A stretch of 64,000 bases of DNA. It comes from Acidobacteriota bacterium (GTDB taxonomy: Bacteria > Acidobacteriota > Vicinamibacteria > Vicinamibacterales > 2-12-FULL-66-21). Each line of letters starts with the position of its first letter. The first letter of the stretch is position 1. The position numbers and the translations under genes are program-made. The DNA lies in the NCBI GenBank assembly GCA_016184105.1, contig JACPDI010000011.1, positions 1 to 64,000 of the forward strand. The letters are read 5' to 3'. The notes beneath the pieces are model-generated. The model had not been told where the DNA came from and ran no database searches. It saw only the letters and a program-made list of their open reading frames with translations. Below, in pieces: positions 1 to 64,000 of the stretch.

Positions 1-123
1 GTCGGGTTGCCTCCAGTCGTCATCGCGATCGTGGTCGCTGGAGGCACCACGACTGCCGCGCCCGCGCTCGATTTCGAACCGGTCGTCGGAGCGAGAATCG
101 TGATCGCGAGGGTCGAAATCCAT
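1..123 (-). CDS. N-terminus of an Asp/Arg-rich protein (cut by window edge)
   Basis: Reading the minus strand from 123 to the window edge gives an uninterrupted 41-codon start, MDFDPRDHDSRSDDRFEIER followed by a Gly/Arg/Asp-rich stretch. A strong Shine-Dalgarno (GGGGAGG) lies 7 bases upstream of the ATG. The charged, low-complexity D/R composition resembles, from memory, the beginning of accessory proteins carried on plasmid-like or integrative elements in Acidobacteria and Proteobacteria (relaxation/mobilisation-type hypotheticals). That family assignment is an inference and only the first codons are visible. The gene diverges from the small plus-strand gene at 161, leaving a 37-bp shared promoter region. 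Confidence 0.5.
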   Translation of the reverse strand, partial: MDFDPRDHDSRSDDRFEIERGRGSRGASSDHDRDDDWRQPD

Positions 124-160
124 AGTGCTGCCTCCCCTGCTGCTGGTCTACAATGCCGAT

Positions 161-379
161 ATGCTCGTCGCCTCTGGAAAGGTCGTGGATGGGCGGGTTG
201 AAATCGATGTCGACCTGCCGGAAGGCGCATCGGTGACGGTGCTCGTGATCGAAGGCGATGGAACGTTCGAGGCAGATTCGGAAACAGAGACGATGTTGCT
301 CGAAGCGATTGAGCAGTGCCGTCGCAACGGAACAACGCCGATGACGCAGTTCCTTGATGAGCTGCGGCGAAACGAATGA
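161..379 (+). CDS. small hypothetical protein, antitoxin-like context
   Basis: This encodes 72 residues beginning MLVASGKVVDGRVEID. A longer reading from 125 exists, but 161 is chosen because it gives the compact form seen in small 'G(K/R)V-x-G-R(V/I)' hypotheticals. It is acidic and has a short beta-rich N-terminus (VVDGRVEIDVDLPEGASVTV) and a helical C-terminal half. I do not recognise a named domain. It sits 46 bp upstream of a ParDE-like pair in the same direction, so it may belong to the same stress/addiction cluster. No catalytic motif is visible. Confidence 0.55.
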   Translation: MLVASGKVVDGRVEIDVDLPEGASVTVLVIEGDGTFEADSETETMLLEAIEQCRRNGTTPMTQFLDELRRNE

Positions 380-425
380 GGCCCGTGTGCGTACGGCGCT
401 TCCGACATCGTGACGAGGTGACCCC

Positions 426-710
426 ATGAACGTCAAGTTGACAGCCGATCAGCGCGCCTTCGTCCGAAAAGCCATCGAAAGCGGAAGGTTTAGTCGCGAG
501 GAACAGGCCGTTCAGGAGGCTTTGTCTCTGTGGGAGAAGCGTGAGCGCAGACGCCTTGAGATCATCGCGATGATCGACGAAGCGGACGCTTCTCTCGCAC
601 GCGGCGAAGGACGGGCGTTTACGAAAGAATCGACGCCGGCGCTCGTCGATGAGATCAAACAGCGTCTTCGCCGACGAATCGCCGCCGAGCGCTCCGCTAC
701 ATCGCGCTGA
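426..710 (+). CDS. ParD-like antitoxin (ribbon-helix-helix type)
   Basis: A 94-residue protein beginning MNVKLTADQRAFVRKAIESG. The short beta strand followed by helices (residues 1-45) matches the CopG/ParD DNA-binding arrangement, and the C-terminal part is highly charged, as expected for a toxin-wrapping tail. It overlaps the following toxin gene by one base (TGATG at 708-712), a typical translational coupling in type II toxin-antitoxin operons. By family knowledge it would neutralise the ParE-like partner and repress its own operon. The family is inferred from pattern and context, not a search. Confidence 0.75.
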   Translation: MNVKLTADQRAFVRKAIESGRFSREEQAVQEALSLWEKRERRRLEIIAMIDEADASLARGEGRAFTKESTPALVDEIKQRLRRRIAAERSATSR

Positions 711-1009
711 TGGCGTACCGCCTCGCACCACAAGCCGAAGCGGATCTCGAGGACATCGCCTTCTACATCTTTCTCGAAAGCGACAGTCTCGAAATCGCCG
801 ATCGCGTGACCCAGTCGATAGCGGAGCGGTTCGACTTGCTTGACGCGTACCCACGTGCTGGCCGGGCTCGTGACGATCTGCGGCCCGGCATACGCGGTTT
901 TCCTGCAGGCGAATATGTGGTTCTGTACCGCATCGAGGGTGCCGATGTGGCGATCGTGCGTGTGGTCCGAGGCAGCCGCGATCTCGAAGCGCTACTAGAC
1001 GACGAATAG
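710..1009 (+). CDS. ParE/RelE-superfamily toxin
   Basis: A 99-residue basic/acidic mixed protein. The N-terminal MAYRLAPQAEADLEDIAFYI is the characteristic ParE/RelE start (P-x-A-x-x-D-L-x-x-I). A central 'YPRAGRARDDLRPGIRGFPAGEYVVLYR' block (residues 47-74) and a final 'AIVRVVRGSRDLEALL' match the beta-sheet core of the family. ParE members poison DNA gyrase, RelE members cleave mRNA; the sequence alone does not separate them, although the ParD-type partner favours ParE. Overlaps the antitoxin by one base. Normal length for the family and apparently intact. Confidence 0.8.
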   Translation: MAYRLAPQAEADLEDIAFYIFLESDSLEIADRVTQSIAERFDLLDAYPRAGRARDDLRPGIRGFPAGEYVVLYRIEGADVAIVRVVRGSRDLEALLDDE

Positions 1010-1116
1010 CGGTCGTCACGTGTCGTGACGCTAAGCGGGGGACAAACGGGTGACAATCGGTAGTAGGTTGGGGTCGCTCGGGGTGGTCTAGGGCTTGCGA
1101 AAACTCCAATGAAAAC

Positions 1117-1142
1117 GGGGGCAGCGGCTCCACGCTGCCCCC
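1117..1142. other. perfect 10-bp hairpin beside the tRNA scar
   Basis: GGGGGCAGCG (1117-1126) pairs perfectly with CGCTGCCCCC (1133-1142) across a 6-base loop. There is no following T-run, so it is not a classical intrinsic terminator in either direction. It lies between the ParE-like gene and the tRNA-Arg fragment, where an integrative element would end. It could be a recombination-associated structure or a terminator working without a U tract. The rest of 1010-1160 holds no gene I can support. Confidence 0.5.
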
Positions 1143-1160
1143 GGCTGCCTTATACCCGCA

Positions 1161-1207
1161 GCCTTCTAAGCCGGGGGCCGCAGGTTCGAGTCCTGCCGGG
1201 CGCGCCA
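1161..1207 (+). pseudogene. 3' half of tRNA-Arg (TCT), likely integration scar
   Basis: The segment carries a CTTCTAA anticodon loop (TCT, Arg), a complete T arm (GCAGG-TTCGAGT-CCTGC, 1180-1196), a CGGGCGC acceptor strand (1197-1203), discriminator G and an encoded CCA ending at 1207. The matching 5' half (acceptor GCGCCCG, D arm, 5' anticodon stem) is absent upstream, and the base 5' of the loop does not restore the anticodon stem. A tRNA 3' end without its 5' half is the usual att-site remnant left by tyrosine-recombinase elements. No integrase is visible in the window. Confidence 0.75.
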
Positions 1208-1445
1208 TTCGCAAGATTTCCGCAGCAAGAAACGCGTAGTCCTGAACCCGCTGTTCCGCAGGCCTTCGGCTGGGAAGCCGAGGGTCTGTGACACTCAATC
1301 GAAAACGCCCGCAATCCCGGGAGTCCACGGGCGCGCACATCTGTCGATTGGCATCCATTTCGACCCGCGGCATGGCACCGGGCATGGCACCCGCTTCCAA
1401 AGGGTTCATGGGCCACGCAGCGCCGGCCGGCCAGCCCAGGGCGAG

Positions 1446-1580
1446 GTGTCGAGCCGGTTCCGTAAAGAAGCGAAGCGCCGAAAGGTCGGGTACCAAACTC
1501 TGATCAATGGCTTTCATCATCGTGCCGAGGTCTCAACCATCGAGGACGAGTTCGGCGCCCGGCTCGATGCAACTGGGGGT
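1446..1580 (+). pseudogene. decayed antitoxin fragment (BrnA-like C-terminus)
   Basis: The frame starting near 1446 reads SSRFRKEAKRRKVGYQTLIN, which resembles the 'x-x-F-K-x-x-A-K-x-x-G-x-G-Y-Q-T-x-I-N' C-terminal signature of BrnA-type antitoxins. There is no sensible N-terminus, and the sequence after 'LIN' drifts into unrelated residues. It lies in the otherwise gene-free interval 1208-1592, upstream of the VapBC pair, so it looks like a relic of another addiction module. The short match makes this tentative. Confidence 0.35.
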
Positions 1581-1592
1581 GCGTCGGGCGGG

Positions 1593-1630
1593 TTGACACA
1601 TAATCCGTGTAACCTTATTATGTGGACATG
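1593..1630 (+). promoter_or_regulatory. near-consensus promoter and palindromic operator of vapBC
   Basis: TTGACA (1593-1598), a 17-bp spacer and TATTAT (1616-1621) form an almost perfect housekeeping promoter. ACATAAT (1598-1604) and ATTATGT (1617-1623) are exact inverted repeats that cover the spacer and the -10 box, as expected for an antitoxin-autorepressed operator. A start 7 bases after the -10 falls on the A of the ATG at 1628, so the transcript is predicted to be leaderless. The elements are read directly; use as an operator is inferred. Confidence 0.75.
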
Positions 1631-1873
1631 AATCTGACCCTCTCCGTCGAGGACGGGCTCGTCGAGCGCGCTCGGGAGGTGGCGCGTCAGCAGGGCACGA
1701 GCCTGAATGCGCTCATTCGCGACTACCTCGAGGGGCTGACCGGCCAGCTCGGGGGCGACGAGATCTTGACCGAGTTCGAGGCGATGTGGGCGGAGCCCGG
1801 TAACTCGGGAGGCAAACCGTTCAAGCGCAAAGAGCTCTATGACGAGCGCCTGAACCGCTACGCGCCGCGATGA
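1628..1873 (+). CDS. vapB: VapB-type antitoxin
   Basis: An 81-residue protein beginning MNLTLSVEDGLVERAREVAR. The strand-helix-helix start and the 'GTSLNALIRDYLEGL' helix match ribbon-helix-helix antitoxins. A GTG at 1622 is in frame, but the ATG at 1628 is chosen because the promoter predicts transcription beginning exactly there and no Shine-Dalgarno precedes either start. The stop overlaps the toxin start (ATGA, 1870-1873). Family role: binds and inhibits the PIN toxin and represses its own promoter through the adjacent palindrome. Confidence 0.75.
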   Translation: MNLTLSVEDGLVERAREVARQQGTSLNALIRDYLEGLTGQLGGDEILTEFEAMWAEPGNSGGKPFKRKELYDERLNRYAPR

Positions 1874-2283
1874 GCGACCGCGTCTTCGTCGACACGAACA
1901 TCTTCGTCTACGCGGACGACAGATCCGCGAGGACCAAGCGGGTGCGCGCGCGCACGGTGCTGTCGGAGCTCATTCGCGCCAAGCGTGTCGTCGTGTCGAC
2001 GCAGGTCATGCAGGAGTACTTCGCGGCGGCGATCAAGAAGCTCGGACTATCCCCCGAGCGGGCCCGCATCCGGGTCGAGCGGCTCAATCGACTGGACGTC
2101 GTGCTCATCCGGCCGGAACTGATTCTCGGAGCGATCGACCTCTGCCGCCTGCACGCGCTGTCGTTCTGGGATGCGCTCGCCGTTCGTTCGGCCAGCGCTG
2201 CCGGATGCGGACGCCTGCTCAGCGAGGACCTGCAGGACGGCCAGACGATTGACGGCGTCAGGATCGAGAACCCGTTCGGATAG
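1870..2283 (+). CDS. vapC: VapC-type PIN-domain ribonuclease toxin
   Basis: A 137-residue PIN-domain protein. The expected acidic metal-binding residues are visible: D8 in VFVDTN, E49 in MQEYF, D101 in SFWDALAV and D120 in LLSEDLQDG. Members of the family are Mg-dependent endoribonucleases, usually cutting tRNA or rRNA loops; the substrate here cannot be read from sequence. Translationally coupled to the antitoxin by a 4-base overlap. Length and motifs indicate an intact toxin. The next 154 bases contain no further gene. Confidence 0.88.
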   Translation: MSDRVFVDTNIFVYADDRSARTKRVRARTVLSELIRAKRVVVSTQVMQEYFAAAIKKLGLSPERARIRVERLNRLDVVLIRPELILGAIDLCRLHALSFWDALAVRSASAAGCGRLLSEDLQDGQTIDGVRIENPFG

Positions 2284-2437
2284 GACTCGTGGGTGCCTCT
2301 TCGTTTGTCCGGACGAAACCGCAAGCTCGCGGTCAGCGCTCCTTCTCCGATGATGCCGGGGCCAGGCCCCCACCCCTAACGATTGGCGCGTTTGGAGCCG
2401 ACACAGGTAATGTTCTGTTCGCCATCGTACAACTACA

Positions 2438-4282
2438 TTGATCAGCCTTCGCCCGCCTGTTCGTTGCATCGCGGTCGTCGTGTGCGCGAGCGCCACGGCG
2501 CTGGTGGCGACGTGGAGCGCGTGGCCGCTCCTATGGCAGACGCCGTTCTTCCTGTCGTTTGCTGCCATCCTGGCGGCCACGCACTTCTGCGGTGCTGTCG
2601 CAGGCGGCACGACGCTGGCACTGCTGGCAGCCGCGTGGCTGGCATTTCCGCCGCGTCCGTCGTCGCCGACTCACCTCGCGACTGCGGTGTTCGTCGTGCT
2701 CAGCGCGATCTTCATCTGGATGATCGCACGGGGGCAATTCCTGCAAAGGGCCTTCACCGCCCAGGAGGCTCGCCTGCGCCTCATCGTCGCGAACATTCCG
2801 ATCGTCATGTGGGCGCTCGATCGGCAAAGGCGGTTCACGCTCTCCGAAGGACGCGGCCTGTCCGCGATCGGCTTGCGCCCGGGAGAGGTCGTCGGCCGAT
2901 CCATTGACGAGGTCTACGCGGACGTTCCCGAGATCATCGATGCGGCCAGGCGCACGCTCGCCGGTGAATCGCTCACCTTCACGACGCGGGCGGCCGGACG
3001 ATCGTTTGAGTGCTGGTATGCGCCGCTTCGCACGAAGACCGGGGAGGTGGATGGCGCGATCGGGGTCGCCGCCGACATTACGGCCCGCGAATCCGCAGAG
3101 GCCGCGCTGCGCGAGGACATCACCGCGCGGCGCGAGCTGGAAAGGCGACTCCAGCACGCTCTCAAGATGGAGGCGGTCGGGCGGCTTGCCGGCGGGGTCG
3201 CCCACGACTTCAATAACCTGCTCACGGCGATCCTGGGATATGGCGAGCTGGTGCTGGTGGGGCTCCCGGCAGACGATCCCCGCCGCGCAGACATGGCGGA
3301 AATCATCGGCGCCGCGCAACGCGGGGCGGCGCTCACGCGACAACTGCTGATCTTCGGCCGCCGCCACCTCTCGCGGCCACGCATCGTCGACTTGAACGAT
3401 GTGGTAACCAGGACCCATCGCCTCCTCACGCGCGTGCTCGGCGAAGACATCACGCTCACGATTCGTTTATGGGGAGAGCCGCTGCCGGTGCGAATTGACG
3501 TGAGCCAGCTCGAACAGGTCATTCTGAATCTGGCGATCAACGCGCGCGACGCGATGGCTGACGGCGGGCAGCTCACGATTGCGACCGAGTGTGGAGAGCT
3601 CGAGGCCGAGCGGCGCGAGGAGGCACCAGGAGGGCCGTCGGCCCGCCTCACCATCACAGACACCGGGAGCGGCATGAGCCCGGAGGTTCAAGCCCGCGCG
3701 TTCGAGCCGTTCTTCACCACGAAGCCCGCCGGACAGGGCACAGGCCTCGGCCTGTCGACCGTCCACGGCATCGTCACCGAGAGCGGTGGCGCGATTACGG
3801 TCGACAGTGCGCCCGGGCGCGGCGCGACCTTCCGGATCGGGCTCCCCATCGCGCCGGGCGCCGTGGAGCCCCTGGAAGAAAGCGTCGCGTCGGCATTTCC
3901 CGCCCGCGGAATCGAGACGATCCTGCTCGTCGAAGACGACGCCGCGGTGCGCGTGACCGCATCGAGCATTCTGACGCGCCACGGCTATACCGTGCTCGAA
4001 GCGCGCGACGCACGAGAGGCGCTGGGCCACGTCGGTGACGGAACACGGATCGACCTCCTGTTGACGGACATCGTGATGCCGGGAGTCAGCGGAGTCGAGC
4101 TGGCGAGGCGTCTGACGGAGGTCCTGCCTCGGCTGCGCGTGCTGTTGATGTCCGGTTACCACGATCGCAGCCCGACCGTCGTCTCGTATCCTGCGGAGTG
4201 GACGATGATCGAAAAGCCATTCGTCCCCGTGACGTTATTGCGGGCGGTGCGGGAAGCTCTCGACCGAGCCGATGCGGCGTGA
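2438..4282 (+). CDS. hybrid sensor histidine kinase (membrane, PAS, HisKA, HATPase, receiver)
   Basis: 614 residues. The N-terminal 100 hold three or four hydrophobic helices, followed by a PAS-like sensor (about 110-220), a dimerisation domain with the phospho-accepting His in VAHDFNNLL (H256), an ATPase domain (N box near NLAINARDAM, G boxes DTGSGM and GTGLGLS) and a C-terminal receiver with EDD and the phospho-acceptor D544 in LLTDIVMPG. The start is a TTG at 2438; an in-frame TAA at 2408 excludes longer versions with ATG/GTG. No separate DNA-binding response regulator is adjacent, so the output partner is unknown. The family senses through the PAS/membrane part and relays phosphate His-Asp. 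Confidence 0.92.
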   Translation: MISLRPPVRCIAVVVCASATALVATWSAWPLLWQTPFFLSFAAILAATHFCGAVAGGTTLALLAAAWLAFPPRPSSPTHLATAVFVVLSAIFIWMIARGQFLQRAFTAQEARLRLIVANIPIVMWALDRQRRFTLSEGRGLSAIGLRPGEVVGRSIDEVYADVPEIIDAARRTLAGESLTFTTRAAGRSFECWYAPLRTKTGEVDGAIGVAADITARESAEAALREDITARRELERRLQHALKMEAVGRLAGGVAHDFNNLLTAILGYGELVLVGLPADDPRRADMAEIIGAAQRGAALTRQLLIFGRRHLSRPRIVDLNDVVTRTHRLLTRVLGEDITLTIRLWGEPLPVRIDVSQLEQVILNLAINARDAMADGGQLTIATECGELEAERREEAPGGPSARLTITDTGSGMSPEVQARAFEPFFTTKPAGQGTGLGLSTVHGIVTESGGAITVDSAPGRGATFRIGLPIAPGAVEPLEESVASAFPARGIETILLVEDDAAVRVTASSILTRHGYTVLEARDAREALGHVGDGTRIDLLLTDIVMPGVSGVELARRLTEVLPRLRVLLMSGYHDRSPTVVSYPAEWTMIEKPFVPVTLLRAVREALDRADAA

Positions 4283-4337
4283 CAGCGACCGGGCGCGGGA
4301 GCGGCGAGTACAATAGCCGTGTCAACCCGGTAGCCCA

Positions 4338-5516
4338 GTGACCGAACCTTCCACCAGCCGACAAGGAGAGCCGCTCCCGGCCAGCACGCGCTGCATCATC
4401 ATCGGCGCCGGCTTCGCCGGGGCCGCCACCGCGTGGGCGCTCGCGCGAACCGGCCACGGCCCCGGACTGATCCTCGAACGGGAGTTCACGTTCGGCGTTC
4501 ACGCCTCGGGACGCAACGCCGCGATCATGCGGCTGATCGAGGCCGACCCGGTCATCCGCGCGCTGGCGACAAGATCCGATCGGCACATCCGCGCGCTCAG
4601 TGCTGAGGTCCCGCTGCTGCGGCCGACGGGCGGGTACACGCTGGCTTCGGGCGGAGACGTCGCGGCGCTCGAGAGCCTCGGCGACTCGCTCCGCCGCGAC
4701 GGAATATCGGTCGAGCCGCTGACGGCGGCGGCCGCCCGCGCGCGTGTCCCCGCGCTTGCGGAGGTGCGGTTCGACGGCGCGCTCTGGTCTCCGGCCGAGT
4801 CGGTCGTGGAGATACACGAACTCCTCTCTTTGTACTTGGAGCGGGCCGGGCGTGGCGGCTTCCGGCTCCACACGAAGGTACAGGTCGACGATCTGATCGT
4901 CGAGGGCGGTCGAGTGTCCGGCGTCCATGCCGGCGACCGCGACATTAGGGCCGACGTGGTGATCGACGCTTCCGGCGCATGGGCCGGCCGGCTCGGACGC
5001 GCCGCGCCGCTGCCCCTTCGTCCTCTCCGCCGCCACCTGTTCGTGACAGGTCCCGCGCCCGGCTGGCATCGCGATGGCCCCGTCGTCTGGATCTGGGAGA
5101 GCGATCTGTATGCTCGGCCCGAAGGCGAGGGAGTGCTGATTTCGCCGTGCGACGAAACGCTGACCGCCCCGATCGCGCCCGACGTTGATCCGGCGGCGAT
5201 CGACCTGCTTGCCGAAAAGGTCGCGGCACACGCGCCGGGGTTACAGGATCTCGAACTCCGCCGCGCCTGGGCGTGCCTTCGGACCTTTGCACCGGACCGG
5301 CGCCCGGTGATCGGGGCCGATCCCGACCTCCCGGGGCTTTTCCATGTCTCCGGCCTCGGAGGCTTCGGCATGTCGTGCAGCGCGGCAGTCGGCGAGCTGG
5401 CGGCCGCGACGATCGCCGATCAGCCGGTCGAGTGGATCGATGCCGGCTGCGTGTCCGCCGGGCGATACCGTTCGTCGAGCCCTTTGACCATCAGCCACGC
5501 CGCCAGAGCCACATAG
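4338..5516 (+). CDS. FAD-dependent amino-acid oxidase family protein (DAO fold)
   Basis: 392 residues from a GTG start. The N-terminal nucleotide-binding motif GAGFAGAATAWAL (near residue 23) is the Rossmann GxGxxG of FAD oxidoreductases. 'HASGRNAA' and the C-terminal 'DRRPVIGADPDLPGLFHVSGLGGFGM' are typical of the glycine/D-amino-acid oxidase (DAO) family, which oxidises amines with FAD. The substrate cannot be decided. The last 32 codons overlap, tail to tail, a broken membrane-protein gene on the opposite strand (5420-5963), so the C-terminal tail after 'GYR/SAGRYRS' may not be ancestral. Confidence 0.88.
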   Translation: MTEPSTSRQGEPLPASTRCIIIGAGFAGAATAWALARTGHGPGLILEREFTFGVHASGRNAAIMRLIEADPVIRALATRSDRHIRALSAEVPLLRPTGGYTLASGGDVAALESLGDSLRRDGISVEPLTAAAARARVPALAEVRFDGALWSPAESVVEIHELLSLYLERAGRGGFRLHTKVQVDDLIVEGGRVSGVHAGDRDIRADVVIDASGAWAGRLGRAAPLPLRPLRRHLFVTGPAPGWHRDGPVVWIWESDLYARPEGEGVLISPCDETLTAPIAPDVDPAAIDLLAEKVAAHAPGLQDLELRRAWACLRTFAPDRRPVIGADPDLPGLFHVSGLGGFGMSCSAAVGELAAATIADQPVEWIDAGCVSAGRYRSSSPLTISHAARAT

Positions 5517-5963
5517 GCGGGAGCCAACGGCACGGCCAACTCCATCACGGGGGGATAGGGCCGAGCCGGCCACCAGGGCCAGTGCCTGGAAAAGCTCCGT
5601 CTTCGCCGGGTCCGCCGCTGCGTACTCCTGGCTCAATGACAACATCGACAGCAGCGCGCCGTTGTCAACGGCCTGCAGCGAAAACCCGGCCACGGCAAGC
5701 GCCAGGAGCCAGAGCGCCATCGCGGAGCTGTACCGTCGGAAGAACGGCCAGGCCGTGATGGCGATCGCAACCGCCACCGCGCTGCCCACGAACAGGAGCA
5801 GCACAGCCGCGCGCACCTGACCAGGGCTCCCCGCCGCACCTGCCAGGAAACCCGCGGGCCTTCTGACTCGGTCCAACAACACAAAGGGAATCGTCAGGCC
5901 CGCGATGAGATGCACGAGCAACAGCATGCCGACAGTCCGGCCGACGTTCTCTGCCGATCTCAT
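5420..5963 (-). pseudogene. broken DUF4386-like membrane protein gene
   Basis: The start MRSAENVGRTVGMLLLVHLI and three hydrophobic segments follow the usual plan of small DUF4386-like membrane proteins up to 'ELFQALALVAGSA'. The reading frame is then lost. The expected C-terminus (PPVMELAVPLAPAYVALAAW, then LMVKGLDERY and a stop at 5420) is present in another frame directly after. About 60 central residues expected for the family are missing, so an internal deletion plus frameshift is the simplest reading. The ATG overlaps the stop of the upstream DUF4386 gene (ATGA). Read through unchanged, the frame would continue antisense through the oxidase gene to 5241. Confidence 0.7.
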
Positions 5964-6514
5964 CCGCGCCTCCCAGCAAGGCCAGCCTGCTCCTTCCACC
6001 GTCGTTCGTTCACACCGGCCACGAGGAGCCACACGATCAACAATCCTTCGCCGATCATGCCGGGGGCCAGATTGTAAGGGGACAGATCCTTTGCGAGCGG
6101 CGGCCAGAGAAACGTCAGCCAGCCCAAACCGGCAAACACCATCAACACACCGAGAATTCGAGGCAGGAATGTGGATCTGAAAATGAGGTAGCCGACCAGG
6201 AGGCACTGGAGACCGAAGAACACCAGGTCTCTCAAAAGAATGAACCCGGTGAGGCCGAAGAGGCTTATGGCGCACCCTGCGAGGCCGAAGAACGCCGCCA
6301 GCAAGGACACGCACCTGTTCACCGGCTTGAGCAGGTCATAGAGGAGCAGCGTCACGACGATATAGCACAAGGGCGCGACGATGTTGGCCGCGGAGAAGAG
6401 AGGACCGCCGCGAATGAAGAGAGCGAGTGAGCCCGCCATAAAGACCATCAACCAGAAGACGCCGGCGACCCTGGCCTTCAACCGGGGCGACGCCTCCGCA
6501 ATCTGTTTCATCAT
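5960..6514 (-). CDS. DUF4386-type integral membrane protein
   Basis: 184 residues with five to six hydrophobic helices (for example VFWLMVFMAGSLALF, ANIVAPLCYIVVTLLL, ILGVLMVFAGLGWLTFL). The start MMKQIAEASPRLKARVAGVFW and the 'PGMIGEGLLIVWLLVAGVNERRW' end match the DUF4386 family, which has no known biochemical function. It begins 5 bp after the ADOP permease gene, so it is probably the third gene of the PadR operon, and it is coupled to the broken paralogue downstream. Confidence 0.82.
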   Translation of the reverse strand: MMKQIAEASPRLKARVAGVFWLMVFMAGSLALFIRGGPLFSAANIVAPLCYIVVTLLLYDLLKPVNRCVSLLAAFFGLAGCAISLFGLTGFILLRDLVFFGLQCLLVGYLIFRSTFLPRILGVLMVFAGLGWLTFLWPPLAKDLSPYNLAPGMIGEGLLIVWLLVAGVNERRWKEQAGLAGRRG

Positions 6515-6519
6515 GGTGA

Positions 6520-9150
6520 CTACTCCGATCGGAGCGCCTGCAACACGTCCACGCGCGAGGCGCGTGCGGCCGGCATCAACGAGGCGACGATCGCGGCGCC
6601 GATGAGCACGGCCGCCGCGCCCGTCACGGGCAGCACGCCCGGCAACTGCACGTGCGCGACGAATTTCGCCGCCACGCGCGCGAGTGCGTAGCCGCCGGTC
6701 GCGCCGGCCGCGATCCCGATCGCGGCGATCAGCACGCCCTCCCGGAGCACGCGGGCCAGCAGCTGCCGCGGCGCGGACCCGACGGCGAGGCGCACGCCGA
6801 ACTCGCGCGTGCGCGCGCTCACCGAGAACGCCAGCACGCCCGCCACGCCCACCACGGCGATGAGCAACGCGATGCCGGCGAATCCCGAGAACACGAAGGC
6901 ATTCAGCCGCTCCGGCGACAGGACCTCCGCGCGCACGTCCTCGAGCGTCGCGGGGCGCTCGACGGGCTGGTCCGCGGAAATCTCGCGGATGACGCGCGTC
7001 ACCGACGGCACCAGCGCGTACGGATCGCCCGCCGCGTGCACGAACAGACGGCCCGCGATGCCCATCTGTTGAACGGGGTGATAAACCGTGAGCGCCGGTC
7101 CACGCACGACGTTCTCATCGTCCACATCCGCCGCGACGCCGACGATGCGGCGCGGCATGGGCGTGCCGAAGAACGGATCGGTCCACCACAAGTGTCGATT
7201 CAGCGCGTCACCGTTCGGGAACATCCGCTGCGCGAGGGTCTGGCTGACGATGACCACGGGCTCGCTGCCGCCGCGGTCATCGTCGGTGAAGTCCCGGCCG
7301 GCGAGCATCGGAACGCCGAGCACGGCGAAGAAGCGGGGCGCGACGATCCGCAACCGCGCGCGCGGGTTCTCCTCGCCGGGCGCGGGCGTGTAGCCGTCGA
7401 CGGCGAACTGGACACCGGGACCGAAGCTGCCGGCATCGCGCCACGGCACGAAGCTGCCGACCGCGACCCCCTCGACGCCGGGCAGGACGCTGATGCGCCG
7501 CGTCGCTTCCCGGTAGAAGTCGATCACCTGCGGGCCGGCGACGCCCGTCGCCGACGTCGGGATGTCGAGCGCCAGCACCTGCCGCATGTTGTAGCCGGTG
7601 TCCGCGGTCTGCAGGGCGACGAGCGTGCTGAGAAGCATGCCCGCGCCGGCGAGCAGCACGAACGAGAGCGCAATCTGGGTCGTCGCGAAGGCCCGCAGGC
7701 GGCGGTTGGTGCCTGCCGTGATCCGGACGCTGCCGCTCGCCAGGCCGAGGCCGGCAGGCGCGTGCGGCGACGGCAGGCGCGGGACGTATGCGAGCAGGAC
7801 GGCCGCGGCCATCGCCAGGCCGGCGCCGACCCACAGCACGCTGGCATCGACCGTGACCTCGAGCGCGCGGACGGAAAAGCGGGCCGCGTAGCGGGCAACC
7901 AGGGCGGCGAGCGGGTACGACAGCACCACGCCCAGCGCGGCGCCGGCGCCGCAGAGCACCAGGCTCTCGGCCAGGAGCGTGCGCCGGAGCGCGCCGTGGC
8001 CGGCGCCGAGCGCGGCGCGCACGGCCAGCTCGCCTTCGCGGCGGACCGAGCGCGCCAGGATCAGGTTGGCGACGTTCGAGCACGCGATCACGAACACGAC
8101 CGCGGCGGCGGCGAGCAGCAGGATCAGGACCGTCCGCGCGGGCGCCGCAATCTGATCGCGGAGCTTCGTGACGCGCAGCTGGACGTTGGCCTTCGACGAG
8201 TATGCCTCGGGGTGCTCGCGCACGATGGCGGCGTGCGCCGCGATCAGCGCGGCGCGCGCCGCTTCGAGCGAGACCCCGGGCGCCAGGCGGCCGAAGAGCT
8301 CCGTCATCCGGTGGGTGCGGCTGGTGGCCATCGTCGCCCCGAGGTGATGCGGGCTCGTCACCACGTTGGCGATGATCTCGGTGTCGGCCGGATACGGCAC
8401 CGATGGCTCGAGGACGCCGACGACCGTCGCGGTGCGTGGACCAAGGCGGATGACCCTGCCGATCACCGTCGGATCGCTGTCGAGCGAGCTGGTCCAGAAT
8501 CGGTGCGTGAGGACCGCCGCGCCCGCCGCCTTGGGACCGTCGTCCTGCGCGTTCAGCAGGCGGCCGAGCACCGGGCGAAGGCCCATCACGTCGAAGAACG
8601 ACCCGCCGACAACGCCCGCCCTTACCATTCGAGGCTCGCCGCCGAGACCGATCATCGTGAAGTCCACGGTGGAAAAGTCGCCGAACGCGCCGAGCGTGGT
8701 CACGCGTGACTTGAAGTCGTCGATCTCGGGCATCGAGAACGTCATGTTCTCGGCGCCGAGGCCCGGCGCGCTCTGACGGATGTAGATCAGGCGATCTTCG
8801 TCGCGATTGACCAGGGGACGGAGGAGCACGCCCCTGACGACGCTGAAGATCGCGGCGTTGGCGCCGATGCCGAGGGCGAGCGTCACCACGACGGTGGCGG
8901 CCAGGCCCCTGGCGCGCAGGAGAGAGCGCAGGGCGAACCGGGTGTCCCGCCCGAGAGCCTCGGCGGCGTCGAGCCCGCGAGGGCGCCAGACGCTTCGGAT
9001 CGAATCGCGCGTGAGCGCGACGTTGCCGAATTCCTTCAGCGCCGCCAGCCGGGCGGACGCGGGATCCTCGCCGCGCTCGATGCGCTCCTTGATGCCGGGG
9101 GCCAGATGCCCGCGAATCTCTTCGTCGAGCTCGTCGTCATCAGGCCGCAT
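6520..9150 (-). CDS. ADOP-family ABC-type permease (double MacB/FtsX)
   Basis: 876 residues. A short acidic N-terminal cytoplasmic region (ELDEEIRGHLAPGIKERIERG) is followed by two MacB-type periplasmic domains and two FtsX-type four-helix permease modules. A first TM lies near LAATVVVTLALGIGANAAIFS, a cluster at 350-450, and a C-terminal set ends in VLQALRSE. This duplicated, ATPase-less architecture is the 'acidobacterial duplicated orphan permease' family. It is encoded 3 bp downstream of a PadR repressor, the usual arrangement. Transported substrate and energy source are unknown for the family. Confidence 0.93.
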   Translation of the reverse strand: MRPDDDELDEEIRGHLAPGIKERIERGEDPASARLAALKEFGNVALTRDSIRSVWRPRGLDAAEALGRDTRFALRSLLRARGLAATVVVTLALGIGANAAIFSVVRGVLLRPLVNRDEDRLIYIRQSAPGLGAENMTFSMPEIDDFKSRVTTLGAFGDFSTVDFTMIGLGGEPRMVRAGVVGGSFFDVMGLRPVLGRLLNAQDDGPKAAGAAVLTHRFWTSSLDSDPTVIGRVIRLGPRTATVVGVLEPSVPYPADTEIIANVVTSPHHLGATMATSRTHRMTELFGRLAPGVSLEAARAALIAAHAAIVREHPEAYSSKANVQLRVTKLRDQIAAPARTVLILLLAAAAVVFVIACSNVANLILARSVRREGELAVRAALGAGHGALRRTLLAESLVLCGAGAALGVVLSYPLAALVARYAARFSVRALEVTVDASVLWVGAGLAMAAAVLLAYVPRLPSPHAPAGLGLASGSVRITAGTNRRLRAFATTQIALSFVLLAGAGMLLSTLVALQTADTGYNMRQVLALDIPTSATGVAGPQVIDFYREATRRISVLPGVEGVAVGSFVPWRDAGSFGPGVQFAVDGYTPAPGEENPRARLRIVAPRFFAVLGVPMLAGRDFTDDDRGGSEPVVIVSQTLAQRMFPNGDALNRHLWWTDPFFGTPMPRRIVGVAADVDDENVVRGPALTVYHPVQQMGIAGRLFVHAAGDPYALVPSVTRVIREISADQPVERPATLEDVRAEVLSPERLNAFVFSGFAGIALLIAVVGVAGVLAFSVSARTREFGVRLAVGSAPRQLLARVLREGVLIAAIGIAAGATGGYALARVAAKFVAHVQLPGVLPVTGAAAVLIGAAIVASLMPAARASRVDVLQALRSE

Positions 9151-9153
9151 GCG

Positions 9154-9513
9154 CTACTCCTTGGTCGCGGGCGCCGGGTTCATGATGCGCCCGATCGCGT
9201 CCACGAGCTGCGACCAGCGATCCCGCTCGCGCGACAACTGTGCTTTTCCCGCCGCGGTCAGCCGGTAGTACTTCGCGCGCTGGTTGGCTTCGCTGACGTC
9301 CCACTCCCACTTCAGCCATCCGCGCTTCACGAGCCGGTGCAGCGCGGGATAGAGGGAGCCGGTCTCGACCCTGAGCAGGTCGTCGGACTGGGCGCGGATC
9401 GCCTGACCGATCCCGTGGCCGTGCTGCGGGCCCCACTGGAGGGTCCGGAGGATCAGCATGTCGAGGGTGCCCTGGAGGAGCTCCAGCCGTTGTGCGTCGG
9501 TGCGTTTGGCCAT
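9154..9513 (-). CDS. PadR-family transcriptional regulator
   Basis: 119 residues. 'LLQGTLDMLILRTLQWGPQHGHGI' and 'LLRVETGSLYPALHRLVKRGWLKWEWDVSEANQRAKYYRLT' are diagnostic of the PadR winged-helix domain, and the last 25 residues form the short dimerisation helix of PadR subfamily 2. First gene of the operon with the ADOP permease. In this family it typically represses its own operon until a small-molecule or stress signal releases it. Confidence 0.95.
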   Translation of the reverse strand: MAKRTDAQRLELLQGTLDMLILRTLQWGPQHGHGIGQAIRAQSDDLLRVETGSLYPALHRLVKRGWLKWEWDVSEANQRAKYYRLTAAGKAQLSRERDRWSQLVDAIGRIMNPAPATKE

Positions 9514-9611
9514 AGTCGTAGGCAGTCTACGGCTTTAGACGTAGCATGTCTACTGCTTGTTCCCGTGCGGGAGCCGACTTCACAGACGCGCCGGACGATC
9601 CCGAGCGGCGG

Positions 9612-9700
9612 CTACTCGGTTCGCAGCGCCAGCGTCGGCGCGATGCGCGGCGCGCCGGCACGCCGCCGGGCCACTTGTTCCGCGCTCGTCCCACCGGTCA
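9612..9700 (-). pseudogene. possible 3' relic of an ADOP-like permease gene
   Basis: On the minus strand, just before the methyltransferase stop region, a frame ends 'ARRRAGAPRIAPTLALRTE' and a stop at 9612. The terminal '-x-P-x-x-ALR-x-E' is how MacB/ADOP permeases end, and nothing upstream in that frame belongs to such a gene. It is read as a leftover C-terminus beside the intact PadR/ADOP pair. The match is short. The interval 9514-9611 otherwise shows no gene. Confidence 0.3.
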
Positions 9701-10429
9701 GCGCGCGCGCCTCGGCTCGAGCACGTAGATGACCCAGGGCGCAATCGTCGTTTCGTTGACCCACGTGAACAACTCGTCGTCTCTTGCGAGCGGCTCGTAG
9801 AGGCCGGCGATCTCGAGCCCCGCGCCTCGAAACACGTCTTCGTACGACTCGCGCGTCCAGAGCACATCCTCCACGGGCCGTGCGTCCTCGATCGCCGTGT
9901 TGACGATGCGGACGATGTCGCCGCTTCCGGCCGCCCGGTTCTCCGGAAAAGCCGCCGTCGTGAACGACGCCCACTCGTGCACGTAGATGGCCGGCGATGA
10001 CACGAGGTTCACGATCCGTCCGGCCGGCCGGAGCACGCGTGCCAGTTCGGCGAACAGTCCAACCTTCTGTGCCATCCCCGGGATGTTGTCGAACGTGAAT
10101 GCCGAGAGCACGAGGTCGAAGCTTCCGGATTGAAACGCGCACAGGTCGCCGCTCCGGATGCGGCGATAGTCTCCCCGGGGATCGATCGCTTTCGCCCTCT
10201 TGATCATGTCGCCCGCGATGTCGACGCCCGTGACCTCGAAGCCCTGTTCGCGGAGGAACCTCGTGGACCGCCCCGCCCCGCAGCCGAAATCCAGCGCGGT
10301 GTTTCCGCGAACGTGCTCGCGAAGAATCCGCGGAAGGTCGCGGTACGCCAGGTAGTAGGTGCCGGGAAACCGCAGCTTCGAGTACGCCTCGGCGAACTGT
10401 GCGTCTTCATACGCGTTCTTGAATGCCAT
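9698..10429 (-). CDS. class I SAM-dependent methyltransferase
   Basis: 243 residues from MAFKNAYEDAQFAEAYSKLR; an upstream in-frame ATG at 10471 exists, but the sequence before MAFKN is not family-like. Motif I is 'ALDFGCGAGRSTRFL', motif II 'VTGVDIAGDMI', and 'FDLVLSAFTFDNIP' and 'ELARVLRPAGRIVNLVSS' follow in order, typical of the Methyltransf_11/25 group. The substrate is not determined. It diverges from the MocR regulator at 10611, sharing a 180-bp region with AATTGG half-sites. Confidence 0.9.
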   Translation of the reverse strand: MAFKNAYEDAQFAEAYSKLRFPGTYYLAYRDLPRILREHVRGNTALDFGCGAGRSTRFLREQGFEVTGVDIAGDMIKRAKAIDPRGDYRRIRSGDLCAFQSGSFDLVLSAFTFDNIPGMAQKVGLFAELARVLRPAGRIVNLVSSPAIYVHEWASFTTAAFPENRAAGSGDIVRIVNTAIEDARPVEDVLWTRESYEDVFRGAGLEIAGLYEPLARDDELFTWVNETTIAPWVIYVLEPRRAR

Positions 10430-10523
10430 CCGTGCACGATAGCGGCGTCCGGACGGCTCGCCGAGATCCAATCGGGCGGGCTTCTCGTGCGACCGGTTAC
10501 CGCAACCCCGCGGTCCTGGCCAT

Positions 10524-10574
10524 AATTGGATCTGTCAGTACAAATGAGAATTGGCCATTGTCACTGGTCCAATT
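10524..10574. promoter_or_regulatory. AATTGG half-sites upstream of the MocR gene
   Basis: AATTGG occurs at 10524-10529 and 10549-10554, and its complement CCAATT at 10569-10574. The second and third form an inverted repeat (AATTGGCCA / TGGTCCAATT) ending 36 bp before the MocR start. MocR/GntR proteins bind paired half-sites in the divergent promoter region, so this is a candidate autoregulatory operator. Binding is inferred. Confidence 0.45.
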
Positions 10575-10610
10575 TGATGCGATCCTGCAGGAGCCTCCAC
10601 GAGGCTCGCC

Positions 10611-12086
10611 ATGGTGATTGTCACCGTCGACAAAGGCGCGGCCGCGCCGGCGTACCGGCAGATTTGCGAGCGCCTCATTCAGTTGGTGGACTCCGGGGCG
10701 CTGGTGGACGGCGATCGCCTCCCCCCGACCCGCGTCCTCGCGCAGACCGCGGGCATCCACCGCACCACCGTCATGCGTGCGTACGGGGAACTGTGGGCCC
10801 TCGGTTACCTGGAGAGCCGTCCCGGCTCGTACTCCACCGTTCGCCGGCCGAGCCGGGCCGTGGCAACAACCCGGCGAGGGACTGACAGCCTCATCGACTG
10901 GAACGCGGTGAGCCGGCCGGCCGTGCGGCGGGCGGCCGAGGACGCCGCCCTGCTCGCACGGGACCACGTCGCGGCGCCCGGGGTCATCAATTTCGCGCGC
11001 CTGTCCGCCGATCCCGCGCTGGCGCCGGTGGACCAGATCCGGCGGTGTCTCAAACAGGTGCTGCTCGAGAACGGCCGGCTGCTCGTCGACTACGGCGATC
11101 CCGCCGGCTACCAGCCGTTGCGCGAGGCACTCGCCCGGCGCATGCGCGTCCACGGCGTCACGGTGTCAGCCGAGGAGATCCTGATCACCAACGGGGCGCA
11201 GCACGGCCTGGATCTCGTGATGCGACTGCTCACGCGGCCGGGCGACCGGGTGGTGACGGAATCCCCGTCGTACGCCTCGGCGCTGTCGCTCTTCCGGCTT
11301 CACGAGCTGCGTGTCCATGGCATCCCCATGCGATCGGACGGCATGGACCTGGACGCCCTGGAGGCCACGCTCAAGCGCACGCGTCCGGCGCTGGTGTACA
11401 CGATCCCGAACTTCCAGAATCCAACCGGCCTGACGACCGGCCAGGCTCGCCGGGAGCGGCTGCTCGCCGTGTGCGAGGCGCGCCGCGTCCCGATTCTCGA
11501 GGATGGATTCGAGGAGGAGATGAAGTACTTCGGCAAGGCGGTGCTGCCGGTCAAGTCCATGGACACGCGTGGTGCGGTCATTTACGTCGGCACGCTCTCG
11601 AAGGTCGTCTTCCCCGGCCTGCGTGTCGGTTGGATTGCGGCGCCGCGCGCCTGTGTCGATCGGCTTGCCGCGATTCAGCGGGCGTCCTGCCTGAGCGGCA
11701 ACCTCCTGGCGCAGGCGGCGGTCGAACGGTTCTTCAGCCTGGGCGCGTACGACGCGTACCTCCGCCGGACGCACGCGCTGTATCGGAAGCGCATGCAGAC
11801 GATGCTGCGGAGCCTGAGGCGGTTCGCTCCGCCGGGCGTGGAATGGACGGAACCGGCCGGCGGGTACGCGTTGTGGCTGCGCGTGAACGCCGACCAAGGC
11901 ACCGAAGAAACCATCTACGAGCACCTGTTGCGGGCCGGCGTCAAGGTCGCGCCTGGCGCCCCGTTCTTCCCGAAGTCGCCGCCCGCACGGCCGCAGTTCC
12001 GTCTGTCGGTCGCATGCGTCACGGAGGAGGAGATCGTTGAAGGCTGCCGCCGGCTCGGGCGCGCGCTGCGTTCGGCGCGTCGATAG
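10611..12086 (+). CDS. MocR/PdxR-type regulator (GntR HTH fused to PLP aminotransferase domain)
   Basis: 491 residues. The N-terminal winged helix (residues about 8-75, 'APAYRQICERLIQLVDSG' then 'LPPTRVLAQTAGIHRTTVMRAYGELWALGYL') is GntR type. After a linker, a fold-type I aminotransferase domain (about 115-485) shows 'NGAQHGLDLVMRLL', 'YTIPNFQNPTG' and the PLP Schiff-base lysine in 'VGTLSKVVFPGLRVGW'. Such proteins use PLP as effector and often control vitamin B6 or amino-acid genes; the divergent methyltransferase is the nearest candidate target. Complete and of usual length. Confidence 0.94.
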   Translation: MVIVTVDKGAAAPAYRQICERLIQLVDSGALVDGDRLPPTRVLAQTAGIHRTTVMRAYGELWALGYLESRPGSYSTVRRPSRAVATTRRGTDSLIDWNAVSRPAVRRAAEDAALLARDHVAAPGVINFARLSADPALAPVDQIRRCLKQVLLENGRLLVDYGDPAGYQPLREALARRMRVHGVTVSAEEILITNGAQHGLDLVMRLLTRPGDRVVTESPSYASALSLFRLHELRVHGIPMRSDGMDLDALEATLKRTRPALVYTIPNFQNPTGLTTGQARRERLLAVCEARRVPILEDGFEEEMKYFGKAVLPVKSMDTRGAVIYVGTLSKVVFPGLRVGWIAAPRACVDRLAAIQRASCLSGNLLAQAAVERFFSLGAYDAYLRRTHALYRKRMQTMLRSLRRFAPPGVEWTEPAGGYALWLRVNADQGTEETIYEHLLRAGVKVAPGAPFFPKSPPARPQFRLSVACVTEEEIVEGCRRLGRALRSARR

Positions 12087-12185
12087 GTGGCTGGACCGCA
12101 GCCGGTGACCTCTCCGCAAGACATTCCTGATCCTGCCGGATTCCCGGCAGAGCGGAAGCCCGACGCAACCCTCCCAGCTAACCGG

Positions 12186-12239
12186 TTGACATGTCGAACC
12201 TTCCGGACGACCTCAGCGCCTCCGGCGAACCGGAAGGTT
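12186..12239 (+). promoter_or_regulatory. TTGACA box and 10-bp inverted repeat in a leader region
   Basis: In the 242-bp gene-free interval 12087-12328, TTGACA (12186-12191) is followed by AACCTTCCGG (12197-12206) and its exact complement CCGGAAGGTT (12230-12239), separated by 23 bases. The arms resemble the CCTTCC/GGAAGG halves of MerR-type copper operators. However, the spacing is far longer than those sites and no good -10 follows, so an mRNA hairpin is equally possible. It lies 90 bp upstream of the Met-rich secreted protein. Confidence 0.4.
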
Positions 12240-12328
12240 ACCTGCCCGCAGACGGCGCGGCTGTTGCACTCCTCGCTCAGACAATCGAACGCTGTCCAAT
12301 CCAAAGGAACATCCAACATGGAGGAACC

Positions 12329-12796
12329 ATGCGAAACGCTCTTGTGATCATTGCCGTCGCGCTGACGGTTTCCGCCCCCGCCGCCGCCCAGATGCACGGT
12401 GGCGGAGCCGGTCAGCCCCAGGGCCACGGGCACGGTCCGGCCAGCATGCCTACGGCGATGATGTCGACCGACCAGATGATGCGGAACGTCGACGGGACCA
12501 TGAACAATATCTCCGCGATGATGCAGAACCTTCAGGCCATGCACTCCGGTCAGACGGGTCAGGGCCCGCATGGCCAGATGCTCGGATCGATGCAAACGAT
12601 GATGGGCCAGATGCGCGACATGCAGGCGGCGCTGAACGGGATGATGCAGGATCCCACGCTGCATCAGAACAACGCCGCTATGAAAGGGTTCGACCAGGCG
12701 TGTAAGAACTTCGAGCAGATGGCGTCGGCCTTTCAGACGATGACGAAGAACATGACCCAGGCCATGAAAGGCGTGCATGGCGACGCAAAGAAATAG
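12329..12796 (+). CDS. secreted Met/His/Gln-rich small protein
   Basis: 155 residues with a clear signal peptide (MRNALVIIAVALTVSAPAAA-Q, cleavage near 21). The mature part is exceptionally rich in methionine (repeats such as MMSTDQMM, SAMMQNLQAM, MQTMMGQM) with an N-terminal His/Gly segment. The ATG at 12329 is fixed by GGAGG six bases upstream. Met/His-rich periplasmic proteins often bind Cu(I); that function is inferred from composition only. The last 20 bases overlap the next gene, a beta-barrel protein, indicating co-expression. Confidence 0.8.
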   Translation: MRNALVIIAVALTVSAPAAAQMHGGGAGQPQGHGHGPASMPTAMMSTDQMMRNVDGTMNNISAMMQNLQAMHSGQTGQGPHGQMLGSMQTMMGQMRDMQAALNGMMQDPTLHQNNAAMKGFDQACKNFEQMASAFQTMTKNMTQAMKGVHGDAKK

Positions 12797-13682
12797 CGGC
12801 GCGACACTGGCCACGGTGGTCGTGCTGCTCCTGGCCGCGTCGGACGCGGCCGGTCAAACGACCGTGTCCGTGACGCTGAATACGCGTTTTCTCTCCGGCT
12901 CGTTCGGCAGCGCGGAGACAACAAGCTTGTTTTACGCGCCGGCCGGTATTCGACTCGAAACGGGCCGGTTCGAAGCGGCCACCTACTTTCCCTATCTGAC
13001 CATCCGCGATGGCACGGTTGCGCCGTCCGCTGGCGGATTTGTCCCAATGCAGGGCACCGTGGTCGGTTCGCCCGACCTCGGGATGTCCATGGGCGCGCAG
13101 ATGGGCGGGCAGACGGGCGGCATGATGGGCGGCTGGTCCGCCCCCTCGCTCGGTTCGCCGCCTGCAAGCGGCACCTCACCGCTGTTGACGACCGCTTCCG
13201 GGTTTGGCGACGTCATTGGCAGCGTCGGCTATCGCGTGCTCGACGATCCGGCGGCCGGGCTGCAGGTGGTCGTTGCAGGTCGCGTCAAGATCCCGACCGC
13301 ATCGGCATCGCGTGGGCTTGGAACCGGCAAGGTGGACGTCGGAGGCACCGGCACGCTGCGGAAGCAGTTCGCGAGCGGTTGGGTGTACGGCGAAGGCGGG
13401 TATCTGCGCGTGGGCGACCCCGCGGGCGTCGACCTGCGAAACGCGGTGCTCTGGTCGTTCGGAACGGGTTACTTCGTCACCAAGCGGGTCGCGTTGCTCG
13501 GGTCTGCGTCGGGAAACAGCGCCATCCTCCCGGGATTCAGCGCTCCAGCGGAGATCGGCGGCGGAGTCGGCGTGCGTCTCGGCAGCACCACGCTCAGCAT
13601 CCTCCCGACGTTCGGGTTGTCGGAAGCCAGTCCTTCCTATGCCGTGAACATTTCGCTCGGCACTCAGCTGTTCAGACGCTGA
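12777..13682 (+). CDS. outer-membrane beta-barrel-like protein
   Basis: 301 residues with an N-terminal signal (ATLATVVVLLLAASDAAG). Alternating hydrophobic strands follow (for example FASGWVYGEGGYLRVG, AVLWSFGTGYFVTKRVALLGS), ending '...VNISLGTQLFRR'. A Met/Gly-rich loop (residues about 88-120, MSMGAQMGGQTGGMMGG) echoes the composition of its upstream partner. Start at 12777 overlaps that gene by 20 bases. It resembles the transporter/'MetA-pathway of phenol' type barrels by general plan, but I do not recognise a precise family. The two genes may act together in metal handling; this is inference. Confidence 0.7.
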   Translation: MATQRNSGATLATVVVLLLAASDAAGQTTVSVTLNTRFLSGSFGSAETTSLFYAPAGIRLETGRFEAATYFPYLTIRDGTVAPSAGGFVPMQGTVVGSPDLGMSMGAQMGGQTGGMMGGWSAPSLGSPPASGTSPLLTTASGFGDVIGSVGYRVLDDPAAGLQVVVAGRVKIPTASASRGLGTGKVDVGGTGTLRKQFASGWVYGEGGYLRVGDPAGVDLRNAVLWSFGTGYFVTKRVALLGSASGNSAILPGFSAPAEIGGGVGVRLGSTTLSILPTFGLSEASPSYAVNISLGTQLFRR

Positions 13683-13695
13683 ATCAAGGCGCTTG

Positions 13696-13732
13696 GCGGT
13701 GGTGAAACCTCCCCCGGAAGTTTCACCACCGC
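13696..13732. terminator. 13-bp perfect stem between convergent genes
   Basis: GCGGTGGTGAAAC (13696-13708) pairs exactly with GTTTCACCACCGC (13720-13732) over an 11-base loop, 13 bp after the barrel gene stop and about 80 bp before the end of the convergent gene. There is no T-run, but position and strength suit a bidirectional terminator. Confidence 0.65.
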
Positions 13733-13815
13733 TCGCCTGAGCGGCGGCAAACCACAGCCCGACGTGCCGCTCCGTGACCTGCAGCCGACCTAGGGCGTGA
13801 GGGGACGCACCGGGG

Positions 13816-14541
13816 TCATTTGATCCCTATCCCCACGCCGCCGTACCAGCGCGACGGGACTGCCGCCGCATTCAGGCTCTGCGAGCGGGCCACGAACGGC
13901 GCGATGGCGAGCCGCTTCGCGATGACGGGCAGCGCGAGCGTGACCCCCACGTTGAGATCGTTCCAGGTGGACAGGTCGATCCATTGGCGGTGGTTGTAGC
14001 CGATCGACGCCCGCCCCGTGACGACCCAGCGCCCTCCCCCGAACGCGTGCGGCAGCGCGGCACCGGCGCTGACGTAGGTACCCGACCCCTCGGCAAAGTC
14101 GTGGAAGACGCGTACGGCGGGTGAAAAGCGCGACGCGTGCGCGTAGCCGGCGTAAACCTCCTGCGAATGGCCGCCCGCCTGCACCCCGGGGAACACGTAA
14201 TTGATGTACCCCATCGAGATGGTGCCTCCAGCCGCGCGCGCGGAGTAGTCCACCGTCAGGTCGTGCTCGGTCATCGGGTCCAGGCCGTCCACCTCCGCCA
14301 GGTTCATCCACGAGGAGACCGTGACCGGGCCCGCGCCAATCCAGAGCGAGGGCTGGACGCTGAAGCCGGATGGAACGAAACCGCGCCAGACGTACGCGGA
14401 CGTCGCGGCGATGTCGGTTCCAGCCGCGAAGAACGGCGCGGCCGGGGACGCGGCCGTAACGGACTGGGCGGGCGGTACGACGGTCGCCGGCCGCAACAGG
14501 GCACCGAGATACACCAGTACCAACACGGGCCAATGAGCCAT
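13816..14541 (-). CDS. outer-membrane beta-barrel protein (TorF/putative porin-like)
   Basis: 241 residues with an N-terminal hydrophobic export signal and then 'AAGTDIAATSAYVWRGF', a start typical of short barrel proteins of the TorF/Gcw_chp type. Repeating amphipathic strands with aromatic girdles follow (GTISMGYINYVFPG, SQEVYAGYAHASRFSPAVRVFHD, VVTGRASIGYNHRQWIDLSTW), and it ends in GGVGIGIK. No catalytic motif. It lies downstream of amt on the same strand with 92 bp between, so it may be co-transcribed or separately expressed. Confidence 0.7.
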   Translation of the reverse strand: MAHWPVLVLVYLGALLRPATVVPPAQSVTAASPAAPFFAAGTDIAATSAYVWRGFVPSGFSVQPSLWIGAGPVTVSSWMNLAEVDGLDPMTEHDLTVDYSARAAGGTISMGYINYVFPGVQAGGHSQEVYAGYAHASRFSPAVRVFHDFAEGSGTYVSAGAALPHAFGGGRWVVTGRASIGYNHRQWIDLSTWNDLNVGVTLALPVIAKRLAIAPFVARSQSLNAAAVPSRWYGGVGIGIK

Positions 14542-14593
14542 GGCCGTTCTCCTTTCGAGTCAGCGGTTGATGCGGAGGGAACGAGAGAGCGCC

Positions 14594-14612
14594 GGCGCCG
14601 CAGGGCGGCGCC
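14594..14612 (-). terminator. GC-rich hairpin after amt
   Basis: GGCGCCGC (14594-14601) and GCGGCGCC (14605-14612) form an 8-bp stem with a 3-base loop, 22 bp past the amt stop. No T-run follows, so termination is only plausible. Confidence 0.35.
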
Positions 14613-14633
14613 CGGCGCCCGGAATTGATCGGG

Positions 14634-15974
14634 TCAGGCGGCGCCCTCGCCGGCGGCTTCCGGCCAGAGGCCGTCGAGCGGCGCGGCGGCCAGACGCTCG
14701 CCGTGCTGCGACAGGTCGAGGCCCATCGCCTCCTGCTCCGCCGACACGCGCAGCGGGATGATCGCGTCGGTCAGCCGGTAGAGGAGCATCGCCATGCCGA
14801 AGCTGTACGCCGTGACGACGACCAGCGCGCCGGCGTGGCGCACGAGGAGCGTCCACGAGCCGTTCACGAGGCCGCCGTCGGTGGCGAAGACGGCGGTCAT
14901 GATCATGCCGGCCATTCCGCCGAGCCCGTGACACGGAAAGACATCCAGCGTGTCGTCCAGCTCCGTGCGCATGCGCCAGTTGACAGCCGCGTTGCTGATC
15001 ACGCTGGACACGGCCCCGACGATGATGCTGCTGCCGACCGAGATGTAGCCGGCGGCGGGAGTCACGGCGACCAGACCGACGACCGCGCCGATGCAGGCGC
15101 CGAGCGCCGAGGGCTTGCGGCCGCGTGCGGCGTCGGCCAGCATCCACGTCAGCAGCGCAGCGGCGGACGCCGTGTTGGTGGTGGCGAAGGCGAGCACGGC
15201 CGTACCGGAGGCGGAGAGCGCCGATCCGGCGTTGAACCCGAACCACCCGAACCACAGCATGCCGGTTCCCAGCAGGACGAACGGGATGTTCGCCGGCTCG
15301 TGCGAGGCGCCCGGCACGCGATCGCCGCGCGCGCCGAGGAAGATCGCGCCGGCCAGCGCCGCGAGCCCGGCCGACATGTGCACGACCGTGCCCCCCGCGA
15401 AGTCCAGCACGCCCCACGCGCGCAGGAAGCCGTCGGGGTGCCAGGTCCAGTGCGCCAGCGGCGCGTACACGAGGACGCTGAACAGGCAGATGAACAGGAT
15501 GTAGCCCGAGAACCGGACGCGCTCGGCGAACGACCCGGTGATCAGCGCCGGCGTGATGATCGCGAACTTCATCTGGAAGAGCGCGAAGAGCAGCAGCGGG
15601 ACGGTCGGAGAGAGCGCCGCGTGCGGCTCGAGGCCGACGCCGCGGAACAGCGGAAAGGTGAACGGGTTGCCGATGATGCCGCCGAGACTGTCGCCGAAGG
15701 CGAGGCTGAAGCCGACCACGATCCACAGCAGCGTGATGACGCCCATCGCCATGAAGCTCTGGAGCATCGTCGAGATGACGTTCTTCCGCTGCACCATCCC
15801 GCCGTAGAAGAACGCGAGGCCGGGGGTCATCAGCAGCACCAGACCCGTCGCGGTGAGCATCCAGGCCACGTCGCCGGTGTTCACCGGCGGCGAGGAGGTC
15901 TGGCAGAAGGCTTCGGCGGGCGCAAGGAAGACGGCGGCGGCCGCGAGCAGCGGAACGGTCAGGGCTTTTCGCAT
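14634..15974 (-). CDS. amt: ammonium transporter (Amt/Rh family)
   Basis: 446 residues from ATG 15974. A cleavable signal (MRKALTVPLLAAAAVFLAPA) precedes about eleven transmembrane helices. Family landmarks are 'DVAWMLTATGLVLLMTPGLAFFYGGMVQRKN', 'YILFICLFSVLVYAPLAHWTW' with the first pore His region, 'DFAGGTVVHMSAGLAALAGAI', 'WFGWFGFNAGSAL' and 'LDVFPCHGLGGMAGMI' with the second conserved His. It moves NH4+/NH3 across the inner membrane. No glnK is adjacent. Instead a sigma54 activator gene lies upstream on the same strand, and the 320-bp gap carries a sigma54-like promoter and repeated sites, suggesting nitrogen-responsive control. Confidence 0.96.
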   Translation of the reverse strand: MRKALTVPLLAAAAVFLAPAEAFCQTSSPPVNTGDVAWMLTATGLVLLMTPGLAFFYGGMVQRKNVISTMLQSFMAMGVITLLWIVVGFSLAFGDSLGGIIGNPFTFPLFRGVGLEPHAALSPTVPLLLFALFQMKFAIITPALITGSFAERVRFSGYILFICLFSVLVYAPLAHWTWHPDGFLRAWGVLDFAGGTVVHMSAGLAALAGAIFLGARGDRVPGASHEPANIPFVLLGTGMLWFGWFGFNAGSALSASGTAVLAFATTNTASAAALLTWMLADAARGRKPSALGACIGAVVGLVAVTPAAGYISVGSSIIVGAVSSVISNAAVNWRMRTELDDTLDVFPCHGLGGMAGMIMTAVFATDGGLVNGSWTLLVRHAGALVVVTAYSFGMAMLLYRLTDAIIPLRVSAEQEAMGLDLSQHGERLAAAPLDGLWPEAAGEGAA

Positions 15975-16065
15975 CGTCACACTCCGGCAGGGGCCGATCG
16001 GCAGCGCGCGATCGGCGATGTCGCGGGAGGGCGGCGGCTCGGCCCGCCCGCTTGCCGGGCGGTTC

Positions 16066-16082
16066 TCCAAGACTCGTGCCGC
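16066..16082 (-). promoter_or_regulatory. candidate sigma54 promoter of amt
   Basis: On the minus strand CGGCACG-AGTC-TTGGA has the GG of the -24 element and exact 10-base spacing to the -12 element, where GG replaces the usual GC. It lies about 95 bp before the amt start and 80-190 bp downstream of repeated CAGACA sites, the normal geometry for an enhancer-driven promoter. The -12 mismatch lowers confidence. Confidence 0.4.
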
Positions 16083-16163
16083 CTCGGCCGCGGGCGCGGG
16101 GCGCCGTCGCGCGCGATTTCCGGCCTGAATTGCGCGTACCGGCCGCGCCGGCGGGGAGAGAGC

Positions 16164-16254
16164 CAGACAATAATGTCTGTTTTTGGGTTATGTCAGACAG
16201 CGATGTAGGAATCGGCCTGCAGCAGGAGAGTTCCGGACGACCGAACGCCAGACA
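16164..16254. promoter_or_regulatory. repeated CAGACA sites (candidate enhancer)
   Basis: CAGACA-ATAA-TGTCTG (16164-16179) is a perfect palindrome, and further CAGACA copies occur at 16194-16199 and 16249-16254. All lie between amt and the sigma54 activator gene. They are good candidates for the binding sites of that activator; binding is inferred from location. Confidence 0.5.
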
Positions 16255-16294
16255 AATACGTGCGGAAATCGGGATAAAACGACGTAAATGTCGG

Positions 16295-17824
16295 TCATGG
16301 GCGGAAGCGCCCCACGTCGATGTGGTGCTGCTTCACCTTGTACCGGATGATCCGCTCGGTGGACTGCAGCAGCTTCGCGGCGCGCGCGCGGTTGCCCTGG
16401 GTGGACTTGAGGGCGTCGAGCAGCAGGTCCTTCTCGAAGGCGCTCACGGCATCGGCGAGGGACAGCTGCGGCACGGTGCCGGTCGCCTCGGCGGTCTGCA
16501 GCGCCGGCGGCAGGTGATGGCCGTGGATGACGCTGCCCTCGCAGACGACCACCGCGCGCTCGATCGTGTTCTCGAGCTCCCGCACGTTCCCGGGCCAGTG
16601 ATAGCTCATGAGCATGTCGATCGCCGGCGTGGACAGCCGTTTGATGTGCTTGCCGTGCTCGGCGGCGTACTTCTGGACGAAGTGATCGGCCAGCAGCATC
16701 ACGTCGGGACGGCGCTCGCGCAGCGGCGGCACGAAGATGGTGAACACGTTCAGGCGGTAGTGCAGATCCTCGCGGAAGATGCCGCGCGCGATCGCCTCCT
16801 CCAGGTTCTTGTTGGTCGCCGCCACCAGCCGCACGTTGACCTTCACGGCCTCGACGCCGCCGACGCGCTCGAACTCCCGCTCCTGGATCACGCGCAGCAG
16901 CTTCACCTGGGTCGAGAGGTTGATGTCGCCGATCTCGTCGAGGAACAGCGTCCCCCCCTCCGCCAGCTCGAAGCGCCCCGCCTTGCGCCCCTGCGCCCCG
17001 GTGAACGCGCCCTTCTCGTAGCCGAACAGCTCTGACTCGATGAGCGTCTCCGGCAGCGCCGAGCAGCTCACCTTGACGAACGGCTTCTTCGCGCGCAGCG
17101 AGTTGAAGTGGATGGCGTGGGCGATGAGCTCCTTGCCGGTGCCCGACTCGCCGCGGATCAGCACGGTGGTGTTCGTCCGGGCGACCTGGGCGATCTGCTC
17201 GTAGACGGCGCGCATCGGCCCGCTGGTGCCGATGATCCGCGAGAAGTCGTACTTCTCCCGGAGCTCCTCGCGCAGGTGCGTGTTTTCCGCCAGCAGGCGC
17301 CCGCGCTCCTCGTCGAGCCGCCGCTCTCCGCGCAGCGCCTGTCCCAGGATGGCGGAGGCGACCTTGAAGAACCGGAGGGCGACGTCGTACGCGCGGTCGG
17401 GACGATGGGCGAGCTCCAGCTCGAGGACGCCCGCGGTCTCCCGCCCGACGGGAACCGGGACCGAGACCAGCGCGCGGGCGCGGCCCCGATCCGGCCGGCG
17501 CGTGGGCGCGAGCAGCGGCTCGCGCGCCGTGTCCGGGACGACCACCGGCCTGCCGCTCTCGAAGACGCGGAGCGTGATCGGCGAGGGGGGATCCAGCTTC
17601 GCGCGCCGCTCGCCGGCGGCGGCGATCGAGGCCGCGAGCCGCAGCGGGTCGCCGGGCTGCTCGGCCAGCCAGACGCGCGCCTGCAGGACGGCGTGCTGAC
17701 GCCGGAGCACCTCGAGGAGGCGCTGGCTGCCCGAGGCGACGGTCGCGCTGTGCGCGAATGCCTGGGTGACCTCGACGAGCGCCGTAAGCAGGCGATCGGC
17801 CGGCTGCGAATCGGACGGGGACAT
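16295..17824 (-). CDS. sigma54-dependent transcriptional activator (GAF-AAA-Fis)
   Basis: 509 residues from ATG 17824. An N-terminal GAF-like sensor (about 15-165, with 'ASAILGQALRGERRL' leading to a coiled linker) is followed by the AAA+ domain. That domain carries Walker A GESGTGKE, the sigma54-contact loop GAFTGA, Walker B '[11 protein letters not shown]' and the R-finger region 'FREDLHYRLNVF'. A C-terminal Fis-type helix-turn-helix follows (GNRARAAKLLQSTERIIRYK). This is the NifA-like rather than the NtrC-like plan because it lacks a receiver domain. It most likely drives the neighbouring amt gene. Confidence 0.93.
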   Translation of the reverse strand: MSPSDSQPADRLLTALVEVTQAFAHSATVASGSQRLLEVLRRQHAVLQARVWLAEQPGDPLRLAASIAAAGERRAKLDPPSPITLRVFESGRPVVVPDTAREPLLAPTRRPDRGRARALVSVPVPVGRETAGVLELELAHRPDRAYDVALRFFKVASAILGQALRGERRLDEERGRLLAENTHLREELREKYDFSRIIGTSGPMRAVYEQIAQVARTNTTVLIRGESGTGKELIAHAIHFNSLRAKKPFVKVSCSALPETLIESELFGYEKGAFTGAQGRKAGRFELAEGGTLFLDEIGDINLSTQVKLLRVIQEREFERVGGVEAVKVNVRLVAATNKNLEEAIARGIFREDLHYRLNVFTIFVPPLRERRPDVMLLADHFVQKYAAEHGKHIKRLSTPAIDMLMSYHWPGNVRELENTIERAVVVCEGSVIHGHHLPPALQTAEATGTVPQLSLADAVSAFEKDLLLDALKSTQGNRARAAKLLQSTERIIRYKVKQHHIDVGRFRP

Positions 17825-17882
17825 GGCGGATGCGCCACTATAGCAGGCGCGGCGGCCGCGCTGCGGCCGGGACGGCATCCTC

Positions 17883-18581
17883 TCAGCGGTCGCGCGCCGC
17901 GGTGACCACCTCCGACGGAATGATCCCCGGCACGAACTCCTGCTCCACGTGATGAAATCCCGCCTGGGCGACGCGGCCGGCCATCAGCACCGGCCGGCAG
18001 CCCCCCGCGACATACGGCACCCAGCGCGCCGGAAGCGCCGTGTACGCCGCCTCGTAGAGCCGCATGGTCTTGCTGCCGGCCCGCTTGCTGAAGTTCGCAA
18101 GCGCGAGACGGCCACCCGGCTTCAGCACGCGACGAAACTCCGACAGGACACGAGGCATCTCCCCGAGCGGAATCAGGTCGAGCATGTAGCTGTTGTAGAC
18201 CACGTCGAACGTCGCGTCGCCGAACGGCAGGGACCGCGCGTCCGCTTCGCGCAGGTCGAAATGCGCGTAGCCGGCGCCGAGCGCACGGCGCCGGGCCGCG
18301 CGAAGCATCTTCGGTGAAAGGTCGACGCCGTATACCACCTGCGGGCTGTCGACGCGCTTCAGAATCTCCAGAAACGTGACCCCGGGACCGACGGCGACCT
18401 CCAGGACGGCGTCCTGTCGCGTGAGGCCGGCCCGGGCGAGCGCGAGCATCCTCGCCTTTCGCTCGAGCGGCGCGGCGAGCGCGCCGTAAAAGTGGCTGTA
18501 GCAGTCGTACGCCCGGCGAAGCGCCGGCGTTGACACGCGCGCGTCGATCATCGAAACCTGTTCGCCATGTGGTCCTGTCAT
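17883..18581 (-). CDS. class I SAM methyltransferase (UbiE/ArsM-like group)
   Basis: 232 residues. 'VLEVAVGPGVTFLEIL' is motif I, 'VYGVDLSPKMLRAARRRA' motif II, and 'LPFGDATFDVVYNSYMLDLIP' plus 'VLSEFRRVLKPGGRLALANF' complete the UbiE-type pattern. Its start codon overlaps the stop of the upstream AbrB-family gene (ATGA at 18578-18581), so the two are translated together. The substrate is unknown. The pairing with an HgcC-like regulator hints at metal or metalloid-related chemistry but nothing in the sequence proves it. Confidence 0.9.
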   Translation of the reverse strand: MTGPHGEQVSMIDARVSTPALRRAYDCYSHFYGALAAPLERKARMLALARAGLTRQDAVLEVAVGPGVTFLEILKRVDSPQVVYGVDLSPKMLRAARRRALGAGYAHFDLREADARSLPFGDATFDVVYNSYMLDLIPLGEMPRVLSEFRRVLKPGGRLALANFSKRAGSKTMRLYEAAYTALPARWVPYVAGGCRPVLMAGRVAQAGFHHVEQEFVPGIIPSEVVTAARDR

Positions 18582-18895
18582 CTGCGTGGCTCCTTACCGA
18601 GGCGACCGAGCGCCGGCTCGAGCATGGCGCTGATCAAGTCCGTCAGGTGATCGGCCTTGATGAGGAACACGCCATGGATGTCGTCCCCCTGCTCCCAGCT
18701 GACGAGCGCCAGCTGGTCCCCCGCGCGGATCGCGGCACGCTCGCGCACGCTCTTGGGCAGCACCATCTGGCCGCGCTCGTCGACCGTGACCAGCCCCGCC
18801 ACGCGGCAGCAGCCCGCCGCGGCGCTTGGAGGCCGGCGTTCGCGCCGTTTCGGTCGCGTGTCGGTGGCCGCGGTGCGCGATCGCGTCATCAGCAT
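18578..18895 (-). CDS. AbrB-family regulator resembling HgcAB-associated protein HgcC
   Basis: About 105 residues. A Cys pair (GCCRVAGLV) precedes 'TVDERGQMVLPKSVRERAAIRAGDQLALVSWE', the SpoVT/AbrB swapped-hairpin DNA-binding domain, and 'GVFLIKADHLTDLISAML' follows. This combination, Cys motif plus DERGQMVLPK plus LIKAD, is the pattern I associate with HgcC, although no hgcA or hgcB lies nearby. Starts at 18895 (MLM) or 18889; the promoter places the 5' end at or next to 18895, predicting a leaderless mRNA. Probably autoregulated through the palindrome in its promoter. Confidence 0.72.
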   Translation of the reverse strand: MLMTRSRTAATDTRPKRRERRPPSAAAGCCRVAGLVTVDERGQMVLPKSVRERAAIRAGDQLALVSWEQGDDIHGVFLIKADHLTDLISAMLEPALGRLGKEPRR

Positions 18896-18928
18896 AATCA
18901 GATTATTCTGATTAATCTGATATGTCAA
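18893..18928 (-). promoter_or_regulatory. promoter and palindromic operator of the HgcC-like gene
   Basis: On the minus strand TTGACA (18928-18923), a 17-bp spacer and TAATCT (18905-18900) form the promoter. ATCAGATTA (18897-18905) and TAATCTGAT (18913-18921) are exact 9-bp inverted repeats around a 7-base centre, covering the -10 and spacer. Transcription would begin about 18893-18894, on the ATG itself. Confidence 0.72.
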
Positions 18929-19056
18929 CACTGCCGCCGGGCCGCGGCGCGCGGCACTACAATGGGTCCCGATTCCTCGTTGCACGTTGATGCGAAGACA
19001 TCAGGCGCTCGGTGCGGCCTCGTCAACGGCGCAGGGCTCGTGCGGCTGGGACATCG

Positions 19057-22000
19057 TCACACCCTGCTGGCGGCGCGGCCATCGCCGCCGGTGCGCTCCC
19101 CGACTTTCATGGGCCCGCGCGACGACCGCCGCTTGAACCACTCGAACACGGCCGCCGGACGGATGTCGTCCAGCAACGTGTAGACGACCGGCACAACCAG
19201 CAGCGACAGCACCGTCGACGTGATGAGGCCGCCGATGACCGCCCGAGCCATAGGCGCGCGCATCTCGGCGCCCGCCCCGATGGCAAAGGCCAGCGGCAGC
19301 ATCCCGAAGATCATCGCCAGCGTCGTCATCACAATCGGACGCAGGCGCGTGGTGCCAGCCCTCAGCAGCGCCTGATGCCGCGGCAGTCCCTCCGCCCGTG
19401 CCTGGTTGGCGAAGTCCACCAGCAGGATCGCGTTCTTCGTGACCAGGCCCATGAGCATGATGAGGCCGATCATGCTCATGATGTTGAGGGTGTCGCCCGT
19501 CAGGTACAGCGTGGCCGCAACCCCCACGAGCGAGAGCGGCAGCGACAGCATGATCGCCAGCGGATGCGTGAAAGAGGCGAACTGCGACGCGAGGATCAGG
19601 TAGATGAAGATGACGGCCAGCGCCAGCGCCTCGAACATGCTCCTGAACATGTTGGCGAGCTCTTCGCTGTCGCCGCCGGCGATGATGTCGTACCCGGGCG
19701 GCACGCCGATCCGCGCGGCGGCGGCCAGCACGTCGCCGGACACCTCCTGCAGCGGCCGGCCGTCGGTGTTCGCCGAGACGCGCACCTCCCGCACGAGGTC
19801 GCGCCGCCGGATCGACGAGGGCCCGCTTCCGGGCCGCACGCCCGCGAACTCCCGCAGCGGCTTCAGGATCTTGTCACCGCGATCGTCGTCTTTGTCGGTC
19901 GGCACCGACAGCAGCATCAGGTCCTGCGCGTACCGCCGTTGGTCCGGCCGCAGCCTGACTCTCACGTCGTGCGTGTCGCCCGCGCTGTCCTCGATCGTCG
20001 TCGCCACCTGTCCGACGACGGCGGCCTGCAGCGTGGCGGCGATGGTCGCCACCGGAATGCCGAGATCGCCCGCGCGCTGCCGGTCCACCTCGATTCGCAG
20101 CTCGGGCTTCGATGTTTCGAGGCTCGACTCGACGTCGGCGACACCCGGGATCTTCCGGACCTCCGCCGCGAAGGCCTTCGACAGGCGATCGAGGACCTCG
20201 ATGTCAGCCCCACGCACGCTGATCTGAATCGGCTTCTGCCCGAAGGCGTCCGCCTCGATGAAGGCATACGTCAACCCGGGAACCTGCGCGACCGCACGGC
20301 GGCCTTCCCGCAGCACTTCGCTGAACGTCTTCTCCGTGCCGTGCTTCAGCTTCACGTACGTCGATCCCTCGGTGACGGGCCGGAACGACACGCCGGCTTC
20401 GCCGATGGTCGTGTACGCGTATTCCACATCGGGCAGGGACCTGAGGCGTGCCGTCGCCCCCAGGGCGCGGTCGCCGGTTTCGCGCAGCGTCGTGCCGGGC
20501 GTGGCCTTGAAGTGCACCTGGTACTCGCCGCGGTTGAAGTCGGGCAGGAAGTCGCCGCCGAGCACGGCCAGAATCGGAAAGGCGCCGATGAATGCCGCGA
20601 CCGCCACGGCCACCACGATCCAGCGATGCCGCAGCGCCCGGTCGAGCGCGCGCTCGTACGTGACGTGGAGGCTGTCGAACAGGGCGTTGAACCGCTGCAG
20701 CAGGCGGCCAACCGGCCCCCTGCGCCGGCGCTCCTCCACATCCGGGTCGTACCACTGGGACGACAACATTGGGTCGAGCGTAAAGCTCACGAACAGCGAG
20801 ACCAGCACCGCCGCGGTCACCGTGATGCCGAACTCGTAGAAGAACTGCCCCACGATGCCGGACATGAACGCGACGGGCACGAACACGGCCACGATGGTGA
20901 AGGTCGTCGCCATGACGGCGAGGCCGATCTCCGAGGTGCCGTCGCGCGCCGCATTCAGGTGATCCTTCCCCCGCTGCATGTGCCGGACGATGTTCTCGCG
21001 CACCACGATCGCGTCGTCAATGAGTATCCCGATCGCGAGCGAGAGTCCCATCAGCGTCAGCACGTTCAGCGTAAAGCCGAAGAGACGCATGGCGATGAAC
21101 GCGGCCACGACGGAGATGGGCAGCGTGAGCCCCGTGATCACGGTCGATCGCCACGAGTTCAGGAACAGGAAGACGATGAACACCGTGAGCAGCCCGCCGA
21201 GGACGAGTGTCGTCTGGACGTCCTCGATCGAGTCGCGGATGAATGTCGAGTCATCCCGCACCATCTGGAGCGACACGCCGGCCGGCAGGTCGGGCGCGAG
21301 CCGCGCCACCGCCGCTCGAACGCCGTCGGCCACCGCCACGGTATTCGCCCCGGCCTGCTTCCGAACGTCCAAGGCGATCGCGGGCCGGTCGTCGACGAAC
21401 GCCAGGCTGCGGGCCTGCTCGATGCCGTCCACCACCTGGGCCACGTCGCGCACGAGCAGCGTCCGGCCGTCGGCGCGTTTGACGGGGATGGCGGCGATGT
21501 CGGCAGCCGATCGGCCCTGCGCCGCGACGCGAACAGTGGCTTCCGTCCGGCCGCGATCCGCCGCACCCGCGGTGGCGTCGACGTTCTCGCGGCCGAGCGC
21601 CTGAACGACCTCGTCGAGCGAGAGCGCGTACCCCTCCAGCCGATTGCGGTCGACGAGCACCTGAATCTCGCGCGTGGCCTGGCCGACCAGATTCACCGCC
21701 CCGACGCCGGGCACGTTCTCGAGCCGGCGCTTGATGACTTTGTCGGCGATGTCCGTGATGGCGCGCGCGGTCAGGGCCGGCGCGTCGATCGCCACCGACA
21801 CGATTGGCGTCGCGGCGGGATCGAGACGCTGGATGATCGGCTCGTCGATGTCGCGCGGCAGGTCGCCGCGGATGGCGGCGACCTTGCCGCGGATGTCCTG
21901 CGAGGCGCTCAACGTCGGGACCCCGATGTTGAACTGTACGACAATGTTGGAGAGCCCTTCCTGAGAGGTCGACTCGATGTGGCGCACGCCTTCGACCGTG

Positions 22001-22215
22001 TTGATGGCTTCCTCGACCTTCTTCGTGACGTCGCGCTCGACCGTTTCGGGAGCCGCTCCCGCATAACGGATGGTCACCGTGACGACCGGGAAATCGACGT
22101 CGGGAAACAAATCGACCTGGAGCGCCCGGTACGAGCTCAAGCCGAGCACCGCCAGCGCGGCCATCATCATGGTGGCGAAGACCGGCTGTTTGATGGAGAG
22201 ATCGCTGAGAATCAT
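19057..22215 (-). CDS. RND-superfamily efflux pump, inner-membrane transporter
   Basis: 1052 residues, AcrB/MexF-like length. It begins [21 protein letters not shown] (TM1), has two large periplasmic loops and the helix clusters TM2-6 ('[19 protein letters not shown]', '[20 protein letters not shown]' with the proton-relay acidic residues) and TM8-12 (ending '[15 protein letters not shown]'). It is the HAE1 hydrophobe/amphiphile type, exporting drugs or metabolites with proton exchange. It shares a 4-base overlap with the MFP gene and completes a TetR-OMF-MFP-RND operon. Confidence 0.95.
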
Positions 22216-23350
22216 GGCTCGGGAACCGGCTTCGCGCCCGCGTGCACATCGACCGGCGCGCCGGCGCCGAGCGACGCCGGCGGATCGACGACGACGACTC
22301 GCCCGGGCGAAGGCCGGTGGTCACCTGCACCAGGTCGGACTGTTCGACGCCGACCCTCACGTCGCGGCGCTCGACCCTGCCGCCCGTCACCACGAACGCC
22401 TGCGCTCGGGCGGGATCCGCGCCGTCGCGGACGAGCGCCGCTGGCGGCACGGTGAGGCTTCCCGGTACCTCGCGCACGCGAATGTCCGCGCGCGCGAAGA
22501 GACCGCCGACAAGCTCGGGTCGACCGGGCACGCGGACCACCACTTCGAAGGAACGGCTGCGGGAATCGACAAACGGCGCGACACGGTCGACCCGCCCGGT
22601 CGTGGTGAAACCGGGAAGGGCGTCGATCGTCACGGTCACGGCCTTGCCCACTCCGAGTTTCGACAAGTCGGCCGACGGCACCGCCGCTCGGAACTCGAAC
22701 ACCGCATCGTCTACGATGTCGACGATCGGCGTGCCAGCCGCGAGCATTGTCCCCACGTCGGCGGCGCGATGGGAGATACGGCCGGCCACCGGCGCCCTGA
22801 CCTGTGTTCGCGCAAGCTGCTGTTCGGCGATGCTCAGCTCTGCCCGCGCCTGCGCGAACGATGCCTCGGCGACCTGCACGGCAACCTGGGCCGCGAGCCC
22901 GTCCTTGTCCGTGATCCCGCCGGTCTTCAGCAACCCCGCGGCCCGTTCTTCCTCGGTCCTGGCGTGCGCACGATTCGCCTCCGCAACGTCGAGGGCCGCC
23001 TTCGCGCGATCGCGCGCGAGCTTGAGATCCGTGTCATCGAGCACCGCCAGAACCGCGCCCCTGGGTACCCGATCGCCTTCGCGAATGAGGACCCTGAGCA
23101 GGCGCGCCGGGACCTCGGCCACGACCGGCACGTGGGCGCGCGGATCCAGCGTCCCGGTCAGTGTCAGCGTCTCCGTGAGATCGCGCGTCTCGACGGCCGC
23201 GGTTCGCACGGCGATTCGTTCCTCGACGCTCGCCGGACGTTCGGTTTCGGTGCGGGCGCCGCACGCGGCCGCAGCCGTTGCGACGATCGTTCCCAGCACC
23301 ACGATGCACGGGCGAGAGGGGGTCTGCATGGCTGCCTTCTTCGGAGTCAT
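22212..23350 (-). CDS. RND periplasmic adaptor (MFP lipoprotein) with a frameshift near its end
   Basis: The frame from 23350 (an alternative start is 23329, MQTPSR) shows a lipoprotein-type signal ending AAAAC-G, a lipoyl/biotinyl-like hairpin ('VVAEVPARLLRVLIREGDRVPRGAVLAVLDD'), a coiled hairpin, and beta-barrel and membrane-proximal parts. After 'TTGLRPGE' (about 22298) the frame turns into Ser/Arg-rich nonsense. A -1 shift restores 'VVVVDPPASLGAGAPVDVHA' and a stop at 22212, in the normal 4-base overlap with the RND gene. Thus one base appears to be missing beside a GTC repeat. It may be a sequencing error or a real mutation that removes only the last 25 or so residues. Confidence 0.85.
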
Positions 23351-24705
23351 CGCTTCGCCGGGGCCGCGGGCCGCCCGTCGGTCAGGGGATCGCGGCCCAT
23401 GACGAAGCTGAGCGAGGCGCGCGAGTTCGCGCGCGTCAACAGGGCCTGGTTGCGGATGTCCTCCGCGAGGACGAGCGCCTGTTGTGCGTCCAGCACGTCG
23501 AGCGGGGTCGCGGTGCCCAGCCGGTAGTTCGCCTCGGTCATGTCGACCGCCCGGCGCGCCTGCGCCACGTTGAGATCGGCGGCTGCCAGCGTGCGTTCGG
23601 CCAGCAACAGCGAGTCCCAGAGCGCCTGCACGTCAAGCCTCACCTGGTTTTCCAGCGCGGCGATCCGCTGGGCCACGACGTTGCGCTCCGCGAGTCCCTG
23701 GGCTATGCGGCCTGCGGTTCTGTGGCCGTCGAACACCGGAATGGTGGCGGTCACGGCCGCCGACCACCGTGCGAAGTCGAGGTCGGCGAGGTCGCGCGGA
23801 TTCCGCGCGGAAAATCCATACCCTGCGGTGAGATCGACGCGCGGCTTCATCTCCGCGCGGCTGACGTCGATCAGCCTGTCGCGCACTTGAAGCTCGAGCC
23901 GAAGGGACTGGAGTTCCGGACGTGACGCCAGCGCTTCCTCGACTGCCGCCTCGAAGGTGCTCGCGACCGGCTCGACGCTGAATGAATCGGTGGGCTCGAC
24001 GGCGGAGTCGATCGGCCGCAGCATGATGGTGTTCAGGCGCGCGCGAGCCGCCGCCACCTGCGTCTCGGCGCGAAACAGCGCCGCGCGCTCGTTCTCGAGG
24101 TCGACTTCGACACGAAGGACGTCGAGCTCGGTGGCGACGCCGGCGCTGCGGCGGCTTCTGGCCACGTTGACGTGGGCCTCTTTCTGCTCGATCGCGCTTC
24201 TTGCGACGCGCAGCTGCTCCAGGGCGAACAGCAGATCGTTGTAGCCGTGAATGGCCTGCAGGGCGATGGTCTGGCGCGCGAAACGCACCTGTTCGTCGCC
24301 GGCCTCGCGGGCGAGCTTCGCCGCGCCGACGGCGTGGCCCAACTTGAAGCTGAACAGCGTTTGCTGAACGGCCGCGTACGCGTCGAACATGTTGCCCGGG
24401 ATCGGCCGCAGCGCGGCCCGGAATTCGGCCGGAAAGCTGTCGAAGTTCGGCGTGTTCAGCAATCCCGGGTCCCTGGAGCGAAGCGCGCGCATGGACCAGG
24501 AGAGATCGGGCAACGCATCGGCGCGCGCCTCGGTGATCCGGCCTTCAAGTACGGCAACCTGCTCGAGCGCAAGTTTGACCTGGGGATGCGCCGTGATCGC
24601 CTGGGCAACGGCTTCCGCGCGCGAAAGCGGCTGGGCGGACGCTGTGATGGTGGTGCCCACTAACACCGCGATGGCAAGAGCCGGGCTGACTGCTCGTACG
24701 GTCAT
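23347..24705 (-). CDS. TolC-family outer-membrane efflux protein
   Basis: 452 residues with a signal peptide (LAIAVLVGTTITASAQ). The two long OEP coiled-coil repeats are visible ('AEAVAQAITAHPQVKLALEQVAVLEGRITEARADALPDL' and 'RLDVQALWDSLLLAERTLAAADLNVAQARRAVDMTEANYRLG'), and the protein ends near 'LLTRANSRASLSFVMGRD'. It forms the outer-membrane channel for the adjacent MFP/RND pair. Overlaps by 4 bases both the upstream TetR gene and the downstream MFP gene. Confidence 0.93.
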   Translation of the reverse strand: MTVRAVSPALAIAVLVGTTITASAQPLSRAEAVAQAITAHPQVKLALEQVAVLEGRITEARADALPDLSWSMRALRSRDPGLLNTPNFDSFPAEFRAALRPIPGNMFDAYAAVQQTLFSFKLGHAVGAAKLAREAGDEQVRFARQTIALQAIHGYNDLLFALEQLRVARSAIEQKEAHVNVARSRRSAGVATELDVLRVEVDLENERAALFRAETQVAAARARLNTIMLRPIDSAVEPTDSFSVEPVASTFEAAVEEALASRPELQSLRLELQVRDRLIDVSRAEMKPRVDLTAGYGFSARNPRDLADLDFARWSAAVTATIPVFDGHRTAGRIAQGLAERNVVAQRIAALENQVRLDVQALWDSLLLAERTLAAADLNVAQARRAVDMTEANYRLGTATPLDVLDAQQALVLAEDIRNQALLTRANSRASLSFVMGRDPLTDGRPAAPAKR

Positions 24706-25301
24706 TGCCAGCCGTCCAGAACGGTGTCGACCAGCAAGTCGGCGAGCTCCGGCGTCAGCTCGGGGCGTCCGGCGATGAGGTATCCGTGAGCCGCCTCTTC
24801 GATTGCGCCGGCAAGGATCAGCATCCGGATCTCGGTGGGGCCGGGCGCGATCTCCCGTGTTTGCACGGCCTCGTCAACAGCCCGGGCCAGGACGCCCACG
24901 ATCTCGTCATAGACCTCCATGCAGTGCGGCAGCTCGGTCGTGCCCGGCATCGCCCAGACCATGCCATGGAGGAATCGCCACAAGCGCGGCTGCCTGTGCA
25001 CGTCCTCGAAAACGGCCCGCGTGATCGTTTTCAGGCGTGTACGGAGCGGACCCGGTGTGGCGAGAGCACTGTCAACGATCGCTCGGAACTGCTCGAAGCT
25101 CGTCGTGGCGAGCGCGCGCAGCACCCCCTCCTTGCTTCCGAAGAAGTGATAGAGCGACGGCTTGGTGATGCCGGCGGCTTCACAGATTTCGCGCACCGAC
25201 GTGGCGTCGTAGCCGCGGACGGCGAACAGATCCAGCGCGGTCGCGAGGATGCGACTGGCGCTCGAGGGGTGCACGGGTGCAGCCGAATCGGTGGGGTCCA
25301 T
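24702..25301 (-). CDS. TetR-family repressor of the efflux operon
   Basis: 199 residues. The N-terminal helix-turn-helix reads 'ILATALDLFAVRGYDATSVREICEAAGITKPSLYHFFGSKEGVL', the classical TetR signature. The C-terminal ligand pocket resembles the CerR/TetR_C_11 type. First gene of the operon, coupled to tolC. A palindrome 16 bp upstream (25317-25332) is the likely operator, so the pump is probably derepressed by its own substrates. Confidence 0.94.
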   Translation of the reverse strand: MDPTDSAAPVHPSSASRILATALDLFAVRGYDATSVREICEAAGITKPSLYHFFGSKEGVLRALATTSFEQFRAIVDSALATPGPLRTRLKTITRAVFEDVHRQPRLWRFLHGMVWAMPGTTELPHCMEVYDEIVGVLARAVDEAVQTREIAPGPTEIRMLILAGAIEEAAHGYLIAGRPELTPELADLLVDTVLDGWQ

Positions 25302-25316
25302 ACTGACGAGGTAATA

Positions 25317-25332
25317 TACCTAACGGTAGGTA
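25317..25332. promoter_or_regulatory. TetR operator TACCTA-N4-TAGGTA
   Basis: TACCTA (25317-25322) and TAGGTA (25327-25332) are exact inverted repeats with a 4-base centre (ACGG), 16 bp upstream of the TetR start and surrounded by AT-rich promoter-like sequence (GGTAATATACC). It is the obvious autoregulatory site. Confidence 0.7.
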
Positions 25333-25359
25333 CACTGGTCAAATCCGCGGCTCTGGCCA

Positions 25360-26244
25360 TCAGAATCGATATCGACCCCCGTTCGGGAGCACGTGCACGC
25401 GCTCCCTCACCGGGTCGTGCTCCAGCAGGTTTTGCAGAACCTCGCGGGGTTCGTCGACCGCGTCGAACGCCATCCTGAACGAGCCCCAGTGGATCGGAAT
25501 CAGGTGACGGGCGCGCAGCATCGCGAACGCGTGGAGCGCGTCGGCGGGGCTGAGGTGGTGGTCCTTCATGAACCACCGCGGCCGGTACGCGCCGATCGGA
25601 AGCAGGGCGACATCGATCCGATAGGCGCGGCCGATCTCGCTGAAGGCGGGCGACGGACCGGTATCACCGGCGAAATAGACGCTCTTCTCTCCGCGAACGA
25701 TGTAGCTGAACGCTCTGGGCCACGTGGCCGACGCGGAATTGCGGGCGCCGCTGTGCGCCACCGGCACGGCGATGACATCGATGCGCCCGATGCGTGTCAG
25801 CCGCCCCGCCTCGACCTCGTGCACCCGCGTGAACCCTCGCTCCCGCAGGTAGTGCCCGTTCCCTTTCGCAATCAGGATCACGACCTCCCTCGGGAGACGC
25901 TCGAGCGTGCGGAAGTCCAGATGATCGCGGTGCGCGTGCGAGATCAGCACCGCGTCGAGCGGCGGCAGCGCGTCGATTCCCAGCCCCGGCGCCCGCGACC
26001 GGCGGAGGAACATGACACGATCGTTGAAGTTCGGGTCGGTGAGGATCGTCGCCCCGTCCAGATGGATCAGCGTCGTCGCGTGCCCGACGAAGACGACCGC
26101 GTTCTCTCCTCGCTCGAACGTCGGTGCGGCGCGCGGGACGAGACTGGCGGACGTCGTGATCCGACCCACGCACGCCCGGACCGACAGGGCGGCCGTCGTC
26201 AGCAATGCGGCAATCAGCGGCCATGCGATGGACATCTTCATCAT
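25360..26244 (-). CDS. metallo-beta-lactamase-fold hydrolase (UlaG/NAPE-PLD-like)
   Basis: 294 residues. An N-terminal hydrophobic segment (MSIAWPLIAALLTTAALSV) suggests membrane anchoring or export. The core has 'VVFVGHATTLIHLDGATILTDPNF', the metal site 'LISHAHRDHLDFRTL' (HxHxDH), 'YFAGDTGPSPAF' and late His residues (LIPIHWGSFRMAF). These are the hallmarks of L-ascorbate-6-phosphate lactonase/NAPE-PLD-like hydrolases acting on phosphate esters or lactones. The substrate is unknown. Convergent or isolated gene between two TetR genes. Confidence 0.9.
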   Translation of the reverse strand: MMKMSIAWPLIAALLTTAALSVRACVGRITTSASLVPRAAPTFERGENAVVFVGHATTLIHLDGATILTDPNFNDRVMFLRRSRAPGLGIDALPPLDAVLISHAHRDHLDFRTLERLPREVVILIAKGNGHYLRERGFTRVHEVEAGRLTRIGRIDVIAVPVAHSGARNSASATWPRAFSYIVRGEKSVYFAGDTGPSPAFSEIGRAYRIDVALLPIGAYRPRWFMKDHHLSPADALHAFAMLRARHLIPIHWGSFRMAFDAVDEPREVLQNLLEHDPVRERVHVLPNGGRYRF

Positions 26245-26302
26245 GTGAAGAGGACGATCGCCGGCGCGTCAATGTTCACGTGCTTCGGCATCAGCAGCCG
26301 TC

Positions 26303-26359
26303 CTACAGCACGCGGAACGTGACGCCCATCTTCACGACGATCGAATCGGCGTTCCACGT
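26303..26359 (-). pseudogene. possible C-terminal relic of an outer-membrane barrel gene
   Basis: A minus-strand frame reads TWNADSIVVKMGVTFRVL and stops at 26303. Alternating residues and the terminal 'GVTFRVL' look like the last strand of an outer-membrane barrel. Nothing upstream continues the gene. Short and uncertain. The rest of 26245-26375 holds no gene. Confidence 0.3.
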
Positions 26360-26375
26360 GGCTCACCACGTCTTG

Positions 26376-26455
26376 AACCATACGCATACGTATGGTTAGC
26401 CGGACTCTACCGGCGGCGCGGCGCCTTGTCAATACGCCTCCGTATGGTCCAAAAT
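26376..26455. promoter_or_regulatory. two ATACG-N4-CGTAT operators upstream of a TetR gene
   Basis: AACCATACG (26376-26384) and CGTATGGTT (26389-26397) form a perfect 9-bp palindrome around CATA. A second, shorter copy is ATACG (26432-26436), CCTC, CGTAT (26441-26445). Both share the same core and 4-base centre. They flank the probable promoter of the TetR gene at 26461 and are its likely operators. An ATG at 26392 lies inside the first palindrome and is therefore unlikely to be the start. Confidence 0.65.
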
Positions 26456-26460
26456 GCCCC

Positions 26461-27060
26461 GTGGGCTCATCCGCACGCCGGCGGGGAAAAAGCCGGGCGC
26501 TCGGCGCCGCGGACGGGGTCGCGGCGGCGCTCGAGGCGATCAGGAAAGACGGGATCGAAGCGGTCGCCGTGGAGCCCCTCGCGCGGAAACTGCGGGTCAC
26601 GAAAGGGAGCTTCTACTGGCACTTCACCGATCGCGACGCGTGGCTGACCGCGGCGCTGCGACGGTGGGAAGAACTCGAAACCGAGGCGATCATCGCGGGA
26701 CTGGCGTGCGTCGACGACCCGGGTGAGCGGCTGAAACTGCTGCTCATGGACATCACGGATCCCTCGCGCGACTACGGAGTGGAGCTGGCGCTGTTTCGTG
26801 CCGGCGATCACCGCCTCGTCCGCCCGGTGTTACGCCGCGTCGTGGCCCGGCGAATGGCGTACGTCGAGGAGTGCTACCGTGCGCTCGGATTGACCGGCGC
26901 CGAAGCAAGGCGGCGCGCCTTTCTTGCGTATACCGCGTACGTGGGGTTTCTCCATTTGCGGCCGGAAGCCGCGAAGCTCCTGTCATCCGGCGAGGAGCTG
27001 GCCGCCTTCCGGCAGCACGTGATCGACACGCTGATCGCCGGTCCGCCCAAGCCAGGATAA
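26461..27060 (+). CDS. TetR-family transcriptional regulator
   Basis: 199 residues from the GTG at 26461 (VGSSARRRGKSRALGAAD), preferred to an ATG at 26392 that sits inside an operator palindrome. The DNA-binding domain is 'VAAALEAIRKDGIEAVAVEPLARKLRVTKGSFYWHFTDRDAWL'. The C-terminal half is helical and resembles AcrR-like ligand domains. Two palindromes upstream suggest autoregulation. A membrane-protein gene and a Glu/Leu dehydrogenase gene follow in the same direction and may be its targets. Confidence 0.9.
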   Translation: MGSSARRRGKSRALGAADGVAAALEAIRKDGIEAVAVEPLARKLRVTKGSFYWHFTDRDAWLTAALRRWEELETEAIIAGLACVDDPGERLKLLLMDITDPSRDYGVELALFRAGDHRLVRPVLRRVVARRMAYVEECYRALGLTGAEARRRAFLAYTAYVGFLHLRPEAAKLLSSGEELAAFRQHVIDTLIAGPPKPG

Positions 27061-27124
27061 CTACCGCGACGGAGCAGGACACCGGCATCGCAGGCACGCG
27101 GACTGTGCCGCTGAAGACAGGAGC

Positions 27125-27553
27125 ATGGCTATGACACCGCAGCGACTGCACGCGCTCATCGGACTCCTGCTGCTGATGGCGGGCATCGCGTTCGACTTCG
27201 GCTACCTTGCCCCCAGCGTCACCCGGGCCTTCAAGGGCGATCCCAGCCCATACCTGAACTCCTTCGCCCGGTACATCCATGATCTGACCAGGACGTACAT
27301 GCTGGTCCTTGGCCTCGCGAGTCTCGCCCTGGCCGTCTTGAGCGCACGGACCGGTACGCCGGCACGCGCGGACTGGGCCGCCTGCCTCCTGGTCGTCGGA
27401 GGCTCCCTCGTCGTCATCGCGACCGCCTTCTGGTATGCGAGCGCAGGTCCTTCGTTCCAGTGGGAGACGCGCTGCACCGTGCTCACCGCCGGCCTTGCCG
27501 CGTTGCTGCTCGGCCTCGGGCTCGATGTCTACCGGATTGGCTGGAAAGCATAG
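27125..27553 (+). CDS. small integral membrane protein, four helices
   Basis: 142 residues (or 140 from the second Met). Four hydrophobic helices: 'ALIGLLLLMAGIAFDFGYL', 'YMLVLGLASLALAVL', 'ACLLVVGGSLVVIATAFWY' and 'VLTAGLAALLLGLGLDVY'. I do not recognise a family. Lies 12 bp upstream of the dehydrogenase gene and 64 bp after the TetR gene, so it is probably in the same transcription unit. Confidence 0.7.
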   Translation: MAMTPQRLHALIGLLLLMAGIAFDFGYLAPSVTRAFKGDPSPYLNSFARYIHDLTRTYMLVLGLASLALAVLSARTGTPARADWAACLLVVGGSLVVIATAFWYASAGPSFQWETRCTVLTAGLAALLLGLGLDVYRIGWKA

Positions 27554-27565
27554 GCAGGAGTCTCC

Positions 27566-28558
27566 ATGCGCGCGACTGAGATCTGCGTACCCGGCTTCGA
27601 AGAAGTCTATCGGCTCGACGATCCGCTTGGCTTCGTGGCGCTGCACCGCTGCCGGCGTGCCGCCGCGTTCGGGGGAACGCGCATCCGCGCCTACGCCTCG
27701 CCCGACGAGGCGCTGCACGACGCGCTGCGCCTCGCCGAAGCCATGACGCGCAAGTACGCCATCAACGGGCTTCCGTTCGGCGGCGGCAAAGCGGTGCTGG
27801 TGCAACAGGCGATCGGCGACCGCGCGGATGCCCTGAACGCGCTCGGAGACTTCGTGGAGTCGCTGGGCGGCCGGTTCATTACCGGATCGGACCTCGGCGT
27901 CACGGAAGCGGACGTACAGCTGATGGCCGGTCGCACATCGTACATCGAGTGCCGCGACGGCGCCGAGGCCACATCCGACAGCGTCTTCTATGCGATCCAG
28001 GCCGCGCTGGAGTTCTGCCGCGGGAGCGATTCCCTGCAGGACCGCACGATCGCCATCCAGGGCGTCGGCGCGGTCGGGTCCCGGCTCGCCGTCAAATGCA
28101 TCGAGGCAAGCGCCCACGTCATCGCCGCGGACACGGACGCGGCTCGAATCGCGGCGCTTTCAGCCGCCGTTCCGGTGAAGCCCTGCCCACCCGACGAGAT
28201 CCTGCGCATCCAGGCGGACGTCCTCGCGCCGTGCGCGGTGGGGGGCGTGATCCGAGGCCACGACGTCGAGGCGCTTCGCTGCGCGATTCTGTGCGGCGGC
28301 GCCAACAATATCCTCGACCGCGACGAGACGGGGGACGCCCTGGCGGCACGCAGCATCCTCTACATTCCGGACTTTCTCGCCAATTCCGGGGCGGCCGTCG
28401 AAGGTGCGTGGACCCAGCTCTCCGGCCCGGGGGATTATCAGCCGCAGGTCGCAGCGATCGGACGGCGGGTTCGTGAAGTTCTGGAAGAGGCGAAGCGGAC
28501 GAGCGTGTCGCCACTGGCCGCAGCCCTGCGGAAGACCGCGGCACAGGCGGCTCGGTGA
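27566..28558 (+). CDS. Glu/Leu/Phe/Val dehydrogenase family protein
   Basis: 330 residues. The catalytic segment 'AEAMTRKYAINGLPFGGGKAVL' contains the conserved substrate-binding and catalytic lysines, 'GRFITGSDLGVTEADV' the catalytic Asp region. The Rossmann domain shows 'TIAIQGVGAVGSRLAVKCIE' and the end shows 'ILYIPDFLANSGAAVEGAW'. Length and pattern fit leucine/valine dehydrogenases better than hexameric glutamate dehydrogenase. It would deaminate a branched or aromatic amino acid with NAD. Specificity is uncertain. Confidence 0.9.
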   Translation: MRATEICVPGFEEVYRLDDPLGFVALHRCRRAAAFGGTRIRAYASPDEALHDALRLAEAMTRKYAINGLPFGGGKAVLVQQAIGDRADALNALGDFVESLGGRFITGSDLGVTEADVQLMAGRTSYIECRDGAEATSDSVFYAIQAALEFCRGSDSLQDRTIAIQGVGAVGSRLAVKCIEASAHVIAADTDAARIAALSAAVPVKPCPPDEILRIQADVLAPCAVGGVIRGHDVEALRCAILCGGANNILDRDETGDALAARSILYIPDFLANSGAAVEGAWTQLSGPGDYQPQVAAIGRRVREVLEEAKRTSVSPLAAALRKTAAQAAR

Positions 28559-28574
28559 CTGCGCCGTCCACAGC

Positions 28575-28820
28575 CTACGAAACGCGCTCACCCTTCGGGG
28601 ATTGGCCTGGCAGAAGAAAAGTCTCGATCAACTCGCCGTCGCCGCAGACCGTCATGCCGGAGGACCGCTTGTACCACCGACCCTCGGGTACCTCAGGTCC
28701 GGTGTCGAGCCATTTCGCGAGCAAGCCAAGTTGCGTCGCCGGAATCATCCGGCTCTGGATGCGATCGAGGAGATGGTGAAACAGCGCGGGAGGAAGGTTT
28801 TGACGGCGGACCTTCGGCAC
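28575..28820 (-). CDS. small conserved-looking protein of unknown function
   Basis: 81 residues from GTG 28820 (VPKVRRQNLPPALFHHLLDR), with GAGAG upstream. The C-terminal part reads 'GRWYKRSSGMTVCGDGELIETFLLPGQ'. The same layout (basic start, LPPAL, then W(Y/F)KR and CG(D/E)GE(L) LVKTFL-PGQ) recurs in my memory as a small hypothetical family next to another short gene, but no function is known. It follows the relic at 28828-28989 by 7 bp on the same strand, so it was probably the second gene of a pair. Confidence 0.6.
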   Translation of the reverse strand: MPKVRRQNLPPALFHHLLDRIQSRMIPATQLGLLAKWLDTGPEVPEGRWYKRSSGMTVCGDGELIETFLLPGQSPKGERVS

Positions 28821-28827
28821 GGCTCTC

Positions 28828-28989
28828 TCAAATGCCGTAGAAGCCGCGCGTGAGGCGCTCCTTGATGCGTGCCGCCTGGATTGAGTCGGACGCGGACGCG
28901 AGCTGTTTGGCGAGGAGCGCCAACTCATCGGGGCTGAGGCGATTGCCCTTCCCTTCGAGCGCCGTCAGTTCGGCCGGGCGCCTTTCCGG
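28828..28989 (-). pseudogene. 5'-truncated partner of the small gene at 28575
   Basis: The frame reads ELTALEGKGNRLSPDELALL and continues to 'RIKERLTRGFYGI' before the stop at 28828. It opens right after an in-frame TAA (28990-28992) with no ATG, GTG or TTG before the conserved part, so its 5' end has been lost. It has the charged, helical character of small toxin-antitoxin-like partners. Function unknown. The interval 28990-29393 upstream holds no gene I can support. Confidence 0.5.
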
Positions 28990-29132
28990 TTAATACGGGA
29001 GCGAAGGCACGATCGCAGCAGCAGAAGCACCGTTCGCGGTCCCGCCCCAAACACCCGATTCTCCCCCCTCCGTCGGATAGCCCCGCGCGACCGCGTGAGG
29101 TCTACTGAAGAGACTCGCTGTGTCCAGTGAAC

Positions 29133-29160
29133 TGGCCACTGGCCACTGGCCACTGACCAC
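29133..29160. repeat. heptanucleotide tandem repeat (TGGCCAC) x4
   Basis: Four units of TGGCCAC, the last with one change (TGACCAC), occupy 29133-29160 in an intergenic region. Another seven-base tandem repeat with different sequence lies before tRNA-His (60297-60352). Confidence 0.85.
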
Positions 29161-29393
29161 CACCAATGACCCAGGCCTTCCACGCCCTCGTCGGCCATAT
29201 TCCTGCGTGGCCGTCCGCCGCGCGGCTCGTCACCGCCGCCCTTTCGCGCGCCTTTCGGTGGCGGAGCGGCCCGGGCCGCATGTCGGTGGCCGACGTGAGC
29301 CTGCAGTGGCTGCGGGAGCACGAGGTCGCGTCCTACAAGCACAACGACGACTGCTGAACGAGCGCGGGGCCGCCGCCCTGTAGACGCCTGTTA

Positions 29394-29424
29394 GTTCCGT
29401 AAACGAACAGTTCAAAATTGGAAC
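29394..29424. promoter_or_regulatory. two tandem GTTC-N7-GAAC operators
   Basis: GTTC-CGTAAAC-GAAC (29394-29408) and GTTC-AAAATTG-GAAC (29410-29424) are two identical palindrome frames placed 16 bp apart, about 55 bp before the redoxin gene that heads a MarR-containing operon. They are the natural candidates for the MarR protein's operator; the link is inferred. Confidence 0.6.
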
Positions 29425-29479
29425 CAATCGGGGCGCCGGCGCGTATCTCCCTCTGACGCCACGGGAGGGCGTGCGAGCG

Positions 29480-30052
29480 ATGGCGCTGAGAGGGACGACC
29501 GCCGCCGGCTTAGGTGTCCTGCTGTCCACGGCTTCCGCGTTCGCGGGTCCCCCCGGCCGGGAGCTGCGGCCGGGGGACCAGGCTCCCCCGTTCGTGCTCG
29601 AGGACGCGTCTGGGAGCCGGCACGCGCTCGCCGGCCTGAAGGGCCTCCACGTCATCCTGCTGTTCGGCCACCGCAACGTGAGACGGGAAAACCAGCAATG
29701 GGCCGAGGCTTTCCAGGCGCGCTACGGACGAACGCCGTCGGTCCGGATTTTCATGATCGGGGACATGCGAGGCGTGCCGGTCTTCGTTCCAAGAAGCCTC
29801 ATCAAGGATCGAGCCCGGGCCACCAGGCCGCCCGTTCCGCTGCTGCTCGACTGGGGCCAGAAGGTCAACACGCTCTTCGGTGTGGACCCCAGGCGGATCG
29901 ACATCTTTGTCGTGGAGCCCTCCGGCGCGATCGCGCTTCGCCACCGGGCAGAAGGCTTCACCGACGCCGATTTCGCCGCCTTGATCGCGCGGTTGGACCC
30001 GGTTCTTTCCAGTGCGGATCGATCGGGGTTCGCAGCGGCCGCCACGCCATGA
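29480..30052 (+). CDS. secreted thioredoxin-fold (redoxin-like) protein
   Basis: 190 residues from ATG 29480; the GTG at 29471 is too close to GGGAGGG. A signal peptide (TTAAGLGVLLSTASAFA) is followed by 'LRPGDQAPPFVLEDASGSRHALAGLKG', the AhpC/TSA-like start, and a fold with 'VNTLFGVDPRRIDIFVVEPSGAIALRHRAEG'. No CxxC is present where redoxins keep it ('LLFGHRNVRREN' instead), so it probably lacks thiol-redox activity, much like YtfJ-type proteins. First gene of an operon; ATGA overlap with the MarR gene. Confidence 0.72.
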   Translation: MALRGTTAAGLGVLLSTASAFAGPPGRELRPGDQAPPFVLEDASGSRHALAGLKGLHVILLFGHRNVRRENQQWAEAFQARYGRTPSVRIFMIGDMRGVPVFVPRSLIKDRARATRPPVPLLLDWGQKVNTLFGVDPRRIDIFVVEPSGAIALRHRAEGFTDADFAALIARLDPVLSSADRSGFAAAATP

Positions 30053-30519
30053 CCGCGTCCCGCCCCGCACCTGACCGCCTGGAGGACCGCGTGGCCTCCT
30101 TCGCCCGCCTGCTCGGCGAGATACACGAGGAGGAGCTGCGACTCCTCCGCGCGGCGGGCCGTTCGCTGACCGAGTACTACGTCCTCCGGATCCTGGCCCA
30201 CGATCCAGGCGCCACGGCAACACAGCTCGCGCGCCGGCTGTCGCTTGCGAAAAGCTCGGTGAGCGTCGTGATCGACGACCTGGTCAACGAGGGTCTCGTG
30301 CAGCGCACGCAGAACCGCGGCGACCGCCGCCGGATCACGCTTCGGCTTTCGCGAAAGGGCAGGAACTGGGTGACCCGGTTCCTGGCGCTCAAAGGGTCGC
30401 TGCTCTGGGAAGCGATGTCGGGGTTGACCGCGGAACAGCAGCAGATGGTCGAACACGTCATGGCGCGAGTGACCGCGGCGCTGGAACGCCGGCGTGCCGG
30501 CACAGGAGGGCCATCATGA
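30049..30519 (+). CDS. MarR-family transcriptional regulator
   Basis: 156 residues. 'LTEYYVLRILAHDPGATATQLARRLSLAKSSVSVVIDDLVNEGLVQRTQNRGDRRRITLRLSRKGR' is the MarR winged helix with its DRR wing. Coupled by 4-base overlaps to the redoxin gene before and the methyltransferase after. It likely represses this operon through the paired GTTC-N7-GAAC sites upstream. Confidence 0.92.
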   Translation: MTASRPAPDRLEDRVASFARLLGEIHEEELRLLRAAGRSLTEYYVLRILAHDPGATATQLARRLSLAKSSVSVVIDDLVNEGLVQRTQNRGDRRRITLRLSRKGRNWVTRFLALKGSLLWEAMSGLTAEQQQMVEHVMARVTAALERRRAGTGGPS

Positions 30520-31211
30520 CGGCGACGAAGGAATTGACCGGAAGTCACGCCACGAGCGAATGGACCGGGTTCACCGGCCGGCTCGGCGCGTGGTACCTGG
30601 CAAGCCGGTATCGACGTCTCGCCGAGCTGCTCGTCCTCGGGAACCTGCGGCCGCGCCTGTTGCGCGCGCTCGATCTGCGGGGAGACGAACTCGTGGTCGA
30701 TGCCGGCTGCGGTTCGGGCTTCTACAGCCTGGCCATCGCCGGCCGCCTCACGTCCGGGCGCGTCATCTGCGTGGATCTGTCCGACGAGATGATGGCGCGG
30801 CTCGCGCGGCGCACCGCGCGACAGGGACTGAGCGGCCGCGTGGACATTCGAAAGGGGGACGTCACCGCCCTCGACCTCGACGAGGGGCTGGCGGGTTGGG
30901 CGGTGTCGAACGGCGTGTGGCATGAACTGCGCGAGCCCGCGCAGGCCGCGCGCGAGCTGTTCCGGGTTCTGCAGCCGGGGGGACGCGTCGTGGTGACGGA
31001 CTTCCGCGACACGCGTCTCGGACGCCGGATTGCCGCGGCCCATCGCGCGGGCGACCACGGACCGTTCAGCGTGGACGAACTGAAGGCGCTGCTGGAAGCA
31101 GCGGGCTTCGCCCGCGTCGGCGCCGAGCCCGTCGGCCATTGGGTTCTCGCGTGGGGAAGAAAACCGTCGCCGCTTCAGGGTGACGGTGGGCGGGATCGGG
31201 TCGGCCACTGA
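30516..31211 (+). CDS. class I SAM-dependent methyltransferase
   Basis: 231 residues. 'LVVDAGCGSGFYSLAIAGRL' (motif I), 'VICVDLSDEMMARLARR' (motif II), 'LAGWAVSNGVWHELREP' and 'LFRVLQPGGRVVVTDF' define the fold; the end 'HWVLAWGRKPS' is typical of Methyltransf_11/25. Substrate unknown. In an operon with a MarR regulator and an export system, it could modify an exported or toxic small molecule (inference). Confidence 0.88.
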   Translation: MTATKELTGSHATSEWTGFTGRLGAWYLASRYRRLAELLVLGNLRPRLLRALDLRGDELVVDAGCGSGFYSLAIAGRLTSGRVICVDLSDEMMARLARRTARQGLSGRVDIRKGDVTALDLDEGLAGWAVSNGVWHELREPAQAARELFRVLQPGGRVVVTDFRDTRLGRRIAAAHRAGDHGPFSVDELKALLEAAGFARVGAEPVGHWVLAWGRKPSPLQGDGGRDRVGH

Positions 31212-31230
31212 TGCCGCGGAGACGTGCGTA

Positions 31231-32370
31231 ATGCAAGGCGACGTGACCGGCTCCGGAGCCGCGACCGGATTGTCGAGACACCGGCGGACAGCGCGCTGGC
31301 TGCTCGGCATCCTCATGTTGGCCGGGGCCCTGGCGGCGTACGCCTACCGTCAGACCCGCAGCGAATCCTCGTACGCCACCGTCGTCGTCCACGAGGAGAC
31401 GCTCGTCCACGAGATCTACGCGACAGGCACGCTGAACGCGCGAGTCACCATCGACGTGCGCAGCCGCATCCCCGGCGTCGTGAAGATCGTCGATACGGAT
31501 GCCGACCGGCGCGTGGCGCGCGGGCAGCGGCTCGCTCTGCTCGACACCGATCTGCTGGAGGCCGAGCTGGCGCAAGCCGAGGCCACGCTCGAATCCGCGA
31601 ACGCGCTGCTCGAGAAGTCCGCCGTGCAGCTCCGCGAGGCGGCGCTCGGCCTGGAACGCGCACAGGAACTGGCCTCGGCCGGTCACCTGTCACGAAGCGA
31701 GCTTGACGCCGCGGAGGCGCGGTACCGATCCGCAAATGCGGAGAGGTCGGCGCAGGAACGCCAGGTCGCCCAGTACGAGGCCGCCGTTCGACGCGCGCGG
31801 TTGAACCTCGAACACGCGACGCTCAGATCGCCCATCGATGGCGTCGTCCTCTCGCGCAACGTCGAGGTGGGCCAGACCGTGAACGCCACGCCGCAGCCGC
31901 CGACGCTCTTCGTCCTCGCCGCCGACCTCGCCGAGCTGCAGCTCGACGCCGATGTCTCGGAAGCGGACGTCGGCCATGTCGCTGCCGGACAGCCGGTGCG
32001 CTTCTCGGTCGACGCGTATCCCGGACGCCTCCTCACGGGCGTTGTGAAGGAGGTCCGATTGGGACCTCTTCTCGTGCAGCAGGCCGTCTACTACCGCGTG
32101 ACCGCGGCGGTCGAAAACGCAGCCGGGCAGCTCAGGCCGGGCATGACGGCCGACGTCTGGATTGAGACGGCGCGACGCGCGCGCGCCCTCCTGGTCCCGC
32201 CGACGGCGATCGCGGTGGAGGCCGGCAGAACCTGCGTCGAGGTAATGGAGGGCGGTCACCTCAGGAGGCGGGACATCGTCCGGGGCCTGACCAACAAAGA
32301 TGGGCGCGTCGAAGTCCTTTCGGGCCTTGCCGCCGGCGAGCAGGTTCTGGTCGCGGCCAAGGGCGTCTGA
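31231..32370 (+). CDS. periplasmic adaptor subunit (HlyD/MacA type) of an ABC exporter
   Basis: 379 residues from ATG 31231 (GTG 31180 is an upstream alternative overlapping the methyltransferase). One N-terminal TM (WLLGILMLAGALAAYAY), a barrel-sandwich hybrid ('VRSRIPGVVKIVDTDADRRVARGQRLALLD'), a long coiled hairpin (about 105-200) and the 'ATLRSPIDGVVLSRNVEVGQTV' lipoyl-like half are visible. MacA-type adaptors work with a MacB-like permease and ATPase, but here only a chimeric remnant of those follows (32372-32803). Confidence 0.88.
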   Translation: MQGDVTGSGAATGLSRHRRTARWLLGILMLAGALAAYAYRQTRSESSYATVVVHEETLVHEIYATGTLNARVTIDVRSRIPGVVKIVDTDADRRVARGQRLALLDTDLLEAELAQAEATLESANALLEKSAVQLREAALGLERAQELASAGHLSRSELDAAEARYRSANAERSAQERQVAQYEAAVRRARLNLEHATLRSPIDGVVLSRNVEVGQTVNATPQPPTLFVLAADLAELQLDADVSEADVGHVAAGQPVRFSVDAYPGRLLTGVVKEVRLGPLLVQQAVYYRVTAAVENAAGQLRPGMTADVWIETARRARALLVPPTAIAVEAGRTCVEVMEGGHLRRRDIVRGLTNKDGRVEVLSGLAAGEQVLVAAKGV

Positions 32371-32371
32371 C

Positions 32372-32803
32372 GTGGGCGAGCTTCGGGTCGCGGCGTTTCT
32401 CGCATTCAAGTCGGTTGCGCGGGGGTATCGGTCGACGCTCCTCCTGATGGTGGCCATCCTGTCGCTCACCTTCGTCAACGCGCTCTTTGTCGCCGGCATC
32501 CTGAACGGCATGACGAACGCCATCCATCGCCAGGTGATCGACCACTTCACGTCGAACCTCGTGATCGATCCCCAGGAGACCCCGGTCCTGCTGGCCGACG
32601 AACCGACCGCCAGCCTCGACACCGCTTCCGCGAAAGTTGTGCTGGAGCTGCTGCGCACGCTCAACCAGGAGCTCAAGCAGACCATCGTGATGGTGACGCA
32701 CGAACTCGAGGACAGGCGATACGTGGGAAGGGTCGTCTGGCTGCGCGACGGGCTGATCGACAGAGTGGAGTCAGCCGGTTACGACGCGGTCGCCGTCAAA
32801 TGA
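32372..32803 (+). pseudogene. in-frame chimera of an ABC permease start and an ABC ATPase end
   Basis: From GTG 32372 the first 65 or so residues ('VAAFLAFKSVARGYRST', one TM 'LLLMVAILSLTFVNALFVAGIL', 'FTSNLVIDPQE') are the start of an FtsX/MacB-type permease. Directly after, 'PVLLADEPTASLD' (Walker B and D-loop) and 'IVMVTHELED' (H-loop) belong to the end of an ABC ATPase. Walker A, the signature motif and most of the permease are absent. A single in-frame deletion between a permease gene and the following ATPase gene explains it. The 143-residue product cannot be a working transporter. Confidence 0.85.
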
Positions 32804-32891
32804 GGCGAGCGACCGGCGGGCGACCGTCGAGCAGCGGCCCTTTCTCATCGACAGGAACCTGCCCGGGCAGATCGGTAGCAGGCAGCGCGCG

Positions 32892-33368
32892 TCATCGCGA
32901 CCCTCGCACGGTGGCCGCCGCGGCCGCGCGGCCATCGAGCCTGCCGCTCGAAAGCAGCCTGATGAAGGCGACCAGTGAGTCGATGTCGCGCGGCGTCAGC
33001 CGCGGGCCCCAGGCCGGGCACACCGGCGGCTGCTTTGACGTGCCGCCTCCCCGCGCAATCCTGGCGAGCAGCCGCGCGTCGCTCCATGCGCCGACGCGCG
33101 TCGAGGGCGCGAGGCTCGGCACTTCAGTCGCCAGGTTTGGCGCGTTGATGCCGAACCCATCGCCGGTCCGGCCGTGACAAGGGCCGCAGTACGGCTCGAA
33201 GAGCAGACGGCCGGCTTCCTCTTCGCGCGAGAGCGGAGGTCGATCCGTCTCCTCGACCTGCGGCCGATCCCCGGCCTCCAGGCGAGGTCCCAGCGCGAGC
33301 ATCGCCCACGCGCCCAGCGCCGCGGCGACGGCGACGGCCACGATCGCGATCGCAAGCCGTGTCCTCAT
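32892..33368 (-). CDS. membrane-anchored monoheme cytochrome c
   Basis: 158 residues. An N-terminal anchor (IAIVAVAVAAALGAWAML), heme site C61-GPC-H65 and the class I fold follow. Where such domains usually read MPAWG or MPAFG, with the axial Met, this protein reads CPAWG (C117), so the sixth heme ligand may be Cys rather than Met. Last gene of the bc-type operon; its start overlaps the stop of the octaheme gene by 4 bases. Confidence 0.88.
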   Translation of the reverse strand: MRTRLAIAIVAVAVAAALGAWAMLALGPRLEAGDRPQVEETDRPPLSREEEAGRLLFEPYCGPCHGRTGDGFGINAPNLATEVPSLAPSTRVGAWSDARLLARIARGGGTSKQPPVCPAWGPRLTPRDIDSLVAFIRLLSSGRLDGRAAAAATVRGSR

Positions 33369-35800
33369 CTCCGCCTGCCGCTGTACAGCGTGCGCTCATC
33401 GAGAGAAAGCAGGAAAGCCGTGATGGCCCGAGCTTCCTTGTCGTCGAGTTCGTACGCGGGTTCCCGGGCTGCCGGATCGAGCCGGCGCGAGTTTCGCAGC
33501 CACGAGTAGATCCAACCTTCAGTCAGGCGCCGTGCCGCCGCCGTCAGGTCCGGGCCGACGGCGCCGCCTTTCATGCCGACCTGGTGGCAGCTGTCGCAGG
33601 CGTACTTGGAGTAGTACAAGGTTCGCCCGTGTTCGATCAGGGACGGCGTGATCTCGTTTCGCTGGAAGACGGCCCTCGGGACCGTTGCGTCCACCAGTAC
33701 GTTCTCGATGTAGGTCGCCATCGCCTCGACCTCTTCGCGACCGAGCCGGAATCGTGGCATCCGCTCCTCGAGCGAAGGCCGGATCGTGTCGGGTTGGTCG
33801 AGAAACCGGCGGAGCCATTCAGGGCGCACCCTCGAACCCTCTCGAGTCAGATTGGGAGCAAGCGAGCCGCCGCGCCCCCGGATCGTGTGGCAGACCAGGC
33901 AGTTCAAATCCGCCGCCAGTTCGCCGAACCGCCCCTCCGGCTCATACACATTCGATGGAGGGACGTCACGCAAGTACTCGCCGGGAGGCAGTTCATCGGT
34001 GAGGCTGGCCAGATAGGTCAGGAGCGAGAAGCGCTCGTAGCCGGAAAAGGCGAAGTCCGGCATCTTGAGCCCGTCCCGAAAGCTCCGCGGTTGGCGCAGC
34101 TTGGTCTCCGTCCACGCTCGCCAGCTTCGCGGCACGTCACGCCGAAGCCCGAAGTCCAGCCGGTCCACCTCCTTGTCGGCGTAGCCCGTCAACTCCGCTC
34201 CGACACGGCCCGTTTGCTCGAACGGCGGAATGAGGTGACACCCGAAGCACCCGTAGCTGCGAACGAGCCGCCGCCCTTCCGCGTGGCGCCCGGCAACAGA
34301 CGGAGCGGGGGGCCAGGCTCCCTCGTCGAAATCTCGCAGTTCCGATGAAACGTACGCGACCATGTCCGTCAGTTCGCGGTCGGAGAACCGATAGCGCGGC
34401 ATCTTCGTTCCGGGGTGCAGGCGTGCGGGCTCATGCAGGAACGATCGCAACCAGTCGGGGCGGATCTTGCTCGAGACGCGCGCGAGATCCGGGCCGATGA
34501 CGCCCCCACGGCCGTTGAGCGCGTGACAGGTGACACACCGCGATTCCTTGAACAGCGTGTCTCCCCGCTTGATCGCTTCGGAAGAGGAAGGCGCGATCGT
34601 CAACGGGATCGCAGTCGAATCGGCGGTTGGAGACAGGAGAAACGCGGAGATGTCCGCAATCTCCTGGTCGCCGAGCAGGAAGTTCGGCATGCGCGTGCGA
34701 GGCAGGTAGGCCCTCGGGTCCCGCAGCCACCACGCAAGCCACTGCGGCCGGACCTTTCGCCCGACGTTGGCGAGAGGCGGGCCGATGCGGGGAGCTGACA
34801 CGCCTTCCACCTCGTGGCAGCCGTGACACCCCGCTTCGAGAAAGAGCCGGCGCCCTGCGCGGGCATACGGCTCGGCCGGAACGTCCTCTCCGCGATGACA
34901 GATGGCGCAGCGGGCGCCGACAAGATCTCCGGAAAGCAGCGGCTGACGCCAATGGGCCACGGCACCGTGAGCGGCGGGCAGACGCGTGGCGCGCCCCTGC
35001 CCTCCGTGACAGATGGTGCACCCGAAGCGTTCCGGCGGATGCTCCTCGAGGTAGCGGCCGACATGGCTGCGGAGCGGCTCGGGCGCCTTCTCAAAGCCGG
35101 GACGGGTCGAGGCGATGTGACAGCTGGTGCAGCGATCGACGTGCCCCAACGAGTCGAGCAGGAACTGCTGCACCTCGGCCCGCCCGCGGCCGGCCGTCAC
35201 AAGGTCGGCGCGCGCACGCGACAAGGGGGACTCGAGCTTCGCCAGGCTCTCGCGCGCGGCACGCACGTCCGCCGTCAGCGCCCGCTCGACACGGCTGGCT
35301 TCGTCGCGGGCGGCGGAGAGCCGCTCCCGCCGCCGCGCCAGCTCATCGACCTCGAGCCGCAACGCCTCCAAACGAGATCGGAGCCGCGCGCGATCCGAAT
35401 CATCATCGGCCAGGATGAAGTCGCGTTCGATCCGCTGGTAGTCCGCGCGCAGGCGCTGCAGCGTATCCTGCACGACGGACAGCTCCCGGCCGCCGGTCTC
35501 GAGCTCGCGGCGTACGCGATCGTGCGCCGCCGACTGTGGCAGGCGCCGCAACGCCTGTTCGGCCGCTTCGACCCGCGCGGAGGACAGCCGCACCTCGGCC
35601 TGCCGGCCGCGGAATTCCTCGTTTGCCGCGGCGAAGCCGCGCTCCGCCCTGAGGCGTTCCAGCCGGAAGAAGTCGTGCTGATGGCGGCGCCACGCCGGAG
35701 TCGCTTCCTGGATGATGAGAACGGCGAACACCACCAGCAAGCCAGTGCCGGAGAGAGCCGTCCAGGTCCGGATCGGAAACTGCCGCGGGTCCAGTCGCAT
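33365..35800 (-). CDS. octaheme c-type cytochrome with coiled-coil stalk
   Basis: 811 residues. One TM near the N-terminus (residues 17-31), a long charged coiled coil (about 43-215), then eight CxxCH sites at C224, C261, C298, C325, C422, C518, C634 and C735. The first three are closely spaced; the last five start five similar class I modules of roughly 100 residues ('x-G-P-x-L-x-x-x... (K/R)MP-x-(F/Y)'). The eighth module has EPAY in place of the ligand Met. Periplasmic electron carrier; directly downstream of cytochrome b, so it probably replaces cytochrome c1/f in a novel bc-type complex. Confidence 0.93.
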   Translation of the reverse strand: MRLDPRQFPIRTWTALSGTGLLVVFAVLIIQEATPAWRRHQHDFFRLERLRAERGFAAANEEFRGRQAEVRLSSARVEAAEQALRRLPQSAAHDRVRRELETGGRELSVVQDTLQRLRADYQRIERDFILADDDSDRARLRSRLEALRLEVDELARRRERLSAARDEASRVERALTADVRAARESLAKLESPLSRARADLVTAGRGRAEVQQFLLDSLGHVDRCTSCHIASTRPGFEKAPEPLRSHVGRYLEEHPPERFGCTICHGGQGRATRLPAAHGAVAHWRQPLLSGDLVGARCAICHRGEDVPAEPYARAGRRLFLEAGCHGCHEVEGVSAPRIGPPLANVGRKVRPQWLAWWLRDPRAYLPRTRMPNFLLGDQEIADISAFLLSPTADSTAIPLTIAPSSSEAIKRGDTLFKESRCVTCHALNGRGGVIGPDLARVSSKIRPDWLRSFLHEPARLHPGTKMPRYRFSDRELTDMVAYVSSELRDFDEGAWPPAPSVAGRHAEGRRLVRSYGCFGCHLIPPFEQTGRVGAELTGYADKEVDRLDFGLRRDVPRSWRAWTETKLRQPRSFRDGLKMPDFAFSGYERFSLLTYLASLTDELPPGEYLRDVPPSNVYEPEGRFGELAADLNCLVCHTIRGRGGSLAPNLTREGSRVRPEWLRRFLDQPDTIRPSLEERMPRFRLGREEVEAMATYIENVLVDATVPRAVFQRNEITPSLIEHGRTLYYSKYACDSCHQVGMKGGAVGPDLTAAARRLTEGWIYSWLRNSRRLDPAAREPAYELDDKEARAITAFLLSLDERTLYSGRRR

Positions 35801-35806
35801 GTCGCT

Positions 35807-37360
35807 TCAGATCCGGAACCAGGGGGTCACGAGGACGTAGTGAACCTGGAAGACCAGGCGCAAGATCATCTTGATTGGCATCGCCAGCATCCCCAGCACC
35901 AGCGACATCAGGACGAGGTAGCGCGTCCGGCCGATGACGCCGAACACGCCGGGGCGCAGCCGGCGCGGCAGATATAAGCCCGCGCCGAAATACAGGGCGA
36001 TGGCCAGGGCGCCAACCGGCCACGGAAAGTCCCACGTCTTTTCATAAACCGGCTTCTGCACCTCCCAGCTTTCCCAGAACCAGTACCAGACCCAGCCCGG
36101 GCCCCGAAAGAACTGGCCGATGATGATGAGACCTATCCACAGGAAGAACCCGAAAAGAAACACCGCCGTGGCATACCGCCTCTGCCAGAAGTTGTAGTAG
36201 CCGACGCCCGCGCGGTTCGGGTCGAGGTATGGCAGCAGGACCAGTCCAACGACGATCAGGCCTGGAATGAGAACGCCTGCAATCCACGGGTCGAAGTACA
36301 CGAGCATCTCCTGCAGACCCAGGAAGTACCACGGCGCCTTCGCGGGGTTCGGCGTGTTGGTGGGATTGGCAACCTCCTCGAGCGGCGCGTTGACGACGAG
36401 CGACCAGACGTGCAACACGAGGAGCGACAGGACGACCGCGAGGAACTCGCGCGCCACCAGGTGCGGCCAGACCTCGACGAGGGCAGGGGCTGCCTTTCTG
36501 GCGACCGGCTTGGGCTGCGAAGCCGGTGCATCGCCTGCGGATCCCGCTTCGGCGGCGGCATCCGAGCCGCTGTCCCCGCGCGCGAATGCCGCCGCCGACG
36601 TCGAGAACCGATCCTTCCGGACGCGCCAGAAGTGCACCGCGACCAAAACGGCGGCGGCGAGCGGCAACGCGAGGCAGTGCAGCACGTAGAACCGGATGAG
36701 AGCGCTCTGGCCCACCGTGCGACTCCCGAGAATCAGGAATCGCAGGTCGTTGTCGTAGGTGACGAGACTGAACGGTCCTTCTGCGCCGAGCACCGGCGTC
36801 GCCGTCGCCATGTTGGTGCCGACCGTGATGGCCCAAAACGCGATCTGATCCCAGGGCAACAGGTACCCCGAAAAGCTCAGAAGCAGGGTCAACACGAGAA
36901 GGATGACGCCAACGACCCAGTTGAACTCCCGCGGCGGTTTGTAGGACGAGGTCAGGAACACCCGCAGCATGTGCAGCCAGACGGTGATGACCATCGCGTG
37001 CGCCGCCCACCGGTGGAGGTTGCGCAGGAACTGGCCGAACGGGACCACGAACTCGATGTCCTTCATGTCGTCGTACGCCCGGCGCGTGTCGGGGACGTAG
37101 TAGAACATCAGGAACACGCCGGTGAGCGTGAGAAGGATGAAGAGGAGGAACGAGAGCCCGCCCAATCCCCACGTGTAGGAGAACCGCAGCCCGCTCGCCG
37201 GCATCGTCGTCGGGTGCAGGTGCAGGAAGATGTTGCCGCTGACCTGCAGCAGGCGGTTCCGCCGGGTGTCCTCGTACCCGTGCCGGAACATCGAGCGCCC
37301 GGCGGATGACGCGACGATTCGAGACCATGCCTGCGTGGGCCAGGCGCGCCAGCGCGACAC
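35807..37360 (-). CDS. cytochrome b of a bc-type quinol oxidoreductase
   Basis: 517 residues from GTG 37360. An N-terminal b6-like half carries '[22 protein letters not shown]' and '[23 protein letters not shown]' (two pairs of heme b His) and the Qo-region '[20 protein letters not shown]'. A Ser/Ala/Asp-rich linker follows, then a subunit IV-like half ('[22 protein letters not shown]', with 'KAPWYF' in place of the PEW(Y/F) Qo motif) and extra C-terminal helices. One base after the Rieske gene. It oxidises quinol and passes electrons to Rieske and cytochromes. Confidence 0.94.
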
Positions 37361-37361
37361 G

Positions 37362-37886
37362 TCACACCTTCAGGAGCGCTTCAGGGCTGTTCCACTCGCC
37401 GAGTTCCTGGCGGTAGCTTCGACTCCGGTCCACGAGGAGCTGCCCGTCGTCGGCGATCTCGATGCGGAACCGTTCCAGCGGCCGTGGCGCCGGCCCCTCG
37501 AAGTTGACACCCGACCGGTAGAACCCGCTGCCGTGACAGGGGCACTTGAACTTCTCTTCGGTCTCGATCCAGTTGGGGGTGCAACCCAGGTGGGTGCACT
37601 TGGCGGACAAGGCGTAGAAGCCGTCCTCGCCGCGGACGATCCACACGCGGTACCGCCTCTTCCAGCGCTCGCTGACCTCGCCGGCGGCGTAATCGCTCGG
37701 AAGGCCGGCTTTGAACGCGGCGGCCGGCTCGAAGGTCACGCGCGGGAAGAGCATCCTCAGCGATCCGCCGGCCATCCCGAACAGTGAGCCGAGAAACGTC
37801 CACCATGTCACCCGCGACAACCAGTCGCGTCGCGGCATCCAGAGATTGCCCGCCGCACTGTCGCTCGCCGGCGTCTTGTCCTCCAC
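37362..37886 (-). CDS. Rieske iron-sulfur protein of the bc-type complex
   Basis: 174 residues from GTG 37886. An N-terminal TM anchor ([16 protein letters not shown]) and the [2Fe-2S] binding loops C97-T-H99-L-G-C102 and C115-P-C117-H118-G-S-G are all present, including the disulfide-forming cysteines. It takes electrons from quinol at the cytochrome b Qo site. Located directly before the cytochrome b gene. Confidence 0.96.
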
Positions 37887-37907
37887 CGTCCGACACCTCC
37901 TCCACGT

Positions 37908-38027
37908 CTACGAACCGCCGGGTCGTGGCGGGCCGCCGCGGTTGCGGCGATCTTCAACCACGGCGTACCACAACATCACGGCCAGCCACCCGACCAGCAG
38001 CGTCAAGGGGATCACGACTTCGCTCAT
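37908..38027 (-). CDS. 39-residue single-helix membrane protein in the cytochrome operon
   Basis: ATG 38027 opens MSEVVIPLTLLVGWLAVMLW, then YAVVEDRRNRGG and a stop at 37908. One transmembrane helix with a positively charged C-terminal tail. Placed between the cupredoxin-like gene (9 bp upstream) and the Rieske gene (21 bp downstream, with GGAGGAGG before it). The size, position and topology suit a small structural subunit of the bc-type complex. Confidence 0.75.
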   Translation of the reverse strand: MSEVVIPLTLLVGWLAVMLWYAVVEDRRNRGGPPRPGGS

Positions 38028-38036
38028 GAAGGCCCG

Positions 38037-38633
38037 CTACTTGCGAAGCTCGAAGTCCACCTTCAGCGTTTCACCCGCGCCGACGGTGATCCGCTCGCGT
38101 TTTTCCTTGAGCTGCTCCCGCCAGGACACGATGTCATGCGTGCCAGGCGGCACGTTCTTCAGGACGTAGGTGCCGTCGGAGGCGACCTGCGCCACAAACG
38201 GCGTTTCCACCACGACCACGTACGCCGACATCTCCGCATGGACGTTGCACAGCAGCTCGACGACGCCCGGCTTGTCGAACACGACGTACTTCGTGACGCC
38301 GCGCGGGTAGGTGCCGAGATTGAACCGCTTGACCGGCGAGGGTGAAAAGACGTTGTGGCGAACCTCGTCGCTGTTGGGGAACGCGACCTTCGTTCCAGTC
38401 ACCACCGGGAGCACGTGCGGCACGAAGGCCAGCTTGAGCTGGTCCATCACGGCCTCCGTCGTTGGCGCGAACGCGCGGCCGGCGACCTTCTCGATGTACA
38501 CCAGCGCTCCGGCGCAGTCGCGCACGCCTCGGCACGTCACCTTGCCTTGGACCGTCGCCGTCTGAGCGGCGGCGCCGGCCCCCTGGGCCAGCACGAGAGC
38601 GATCACAGTCAGTCGCGTGCGCACTGGGATCAC
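38037..38633 (-). CDS. periplasmic cupredoxin-like protein with a carboxypeptidase-regulatory-like tail
   Basis: 198 residues with a signal peptide (VIALVLAQGAGAAAQ). The type 1 copper pattern is visible: H93 (VRHNVFSP), C129, H132 and M135 in 'LLCNVHAEMSAYV' (C-x2-H-x2-M). A disulfide may link C34 and C40. The last 60 residues (DGTYVLKNVPPGTHDIVSWRE) look like a small beta-sandwich typical of carboxypeptidase-regulatory-like domains. It likely carries electrons in the periplasm for the adjacent complex. Confidence 0.88.
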   Translation of the reverse strand: MIPVRTRLTVIALVLAQGAGAAAQTATVQGKVTCRGVRDCAGALVYIEKVAGRAFAPTTEAVMDQLKLAFVPHVLPVVTGTKVAFPNSDEVRHNVFSPSPVKRFNLGTYPRGVTKYVVFDKPGVVELLCNVHAEMSAYVVVVETPFVAQVASDGTYVLKNVPPGTHDIVSWREQLKEKRERITVGAGETLKVDFELRK

Positions 38634-38639
38634 TCCTGG

Positions 38640-39914
38640 TCAGAACAGCAGATCGAGCCGGATCCGGCCGAATGTGTCGCCGCTCTTCTCGAGGAACGAC
38701 TCGGACTCGGCCACCACACGGACGTTGGCGCGAATCGCCAGCACGATTGCCGGCACAATCTTCTTGATGTCCCTGCCCATCACCGCGTCGCGGAAGACGG
38801 TGTCGTAGCGGACCGCCGCCAGGATCCAGGGCTTGATGACGTAATCCGCCTGGACGAAGGCGGCGGTGAACTCGTTGGCGGCTCCCCCCGGCGCCATCTT
38901 GTCGCGCCCCCGCATGACGGCCGCGTACAGGTTCAGGTCGCGGAAGAACAGATCGACGTCTCCGCCGGCACGCCAGAACTCGTCCTCGCGCGCCGGTGTC
39001 CCGAAGAGGCCTTTGCCGACGTAGCCGAAGGTTCCGATCCTCACCGAGTCGTCGCGCCAGTTGTTGCTCTGCGGGAGTTCTTCGGTTTCTTCGGCCGAGC
39101 CGGCGACGCCGAACCCGCCGATCTTGTAAGACAGACGGTAGTACACGTCCTTGGCCGTGTTGTTGTCCCTGAAGGGACCGTTTCCGTTGACCACACCCAC
39201 GGCGTACTCGACGCCCCCCTTCCCGCGCGGCCCGCTCTTCACTCCCCAGAACTCGATTCCCGCCTGCCGCGTCTTGAAGTTCAGCCCGCCCGAGACGTGC
39301 GTGAAATCCGACGTGATGACGTCGGACTGCGTGACCCGCCGCCAGAAGCGCGAGAACGGCACCGCTCGCGGCTCGAACCGGCCGACCACGAGGTTGGCGA
39401 GCGTCGTCCCGCCGATGTGATCGAATTGCGCGAACGCGCGCGCCAGGTCGAGGCGGTCGCCGGAGGTAATCTCCAGTTCTCCCCAGTACGAGATGTTCTC
39501 CCCTGCCGTTCCGCCCACCAGGAACTCGAACTCGTTGGGGAAGACGAAATCGACCTTCGGCGCCGCCGGGTTGGCGGGATTCGGGTTGAGCACCGTGTCC
39601 GAAAAGATCCGAATGGCCAGCGGCGCCACGCCCGGAATCCCGCCGGGCCAGACGGCGTTGGGCCACACCCGCTTCCATGCGGGCGCGCCGAGCGGCACGT
39701 CCGGGATCTTCACGAACTTCTCGTCGTTGGGCGGAATGCGGTAGCCGTTGTTCCGGAACGCGATGCCGAACGCATTCAGCTTCGGAATGACCACGTGGCA
39801 CGTCGTGCACGCGGTCTGGTAACGACGGGCAAATGCTGGAATCGCGTCTGCCCGACCCGGCCACAGGAAGAAGGCGATCGCTGCGAGACAGGTCGCAGTC
39901 AGCGAACGTCTCAT
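38640..39914 (-). CDS. outer-membrane porin-like protein with one c-type heme site
   Basis: 424 residues from ATG 39914 (signal ATCLAAIAFFLWPGRADA). Right after the signal is C36-TTC-H40 in 'FARRYQTACTTCHVVIPKLNAFG', then a long beta-rich region with aromatic-alternating strands (for example FEFLVGGTAGENISYWGELEI, PWILAAVRYDTVF) ending 'TFGRIRLDLLF', an outer-membrane C-terminal Phe. It resembles heme-tagged porins near metal-oxidising or -reducing systems; the exact role is unknown. First gene of the cytochrome operon. Confidence 0.82.
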   Translation of the reverse strand: MRRSLTATCLAAIAFFLWPGRADAIPAFARRYQTACTTCHVVIPKLNAFGIAFRNNGYRIPPNDEKFVKIPDVPLGAPAWKRVWPNAVWPGGIPGVAPLAIRIFSDTVLNPNPANPAAPKVDFVFPNEFEFLVGGTAGENISYWGELEITSGDRLDLARAFAQFDHIGGTTLANLVVGRFEPRAVPFSRFWRRVTQSDVITSDFTHVSGGLNFKTRQAGIEFWGVKSGPRGKGGVEYAVGVVNGNGPFRDNNTAKDVYYRLSYKIGGFGVAGSAEETEELPQSNNWRDDSVRIGTFGYVGKGLFGTPAREDEFWRAGGDVDLFFRDLNLYAAVMRGRDKMAPGGAANEFTAAFVQADYVIKPWILAAVRYDTVFRDAVMGRDIKKIVPAIVLAIRANVRVVAESESFLEKSGDTFGRIRLDLLF

Positions 39915-40071
39915 CTCGGCTCTCCTTTCAGGAAGACAGATCGGCCGGAGTGGCCGCCACCGGATGAGCAAGCCGAATACCGGAGATCTGTCGGCGGGAT
40001 GCGGGTAGCCGGTTCAGGCGGAAGTCGTCATCGCAGCGCGGGTTGGAGAGGCGACGGGTCAGGCCTGCACC

Positions 40072-40088
40072 GGGCGGGCGCGGTGCCA
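40072..40088 (-). promoter_or_regulatory. candidate sigma54 promoter of the cytochrome operon
   Basis: Minus-strand TGGCAC (40088-40083) is a perfect -24 core and the GC of a -12 element follows at the exact 10-base spacing (40075-40074, context CCGCC). The TT usually found before that GC is missing. It lies about 160 bp upstream of the first cytochrome gene and immediately below two palindromes. Confidence 0.4.
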
Positions 40089-40090
40089 TG

Positions 40091-40129
40091 AGCGTCGCAG
40101 ATTCGCGACGCTGTCGCACGGGTGCGACA
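40091..40129. promoter_or_regulatory. two adjacent GTCGC palindromes (candidate activator sites)
   Basis: AGCGTCGC-AGATTC-GCGACGCT (40091-40112) and TGTCGCAC-GG-GTGCGACA (40112-40129) are both perfect and abut. They lie in the 217-bp gap between the NtrC-type regulator gene and the cytochrome operon. They could be binding sites for that regulator or, as RNA hairpins, a terminator for the regulator operon. Confidence 0.55.
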
Positions 40130-40131
40130 GG

Positions 40132-41559
40132 CTAGTTCGAACGCCTGCGGGCCGCATCACCCGGCGGCGGACCTCCGCCACGGAAGTCCTGGGGACGGAG
40201 GCCATGGCGGGCGAGCAGGCGGTGGAGCACCGTGCGCTTGAGGCCTGCCCGGGCCGCCGCGCGCGAGACATTCCCACCGGAGACCTCCATCAGGCGCTGG
40301 AGGTACGCCGTCTCGAACTCGGCGATCGCCTGCTGCTTGGCGGATCGAAACTCTCCGCTCAGGGCCCCGCCGCTGCGGAAATCGGTCAACGATGAAGGCA
40401 GGTCGGACGGCATCACCTGATTCGACTCGGTCAGGGAGACCGCCCGCTCGATGACGTTGCGCAACTCGCGCACGTTTCCCGGCCACGCGTGGCGGTCGAG
40501 CACCATCACGGCGGCAGCCGAGAGGCCTCGGACATCCTTGCCTTCTCGCGTGGTGAACTCCTTCACGAAATGCTGGGCGAGCAGTTGGATGTCGCCGGCC
40601 CGGTCGCGCAGCGGCGGGGTGGAGATCGACACGACGTTGAGCCGGTAGTAGAGATCCTCGCGAAAGCGCCCGGCGCGCACGAGGTGCTCCAGATCCTGGT
40701 TCGTCGCCGAGAGAATCCGGACGTCGACCGGAATCTCGCGGGCACCGCCGAGCCGCCGCACGCTGCGTTCCTGCAGCACGCGCAGCAGCTTGGCCTGCAT
40801 GGGCAGCGCGAGGTTGGAGATCTCGTCGAGGAAGAGCGTGCCGCCGTCGGCGTGTTCGAGCAGGCCGGCTCGCGTCGCGACGGCGCCTGTATAGGCGCCG
40901 CGCTCGGCGCCGAACAGCTCCGATTCGAGCAGCGTCTCGGGCAGCGCCGCACAGTCGACCGGCACGAAGGGACGCCCGCCGCGGCGGCTGGCCGCGTGAA
41001 GAGCCCGGGCGACCAGCTCCTTGCCGGTTCCGCTTTCACCGGTGATCACGATGTTGGCGTCGGTATCGGCGACTTTGCGGATCACATCGACCAGCTGCTG
41101 CGTCGCAGGGCTCGATCCGATGATGTGCCTGAAATCCGGGCTGGCCGTCACCTGCCGCTTGAGCACCGCGTTCTCGTCGCGCAGGCGGCGGAACTCGATC
41201 GCCCGCTCCACCGCGATCTCGAGTTGCTCCATGGTGAACGGCTTCGGAATGTAGTCGAACGCCCCTTCGCGCGTGGCGCGCAGGGCCGTCTCGATCGTGG
41301 CGTGCGCGGTGATGATCAGGACACCCAGCCGCGGATCCCGCCGGCGCGCGAGCTGCGCCACTTCCAGTCCGTTCCTCCCCGGCATCACCAGGTCCGCGAT
41401 CAACAGGTCGAACTCGTGGGCCGCCAGCCGCGATTCCGCCTCCTCGGACGTCGACGCGGTCTCCACCAGATACCCGCGCCGCGACAGGATCTTGTCGCAC
41501 GTGGCGAGCATGTCCACTTCGTCGTCCACGATCAGAATACGCGGCATCGCGTCGCTCAC
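40132..41559 (-). CDS. NtrC-family response regulator (receiver-AAA-HTH)
   Basis: 475 residues. The receiver has D13-D14 and the phospho-acceptor D56 ([10 protein letters not shown]); the AAA+ domain has Walker A GESGTGKE, a GAYTGA loop (a Tyr variant of GAFTGA, which some activators have) and '[11 protein letters not shown]'. The C-terminal HTH_8 helices read '[26 protein letters not shown]'. It activates sigma54 promoters after phosphorylation by the kinase encoded just upstream (ATGA overlap). Its likely target is the cytochrome operon downstream. Confidence 0.94.
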
Positions 41560-43616
41560 AGAGCGCCTCGGCCAGGAAGACGTCCCTCGAGAGCCGGGTC
41601 CACGGCTGCGGCCGGGGCACCGGCCGTCGTCGCGGCGGCCTCGACGTCCCGCCGGCCGGCGAGCGGGAGCCTGACACGAAACTCGCTCCCGGCGCCAGGG
41701 GTACTGGCCACGTCAATCGTTCCCTGGTGATCGCGGACGATGCCGTACGCAATGGAAAGCCCGAGCCCGGTGCCACGGCCGGGCTCTTTCGTCGTGAAGA
41801 ACGGGTCGAAAATCCGGTCGAGATGTTCCGGGGGGATCCCGGCTCCCGTGTCGCGCACGACAACCTCCACCGCGCCGGCTCCCGGCTGCCCGGAGACATC
41901 GATCGCGATGGTCCCACCCGCCGCCGTCGCGTGCACGGCGTTGATCAGGAGATTCATGAAGACCTGCTCCATCCGGGTGGGATCGCCGAGGACCGGGTCG
42001 GCGCTTGTACCAGTCCTGCTCAGCCGGATCCCCTTTTCCACGATCATCGGCCGGACAAGGTCGACTGCCGCGTCGAGAACGCCGCCAACCAGGACGCGCT
42101 CGCACCGCAGCGGCGCAGGGCGCGTGAAGGTCAGGAGGTCGCGGACCGTCTTCGCTATTCGATGCGCCTGCCGCCGGATCGTGTGCAGGTCGTCGGAGAT
42201 CCCGGCGCACTGGGGGTTGTCGCTCGTGACCGAGAGCAGATAGTCGGTCCGCGCGACCAGGATGCCGGCGGGGTTGTTGATCTCGTGCGCCACGCCGTCG
42301 GCCACCGACCCGATCGAGGCCAGACGTTCGGCGCGCGACAGCCTGTGCTGCGTCTTCTCCAACTCCTCGAACTGGCGGCGAATCGTGCGATCCGCCACCA
42401 GGACGAGCATGCCGTTGACCAGGCTCGCGATGAGGACCGCCAGGGTGAACACGGCGAAGGCGAGCTGCATCTGCCAGCCGATCCGCTCGTTGATCCGCGC
42501 CAGGCTGTGAACCAGATCCACGCGTCCGAGAGGTTGCCCTTCGACGACGATCGGCGCGAAGACCAGGGAGGCGACGGAGAAATCCTCGAGGCTGACGCGG
42601 GGCCGCGGGACGCGCTGACCGATCCATCGTTCCTGATCGATCTCGCCGTTTTCATTGATGGTCAGCGCCATGCTCCGCCCTCGCAGCGAGACCTCCACGC
42701 GGCGGAGATCCGGGTACCGTCCGAACTCCGCCACCAGCTTCCGGACCACGTCGTCATGTGTCACGACCCGATCCGGCGGTTCACCGCGCTGCGTGTAATA
42801 CAGCATGTGCCCGCGGACGAACTCGGCCAGGTCTTCCGACTGGAACGCCGCGAACTCGGTGAGCTGGCGACGCTGGATCTCCGATACGGCCAGGATCAGG
42901 CTGCTGGCCAGCAGGACGAACGTGAGATTGAGGCGAAGGAAGAACCGCACCGTGGTCTGCACGGTCTCGCGTTCGAGCGCCAGCGTCAGCAGCACCAACG
43001 CGACGAGCGTGCCGGTATGTTCGAGGGCCCACGCCAGCTCGGTGGCTGCCGGTCGCCATGCGCCGAGCCCCGCCGTCAGGCGCGCCGCCGCCAACACGAG
43101 AAGCGCGGCGGCCGAGAGCGCGTGCGCGCGCCAAATCAATCCCGCGCCGATCAGGAGCACCGCGCCCTCGGCCGCACGCGCGGTCGTCAAGGGAACGATG
43201 CTGCGCATCGCCAGGTCCGCATCTGAGGGGACACGCGCCGCCACAACCACACACAGCACGAGGCCCGTCGCGACGACGACAGCCGCCGCTCGCCGTCTGC
43301 CGCGCAGGAGGAGGTACCCGCTCACCAGGAGACTGACGCCGATCAGGCGAAGCAGGTCCGCTGAAGACAGCAGCCAGTGGTAGCCGGCGTCGACTGACGC
43401 CGGCGGACACACCGCCAGGCGGCAGTAGACCGCGCGGGTCGCGAAGGCGAGGGTCAGGAGTGCAAAGCCGGCGAGGAGGAGACGGCTGGCAGCTGAAGAT
43501 CCGGTGGATCGCTCGCTGGCGCAGATCCACAGCAGCACCACGAAGGCCAGCCCGCTCAGAACGAGCTGAAACAGCACCAGTACGAACGTGCCTTGCGGCG
43601 AGAAAGACAGCACCAT
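41556..43616 (-). CDS. membrane sensor histidine kinase
   Basis: 686 residues. The N-terminal 250 carry seven or eight hydrophobic helices ([18 protein letters not shown] and others), then a further TM, a periplasmic sensor-like region and another TM ([20 protein letters not shown]). The phospho-accepting His follows in '[13 protein letters not shown]', with ATPase motifs '[13 protein letters not shown]', 'DTGAGIP' and 'GTGLGLS'. Cognate partner of the NtrC-type regulator. The signal is unknown; redox or terminal-acceptor conditions are plausible given the neighbouring operon. Confidence 0.93.
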
Positions 43617-43666
43617 ACGGCGCCTGGTTCGACTTCGCGGCTCGCGCTAATGGGGACTGAGCACAG

Positions 43667-43683
43667 AGCAAACGACGTACCGG
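43667..43683 (-). promoter_or_regulatory. candidate sigma54 promoter of the kinase-regulator operon
   Basis: Minus-strand CCGGTACG-TCG-TTTGCT keeps the GG of -24, the exact 10-base gap and TTGC with W at -12, against consensus TGGCACG-N4-TTGCW. It lies about 50 bp before the kinase start. Upstream palindromes at 43742-43792 are at normal enhancer distance. Confidence 0.5.
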
Positions 43684-43741
43684 CCGGGTTGTGACGGGAA
43701 CGCTGCCGAAATTGCGGCGGAATCGAGGCGGCCGGTGGTTG

Positions 43742-43792
43742 AACCGGGCAATTGCCGGAAATCCGGCAACGCGGCGAGCCGCTTGCCCGGTT
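43742..43792. promoter_or_regulatory. nested palindromes in a divergent promoter region
   Basis: AACCGGGCAA (43742-43751) and TTGCCCGGTT (43783-43792) are exact outer arms. Inside is TTGCCGG-AAAT-CCGGCAA (43752-43769), another perfect palindrome, and a small GCGGC/GCCGC hairpin (43771-43782). The region lies between the divergent kinase (43616) and membrane-protein (43807) genes. It may be an activator enhancer or a structured leader. Confidence 0.55.
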
Positions 43793-43806
43793 CGTGAGGA
43801 GATAAT

Positions 43807-45477
43807 GTGGCCGTGCACACCCGGCGCAGCGCGTACGTCGAGGGGCGTGAGCTGGCGCTCGTGGTGCTCGGCTCCGTCGTCCTGACCGTCTTTCTCACAG
43901 CTCCGCTGCCATTTCGGCTCGGGACCGCCGCCCGCCTCGACAACGCCGATACCCGGTTTCTGATCTGGAATGTCGCCTGGGTCGCGCGAACGCTCGTCGT
44001 CGATCCGCTGCATGTCTACGACGCCAACATCTTCTATCCGCACCGATGGACGCTCGCCTACTCGGAAAGCAATCTTGGCGCGGGCGCGCTCGCGGTCCCG
44101 GCGTACTGGGCGACCCGGAACCCGTACTTCGCACACAACCTGGTCGTCCTGCTGTCGTTCGTGCTCGGCGCAACGGCCACGTACTATCTCGTTCGTTCTC
44201 TCGTGGGCGACAGGCGCGCGGCGGCAATCGCCGGAATCTGCTTCGCGTATTGCCCGTATCTCTTCTCCCATCTGCCGCACGTGCATCTGCTGATGATCGC
44301 CGGGCTGCCCCTGAGCATGCTGGCGTTCCATCGGCTTGCCGACCGGCCGACGGCATGGCGCGGCGCCGCGCTCGGCGCCGCCGTCGGTCTGCAGGCCGTG
44401 TTCTGCGGGTATTACGGCATCTTTGCCGGCCTCACGGTCGGCTTCGCGGCGATCGTCATCACCGTGACGCGGCGGCGCTGGGCCGACGCCGCGTACTGGA
44501 CGGCGATCGCCGTCGCCGCCCTCGTCACGATGGCGATCGCGATTCCGCTGTTCCTGCCATACCTGCGCCTGAGGTCGGAAACGGGCTTCAGCCGGCCGCT
44601 GGAGGACTCGCGCCTCTGGTCGGCCACGTGGCGCACCTACCTGGCGTCGTCGGCCTACGCGCACGCGTGGATGCTGCCGATCATCCGGCAATGGAACGAG
44701 GTGCTGTTCCCCGGTTTCGTGGCGAGCGTGGCGGGCGCGGCGGGGCTTGCGTTCGGCTGGCGCGCGGGCGGCCGATTGCGCGAAACCGCCGTCTTGTACG
44801 GCGGGCTTGCCGCGCTCGCGTTCTGGGCGTCATTCGGACCGGACGCCGGCTTCTACCGTGGCCTGCACGCGATCGTCCCCGGCTTCGGCTTCCTCCATGC
44901 GCCCAGTCGATTCGGTGTCGTCGTCGTGTTCGCGCTGTCGGTGATGGCCGGCGTCTCGATTTCGGCGCTGCTCGCCCGGCTGGGGCGCTCGCGGTTCGCG
45001 GCTCGAGCGGCCAGGCTGGCCGCCGGTGTCCTGGTTGCCGCGGCGGCGCTCGAGTTGAAGACTCCGCTGGCGTTCCCACCGGTGCCCCCCGTGGAGCCGG
45101 CCTATGGCGTCCTCGCCACGCTGCCGCGTGGTCCGGTGATCGAGATACCGTTTTACTCGAACCGGTTCGCGGCGGCGCGAACCGAATACCTGCTCAACTC
45201 CACCGCCCACTGGATGCCGCTCGTGAACGGGTACAGCTCGCACACGCCGCGGGATTTCATCGAGCACACGAACGCATTGGCCGGATTTCCGAGCCTCGAG
45301 GCGTTCACACTCCTCGAGCGCGATCGTGTCAGGTATGCGGTGTTCCATCTCAACCGGATCGGCCCTGACGCGCGCGAAGACGTCCTCGCACGCCTGCGCG
45401 CGTTCGACCGCTACCTGGCGCGCCGGTATGCGGACGATCGAATCTGGCTGTATGAAATCCTCGAGTTCCCGCGATGA
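43807..45477 (+). CDS. multi-pass membrane protein, GT-C glycosyltransferase-like
   Basis: 556 residues from GTG 43807. Some ten to twelve TM helices with a large first loop holding 'DTRFLIWNVAWVARTL' and 'YPHRWTLAYSESNLGAGALAVPAYWAT', then TM helices and a soluble C-terminal tail ('HWMPLVNGYSSHTPRDFIEHTN'). Such architecture is typical of lipid-linked-sugar (GT-C/PMT-like) transferases, but no exact catalytic motif can be assigned; a substrate is unknown. 37 bp upstream of a rhomboid protease gene. Confidence 0.75.
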   Translation: MAVHTRRSAYVEGRELALVVLGSVVLTVFLTAPLPFRLGTAARLDNADTRFLIWNVAWVARTLVVDPLHVYDANIFYPHRWTLAYSESNLGAGALAVPAYWATRNPYFAHNLVVLLSFVLGATATYYLVRSLVGDRRAAAIAGICFAYCPYLFSHLPHVHLLMIAGLPLSMLAFHRLADRPTAWRGAALGAAVGLQAVFCGYYGIFAGLTVGFAAIVITVTRRRWADAAYWTAIAVAALVTMAIAIPLFLPYLRLRSETGFSRPLEDSRLWSATWRTYLASSAYAHAWMLPIIRQWNEVLFPGFVASVAGAAGLAFGWRAGGRLRETAVLYGGLAALAFWASFGPDAGFYRGLHAIVPGFGFLHAPSRFGVVVVFALSVMAGVSISALLARLGRSRFAARAARLAAGVLVAAAALELKTPLAFPPVPPVEPAYGVLATLPRGPVIEIPFYSNRFAAARTEYLLNSTAHWMPLVNGYSSHTPRDFIEHTNALAGFPSLEAFTLLERDRVRYAVFHLNRIGPDAREDVLARLRAFDRYLARRYADDRIWLYEILEFPR

Positions 45478-45514
45478 CGCCGCCCAACTCTGATATCTCT
45501 GACGGAGGCTTCCG

Positions 45515-46276
45515 GTGATCCCTTACCACGACGAAAACGCCACCCAGCGCCGGGCGTACGTGACGATTGTCCTCGTGGCGATCAACGTCGCGGCGTGGGT
45601 CCTGGTCCAGGGTGCCGGCGCCCCGGTGCCGCTGGCGACCTCCGTCTGCACCCTCGGGCTCATCCCGGGCGAGCTGACGATGAGCGTGCCGCCGGGTGCG
45701 GGGTTTCCGATGGGCGACGGCCTGGTGTGCGTGACGGATCCGGGGCGCCAGGCGGGCAACGTGATGACCTCGATGTTCCTCCACGGCTCGTGGATGCACC
45801 TGCTCGGCAACATGTGGTTCCTCTGGCTGTTCGGGAACAACGTGGAAGACTCGATGACGCGGACGCGGTTCATCGTGTTCTATCTGCTCTCAGGCCTCGG
45901 TGCCGCGCTGTTGCAGGTGATGATCGAGCCGGACTCGATCGTGCCGATGGTGGGCGCCTCGGGCGCGATCAGCGGCGTGATGGGGGCGTACCTGATTCTC
46001 TATCCACGCGTTCGCGTGTTTACGCTCGTGCCGCTCGGGTTCTACATGACGTCGATCGCGCTGCCGGCCTGGGCGATGCTGATCTACTGGATGGTCCTGC
46101 AGCTGCTCGGCGGGGTCTCCCGCATCGGATCCGGCGGCGAAGGGGGCGTGGCGTTCTGGGCGCACGTCGGCGGGTTCGTCGCCGGCGCGGGTCTCATCAA
46201 GCTGTTCGAGCGGCGCGATCGCGTGCGCTCCCATCAGGCGCACCGCTGGCGGCCGGAGCGCGTCGGGCTGCGGTGA
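45515..46276 (+). CDS. rhomboid-family intramembrane serine protease
   Basis: 253 residues. The family core is clear: 'FLHGSWMHLLGNMWFLWLFGNNVED' (the H-x3-N region in TM2), 'PMVGASGAISGVMGAYLIL' (catalytic Ser in GASGAIS) and 'AFWAHVGGFVAGAGLIKLF' (catalytic His). Six TM segments. It cleaves membrane proteins inside the bilayer. An apparently intact protease; target unknown. Confidence 0.95.
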   Translation: MIPYHDENATQRRAYVTIVLVAINVAAWVLVQGAGAPVPLATSVCTLGLIPGELTMSVPPGAGFPMGDGLVCVTDPGRQAGNVMTSMFLHGSWMHLLGNMWFLWLFGNNVEDSMTRTRFIVFYLLSGLGAALLQVMIEPDSIVPMVGASGAISGVMGAYLILYPRVRVFTLVPLGFYMTSIALPAWAMLIYWMVLQLLGGVSRIGSGGEGGVAFWAHVGGFVAGAGLIKLFERRDRVRSHQAHRWRPERVGLR

Positions 46277-46286
46277 GCGGCGCGTT

Positions 46287-47102
46287 TCAGGGCATGCAGC
46301 GCGGGTAGGACCCCAGATCCCTGACCCACCGCGCGAACTCCGTGAGGTGCTCGATGGCGCGGCCGCAGCGCGGATCGTCGCGTCCGACGCCGAGATCCAC
46401 GTAGAAGAAGTACTCCCAGGGCCGCCCGCGGTCGGGACGCGACTCCAGCTTGGTCAGGTCGATGCCGCGCAGGGCGAAGACGCTCAGCGCCTTGAACAAT
46501 GCCCCCGCCTCGTTGTGCAGCGCGAAGGCCAGCGTGGTCTTGTCGGGAGTCCCGAGCGGCTCGGGCTCGCGGGCGATCAGCACGAAGCGCGTGATGTTGT
46601 CCGCGTAGTCCTGGATGCCGGCGCGCAGGATCTCCAGACCGAAGATCTCTGCGGCCCTGGACGAGGCGACCGCGGCGGTGTCGGTCAGGGCCTGGTCGCG
46701 AATCATCTGTGCGCTTCCCGCGGTGTCATAGGTGGCAACCACCTCGACACCCGGGAGCGTCTGCAGGTAGCGCTCGCACTGCGCCAGCGCCTGGGGATGC
46801 GAGAACACCCGCTTGATGGCGGAGAGCGGCGTGCCGGGCAGCGCCAGCAGGCTGTGCACGACCGTCAGCTCGGTCTCGGCCACGATCGGCAGCCCGTGCT
46901 CGAGCAGCAGGTCGTAGTTGCGGTGAATGCTGCCTCCCACGGAGTTCTCGACCGGCAGAATGCCGTGCGAGGCGCGCCCGGCAGCGACCGCGGCGAACAC
47001 GTCCTCGAACCGCTCGAACGGCAGCGTTTCCGCCTGCGGCCACACGGCCAGCGCGGCGGCTTCGCTGTAGGCTCCGGCAGTGCCCTGAAATGCCATTCGC
47101 AT
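46287..47102 (-). CDS. pheA: prephenate dehydratase
   Basis: 271 residues. 'MAFQGTAGAYSEAAAL', 'HGILPVENSVGGSIHRNYDLL' and 'YDTAGSAQMI' belong to the PDT domain, with the catalytic Thr-Arg in 'NITRFVLIAREP'. The ACT regulatory domain follows ('TTLAFALHNEAGALFKALSVFALRGIDLTKLESRP', Phe-binding ESRP). It converts prephenate to phenylpyruvate in phenylalanine synthesis, feedback-inhibited by Phe. No chorismate mutase domain is fused. Convergent with the rhomboid gene. Confidence 0.96.
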   Translation of the reverse strand: MRMAFQGTAGAYSEAAALAVWPQAETLPFERFEDVFAAVAAGRASHGILPVENSVGGSIHRNYDLLLEHGLPIVAETELTVVHSLLALPGTPLSAIKRVFSHPQALAQCERYLQTLPGVEVVATYDTAGSAQMIRDQALTDTAAVASSRAAEIFGLEILRAGIQDYADNITRFVLIAREPEPLGTPDKTTLAFALHNEAGALFKALSVFALRGIDLTKLESRPDRGRPWEYFFYVDLGVGRDDPRCGRAIEHLTEFARWVRDLGSYPRCMP

Positions 47103-47184
47103 AGTGCATCAATAATAATGATGTTCTGGTTCCGGGTGCCGGGGTTCACAGTCATGAGATTCGCCCCGTTTGGCCTCGCTCTTC

Positions 47185-47327
47185 TGTTGCATCCTGGGCG
47201 GCCTGCTCCCCGCCCACCAGATGACCGGCGACGCGCGGCTGCTCGCCAAGGCGGAGGACCTGGGCACCCGGCTGCTGCCCGCTTTCGCTCGAAGACCGGA
47301 ATGCCGTACCGCTACGTCAATCTACGT
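47185..47327 (+). pseudogene. relic of a GH47-type alpha-mannosidase gene
   Basis: One frame reads ILGGLLPAHQMTGDARLLAK then AEDLGTRLLPAF; after a one-base frame change the next reads 'SKTGMPYRYVNLR'. Joined, these match the conserved segment of glycoside hydrolase family 47 (LLSAY-x-(L/M)TGD...KAxDLGxRLLPAF-x-S-x-TGMPYxxVNL). Only about 45 codons remain, with neither start nor catalytic acids, so it is a relic. Lies directly before the 3' end of the MacB-like permease gene. Confidence 0.7.
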
Positions 47328-47335
47328 AACGACGT

Positions 47336-48619
47336 CTACTCGGAGTGCAGCGCGACGACGGGGTCGAGCTTCGACGCCCGCACGGCGGGATACAGCCCGA
47401 ACACCAGGCCGATGGAGACCGACACCGCGAAGGCGAGCACGATCGAGGCCAGCGTCACGATCGTGGACCAGCCGGCGAGGTAGCCCACCATCTGCGAAAG
47501 GATCACGCCCAGCAGGATGCCCGCGAGGCCGCCCGTCACCGTGATGAGCGAGGTCTCGATCAGGAACTGCCGGACGATGTCGCGGCGGCGCGCGCCGATC
47601 GCGCGGCGGACGCCGATCTCACGCGTGCGCTCGAGGACGCTGGCGAGCATGATGTTCATGATCCCGATGCCGCCGACCAGCAGCGAGATCGACGCGATCG
47701 CCACCATCACGACCTGGAAGATGCGGCGCGTGCGCTGCTGCTGCGCGAGCAGTTCGGCCGGAACGATGACGCTGAAGTCCCCCGCGCCGCGATGCGACGC
47801 ATCGAGGAGCCCGCGGACGAGGTCGCCGGCCGCCGCGATGTCCGCCCCGGGCGCGAGCTGCAGGTAGATGCCGTCGATCTCGTCCTTCTGCCAGCTCAGG
47901 GCGTCCTCGAGCCGCAGGATCGCGGCCATCAGCGGCACGTAGATGACGTTGTTGCGGTCCTGCGCCGGCAGGCCGGCGACGTCGGTCTGGACGGTGACCT
48001 CGGGGCCCGCGACGCCGATCACGCGGAACCACTGCTGGTTGGTCTTCACGTAGCGCCCCAGCGGGTTCTCGGTGCCGAACAACGACGCGGCCGTGCCCTG
48101 CCCGAGCACCGCCACCGGGGCGGCGCTCTCGCTCTCGTCCGGTGAGAAGAAGCGGCCGCCGGCGACGCGCAGTCCGCCGATCTCCTGGTACGAAGGCGCG
48201 ACGCCGTACACGGTGGGCATCTCCCCTTGCGGCTTCGGCAGCACCTTGGTGGGCACGACGCGCTTGCGGCCGCTCGACGTGGAGAGCCGATCCACGCTCG
48301 CCTGGATGGTTCGCAGGTCCTGGAAGCTCAGGCCGGCCGAGAGCTTCCGCACGCGCTGCAGCGCCTGGTTGTCCGCCGCTTCGCGCGCTTCGACAATCAC
48401 GTTGCGGACGCCGAGCTGCTCGATGAACGCGATGACCTCCTGCTGCGCCCCGGCGCCAATCGACAACATGGCGACGACCGCCGCCACGCCGAAGATCATC
48501 CCCAGCATCGTCAGCAGCGTGCGGAGCGCGTGCGCACGGAGGTTTTCGAGCCCGAGCCTCAGCTCCGGCATGAAGCCGGCCCGGCGATCGAGCGCCGTCG
48601 CGGCGAGGCGACCGGTCAT
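47336..48619 (-). CDS. MacB/FtsX-type ABC transporter permease
   Basis: 427 residues. TM1 near 'LRTLLTMLGMIFGVAAVVAMLSIGAGA', the MacB periplasmic core domain (about 65-280), then three C-terminal helices ('VVMVAIASISLLVGGIGIMNIMLASVLERTREIGVRRAIGARRRDI', ending 'PVVALHSE'). It normally pairs with a separate MacB ATPase, but no ATPase lies in the neighbourhood; three adaptor genes lie upstream in the same operon, the last overlapping by 4 bases. Confidence 0.93.
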   Translation of the reverse strand: MTGRLAATALDRRAGFMPELRLGLENLRAHALRTLLTMLGMIFGVAAVVAMLSIGAGAQQEVIAFIEQLGVRNVIVEAREAADNQALQRVRKLSAGLSFQDLRTIQASVDRLSTSSGRKRVVPTKVLPKPQGEMPTVYGVAPSYQEIGGLRVAGGRFFSPDESESAAPVAVLGQGTAASLFGTENPLGRYVKTNQQWFRVIGVAGPEVTVQTDVAGLPAQDRNNVIYVPLMAAILRLEDALSWQKDEIDGIYLQLAPGADIAAAGDLVRGLLDASHRGAGDFSVIVPAELLAQQQRTRRIFQVVMVAIASISLLVGGIGIMNIMLASVLERTREIGVRRAIGARRRDIVRQFLIETSLITVTGGLAGILLGVILSQMVGYLAGWSTIVTLASIVLAFAVSVSIGLVFGLYPAVRASKLDPVVALHSE

Positions 48620-49926
48620 CGCGCCCCTCCCGCGGTGGCGACGGTGGGGCCCGGCGCGCCCGGCGCCGGGCGCGTCTCCGCGTCCGGGTTCACGAGCGCA
48701 ACGACCGAGCCTTCCGCCAGCCCTTCGATCGCCACGCGGCTCTCGGTGCGGTGCGTGATCCTGACTTCGCGCGGCTCGAAGCGGTCGCCGTTCTTCACGT
48801 ACACCACCGGCTTGCCGCGCTTCTCGAACAGGGCCTGCCGCGGCACGTGCAGCGCCGCTTTCAGCTCCGTGCCCGCGACCACCACCTGCACCGAGGTGCC
48901 GGGCCTGAGCTGCGCGTCCGGACGGTCGAAGCGGAGAATCGCATCGAACTGCCGCGTGGGTCCGGCCCGCTCGAAAAAGCTTCCGCGCGACGCGAGCCCC
49001 GCGAGGTTCGCCACCCGCGCGACCAGCCGCCGCCCGGGCAACGCGTCGGCACGCACGGACGCGGGCTGCCCGGCGCTGATGTTGCCGCGCTCCTGCTCGT
49101 TCACCTTCGCGCGGATTTCGAGCCGCGACGAATCGAAGACGTCGACCACCGGGCGGCCGGGAAATACCGTGTCCCCCGCGTGATACTCCGGCAGCGTCAT
49201 CCCGCTGAAGAAGAACCCCCCGCTGGCATCGCGGTTCTCCTTGATGACGACCAGGCCGTCAAGCGGCGCCTCGATCGCGAGGCTGTCGATGGTCTGCCGC
49301 GCGCGCTCGGTGGCGAGGCGCGCCTTCGTCCGCTTTTCCTCGACGACGGTCAGGGACGCGCGGTTGGTTTCCGCGCGGGACTTCACGTCCTCCTCGAGCT
49401 GGGCGAGCCGGCGCCGCGCCTCATCCAGCGCCAGCACGCGCTTGCGTGCCTCGATCGCGCCAATCAGTTCCTCACCGGCCGCCGCGTCCAGCTCCGCGCG
49501 CCTGACGTCGAACCGCGCGGTCAGCAGATCCACCTGGTCCTGCGCCGCGCGGACCTCGTTGTCGGCGCGCATCTTCACGATTTCCTGCTCCGCCCCCTCG
49601 AGCTCCGAGCGGCTCTGCTCGAGCTGATATTGCTGCTCGGCGGGATCGAACTCCATGACGATGTCGCCCGCCTTGACGGAGGTTCCCGTGTCCGCGAGCT
49701 TCACCAGCCGCAGCGTCCCGCCGACCGGCGGCGCTGTCAGCGTGATCGACCGCGCCGCCCGCACCTCCCCGGTGGCGTGGACGTCCAGCTTGAGGCTGCC
49801 GCGGACCACGCGGGTCGTCGGAACCTCGTCGCGCGCGGCCGGCCAGGCGACGGCCGCCACCCCAGCCGCCGCGGCCACGGCAAGGACGCCACCCGCCGCT
49901 GCGATCCACGCGCGCCGCCCGGTCAC
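48616..49926 (-). CDS. HlyD-family periplasmic adaptor (copy 3 of a tandem trio)
   Basis: 436 residues. N-terminal TM/signal (AWIAAAGGVLAVAAAAGVAAVAW), barrel-sandwich half 'LVKLADTGTSVKAGDIVMEFDPAEQQYQLEQ', long coiled hairpin (about 90-195), second half 'LAIEAPLDGLVVIKENRDASGGFF' and C-terminal beta domains ('VLRFDRPDAQLRPGTSVQVVV'). Overlaps permease and the preceding adaptor by 4 bases. The first two adaptors are close paralogues with the same order of parts. Confidence 0.9.
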   Translation of the reverse strand: MTGRRAWIAAAGGVLAVAAAAGVAAVAWPAARDEVPTTRVVRGSLKLDVHATGEVRAARSITLTAPPVGGTLRLVKLADTGTSVKAGDIVMEFDPAEQQYQLEQSRSELEGAEQEIVKMRADNEVRAAQDQVDLLTARFDVRRAELDAAAGEELIGAIEARKRVLALDEARRRLAQLEEDVKSRAETNRASLTVVEEKRTKARLATERARQTIDSLAIEAPLDGLVVIKENRDASGGFFFSGMTLPEYHAGDTVFPGRPVVDVFDSSRLEIRAKVNEQERGNISAGQPASVRADALPGRRLVARVANLAGLASRGSFFERAGPTRQFDAILRFDRPDAQLRPGTSVQVVVAGTELKAALHVPRQALFEKRGKPVVYVKNGDRFEPREVRITHRTESRVAIEGLAEGSVVALVNPDAETRPAPGAPGPTVATAGGAR

Positions 49927-51182
49927 GGCGTCGAGCTCTCCTGCTTCTTCTCCGCGGGCTTCTTCAGCGAGATGCGATCCCCCGGCGACACGCCGGACGC
50001 GAGCGCGATCTGATCGCGTCCCCGGCGTGCCACGGTGACGGTCACCGGCTCGAAATCCGATCGCACCTGCCGGAACACGGTGGGACGCCCCGCGACGACA
50101 AACACCGCCTCGGCCGGCACGAGCAGCACGTTGGGCAGGCTGCCGACGGCGATGCGCGCCGTCGCGCTCATGCCGGGCTTGACGCGCGGATCGGCGTCGG
50201 GCAGCGCGAGCTTCAGATCGAAGTTGCGCGGCGGCGGCCAGCCCGAGGAGAAATCCACGCGCGCCAGCACGGAGATATCCTGCACGCTGGCCGTGAACTC
50301 GCTGTCGGGAACCGCATCGATCCGGACCGTCGCCCGCTGCCCTGTTTTCACGCGCCCCCGATCCGACTCATCGAGCCGCGCCGTCAGGTGCAGGGTCGCC
50401 GTATCGGGCAGCTCCACGATGTTCGCGCCCGACCAGGCGCGGTCACCCTCCCGGAATTCCTGCTCGCCGCCGAACGGGCCTCCCGCCCGGAAGTTCGGCA
50501 TGATGCTGACGATGCCGGGCGCGGGAGCGTTCAAGCGCAGCGCCGCCAGCGACCGCTCGGCGCGGTCGAGATCCGCCTGGACCTTCCCGCGCTTGCGCTG
50601 CCTGCTGGCCACGTCCGAGCCCGCGGCGGCGCGATCGGCGCGCGCCTTCTCACCGGCTTCTCGGAGCCGCTGCTCGGCGTCGGCGAGCGCGAGCTTCGCC
50701 TTCTCGTAATCGAGCCGTGCGATGACATCGCGCTGCGCCACATCCAGCTTCGCGCGGTCCACGTCGTACCGCGCCTTGAGCACCGCGGTGCGGTTCTGCT
50801 CGTCCACGATGGCCGCCTGCCCCCGCGCCTGCTCGATCTCCGCCTCCGCCTGCCGCAGCTCCGATCGCTTCTCCTGCACCGTCCGGCTCACCGTCGTCGT
50901 ATCGAATTCGACGACCAGGTCGCCGGGCTTCACGGGCGTGCCGCTTTTCGCGAGCTTCACGATCTGCAGCTCGCCCGACTGCATCGGCGCCGACAGCACC
51001 ACGGATGCGCCCGCGCGGATGTCGCCGCGCAGTTCCACGTAGTCCACGAACTCGCCGCGCGTCACCTCCGCCGTCGGCAGGTCCGGCGCCGCGCGTCCCG
51101 CGCGGACGAAGACGACCGCGATCGCGCCGGCGGCCATGAGGCCGGCGGCGGTCAGCGACCGCGCGAGTGTCCGCCCGGTCAC
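49923..51182 (-). CDS. HlyD-family periplasmic adaptor (copy 2 of a tandem trio)
   Basis: 419 residues. N-terminal TM/signal (SLTAAGLMAAGAIAVVFVRAG), then 'IVKLAKSGTPVKPGDLVVEFDTTTVSRTVQEKRSELRQAEAE', a hairpin to about 195, 'NAPAPGIVSIMPNFRAGGPFG' and the ending domains ('FDLKLALPDADPRVKPGMSATARIAVGSLPNVLLVPAEAVF'). It resembles copy 3 along its whole length, so the pair arose by duplication. 4-base overlaps at both ends. Confidence 0.9.
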   Translation of the reverse strand: MTGRTLARSLTAAGLMAAGAIAVVFVRAGRAAPDLPTAEVTRGEFVDYVELRGDIRAGASVVLSAPMQSGELQIVKLAKSGTPVKPGDLVVEFDTTTVSRTVQEKRSELRQAEAEIEQARGQAAIVDEQNRTAVLKARYDVDRAKLDVAQRDVIARLDYEKAKLALADAEQRLREAGEKARADRAAAGSDVASRQRKRGKVQADLDRAERSLAALRLNAPAPGIVSIMPNFRAGGPFGGEQEFREGDRAWSGANIVELPDTATLHLTARLDESDRGRVKTGQRATVRIDAVPDSEFTASVQDISVLARVDFSSGWPPPRNFDLKLALPDADPRVKPGMSATARIAVGSLPNVLLVPAEAVFVVAGRPTVFRQVRSDFEPVTVTVARRGRDQIALASGVSPGDRISLKKPAEKKQESSTP

Positions 51183-52195
51183 GGCCGCCGCTCCGGGCTC
51201 ACGTCAACGGCCGCGGACAGATCCGGCATCAGGCTGGGATGCGAGCGGGAGATCGAGACGATCGCGACAAACGACCGCACCTTCGGCGTCAGCGTGCTGA
51301 GCACGGCGAGCGGCGAGAGCTGCTCGACGCGGCCGTCGAACACGAGATCCGGATACGCGTCGAGCTGCACTCGTGCCTGCTGACCGATGCGGACCAGGCC
51401 GATGTCCGCCTGGTTGACGCGCGCGCGCACCTGCATGCGGCTGGGATCGACGACGTCCATGATGGGAAGGCCGGCGCGAACCTCCTCTCCTTCCTGGACG
51501 TCGCCCATCGTGCCCCCCTTCCAGATCTGTTTCACGACGGCCAGGCCGTCGAAGGGGGCGGCGATCGTCATGCGCCGCGCGTTCTGCTCGGCGTGCGCCA
51601 TCGCGCGCCGCGCCCGATCGCGGCGGATCTCGAGAATCCGCACCTCGGCCCGTGCGGCGCTGCGCTTGAGGTCGAAGTTCCTCTTCAGCGCGGCAAGCTT
51701 CGCGCGGGACTGCTCGAGCGCGAGGGAGTTCTTCTCGGCTTCGATGTTGGGAAGGAGGTCGTTCTTCGCCACATCGAGCGTCGCGCGCGCGACGTCGTTG
51801 GCGGCCTGTTCCAGCTCGGTCTCGTCGTGCGATCGGGCGGCATCCTGCTCCGATCGCTTCTTGCGGATCTGCTCTTCGAAATCGAGAAACTCGGCGCGGC
51901 GGTCGAGCGCCGTGCGGACCTGGTCCTGCGGGTCGAATTGCACGAGCACGTCGCCGGCGCGGACGCGGCTCCCTGCCGCCGCGAGCTTCGTAATGACGAG
52001 GGAGTTAGCGCCCGGGCCGGTCAGCCGCGGGGTGATGATCGTGACGCTCTTGACGGCCTCGACCGTGCCCGCAATCCGCAGGAGGCCCGTGCCGTTCGGC
52101 GAACCTGGCGCCGATTGCGCCACGGGCTGCGGGATCGCGGCAATGGCTGCCGAGGCGGCCGCGATGGCGATCAACCGGAGCAATGGGGTTCCCAT
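51179..52195 (-). CDS. HlyD-family periplasmic adaptor (copy 1 of a tandem trio)
   Basis: 338 residues, shorter than copies 2 and 3. Signal or anchor 'LLRLIAIAAASAAIAAIP', 'VITKLAAAGSRVRAGDVLVQFDPQDQVRTALDRRAEFLD', coiled hairpin and 'MTIAAPFDGLAVVKQIWKGGTMGDVQEGEEV'. It ends after 'RIGQQARVQLDAYPDLVFDGRVEQLSPLAV' and lacks the last membrane-proximal domain of the others. First gene of the adaptor-permease operon, 51 bp after the LVIVD gene on the same strand. Confidence 0.88.
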   Translation of the reverse strand: MGTPLLRLIAIAAASAAIAAIPQPVAQSAPGSPNGTGLLRIAGTVEAVKSVTIITPRLTGPGANSLVITKLAAAGSRVRAGDVLVQFDPQDQVRTALDRRAEFLDFEEQIRKKRSEQDAARSHDETELEQAANDVARATLDVAKNDLLPNIEAEKNSLALEQSRAKLAALKRNFDLKRSAARAEVRILEIRRDRARRAMAHAEQNARRMTIAAPFDGLAVVKQIWKGGTMGDVQEGEEVRAGLPIMDVVDPSRMQVRARVNQADIGLVRIGQQARVQLDAYPDLVFDGRVEQLSPLAVLSTLTPKVRSFVAIVSISRSHPSLMPDLSAAVDVSPERRP

Positions 52196-52246
52196 CAGCG
52201 GGCGGACTGAGTATACGACGAGCGAGCGGGCCGAATGGTTGGCGCG

Positions 52247-53572
52247 TCACCGCGACCCCGTCCCTTTCTCGTGCCGCAACACCCAGAGTCCCCACTGCTT
52301 GTCGGTAATGTAGATGTTGCCGCGCCGGTCGACGAGCACATCCTCGACCTGCGTCTCCAGCGCGGAGGTCGGAATGGGGCCAATCCGCCTTGTCGGCGTC
52401 GGCGGCACGAACCACGCGACCTCCCGCGGCACGCGCGGCCGGCTGATGTCGTAGATCCGAAGGCCCGCATTGAAGTACGTGAGATACACCAGATCCCCTT
52501 GCTCCTCGACATCCGGGAGGTGCTGCTCCTGGTTCAGGTTGTGCGGGCCGAATCGCCCCCCCTTGTCGCAGAAGTCCGTGAACGGCGCGCCCGCGGGCGG
52601 CACCGGCAGGGGAAACAGCGCCATCAGGCGCGGCTTCGACGGGTCGGAGATATCGACGACAGACGTGTGGTTCAGCGCTTCGTCGCACTTCTCGTTGCCC
52701 GCCTCCGAATTGGCAATCAGGACGGGCTTGCCGGGCACGGTCATCACACCGTGCACGCTCGTGCTGCCTCCCGGCTTGAACGGAGGCACGAACGGCAGCT
52801 CGCCAACGAGCCTCGGCTTCGAGACATCCGAGATGTCGAGGATCACGACAGACGGCCCGTAGCCCAGATACGCGGTGTTCCCCTCGACGTACGCGGGGCC
52901 GTGGAACGACGCCGGCTTCGTGGGCGTCTCGCCACCGGCGACGTGCTGCCCCGGCATCCACCAGCGACCGGCTTCCTTCGGGTTCTTCGGGTCGCTGATG
53001 TCGAGAATCACGTAGATCTGTCCCTGGTAGCCCGGCATGCCGGCGGCCAGGTGGGCGTACTTACCGCCCGCATACCAGTTTCGATGCGTCCCGGTTCCAC
53101 CAGTCTTCCAGTGCGACACCTGTCGCGGATTGATCGGGTCGCTGATGTCCCAGAACACCACTCCTTCGTCGAACGGTTTCTGCGGATCCCCGCCCCATCC
53201 CGTCTGCGCGCGCTGGAGCGCCGTGACCATGATGTTGTCGTGCAGCTCCATCTGGATGGTCCACGTGTTCTCCTGCGGCCACGGAACGAACTTGGCCAGC
53301 TTCGGCGCGGCCGGATCCGTCACGTCGACGATGCTCCAGCCGCGGTGCCAGAGATGCCCCATATACAGGTACCAGCGTCCCTTGACTTCGCGGATCGCGA
53401 GCTTGAACGCGCCACCCCGCCCGTCCAGGTCGCTGTATCCGATCGCCGTCATCCGCTCCGCCGTCCACCCCTGCGGGATCTGCTGGGCGCCCACGCGCCG
53501 CGCGGCCGGCGCGATCGTGCAGACGGCCAGCCCCAGGGCGAGCGCCGTTGCCGCGAGCCTCCTGCTTCTCAT
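52247..53572 (-). CDS. LVIVD-repeat secreted protein (copy B)
   Basis: 441 residues from ATG 53572 with signal peptide (LAATALALGLAVCTIAPAA). Repeated units such as 'GWSIVDVTDPAAPKL', 'GVVFWDISDPINPRQV', 'IYVILDISDPKNPKEAGRWW', 'AYLGYGPSVVILDISDVSKPRLV' and 'HTSVVDISDPSKPRL' identify LVIVD beta-propeller-like repeats. A final segment with many His and Asn (GPHNLNQEQHLPDVEEQG) is shared with copy A. Probably periplasmic or surface exposed; biochemical role unknown. Confidence 0.88.
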   Translation of the reverse strand: MRSRRLAATALALGLAVCTIAPAARRVGAQQIPQGWTAERMTAIGYSDLDGRGGAFKLAIREVKGRWYLYMGHLWHRGWSIVDVTDPAAPKLAKFVPWPQENTWTIQMELHDNIMVTALQRAQTGWGGDPQKPFDEGVVFWDISDPINPRQVSHWKTGGTGTHRNWYAGGKYAHLAAGMPGYQGQIYVILDISDPKNPKEAGRWWMPGQHVAGGETPTKPASFHGPAYVEGNTAYLGYGPSVVILDISDVSKPRLVGELPFVPPFKPGGSTSVHGVMTVPGKPVLIANSEAGNEKCDEALNHTSVVDISDPSKPRLMALFPLPVPPAGAPFTDFCDKGGRFGPHNLNQEQHLPDVEEQGDLVYLTYFNAGLRIYDISRPRVPREVAWFVPPTPTRRIGPIPTSALETQVEDVLVDRRGNIYITDKQWGLWVLRHEKGTGSR

Positions 53573-53598
53573 GCATGCCTCCTGCGGCTGGCGGTCGA

Positions 53599-54948
53599 TC
53601 ACTGCCCCGCGGCAGCGCTGTTGGCGGTTGCGGGTTTCCTGCCGGTGTAGCGGAGGATCCAGAGCCCCTGGTTCTTGTTGGTGATGTAAATGTAGCCGCG
53701 CCGGTCGACCAGCACGTCCTCGGTCTGGACGACAAGCTTCTCCTTCGGCACAGGCCCGTACCGCTTCACGGGATCGGGCGGGACGAAGTAGCCCACCTCT
53801 TTCGGGAGCCGCGCATCGCTGATGTCGAACACGCGCAGGCCGGCGTTGAAGTAGGTCGCGTACATCAGGTTGCCCTGCTTTTCGACGTCCGGGTGGTGCT
53901 GGTGCTGGTTGATGTTGTGCGGCCCGAAGCGTCCTCCCTTGTCGCAGAAATTCTTGTACGGCGCGCCGGGCGGGGGCACCGGTATCGGCATGGTCGACAT
54001 GAGGCGCGGGCTGCCCGGGTTGGAGATGTCGATGAGCGAGGCCTGCGGAAGCGGCTCGTTGCAGCCTTCGCCGATCGCTTCCCCGTTCACCCACACCAGG
54101 TTGCGCCCCTTCATCGGCATGATGCTGTGCACGCCGATGCTGCTGTTGAACGGCGGCGTGAAGTCGAGCGCGCCAATGAGCTTCGGCTGTTTGATGTCGC
54201 TGATGTCGACGATCCGCATGCCGGCGGCGCCGTAGTCGAGATACGCCGTGTTGCCGTCCACCATCGGGGGTCCGTGGATCGAGATGCCCGCCTCGGGCGG
54301 CTTCTCACCGCCCGCGACGTGCTGGCCCGGCACCCACCAGCGGCCGGCCTCCACCGGGTTGGCCGGATCCTGGATGTCGACGATCACGTAGATCTGCCCT
54401 TCGTAGCCGGGCATCGCCGCCGCCGTGTGCACGTAGCGGCCGCCGAAGTACCCGTTGCGATGCGTGCCGCGCCCGCCGGTCTTCCACTGCCCGAGCCTTT
54501 TCGGGTTCACCGGGTCGCTGATGTCCCAGATGAGGAATCCCTCGTCGAAGGGCTTGTCCGGATCCGTGCCCCAGCCGGCGCCCCCCTGCTGGAGCGCGGT
54601 GACCATCGTGCTGCCGTGGACCTCCATCTGGATGGTCCACGTGTTGTCGGGGCCCGGGACGAACTTGACGACCTTGGGCGTTGCCGGGGTGGTCACGTCC
54701 ATGATCGTCCAGCCGCGATCCCACAGGTGACCCATGTAGAGATACCAGCGGCCGCCGACCTCCCGAATCGACATCTTGAAGCCGGGCCGGCCGTCAATTT
54801 CGCTGTAGCCGACCGCCTCGACGTTCGACGCCGCGAAGTTCTTCGGCACGGGGTCGGCCGATACGACCGCGGCCGGCCACGAGACCGCGATTGCAGCAGA
54901 AGCAGCGAGCGCGCGCCGGCCGAGCGCGCGCATGAGACCTACGGTCAT
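53599..54948 (-). CDS. LVIVD-repeat secreted protein (copy A)
   Basis: 449 residues with signal (LAASAAIAVSWPAAVVSA). Repeats include 'GWTIMDVTTPATPKVV', 'GFLIWDISDPVNPKRLGQW', 'IYVIVDIQDPANPVEAGRWW' and 'GMRIVDISDIKQPKL'. It aligns throughout with copy B, which lies 26 bp downstream. Both keep 'NFCDKGGRFGPHN(I/L)NQ' and 'GNLMYATYFNAGLRVFDIS'. A tandem duplication is the simplest origin. It lies 21 bp downstream of the Oar-like receptor gene. Confidence 0.9.
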   Translation of the reverse strand: MTVGLMRALGRRALAASAAIAVSWPAAVVSADPVPKNFAASNVEAVGYSEIDGRPGFKMSIREVGGRWYLYMGHLWDRGWTIMDVTTPATPKVVKFVPGPDNTWTIQMEVHGSTMVTALQQGGAGWGTDPDKPFDEGFLIWDISDPVNPKRLGQWKTGGRGTHRNGYFGGRYVHTAAAMPGYEGQIYVIVDIQDPANPVEAGRWWVPGQHVAGGEKPPEAGISIHGPPMVDGNTAYLDYGAAGMRIVDISDIKQPKLIGALDFTPPFNSSIGVHSIMPMKGRNLVWVNGEAIGEGCNEPLPQASLIDISNPGSPRLMSTMPIPVPPPGAPYKNFCDKGGRFGPHNINQHQHHPDVEKQGNLMYATYFNAGLRVFDISDARLPKEVGYFVPPDPVKRYGPVPKEKLVVQTEDVLVDRRGYIYITNKNQGLWILRYTGRKPATANSAAAGQ

Positions 54949-54969
54949 GAGGAACTCCTCTCCCCTGTT

Positions 54970-57900
54970 TCAGAACGCGAGCTTCACGCCGAACTGCGCC
55001 TGCCGCGACGGCGTGATGGTGCGGGTGATCACGCCGGCGGACGCCACCCGCTGTCCCGGCGCACGGAAGATCGTGCGGCCGGTCGGGACCGAAAAGTTCG
55101 CGCGGTTGAACACGTTGAAGATCTCGGCGCGCAGCTCGAGGCGCCGGGACCTTCCCATCTCGAAGAACTTCGAGAACGACCAGTCGCTCGTGAACAGCCC
55201 GGGACCGGTGAGCACGCGCGACCCGACGTTGCCGAGCGTGCCCGGGGGCGCCGCGACGAAGCACTCGGGATTGAACCACTGCTCGGGGCGGCCGTTGATG
55301 GCGTTGTCGGCGTCGCATCCAGGCGCCCAGCTCGGCCGGTCCGGTCCCGCGCCCAGCTCCCCCTGCCGCGAGTTGTGGTAGCCGAGCGACAGCTCGAACG
55401 GGACGCCGCTCCGCAGCGACGTGATGGTGTTCCACTCCCATCCGCCGAACACGGACCCGAGGACGCCGGGCAGGTCACGGCCGGGCAGCTGCCACGTGGT
55501 CGTGATGTTCATCGAGTGGCGGTTGTTGAAGGAGCATGGGCCGCGGCTGGACGATCGGTCGCCCGAGTACTGCAGCGACGCGCCGCCGTTCAGCGAGCCG
55601 CCGCCGAACTCGTTCGACGCATCGTCGGTGCAGCTCGAGAGCGTGTAGTTCGCCCGCATCGCAAGGCCCCTGGTGGACCGGCGATCGAGCGTCACCTGCA
55701 TCGAGTTGTACGAGGAGGTCGCGTCGAAGGAGAGGATAGAGATCGAGCGGAAGTTCGGATTCGGCCGCTGACCGCCGGTGGCCGGCCAGAAGAGCGACCC
55801 GTCGCCAAGCACCTGCGGCTGGAAGAGGTTCTGGTTGCCGGTGCGCCCCAGGTAACGGCTCTGGGAGCCCACGTACGCCACCATGATCGCGGTGCTCCAG
55901 CCAAGCTCCCGCTGCAGCGTGAGATCGTACGAGTACTTCGTCGGCGCCTTCGCGTCGTACTGCACGGCGCCGAAATCCGGCAGCGACTTGGCGGGATCGA
56001 CCGCGAGCGCGTTCGGGAACGGCGGGTTCGGGATCGTGATGCCGATCGAGAACGGCCCGTTCGAAGGCCCCTGCAGGAAGTAGTACCAGGTGTTGATCTG
56101 GTCGTAGAAGATGCCGGCGCCGCCGCGCAGGCTGGTCGTGCCGTCGCCGAACATATCCCAGTTCAGGCCCAGGCGCGGCGCGAAGAGCGCGCGCGGCTGC
56201 TTGAAGTACGGCTTGCCGACGGTCGGCGCCGGGTCGAGCAGCCCGCCGCGCAGGTTCGAGATCTTTCCCTCCTGCTCGTCCGGGCCGAACATCATCTCGT
56301 ACCGGACGCCGACGTTCATCGTCAGGTTGGACCGCGCGCGCAGGTTGTCCTCGAGGTACACGCCGAAGAGCTGATTGCGCCAGTTGCGGCGGATGGCATC
56401 CACGTCGGGGCCGCGGAAGCTGAACGTGTTGGGGCGCCCCTGGAGGAAGCTCTGGAGCGTCAGGAACGTGTACTGGCCGCGGGCGGCCGGATTGGCGACC
56501 ACGGTGTCGTCCCACGTCCGCTTGTACACGGCGCCGAACTGGAACGAGTGCGCGCCCCGCGTGTACGTGAAGTCGGTGTTGAGGCTCATCATCTGGTAGT
56601 CGAACCAGCGCGGCGAGATCGTGGTGCCGGTGAGCCCTTCGCCGAGTCCCTTGAGCCCGGTAATCGACACCTGCCCGAATTGCCCCACCTCGGTGGGGGC
56701 AAAGAAGGGCTCGGGGACGAAGTACAGCGAGCGGTCGATCGGAACCGTCGTGTCCGTGCGGTGGAAATACCAGGTCTTGTTGTAGCCGAACCGCGTCGTA
56801 TTCAGGAACGTGGAACCGAACGTGTGCACGTTCTGCACGCTGACGATGTGGCGGTCGTAGGTCCGCGCCTCGGCGAAGGTCGGATTCTCGCTCGGCGTGA
56901 ACTCCTCGGACCAGTCGCCTGTGTATACGCCGTATAACTGGTTGTGCTCGCCCATGTGCTGATCGAGGCGCAGCGTGAAGAAATCCTCCTCGATGTTCTG
57001 CTCCGGATTGCTGAAGAACTCCGCCGTTCCGTCCCCGAACGTCCGTCCGTTCGGAACGGGCATCAGCGCCATGTACGGAGCCACGACCGGGTTCACACCG
57101 ACGAACAGTTCGCGGCCGGGGTTCGCGCGATCCGGCAGGTACCCAAGACGCGCCCTGGCATCGGGGACGATGGCCAGGTGCGAGAGGCCGAGCTCCTGGC
57201 GGAAGCCCTCGTAGTTCGAGAAGAAGAACGTCTTGCCCCGGAAGATCGGCCCTCCCGTCGACGCGCCGAACTGGTTGCGGTTGAACGGCGGGTTGGTCCC
57301 CCGATCGAAATAGTTCTTCGTGTCGAAGGTGTCGTTGCGGTGGAACTCGTAGAGCGTGCCGCGGAAGCTGTTCGTGCCCGACTTGGTCACCGTGTTCATC
57401 ACGCCGCCGGCCTTCTCGCCGTACGCGGCGCTGTACTGGCCGACCAGCAGCTTGAACTCCTCGACCGCCTCGACGCCCATCACGATCCCGGCGGCGCTCA
57501 CCGGCGAGGTGGTGAAGGTGAACGTCATGTCGACGCCGTTCAGCAGGAAGCGGTTGTGCTCCGGCCGCGTGCCGCTGACCACCATCTGCGTGCCGAAATT
57601 GTGGTAGTTGTTCTGCTGCACTCCGGGCTGCAGCACCGCGAGCTGCTGGATGTCGCGCGCGTTGAGGGGCAGCGAGCGGATCATGCGCTCGTCGACCAGC
57701 GCGGAGACCTCCGTGCTCGACGTCTCCACCATCGGGGCGCCCCCCGACACCACGACGGTCTCCTTCAACTCACTGAGGCCCATCGTGAAGTTCATGACGA
57801 CTTCGCTGCCCACCGCGAGCCGCAGGTTCTCGCGCACCTGCGACCCGAAGCCTTCGAGCGAGGCGGTGACCGAGTACGTCCCGGTCGGCAGTTGCGCCTC

Positions 57901-58116
57901 GCGGTAGCGGCCTGAGGAGTCGGCGAGGGCCGTACGCGTCAGGCCGGTTTCGGTGTTCTTGATGACAATGGTGGCTCCTGGCAGGATGCCGCCGGTGGTG
58001 TCCGTGACGGTGCCGAGAATCGTCGCCGTCGTGACCTGCCCCGAAGCGGAGGCGGCGCCTGCCAGCCACATGAGCGTCAGCGCCGTGGCGCGGATCGCAC
58101 GCGACGTCTTCTTCAC
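54970..58116 (-). CDS. Oar-like TonB-dependent outer-membrane receptor
   Basis: 1048 residues from GTG 58116 (GGGAGGGG upstream). Signal (ALTLMWLAGAASASG), a carboxypeptidase-regulatory domain (about 25-105, 'ILGTVTDTTGGILPGATIVIKNTETGLTRTALADSSGRYREAQLPTGTYSV'), a plug ('MIRSLPLNARDIQQLAVLQPGVQQ') and a long 22-strand-type barrel ending '...QFGVKLAF'. This is the giant receptor family abundant in Acidobacteria, importing complex carbohydrates or other large substrates. Followed on the same strand by two LVIVD genes. Confidence 0.95.
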   Translation of the reverse strand: MKKTSRAIRATALTLMWLAGAASASGQVTTATILGTVTDTTGGILPGATIVIKNTETGLTRTALADSSGRYREAQLPTGTYSVTASLEGFGSQVRENLRLAVGSEVVMNFTMGLSELKETVVVSGGAPMVETSSTEVSALVDERMIRSLPLNARDIQQLAVLQPGVQQNNYHNFGTQMVVSGTRPEHNRFLLNGVDMTFTFTTSPVSAAGIVMGVEAVEEFKLLVGQYSAAYGEKAGGVMNTVTKSGTNSFRGTLYEFHRNDTFDTKNYFDRGTNPPFNRNQFGASTGGPIFRGKTFFFSNYEGFRQELGLSHLAIVPDARARLGYLPDRANPGRELFVGVNPVVAPYMALMPVPNGRTFGDGTAEFFSNPEQNIEEDFFTLRLDQHMGEHNQLYGVYTGDWSEEFTPSENPTFAEARTYDRHIVSVQNVHTFGSTFLNTTRFGYNKTWYFHRTDTTVPIDRSLYFVPEPFFAPTEVGQFGQVSITGLKGLGEGLTGTTISPRWFDYQMMSLNTDFTYTRGAHSFQFGAVYKRTWDDTVVANPAARGQYTFLTLQSFLQGRPNTFSFRGPDVDAIRRNWRNQLFGVYLEDNLRARSNLTMNVGVRYEMMFGPDEQEGKISNLRGGLLDPAPTVGKPYFKQPRALFAPRLGLNWDMFGDGTTSLRGGAGIFYDQINTWYYFLQGPSNGPFSIGITIPNPPFPNALAVDPAKSLPDFGAVQYDAKAPTKYSYDLTLQRELGWSTAIMVAYVGSQSRYLGRTGNQNLFQPQVLGDGSLFWPATGGQRPNPNFRSISILSFDATSSYNSMQVTLDRRSTRGLAMRANYTLSSCTDDASNEFGGGSLNGGASLQYSGDRSSSRGPCSFNNRHSMNITTTWQLPGRDLPGVLGSVFGGWEWNTITSLRSGVPFELSLGYHNSRQGELGAGPDRPSWAPGCDADNAINGRPEQWFNPECFVAAPPGTLGNVGSRVLTGPGLFTSDWSFSKFFEMGRSRRLELRAEIFNVFNRANFSVPTGRTIFRAPGQRVASAGVITRTITPSRQAQFGVKLAF

Positions 58117-58229
58117 TGTCCCCTCCCGTTTGCAATTCGACGGACGCGGACGCCCGCGTTTCCTGCGGGGGCCGCCCGGCGCGAGGATTCTAGGGGAAAC
58201 TACTCCAGCAGGTGCGTCCTTTCGTGTCA

Positions 58230-58964
58230 TCAATTGTCAAAGGATTGTCTCCGCCTCACGCCGGCGCCGGCGCGCGGGACCGCCAGCCGGTACCCCGTGC
58301 CATAAACCGTCAGGAAGAACTCCGGGTGCGCCGGATCGACCTCGAGCCTTGTCCGAAGCTTCATCACGTAGTTGTCCACGGTGCGCGTCGGGGGACAGTG
58401 GCGATAACCCCAGACGTCGCTGAGGATCTCCTCGCGCGTCATCAGTTCGCCCCGCCGCGCGACGAAGTAGGCCAGCAACCGGAACTCCCGGGATGACAGC
58501 TCCAGGCGCCGGCCGTTCCGCTTCACGGCGTGCCTGCGGAGATCGACCGACACATCGCCGAAGTGAAACACCTCGGACGGGTCACCGCTCTGCTCGTGCC
58601 GCCTGCGAAGCTGGACGCGGACCCTGGCGAGCATCTCGCCGACGGAAAACGGCTTGCCGATGTAGTCGTCTGCGCCGAGGTCGAGCCCGGTGATCCGGTC
58701 AACGTCCGCGTGGCGGGCGGTCAACATGATGATGGGAGACGTGAAGCCACGGGCGCGGAACTGCCTGCAGACGTCGTACCCCGTCATCTTCGGCAGCATG
58801 ACATCCAGCAGCACGACGTCGGGACGCTCGCGGAGTCCCAGCTCGAGTCCTTCCTCGCCCGTGACGGCCGTGAGCACGCGGTAGTTCTCGAACTCCAGGT
58901 TGTCGCGCAGGATCACACGCATGTCGGATTCGTCGTCGATCACCAGGATGCGAGCGGAGTTCAT
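58230..58964 (-). CDS. OmpR/PhoB-family response regulator
   Basis: 244 residues from ATG 58964. The receiver shows D10-D11 and the phospho-acceptor D54 (VVLLDVMLPKM) and K at 'IGKPFSVGEML'; the winged helix is clear ('LELSSREFRLLAYFVARRGELMTREEILSDVWGYRHCPPTRTVDNYVMKLRTRLE'). No kinase gene is adjacent, so it is an orphan in this window. Placed 113 bp upstream of the Oar-like receptor gene in the same direction, it could control it. Confidence 0.94.
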   Translation of the reverse strand: MNSARILVIDDESDMRVILRDNLEFENYRVLTAVTGEEGLELGLRERPDVVLLDVMLPKMTGYDVCRQFRARGFTSPIIMLTARHADVDRITGLDLGADDYIGKPFSVGEMLARVRVQLRRRHEQSGDPSEVFHFGDVSVDLRRHAVKRNGRRLELSSREFRLLAYFVARRGELMTREEILSDVWGYRHCPPTRTVDNYVMKLRTRLEVDPAHPEFFLTVYGTGYRLAVPRAGAGVRRRQSFDN

Positions 58965-59325
58965 GAACCACCCTTTGTTGCGGCAGTTCCGGCGTGGCGG
59001 TGAGGTGAGGCGGTGGAGCGAAGCGGCGCAGTAGACGGATCGCGAGACAAGGCGGACGCGGGCGTCACGCACTCGGCGCTGGCCAACAGCGGGCGGTGGA
59101 GAGCATCCGCACGAGCCATCTGCAGCTTGAGGTTCCGGTCAGCGGCGGAGGCAACTCTACCGCCGGGGACCGCGTGCGCGTCAAGAGTTCTTTCTGTCCT
59201 AGCGGGGCGGCCCAACCGCAGGGGACGCGGGGTCCCCTGCGTCCCGTGGGGGTTGTCGTGACCTCTGCAGTTCAGGCCGCGGGCGGCCGCGGTGGCATCG
59301 AGCTTGTAAATGGCACTCGCGCCCG
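58965..59325. other. gene-free interval with one strong hairpin
   Basis: No coding frame with family-like sequence is visible on either strand between the divergent regulator (58964) and GGDEF (59326) genes. CGCAGGGGAC (59217-59226) and GTCCCCTGCG (59232-59241) form a perfect 10-bp stem with a 5-base loop; no T-run follows. It may be a leader structure for the GGDEF gene. Confidence 0.5.
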
Positions 59326-60267
59326 ATGTCCGCCCACATCCCTCGCACAACGACGGAATTGAAAGATTGGGTGCAGCGGCACCTCGCGCTCGGCCCTGCG
59401 GCCGAAGCGGAGTTGCTCGCCGTGGTCGATGCCGTTGTCGCCCAGCAACGGCAGCTGCTGGAGCAATCAAAGGCAGAGGCCATCCGCGCGCTCTCGGAAG
59501 GGTTCGCGCAGAAGCTCGCGGACCTGCAGCGCGAACTGAGCGAGAAGGAATCCACCGTCAATACCATCGCCCGGTACTTCGAGGAGGTCGTTGCGGATCT
59601 CAGCGATCGATCCCACCGCGATCCGAAGACGAAGCTGCTCAACTTCGACTGGTTCATGGAGCGCCTGGAGAGCTTCCTCGGCGCCGAGCAGCGCGCGCGC
59701 TGGTGCGCGATTGGCGTGGTCGACATCACGAGCTTCAAGGCCTACAACGACACGCTTGGGCACGCGGTGGGCGACCGCATCATCGAGCGGGTGGCGAAGA
59801 TCCTCGGCGAGCAGATTCGATCCGAGGACCTGCTGGCGCTGGAGCGGCCGGTCGCGCGCGACCTGCACGCGCGCTTCGGCGGCGACGAGTACTGCTTCAT
59901 GATCCCCGACCTGCCCGGCCACAGCGAGGCGGAGCACATCGCGGCGCGCTTCAAGAACGCCGTGGAGGGGTTCGACTGGACGCGCGAGGACCGGCGTCTC
60001 GCCGACCGCCCGGTGAGGGTGGACGTGGGGGTCGTCGTGCTCCGGCTGGGGGCCGTGGACGAGCGCCGCGGCGTCGCCCGCAAGCTCGCGGCGGATCTGA
60101 TCCACTGGGCGGACCAGTTGATGTATTCCGCCAAGGGGCAGCGCGCCTCGCATATCTACATGATTTGCACGCGGGTCGTGGATGGCGAGCTGCTAGAGGT
60201 CCCCGACCAGGAGGCGGTGCGCCTCCACTCAGGCGCCGGCGCGGGTTTCCCCGCGTACGAGGACTAG
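59326..60267 (+). CDS. diguanylate cyclase-like protein (degenerate GGDEF: GGDEY)
   Basis: 313 residues. An N-terminal coiled coil (about 20-90, 'VVAQQRQLLEQSKAEAIRALSEGF') leads to 'RDPKTKLLNFDWFMERLESFL', then 'GVVDITSFKAYNDTLGHAVGDRIIERVAKIL' and the active-site loop 'ARFGGDEYCFMIP'. The GGDEY variant still has the metal-binding and catalytic residues, so c-di-GMP synthesis is possible. Soluble and without a known sensor domain. Start ATG 59326. Confidence 0.85.
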   Translation: MSAHIPRTTTELKDWVQRHLALGPAAEAELLAVVDAVVAQQRQLLEQSKAEAIRALSEGFAQKLADLQRELSEKESTVNTIARYFEEVVADLSDRSHRDPKTKLLNFDWFMERLESFLGAEQRARWCAIGVVDITSFKAYNDTLGHAVGDRIIERVAKILGEQIRSEDLLALERPVARDLHARFGGDEYCFMIPDLPGHSEAEHIAARFKNAVEGFDWTREDRRLADRPVRVDVGVVVLRLGAVDERRGVARKLAADLIHWADQLMYSAKGQRASHIYMICTRVVDGELLEVPDQEAVRLHSGAGAGFPAYED

Positions 60268-60296
60268 TGCTACACTTATTATTTGTGCTCGCAGCG

Positions 60297-60352
60297 GCAC
60301 GTGGCACGTGGCACGTCGCACGTCGCACGTCGCACGTGGCACGTCGCACGTC
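60297..60352. repeat. heptanucleotide tandem repeat GCACGT(G/C) x8
   Basis: Eight perfect copies of GCACGTS occupy 60297-60352, immediately before tRNA-His. The last base alternates G/C in a non-random order (GGCCCGCC). Each unit contains the palindrome ACGT/GCACGTGC at junctions with G. Function unknown; copy number is likely to vary between strains. Confidence 0.9.
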
Positions 60353-60357
60353 TTTGT

Positions 60358-60433
60358 GGTGAGTGTAGCTCAGGGGTAGAGCGCCGGACTGTGGCTCCGG
60401 ATGTCGCGGGTTCAAATCCCGTCACTCACCCCA
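60358..60433 (+). tRNA. tRNA-His (GTG)
   Basis: Acceptor GTGAGTG (60359-60365) pairs with CACTCAC (60423-60429), with the additional G-1 (60358) opposite discriminator C73, the identity element of tRNA-His. D arm GCTC-AGGGGTA-GAGC, anticodon loop ACTGTGGC with GTG anticodon, T arm CGGG-TTCAAAT-CCCG and encoded CCA (60431-60433) are all present. Intact and of normal length. Confidence 0.97.
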
Positions 60434-60661
60434 TTCCCCTGCCGCGACCCGTTGCCGCATCGGTGGTGCGGCGACTCCCCTCTTCATCGCCAGCAGCACC
60501 AGCTCGAGCCGGCTTCGGGTTCCGGTTTTCGCGAAGATCCTCGTGAGCTGGTTCTTGACCGTCTGTTCGCGGGTGCCAAAGCGGCGGGCGATGTCCTTGT
60601 TGCGGCTGCCTTGAACGAGCAGAGCGACGATCTGCTGTTCCCTCTCCGTGAGATCTGTCAT
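60422..60661 (-). CDS. small LuxR-type helix-turn-helix protein
   Basis: 79 residues from ATG 60661 (MTDLTEREQQIVALLVQGSR; a longer start at 60679 exists). The HTH is the classical LuxR/GerE C-terminal domain ('LTEREQQIVALLVQGSRNKDIARRFGTREQTVKNQLTRIFAKTGTRSRLELVLLAM'). No receiver or ligand domain is attached, so it is a stand-alone DNA-binding module. Its stop codon lies antisense inside the 3' acceptor strand of tRNA-His (12-base overlap). Confidence 0.85.
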   Translation of the reverse strand: MTDLTEREQQIVALLVQGSRNKDIARRFGTREQTVKNQLTRIFAKTGTRSRLELVLLAMKRGVAAPPMRQRVAAGEWGE

Positions 60662-60733
60662 GCGTGGCCTCGCCGGCAATTTCGGCGAGGACCAACGTCA
60701 CACGCAAGCGTCAAGGCGCGCCATTCAACGCCA

Positions 60734-61603
60734 TCAGCCCCGCGCCCGCTTTCTTGCGCCGTTCTTCACTGTTCGCGTTCGTACCGTGGGCGCTTCCAGG
60801 CCCGCCTGCGCGGTCCTCTTCTTATTGGCGCTCACGCGGTCCAGGCTCTGACGAAGCGCGTCCATCAGGTTCACGACCTTCGGCGGGGCCTCCTCGGCCG
60901 TGGCCACCACGTCCTCCCCCGCGACTTTGGCCTCGATGATCCGCCGCAGCTCCGCCTGGTATTCGTCCTTGTACTCGCGCAGATCGAGCTTCGACTCGAA
61001 CGTGCCGATCACCTGCCGGGCGAGCTTGATCTCTTCCGGCTTCACCTTCGCGGGCACGGAGCCCAGCTCGTCGATCGCATCCATGCTGCGCACTTCATCC
61101 GCCGTCCGCAGCGTATACATCACGAGCCCTTTGTCCTTCGGCTGCACCGCGACGAGGTATTCGCGGCCGTAGAGGGCGAGCTTGCCGATCCCGGCCTTCC
61201 CTTTCATGCCCTCGCGGACCACGGCGAACGCCTCGGCGGCCATCGGGCCATCCGGCGCCAGGTAGTACGGCCGCTCGACATAAACCGGATCGATCTCTTC
61301 GGCGGTCGCAAACTGCAGCAGGTTGATGACGCGCGTGGATTCCGGCCGCGCCTTGGCGATGTCCTCCTCGTCCATCGTGACGTAGCGCCCCTTCTCGAAC
61401 TCGTAGCCCTTCACGATGTCCGACATCGGCACCTCGGCATCGCATGCCGGGCACCAGCGCTTCTGCTGGATCCGGTTCCCGCACGCGCGATGGAGCTGGT
61501 TGAAGGAGATCGTCGCCTTCGAGTCCGTCGCGGGAAACACGCGGACGGGGATGTTGACGAGGCTGATCTTGATGAAGCCTTTCCAGGTTGGTCTCGCGGC
61601 CAT
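60734..61603 (-). CDS. ku: Ku protein (non-homologous end joining)
   Basis: 289 residues from ATG 61603. The bacterial Ku core is clear: 'ARPTWKGFIKISLVNIPVRVF', 'ISFNQLHRACGNRIQQKRWCPACDAEVPMSDIVKGYEFEKG', 'YYLAPDGPMAAEAFAVVREGMKGK', then 'KLDLREYKDEYQAELRRIIEAKVAG'. A basic, Lys/Arg-rich tail ends the protein. It binds double-strand ends and recruits the divergent LigD. Usual length. Confidence 0.97.
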   Translation of the reverse strand: MAARPTWKGFIKISLVNIPVRVFPATDSKATISFNQLHRACGNRIQQKRWCPACDAEVPMSDIVKGYEFEKGRYVTMDEEDIAKARPESTRVINLLQFATAEEIDPVYVERPYYLAPDGPMAAEAFAVVREGMKGKAGIGKLALYGREYLVAVQPKDKGLVMYTLRTADEVRSMDAIDELGSVPAKVKPEEIKLARQVIGTFESKLDLREYKDEYQAELRRIIEAKVAGEDVVATAEEAPPKVVNLMDALRQSLDRVSANKKRTAQAGLEAPTVRTRTVKNGARKRARG

Positions 61604-61626
61604 GGTCCCACTATTATCGGACGGCC
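61604..61626. promoter_or_regulatory. 23-bp divergent promoter region shared by ku and ligD
   Basis: Only 23 bp separate the two start codons. The plus strand has TATTAT (61612-61617) and the minus strand GATAAT (61618-61613) over the same bases, so one AT-rich spot can serve as -10 in both directions. Predicted starts lie 0-4 bases from each ATG, so both mRNAs would be nearly leaderless. -35 boxes would lie inside the opposite genes (TTGGTC at 61588-61593 for ligD). Confidence 0.5.
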
Positions 61627-63672
61627 ATGCCGCGCGCGACACCCGCTGCACGAAAATGCACGCCGGCTGCGTACGCCCCGATGCTGGCGACGCTCGCCGA
61701 CGGCCCGCTGCAGGGCGACGGCTGGGTTTACGAGCCGAAGTACGACGGCATCCGAGCCATTGCCGAGCTGGATCCGCGGGGATCGGTGCGGCTCTGGTCG
61801 CGCCTCGGCAACGAAAAAACTACTCAATTCCCCGATATCGCTACAGCGCTCGCCCGTGTCGCGCGCGCGTTCGGGAAGCCGGTCGTGCTGGACGGCGAGA
61901 TCGTCGCGCTCGACGCGCGGGGGAATCCCGCGGGCTTTCAGAAGCTGCAGGGGCGGATCCACCTCATCGGCTCGACCGACATCGCCGGCGCCAGCGGCGC
62001 CGCGCCCACGGCGTTCATCGCGTTCGACATCCTGCGCGACGGCGCCACCGATCTGCGCCCCCTGCCCCTTGGCGAGCGGCGCGCGAAGCTCGAGGCACGG
62101 ATGATGCGACTCCGCGACGCTCGCGTGCGCATCAGCGAGCAGGCCGTTGGCGACGGCCGCGCGCTGTACGAGCGCGCGAGTAAAGAAGGATGGGAGGGAC
62201 TGATCGCGAAAGACGTCCGATCGCCGTACCAGAGCGGCCGCCGCAGCCCGGCCTGGCGCAAGCTCAAACTGGTCAAGCGCCAGGAGTTTGTCGTGGGCGG
62301 CTGGACCGAGCCGCGCCGGACGCGAACGCACTTCGGCGCGCTGCTGCTTGGCGTGTACGACGATGCCGGCGCGCTCCAGTACGTCGGGCACATGGGCACG
62401 GGGTTCGATCAGAAGGAGCTGGCGCGCGTCCATGCGCTGCTGAAGGCGCGCGAGACGCGCGAGTCGCCGTTCGCGGCGCGCGTGAAAACGAACGAGCCGG
62501 CGCACTGGGTGCGCCCGGACCTGGTCGCGGAGGTGAAGTTCAGCGAGTGGACGTCGGAGGGAAAGCTGCGGCACCCGGTGTACCTGGGGTTGAGGGATGA
62601 CAAGCGGGCGGAGGGGGTGGGGAGAGAGGGTTCGAGGGGTTCGAAGGGTTCGAGGGGTTCGAAGGGTTCGAAGGGTTCGAAGGGTTCGAGTTCGATCGTC
62701 GTGAACCTCTCGAACCTCTTGCTGGCACTTGAATCCTCCCGCGAGGACGGCACCGTCGAACTCCCGAACGGCGACCGCGTGGGTGTCACGAACCTGTCGA
62801 AAGTCTTCTGGCCGCAGGGGACGATCACCAAGGGGGAGCTGCTGCGCTACTACGTCGAGGTCTCGCCGTACCTGCTCCCCGCCGTGCAGGATCGCCCGCT
62901 CGTGATGAAACGGTTTCCGAACGGCATCGAGGGGCAGGCGTTCTATCAGCAGCAGCAGCGCCGCGAGCAGCCGCCGGCCGGCGTGCGAATCGAGGCATTG
63001 CCCGACGAGGTCGATCCGATCGGCGAGGCGGGCGCGCGGCGCTTCGTCGGCGGATCGCTCACGACGCTCCTGTACATGACGCAGATTGCCGCGATCTCGC
63101 AGGACCCGTGGTTCTCGCGCGTGCAGTCGCCGCTCGACGCCGATTACGCGGCCATCGATCTCGATCCGGCGGATGACGCGACGTTCGCGCGCGTCCTCGA
63201 CGTGGCGCGCTGGGTGCGCGACGAGTTGCAGCGGGTCGGGATCCCCGGCTATCCGAAGACGTCGGGCGCGAGCGGCCTGCACATCTACATCCCGCTGCCG
63301 CCGCACACGTCGTACGAATCCGGCCAGCTGCTCTGCCAGATCGTCGCCACAATGGTCGCGACGCGGCACCCGAAGGCCGCCACCGTCGAGCGCGCCGTCC
63401 GCGCGCGGCCGCGCGGGACCGTCTACGTCGATTACCTGCAGAACATCCTCGGCAAGACACTCGCGACCGCCTACAGCGCGCGCGCGAGCACCTTCGCCGG
63501 CGTCTCGACCCCGCTCGAATGGCGGGAGGTTGACGCCGGCGTCGACCCGCGCGACTTCACCGTGCGCACCGCGCCCGCCAGATTCAGGGAGAAGGGAGAC
63601 CTGTGGGCAGGACTCCGCACGGGGAAGCCCGCCGATCTCCACGCGGTGCTGAAGAAGTACGGCGGCCAGTGA
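61627..63672 (+). CDS. ligD: LigD: ATP-dependent DNA ligase fused to primase-polymerase domain
   Basis: 681 residues from ATG 61627. The ligase part (about 10-325) has the adenylation motif K38-YDG ('YEPKYDGIRAIAEL') and later 'EGLIAKDVRSPYQSGRRSPAWRKLK'. A repeat-rich linker (about 334-356) joins it to the archaeo-eukaryotic primase-like POL domain ('NGDRVGVTNLSKVFWPQGTITKGELLRYYVEV', metal ligands in 'DYAAIDLDPADD', 'GASGLHIYIPL'). Order is LIG-POL; the 3'-phosphoesterase (PE) domain is absent. It fills and seals ends bound by Ku. Confidence 0.96.
   Translation: MPRATPAARKCTPAAYAPMLATLADGPLQGDGWVYEPKYDGIRAIAELDPRGSVRLWSRLGNEKTTQFPDIATALARVARAFGKPVVLDGEIVALDARGNPAGFQKLQGRIHLIGSTDIAGASGAAPTAFIAFDILRDGATDLRPLPLGERRAKLEARMMRLRDARVRISEQAVGDGRALYERASKEGWEGLIAKDVRSPYQSGRRSPAWRKLKLVKRQEFVVGGWTEPRRTRTHFGALLLGVYDDAGALQYVGHMGTGFDQKELARVHALLKARETRESPFAARVKTNEPAHWVRPDLVAEVKFSEWTSEGKLRHPVYLGLRDDKRAEGVGREGSRGSKGSRGSKGSKGSKGSSSIVVNLSNLLLALESSREDGTVELPNGDRVGVTNLSKVFWPQGTITKGELLRYYVEVSPYLLPAVQDRPLVMKRFPNGIEGQAFYQQQQRREQPPAGVRIEALPDEVDPIGEAGARRFVGGSLTTLLYMTQIAAISQDPWFSRVQSPLDADYAAIDLDPADDATFARVLDVARWVRDELQRVGIPGYPKTSGASGLHIYIPLPPHTSYESGQLLCQIVATMVATRHPKAATVERAVRARPRGTVYVDYLQNILGKTLATAYSARASTFAGVSTPLEWREVDAGVDPRDFTVRTAPARFREKGDLWAGLRTGKPADLHAVLKKYGGQ
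62628..62690. repeat. nonanucleotide tandem repeat GGGTTCGA(A/G) x7 inside ligD
   Basis: Seven in-frame 9-bp units encode a (G-S-R/K)n flexible linker between the ligase and polymerase domains of LigD. Length changes by whole units keep the reading frame, so the linker can expand or contract without harm. Confidence 0.9.
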
Positions 63673-63773
63673 ATCCCGTCCGCCGAGAGAAGGTGGTCGA
63701 CGGCGGAGACGAGCCGCGTCGGCGTCAACGGGCTGCGGCAAGGGCAAACCGTGCCGCGGCGACAGCCTAATCT

Positions 63774-64000
63774 ATGATAGCGTTTTCCATCGGTGTCTCG
63801 GATCCGAGCGGCGTCGCCGAAGCGCGCCGGCTCGTACGGATGGTGGCCCACGACAGCGGCCTGTCGGAGACCGACGCCGGGCGCGCGGCGATCGTCGCCA
63901 CCGAAGCGGCCACCAACCTGGTGAAGCACGCGCCCGGCGGCGAGCTGATTGTCCGCGCGGGGGGGACGCCGCAGTTGCCCGTGCTCGACCTGCTGGCGGT
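63774..64000 (+). CDS. RsbT/RsbW-like ATP-binding anti-sigma regulatory protein (cut by window edge)
   Basis: ATG 63774 opens an uninterrupted frame of at least 75 codons: MIAFSIGVSDPSGVAEARRL, then 'MVAHDSGLSETDAGRAAIVATEAATNLVKHAPGGELIVR'. 'ATEAATNLVKHA' is the N box of the GHKL ATPase fold used by RsbT/RsbW-type partner-switching proteins. Such proteins regulate sigma factors or stressosomes by phosphorylating an STAS partner. The end lies beyond the window. Confidence 0.85.
   Translation, partial: MIAFSIGVSDPSGVAEARRLVRMVAHDSGLSETDAGRAAIVATEAATNLVKHAPGGELIVRAGGTPQLPVLDLLA

Follow-up and report, generated by a model that had tools for sequence, protein, structure and literature searches.

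In the window analysed here, the whole 64,000-nt stretch of JACPDI010000011.1, the end-joining genes ku and ligD run divergently from start codons that lie very close together, and a single TATTATC between them can be read as a -10 element in either direction. The question is whether one promoter serves and balances both genes, as an earlier note on this DNA had proposed, or whether the gap belongs mainly to one of them. The window comes from a draft assembly of 4.24 Mb in 69 contigs, 96% complete. The identities of Ku and LigD are backed by Pfam and NCBIfam profiles; a profile search gave a single Ku match in the whole assembly, and one full copy of the LigD polymerase domain, along with a second, short match on a different contig. 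In a public genome scan the closest named matches of Ku were Acidobacteria MAGs, with Vicinamibacterales and Luteitalea further down, which places the genome in the Acidobacteriota and probably in the Vicinamibacterales. The features of the locus are listed below.

60734..61603, minus strand: ku, 289 aa, with its ATG at 61603-61601 (PF02735, 2.5e-45; TIGR02772, 4.7e-84).
61604..61626, unstranded: gap of 23 bp between both ATGs, coordinates read from the sequence.
61606, minus strand: ku transcription start with a 3-nt leader, predicted from geometry.
61612..61617, plus strand: TATTAT, a possible ligD -10 element that overlaps the ku -10 element; complete in one of 24 CCGATAAT promoters, the window's.
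61613..61620, minus strand: ku -10 element CCGATAAT, FliA/WhiG-like; CCGATA in 64 of 95 ku upstreams, core in 30/30 HTH-sigma promoters (the best 30 of 125 matches).
61624, plus strand: ligD transcription start with a 3-nt leader, predicted from geometry.
61627..63672, plus strand: ligD, with a ligase domain followed by a polymerase domain; 681 aa if read from ATG 61627 (PF01068, PF04679, PF21686); alternative start ATG 61681.
61636..61641, minus strand: weak ku -35 region TGTCGC with a conserved T at 61641; codons 4-5 of ligD if ligD starts at 61627.
61647..61661, minus strand: direct repeat GTGCA-N5-GTGCA, lying within the ligD coding sequence, its centre near -48 relative to the predicted ku start.

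The layout that the earlier note had described proved accurate. The 23-bp spacing is exact, and TATTATC (61612-61618) gives TATTAT on the plus strand (61612-61617) and GATAAT on the minus strand (61618-61613). Each hexamer agrees with TATAAT at five of six positions and ends 9 nt before its own ATG, which predicts a 3-nt leader for both genes; in a 290-gene sample of the window's genome, TANNNT peaked 6 nt before the starts. A consensus scan of both strands from 61000 to 62300 returned no sigma-70 promoter, thus any -35 regions are weak, and, as had been claimed, they would fall within coding sequence. No RNA family reached its gathering threshold between 60400 and 64000. A LuxR-type HTH gene downstream of ku was considered as a conserved partner and set aside, as only its own locus matched among the 19 loci searched (some of them from duplicate species and some short). 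We infer the start sites of ku and ligD throughout from sequence alone.

Upstream sequences of ku were gathered from the window's family, from the public genome scan and from the order, where 113 Ku matches were obtained in 101 of 162 genomes and 90 of the matches (30 + 60 loci) entered the comparison; the family and order searches returned no second species of the window's genus. Of 139 loci in which a start could be assigned to ku, one was left out for Ns and the other 138 gave 95 distinct upstreams. These sequences are related and the counts below are not independent trials. Other gene starts came from a simple codon-score caller, which favours coding-like starts, applied to about a tenth of the genome (290 genes).

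Of the 95 distinct upstreams, 64 had CCGATA within 100 nt of ku on its own strand and two had it on the opposite strand, so that the promoter element that the earlier note had placed in the gap is indeed conserved, and is one-directional. Shuffled ku upstreams held it 2.0 times on average and six times at most (200 shuffles), and six of the 290 sampled genes of the window's genome had it. It was missing within 100 nt from 31/95 ku upstreams, and within 120 nt from all of 12 distant Ku genes, of which seven belong to the window's family. A T stood 21 bp upstream of CCGATA in 43/64 ku promoters, with TG there in 27/64 compared with 0-11 at other offsets. The following base was A in 39 of the 64; -7T was present in 26, CCGATA being the more strongly conserved, both C included. 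The distance from the end of CCGATA to the ku ATG ranged from 5 to 90 nt and was 5-15 nt in 30/64 promoters. Near-leaderless ku is thus frequent, not general; four loci (L006, L010, L011 and L014) had longer ku leaders and, by eye, a purine-rich stretch before the ATG.

CCGATA together with the upstream T suggests the flagellar/WhiG promoter class, whose consensus is given in excerpts of PMC8325347 and PMC2859248 as -35 TAAA and -10 GCCGATAA, with TAAAGTTT-N11-GCCGATAA in E. coli. Both CCGATAAT of the window and the CCGATA of the 64 upstreams are GCCGATAA-like, and the genome encodes a sigma factor of this family, close to a small HTH gene.

G000:C12:102801-103022, sigma gene downstream: excisionase/BldC-like HTH gene, with CTACAGG-N15-CCGATA upstream.
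G000:C12:103508-104434, same strand as the HTH gene: FliA/WhiG-family sigma gene, 194 bits against the FliA_WhiG cut-off of 189.6.

The FliA_WhiG profile had matches in 162/162 genomes, above the cut-off in 142, and the HTH gene was present in 123/162 (125 matches). Among the best 30 of these 125, every HTH gene had CCGATA within 180 nt upstream on its own strand and none on the opposite strand; all 30 promoters had CTA at one fixed distance upstream of CCGATA and the conserved-T spacing of the ku promoters; and 29 of the 30 stretches, that of the window's genome included, continued into a sigma gene on the same strand, the 30th ending too early. In the same best 30 of 125, C followed CCGATA in 18, CCGATAA occurred in six and TRMA fitted in ten, showing that the ku and sigma promoters share the core and spacing, not every base. 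The HTH protein matched the BldC family weakly (23.9 bits, cut-off 77) and passed the excisionase model (36.9, cut-off 28.8). By eye, the neighbours of the sigma gene resemble two-component regulators. Several ku genomes appeared, again by eye, to be without the HTH gene, and co-occurrence was not used as evidence.

A scoring matrix was then built solely from those 30 HTH-sigma promoters (the best 30 of 125), with a threshold of 10. Scores of at least 10 were reached by 25/94 ku upstreams, 0/94 on the opposite strand, 1/94 after shuffling, 3/290 sampled genes of the window's genome and 0/31 ligD upstreams. The signal stems mostly from families other than the window's: in the latter, two of nine ku upstreams reached the threshold, L016 doing so away from its own CCGATAAT, and the window's ku upstream scored 7.7, fourth of 290 own-genome upstreams behind three matches without CCGATA. 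At the ku -35 the window has TGTC where the class has TAAA, and no ku gene of the family fits TRMA-N17-CCGATAA. That pattern gave 45 matches in 12 family genomes against 11 in a reversed control; seven lay just before the HTH gene (in G001, G004, G006, G007, G008, G009 and G011), many were inside ORFs and none was at ku, and it was discarded as a specific marker on its own.

The exact repeat GTGCA-N5-GTGCA was present within 150 nt in 10/95 ku upstreams, 20-59 nt and mostly 24-27 nt upstream of CCGATA in the cases read. Combined with CGATA, all four of its occurrences in the 12 family genomes were at ku; combined with CCGATA, it gave 14 matches in the 162 genomes against three control matches, seven of the 14 being at ku and the remaining seven not (in L096 the contig ends). 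In L013 and L015 it stands before ku as well, and the stretches examined there contained no divergent ligD, so it seems to belong to ku. None of the HTH-sigma promoters examined (0/30, the best 30 of 125 matches) was preceded by it, and as a marker of a wide regulon it was rejected, since GTGCA-N5-GTGCA alone occurred six times in the window's genome against 20 control matches. The sigma-54 consensus is GG-N10-GC (-24/-12); the repeat, as read, has a period of 10, which does not fit, and no GG, and this interpretation was dropped.

The conservation, the spacing, the one-sidedness, the motif common to ku and the sigma locus and the compaction with ligD are all observed. The reading of them that we prefer, probable although well short of certain, is that the gap holds a ku promoter of the FliA/WhiG type and no balanced two-way element, and that ligD may borrow the back of its core. 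The FliA/WhiG-family sigma factor, whose gene lies downstream of an HTH gene with the same type of promoter as ku, would probably be the one that reads CCGATAAT and the weak -35 region toward ku. A putative activator on GTGCA-N5-GTGCA may make up for the poor ku -35, in the way of CRP, which acts at -49.5 of the E. coli sigma-28 promoter aer (excerpt of PMC2859248). Since a -10 element is symmetrical, the site read from behind offers TATTAT to ligD, which lies closest to the core in the window's lineage and may use it, from a predicted start, with the housekeeping sigma factor. Because the ku side is FliA/WhiG-like and the ligD upstreams are not, two holoenzymes may be involved at the gap. If both directions were used, they would be mutually exclusive, and a repeat-bound factor would cover +24 to +38 of the ligD transcript. 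The outcome would be antagonism, not balance, yet basal transcription from E. coli bidirectional promoters is, according to an excerpt of PMC12825309, too low for competition.

A real possibility, and the best placed of the alternatives, is that the gap serves ku alone, with the ligD TATTAT there by chance and ligD either beginning at ATG 61681 or transcribed from upstream inside ku. Codons 2-18 of ligD have a non-coding-like codon score of -6.28, as low as that of 1.4% of 290 internal 17-codon segments and 46% of upstream segments, and our own codon-score start caller picks ATG 61681, leaving a 77-bp gap. Since the first 18 codons look non-coding, the start codon, 61627 or 61681, is uncertain. 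The extra N-terminus from 61627 is also without the WREDP-like segment of many relatives. Against this explanation, ATG 61681 is the Met of a conserved PMLA motif, no Shine-Dalgarno or -10-like element could be seen by eye directly before it, and TATTAT stands at the distance usual for ligD in the order. We compared 31 divergent pairs, the window included, with a ligD match within 700 bp: TANNNT lay 6-10 nt before some in-frame ligD start in 20/31, with 0-5 pairs in other five-nucleotide bins. From the ku ATG to the PMLA Met there were 77 nt in the window compared with 137-628 nt in the other 30 pairs. Judged from these sequences, a near-leaderless ligD appears usual for the order, though it stands at a greater distance from ku than it does in the window, and in the window's lineage ligD has apparently lost its own promoter and N-terminus. 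Non-coding-like codons 2-18 are expected for a recent recruitment as well as for a true start at 61681; we weakly favour the former.

A further explanation, rather unlikely, takes GATAAT for the Pribnow box of an ordinary housekeeping ku promoter whose -35 is weak. GATAAT fits TATAAT at all but one position, FliA-type -35s are poor at the ku genes of the window's family, and the family lexA promoters look ordinary by eye (TTGACT-17-TATAGT). This explanation does not sit well with the retention of CCGATA, both C included, above that of -7T, with the presence of CCGATA and the invariant CTA at the sigma locus too, or with the scarcity of CCGATA among the sampled genes.

The model of the earlier note, in which a single symmetrical near-leaderless promoter drives and balances ku and ligD, we consider improbable. 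Its strength is the geometry. In both directions -11A and -7T fall on one pair of positions, 61613 and 61617, the predicted starts (61624 and 61606) are 18 bp apart, -18T is present in the ligD direction (it is absent in the ku direction), the distance to the start codon is equal on both sides, and relatives usually have a near-leaderless ligD promoter. Reciprocal -11A/-7T with starts 18 bp apart is the commonest layout of bidirectional promoters in excerpts of PMC12825309 and PMC10268837; by position, and with starts that are predicted, the gap agrees with this layout. The published definition of a bidirectional promoter calls for divergent starts that have been mapped 7-25 bp from each other, and conservation of a core in both directions is not part of it. 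The layout alone is weak evidence, however, because any ANNNT core is symmetrical in the same way. In relatives the two-way core is not kept: the conserved bases are CCGATA of the ku strand, and the base that completes TATTAT in the ligD direction is present, among 24 CCGATAAT promoters, only in the window. The shared core is therefore a possibility as a derived arrangement, not supported as a conserved feature, and the same gap was not recovered in the other 30 divergent pairs, the starts being further apart in relatives. Balanced expression found no support either. The ku side resembles a different promoter class from ligD, the repeat lies on the ku side inside the predicted ligD transcript, and strong activation of one side of the E. 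coli bidirectional promoters tested can repress the other (excerpt of PMC12825309). Near-leaderless starts are plausible for both ku and ligD from the spacings given above; as a general property of ku they do not hold.

Little credence can be given to a two-sigma toggle within eight base pairs, in which a FliA/WhiG-type holoenzyme on CCGATAAT toward ku and the housekeeping one on TATTAT toward ligD would exclude each other, and a repeat-binding protein at -48, perhaps the BldC-like HTH protein, would recruit the first and block the ligD transcript from within its coding sequence. That the GTGCA repeat and CCGATA form one repressor operator, for example for LexA, is very improbable: LexA is encoded in the genome and NHEJ genes are damage-related, but nine family lexA upstreams have neither CCGATA (0/9) nor the repeat (0/9), which led us to reject a LexA box at ku, and the repeat stands at no constant distance from CCGATA.

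Symmetrical -10 promoters, FliA/WhiG promoters and control of NHEJ genes by spore or stress sigma factors are already known. In a search of the open-licence literature, no paper dealt with FliA/WhiG control of ku or with the ku/ligD promoters of Acidobacteria. With the symmetrical promoters of E. coli and Salmonella (excerpts of PMC12825309 and PMC10268837) the window has in common the shared core, the reciprocal -11A/-7T and the 18-bp distance between predicted starts; it differs in conserving one direction only, which is FliA/WhiG-like, the opposite use being only predicted. With FliA/WhiG-class promoters (excerpts of PMC8325347 and PMC2859248) it shares the CCGATA core and the -35 position, the sigma locus having the best version, and the repeat at ku recalls the activator site of aer. 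It departs from them in its target, a repair gene, in its weak -35 and in having one base more than the TAAAGTTT-N11-GCCGATAA spacing. BldC, described in an excerpt of PMC5859096, is a small MerR-like HTH protein whose molecules bind head to tail on direct repeats, and the HTH protein resembles it in type while scoring below its cut-off; the BldC repeats are AT-rich (AATTXXXXC), the GTGCA repeats are not, and the 30 HTH-sigma promoters examined are without the repeat.

If right, the FliA/WhiG reading of the ku promoter would mean that a sigma factor of the flagellar/sporulation type governs end-joining repair in a mostly uncultured order of Acidobacteriota, much as a spore sigma factor does in Bacillus. 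Both the promoter and the regulator gene would then be named and open to direct test, and the reading would predict when these bacteria make Ku. It would also be a warning that control need not be shared or balanced where two partner genes have a symmetrical -10 between them. In B. subtilis the NHEJ genes ykoU/ykoV are under sigma-G (excerpt of PMC5124664), and ku-ligD of Sphingopyxis is in the general stress regulon (excerpt of PMC7083833). The sigma family in both is another one, and ku and ligD are co-controlled there whereas the window's ligD is without the motif; common to all three would be a ku gene under an alternative sigma factor, as we propose for the window.

The FliA/WhiG-family sigma factor of the window's own genome (G000) is encoded in a regulator/sigma locus whose members were assigned by eye:

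G000:C12:101308-105956, NtrC-like regulator, BldC/excisionase-like HTH protein, short kinase-like piece, FliA/WhiG-family sigma factor and hybrid kinase

The BldC/excisionase-like HTH gene was present in 123 of the 162 genomes searched in the order (probably Vicinamibacterales), and CTA-N-CCGATA preceded it in all 30 cases examined, these being the best 30 of 125 matches. From its upstream sequence, a further gene is a candidate target of this sigma factor: in two relatives of one genus (L215 and L216), TAAA-N17-CCGATAA lies 8 nt upstream of the GTG start of a gene for a small cysteine-containing protein. The protein looked HNH-like by eye, and a Pfam search with it returned no family above the cut-off.

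At two loci from two genomes of a single genus (L098 and L099), GTGCA-N5-GTGCA and CCGATAA precede a gene other than ku, and no Ku was among the matches listed for these genomes. The ku gene of one relative (G010:C141; L016 and L017) appears divided over two frames.

Two further features of the window were recorded, the second by sequence reading:

60422-60679, minus strand, LuxR/GerE-type HTH protein of 85 aa, directly adjoining ku on its downstream side
62620-62700, tandem ggttcgaa-like repeat in ligD

The HTH protein, sought at 19 ku loci (some duplicate or short), was matched at its own locus only. By eye, among the lexA loci L185-L193, the gene looks leaderless (TATAGT-N6-ATG) in several relatives, whereas lexA of the window's genome appears to be preceded by a leader that includes a ribosome site. 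The ligD repeat encodes a Gly/Ser/Lys-rich linker that connects the protein's ligase domain to its polymerase domain.
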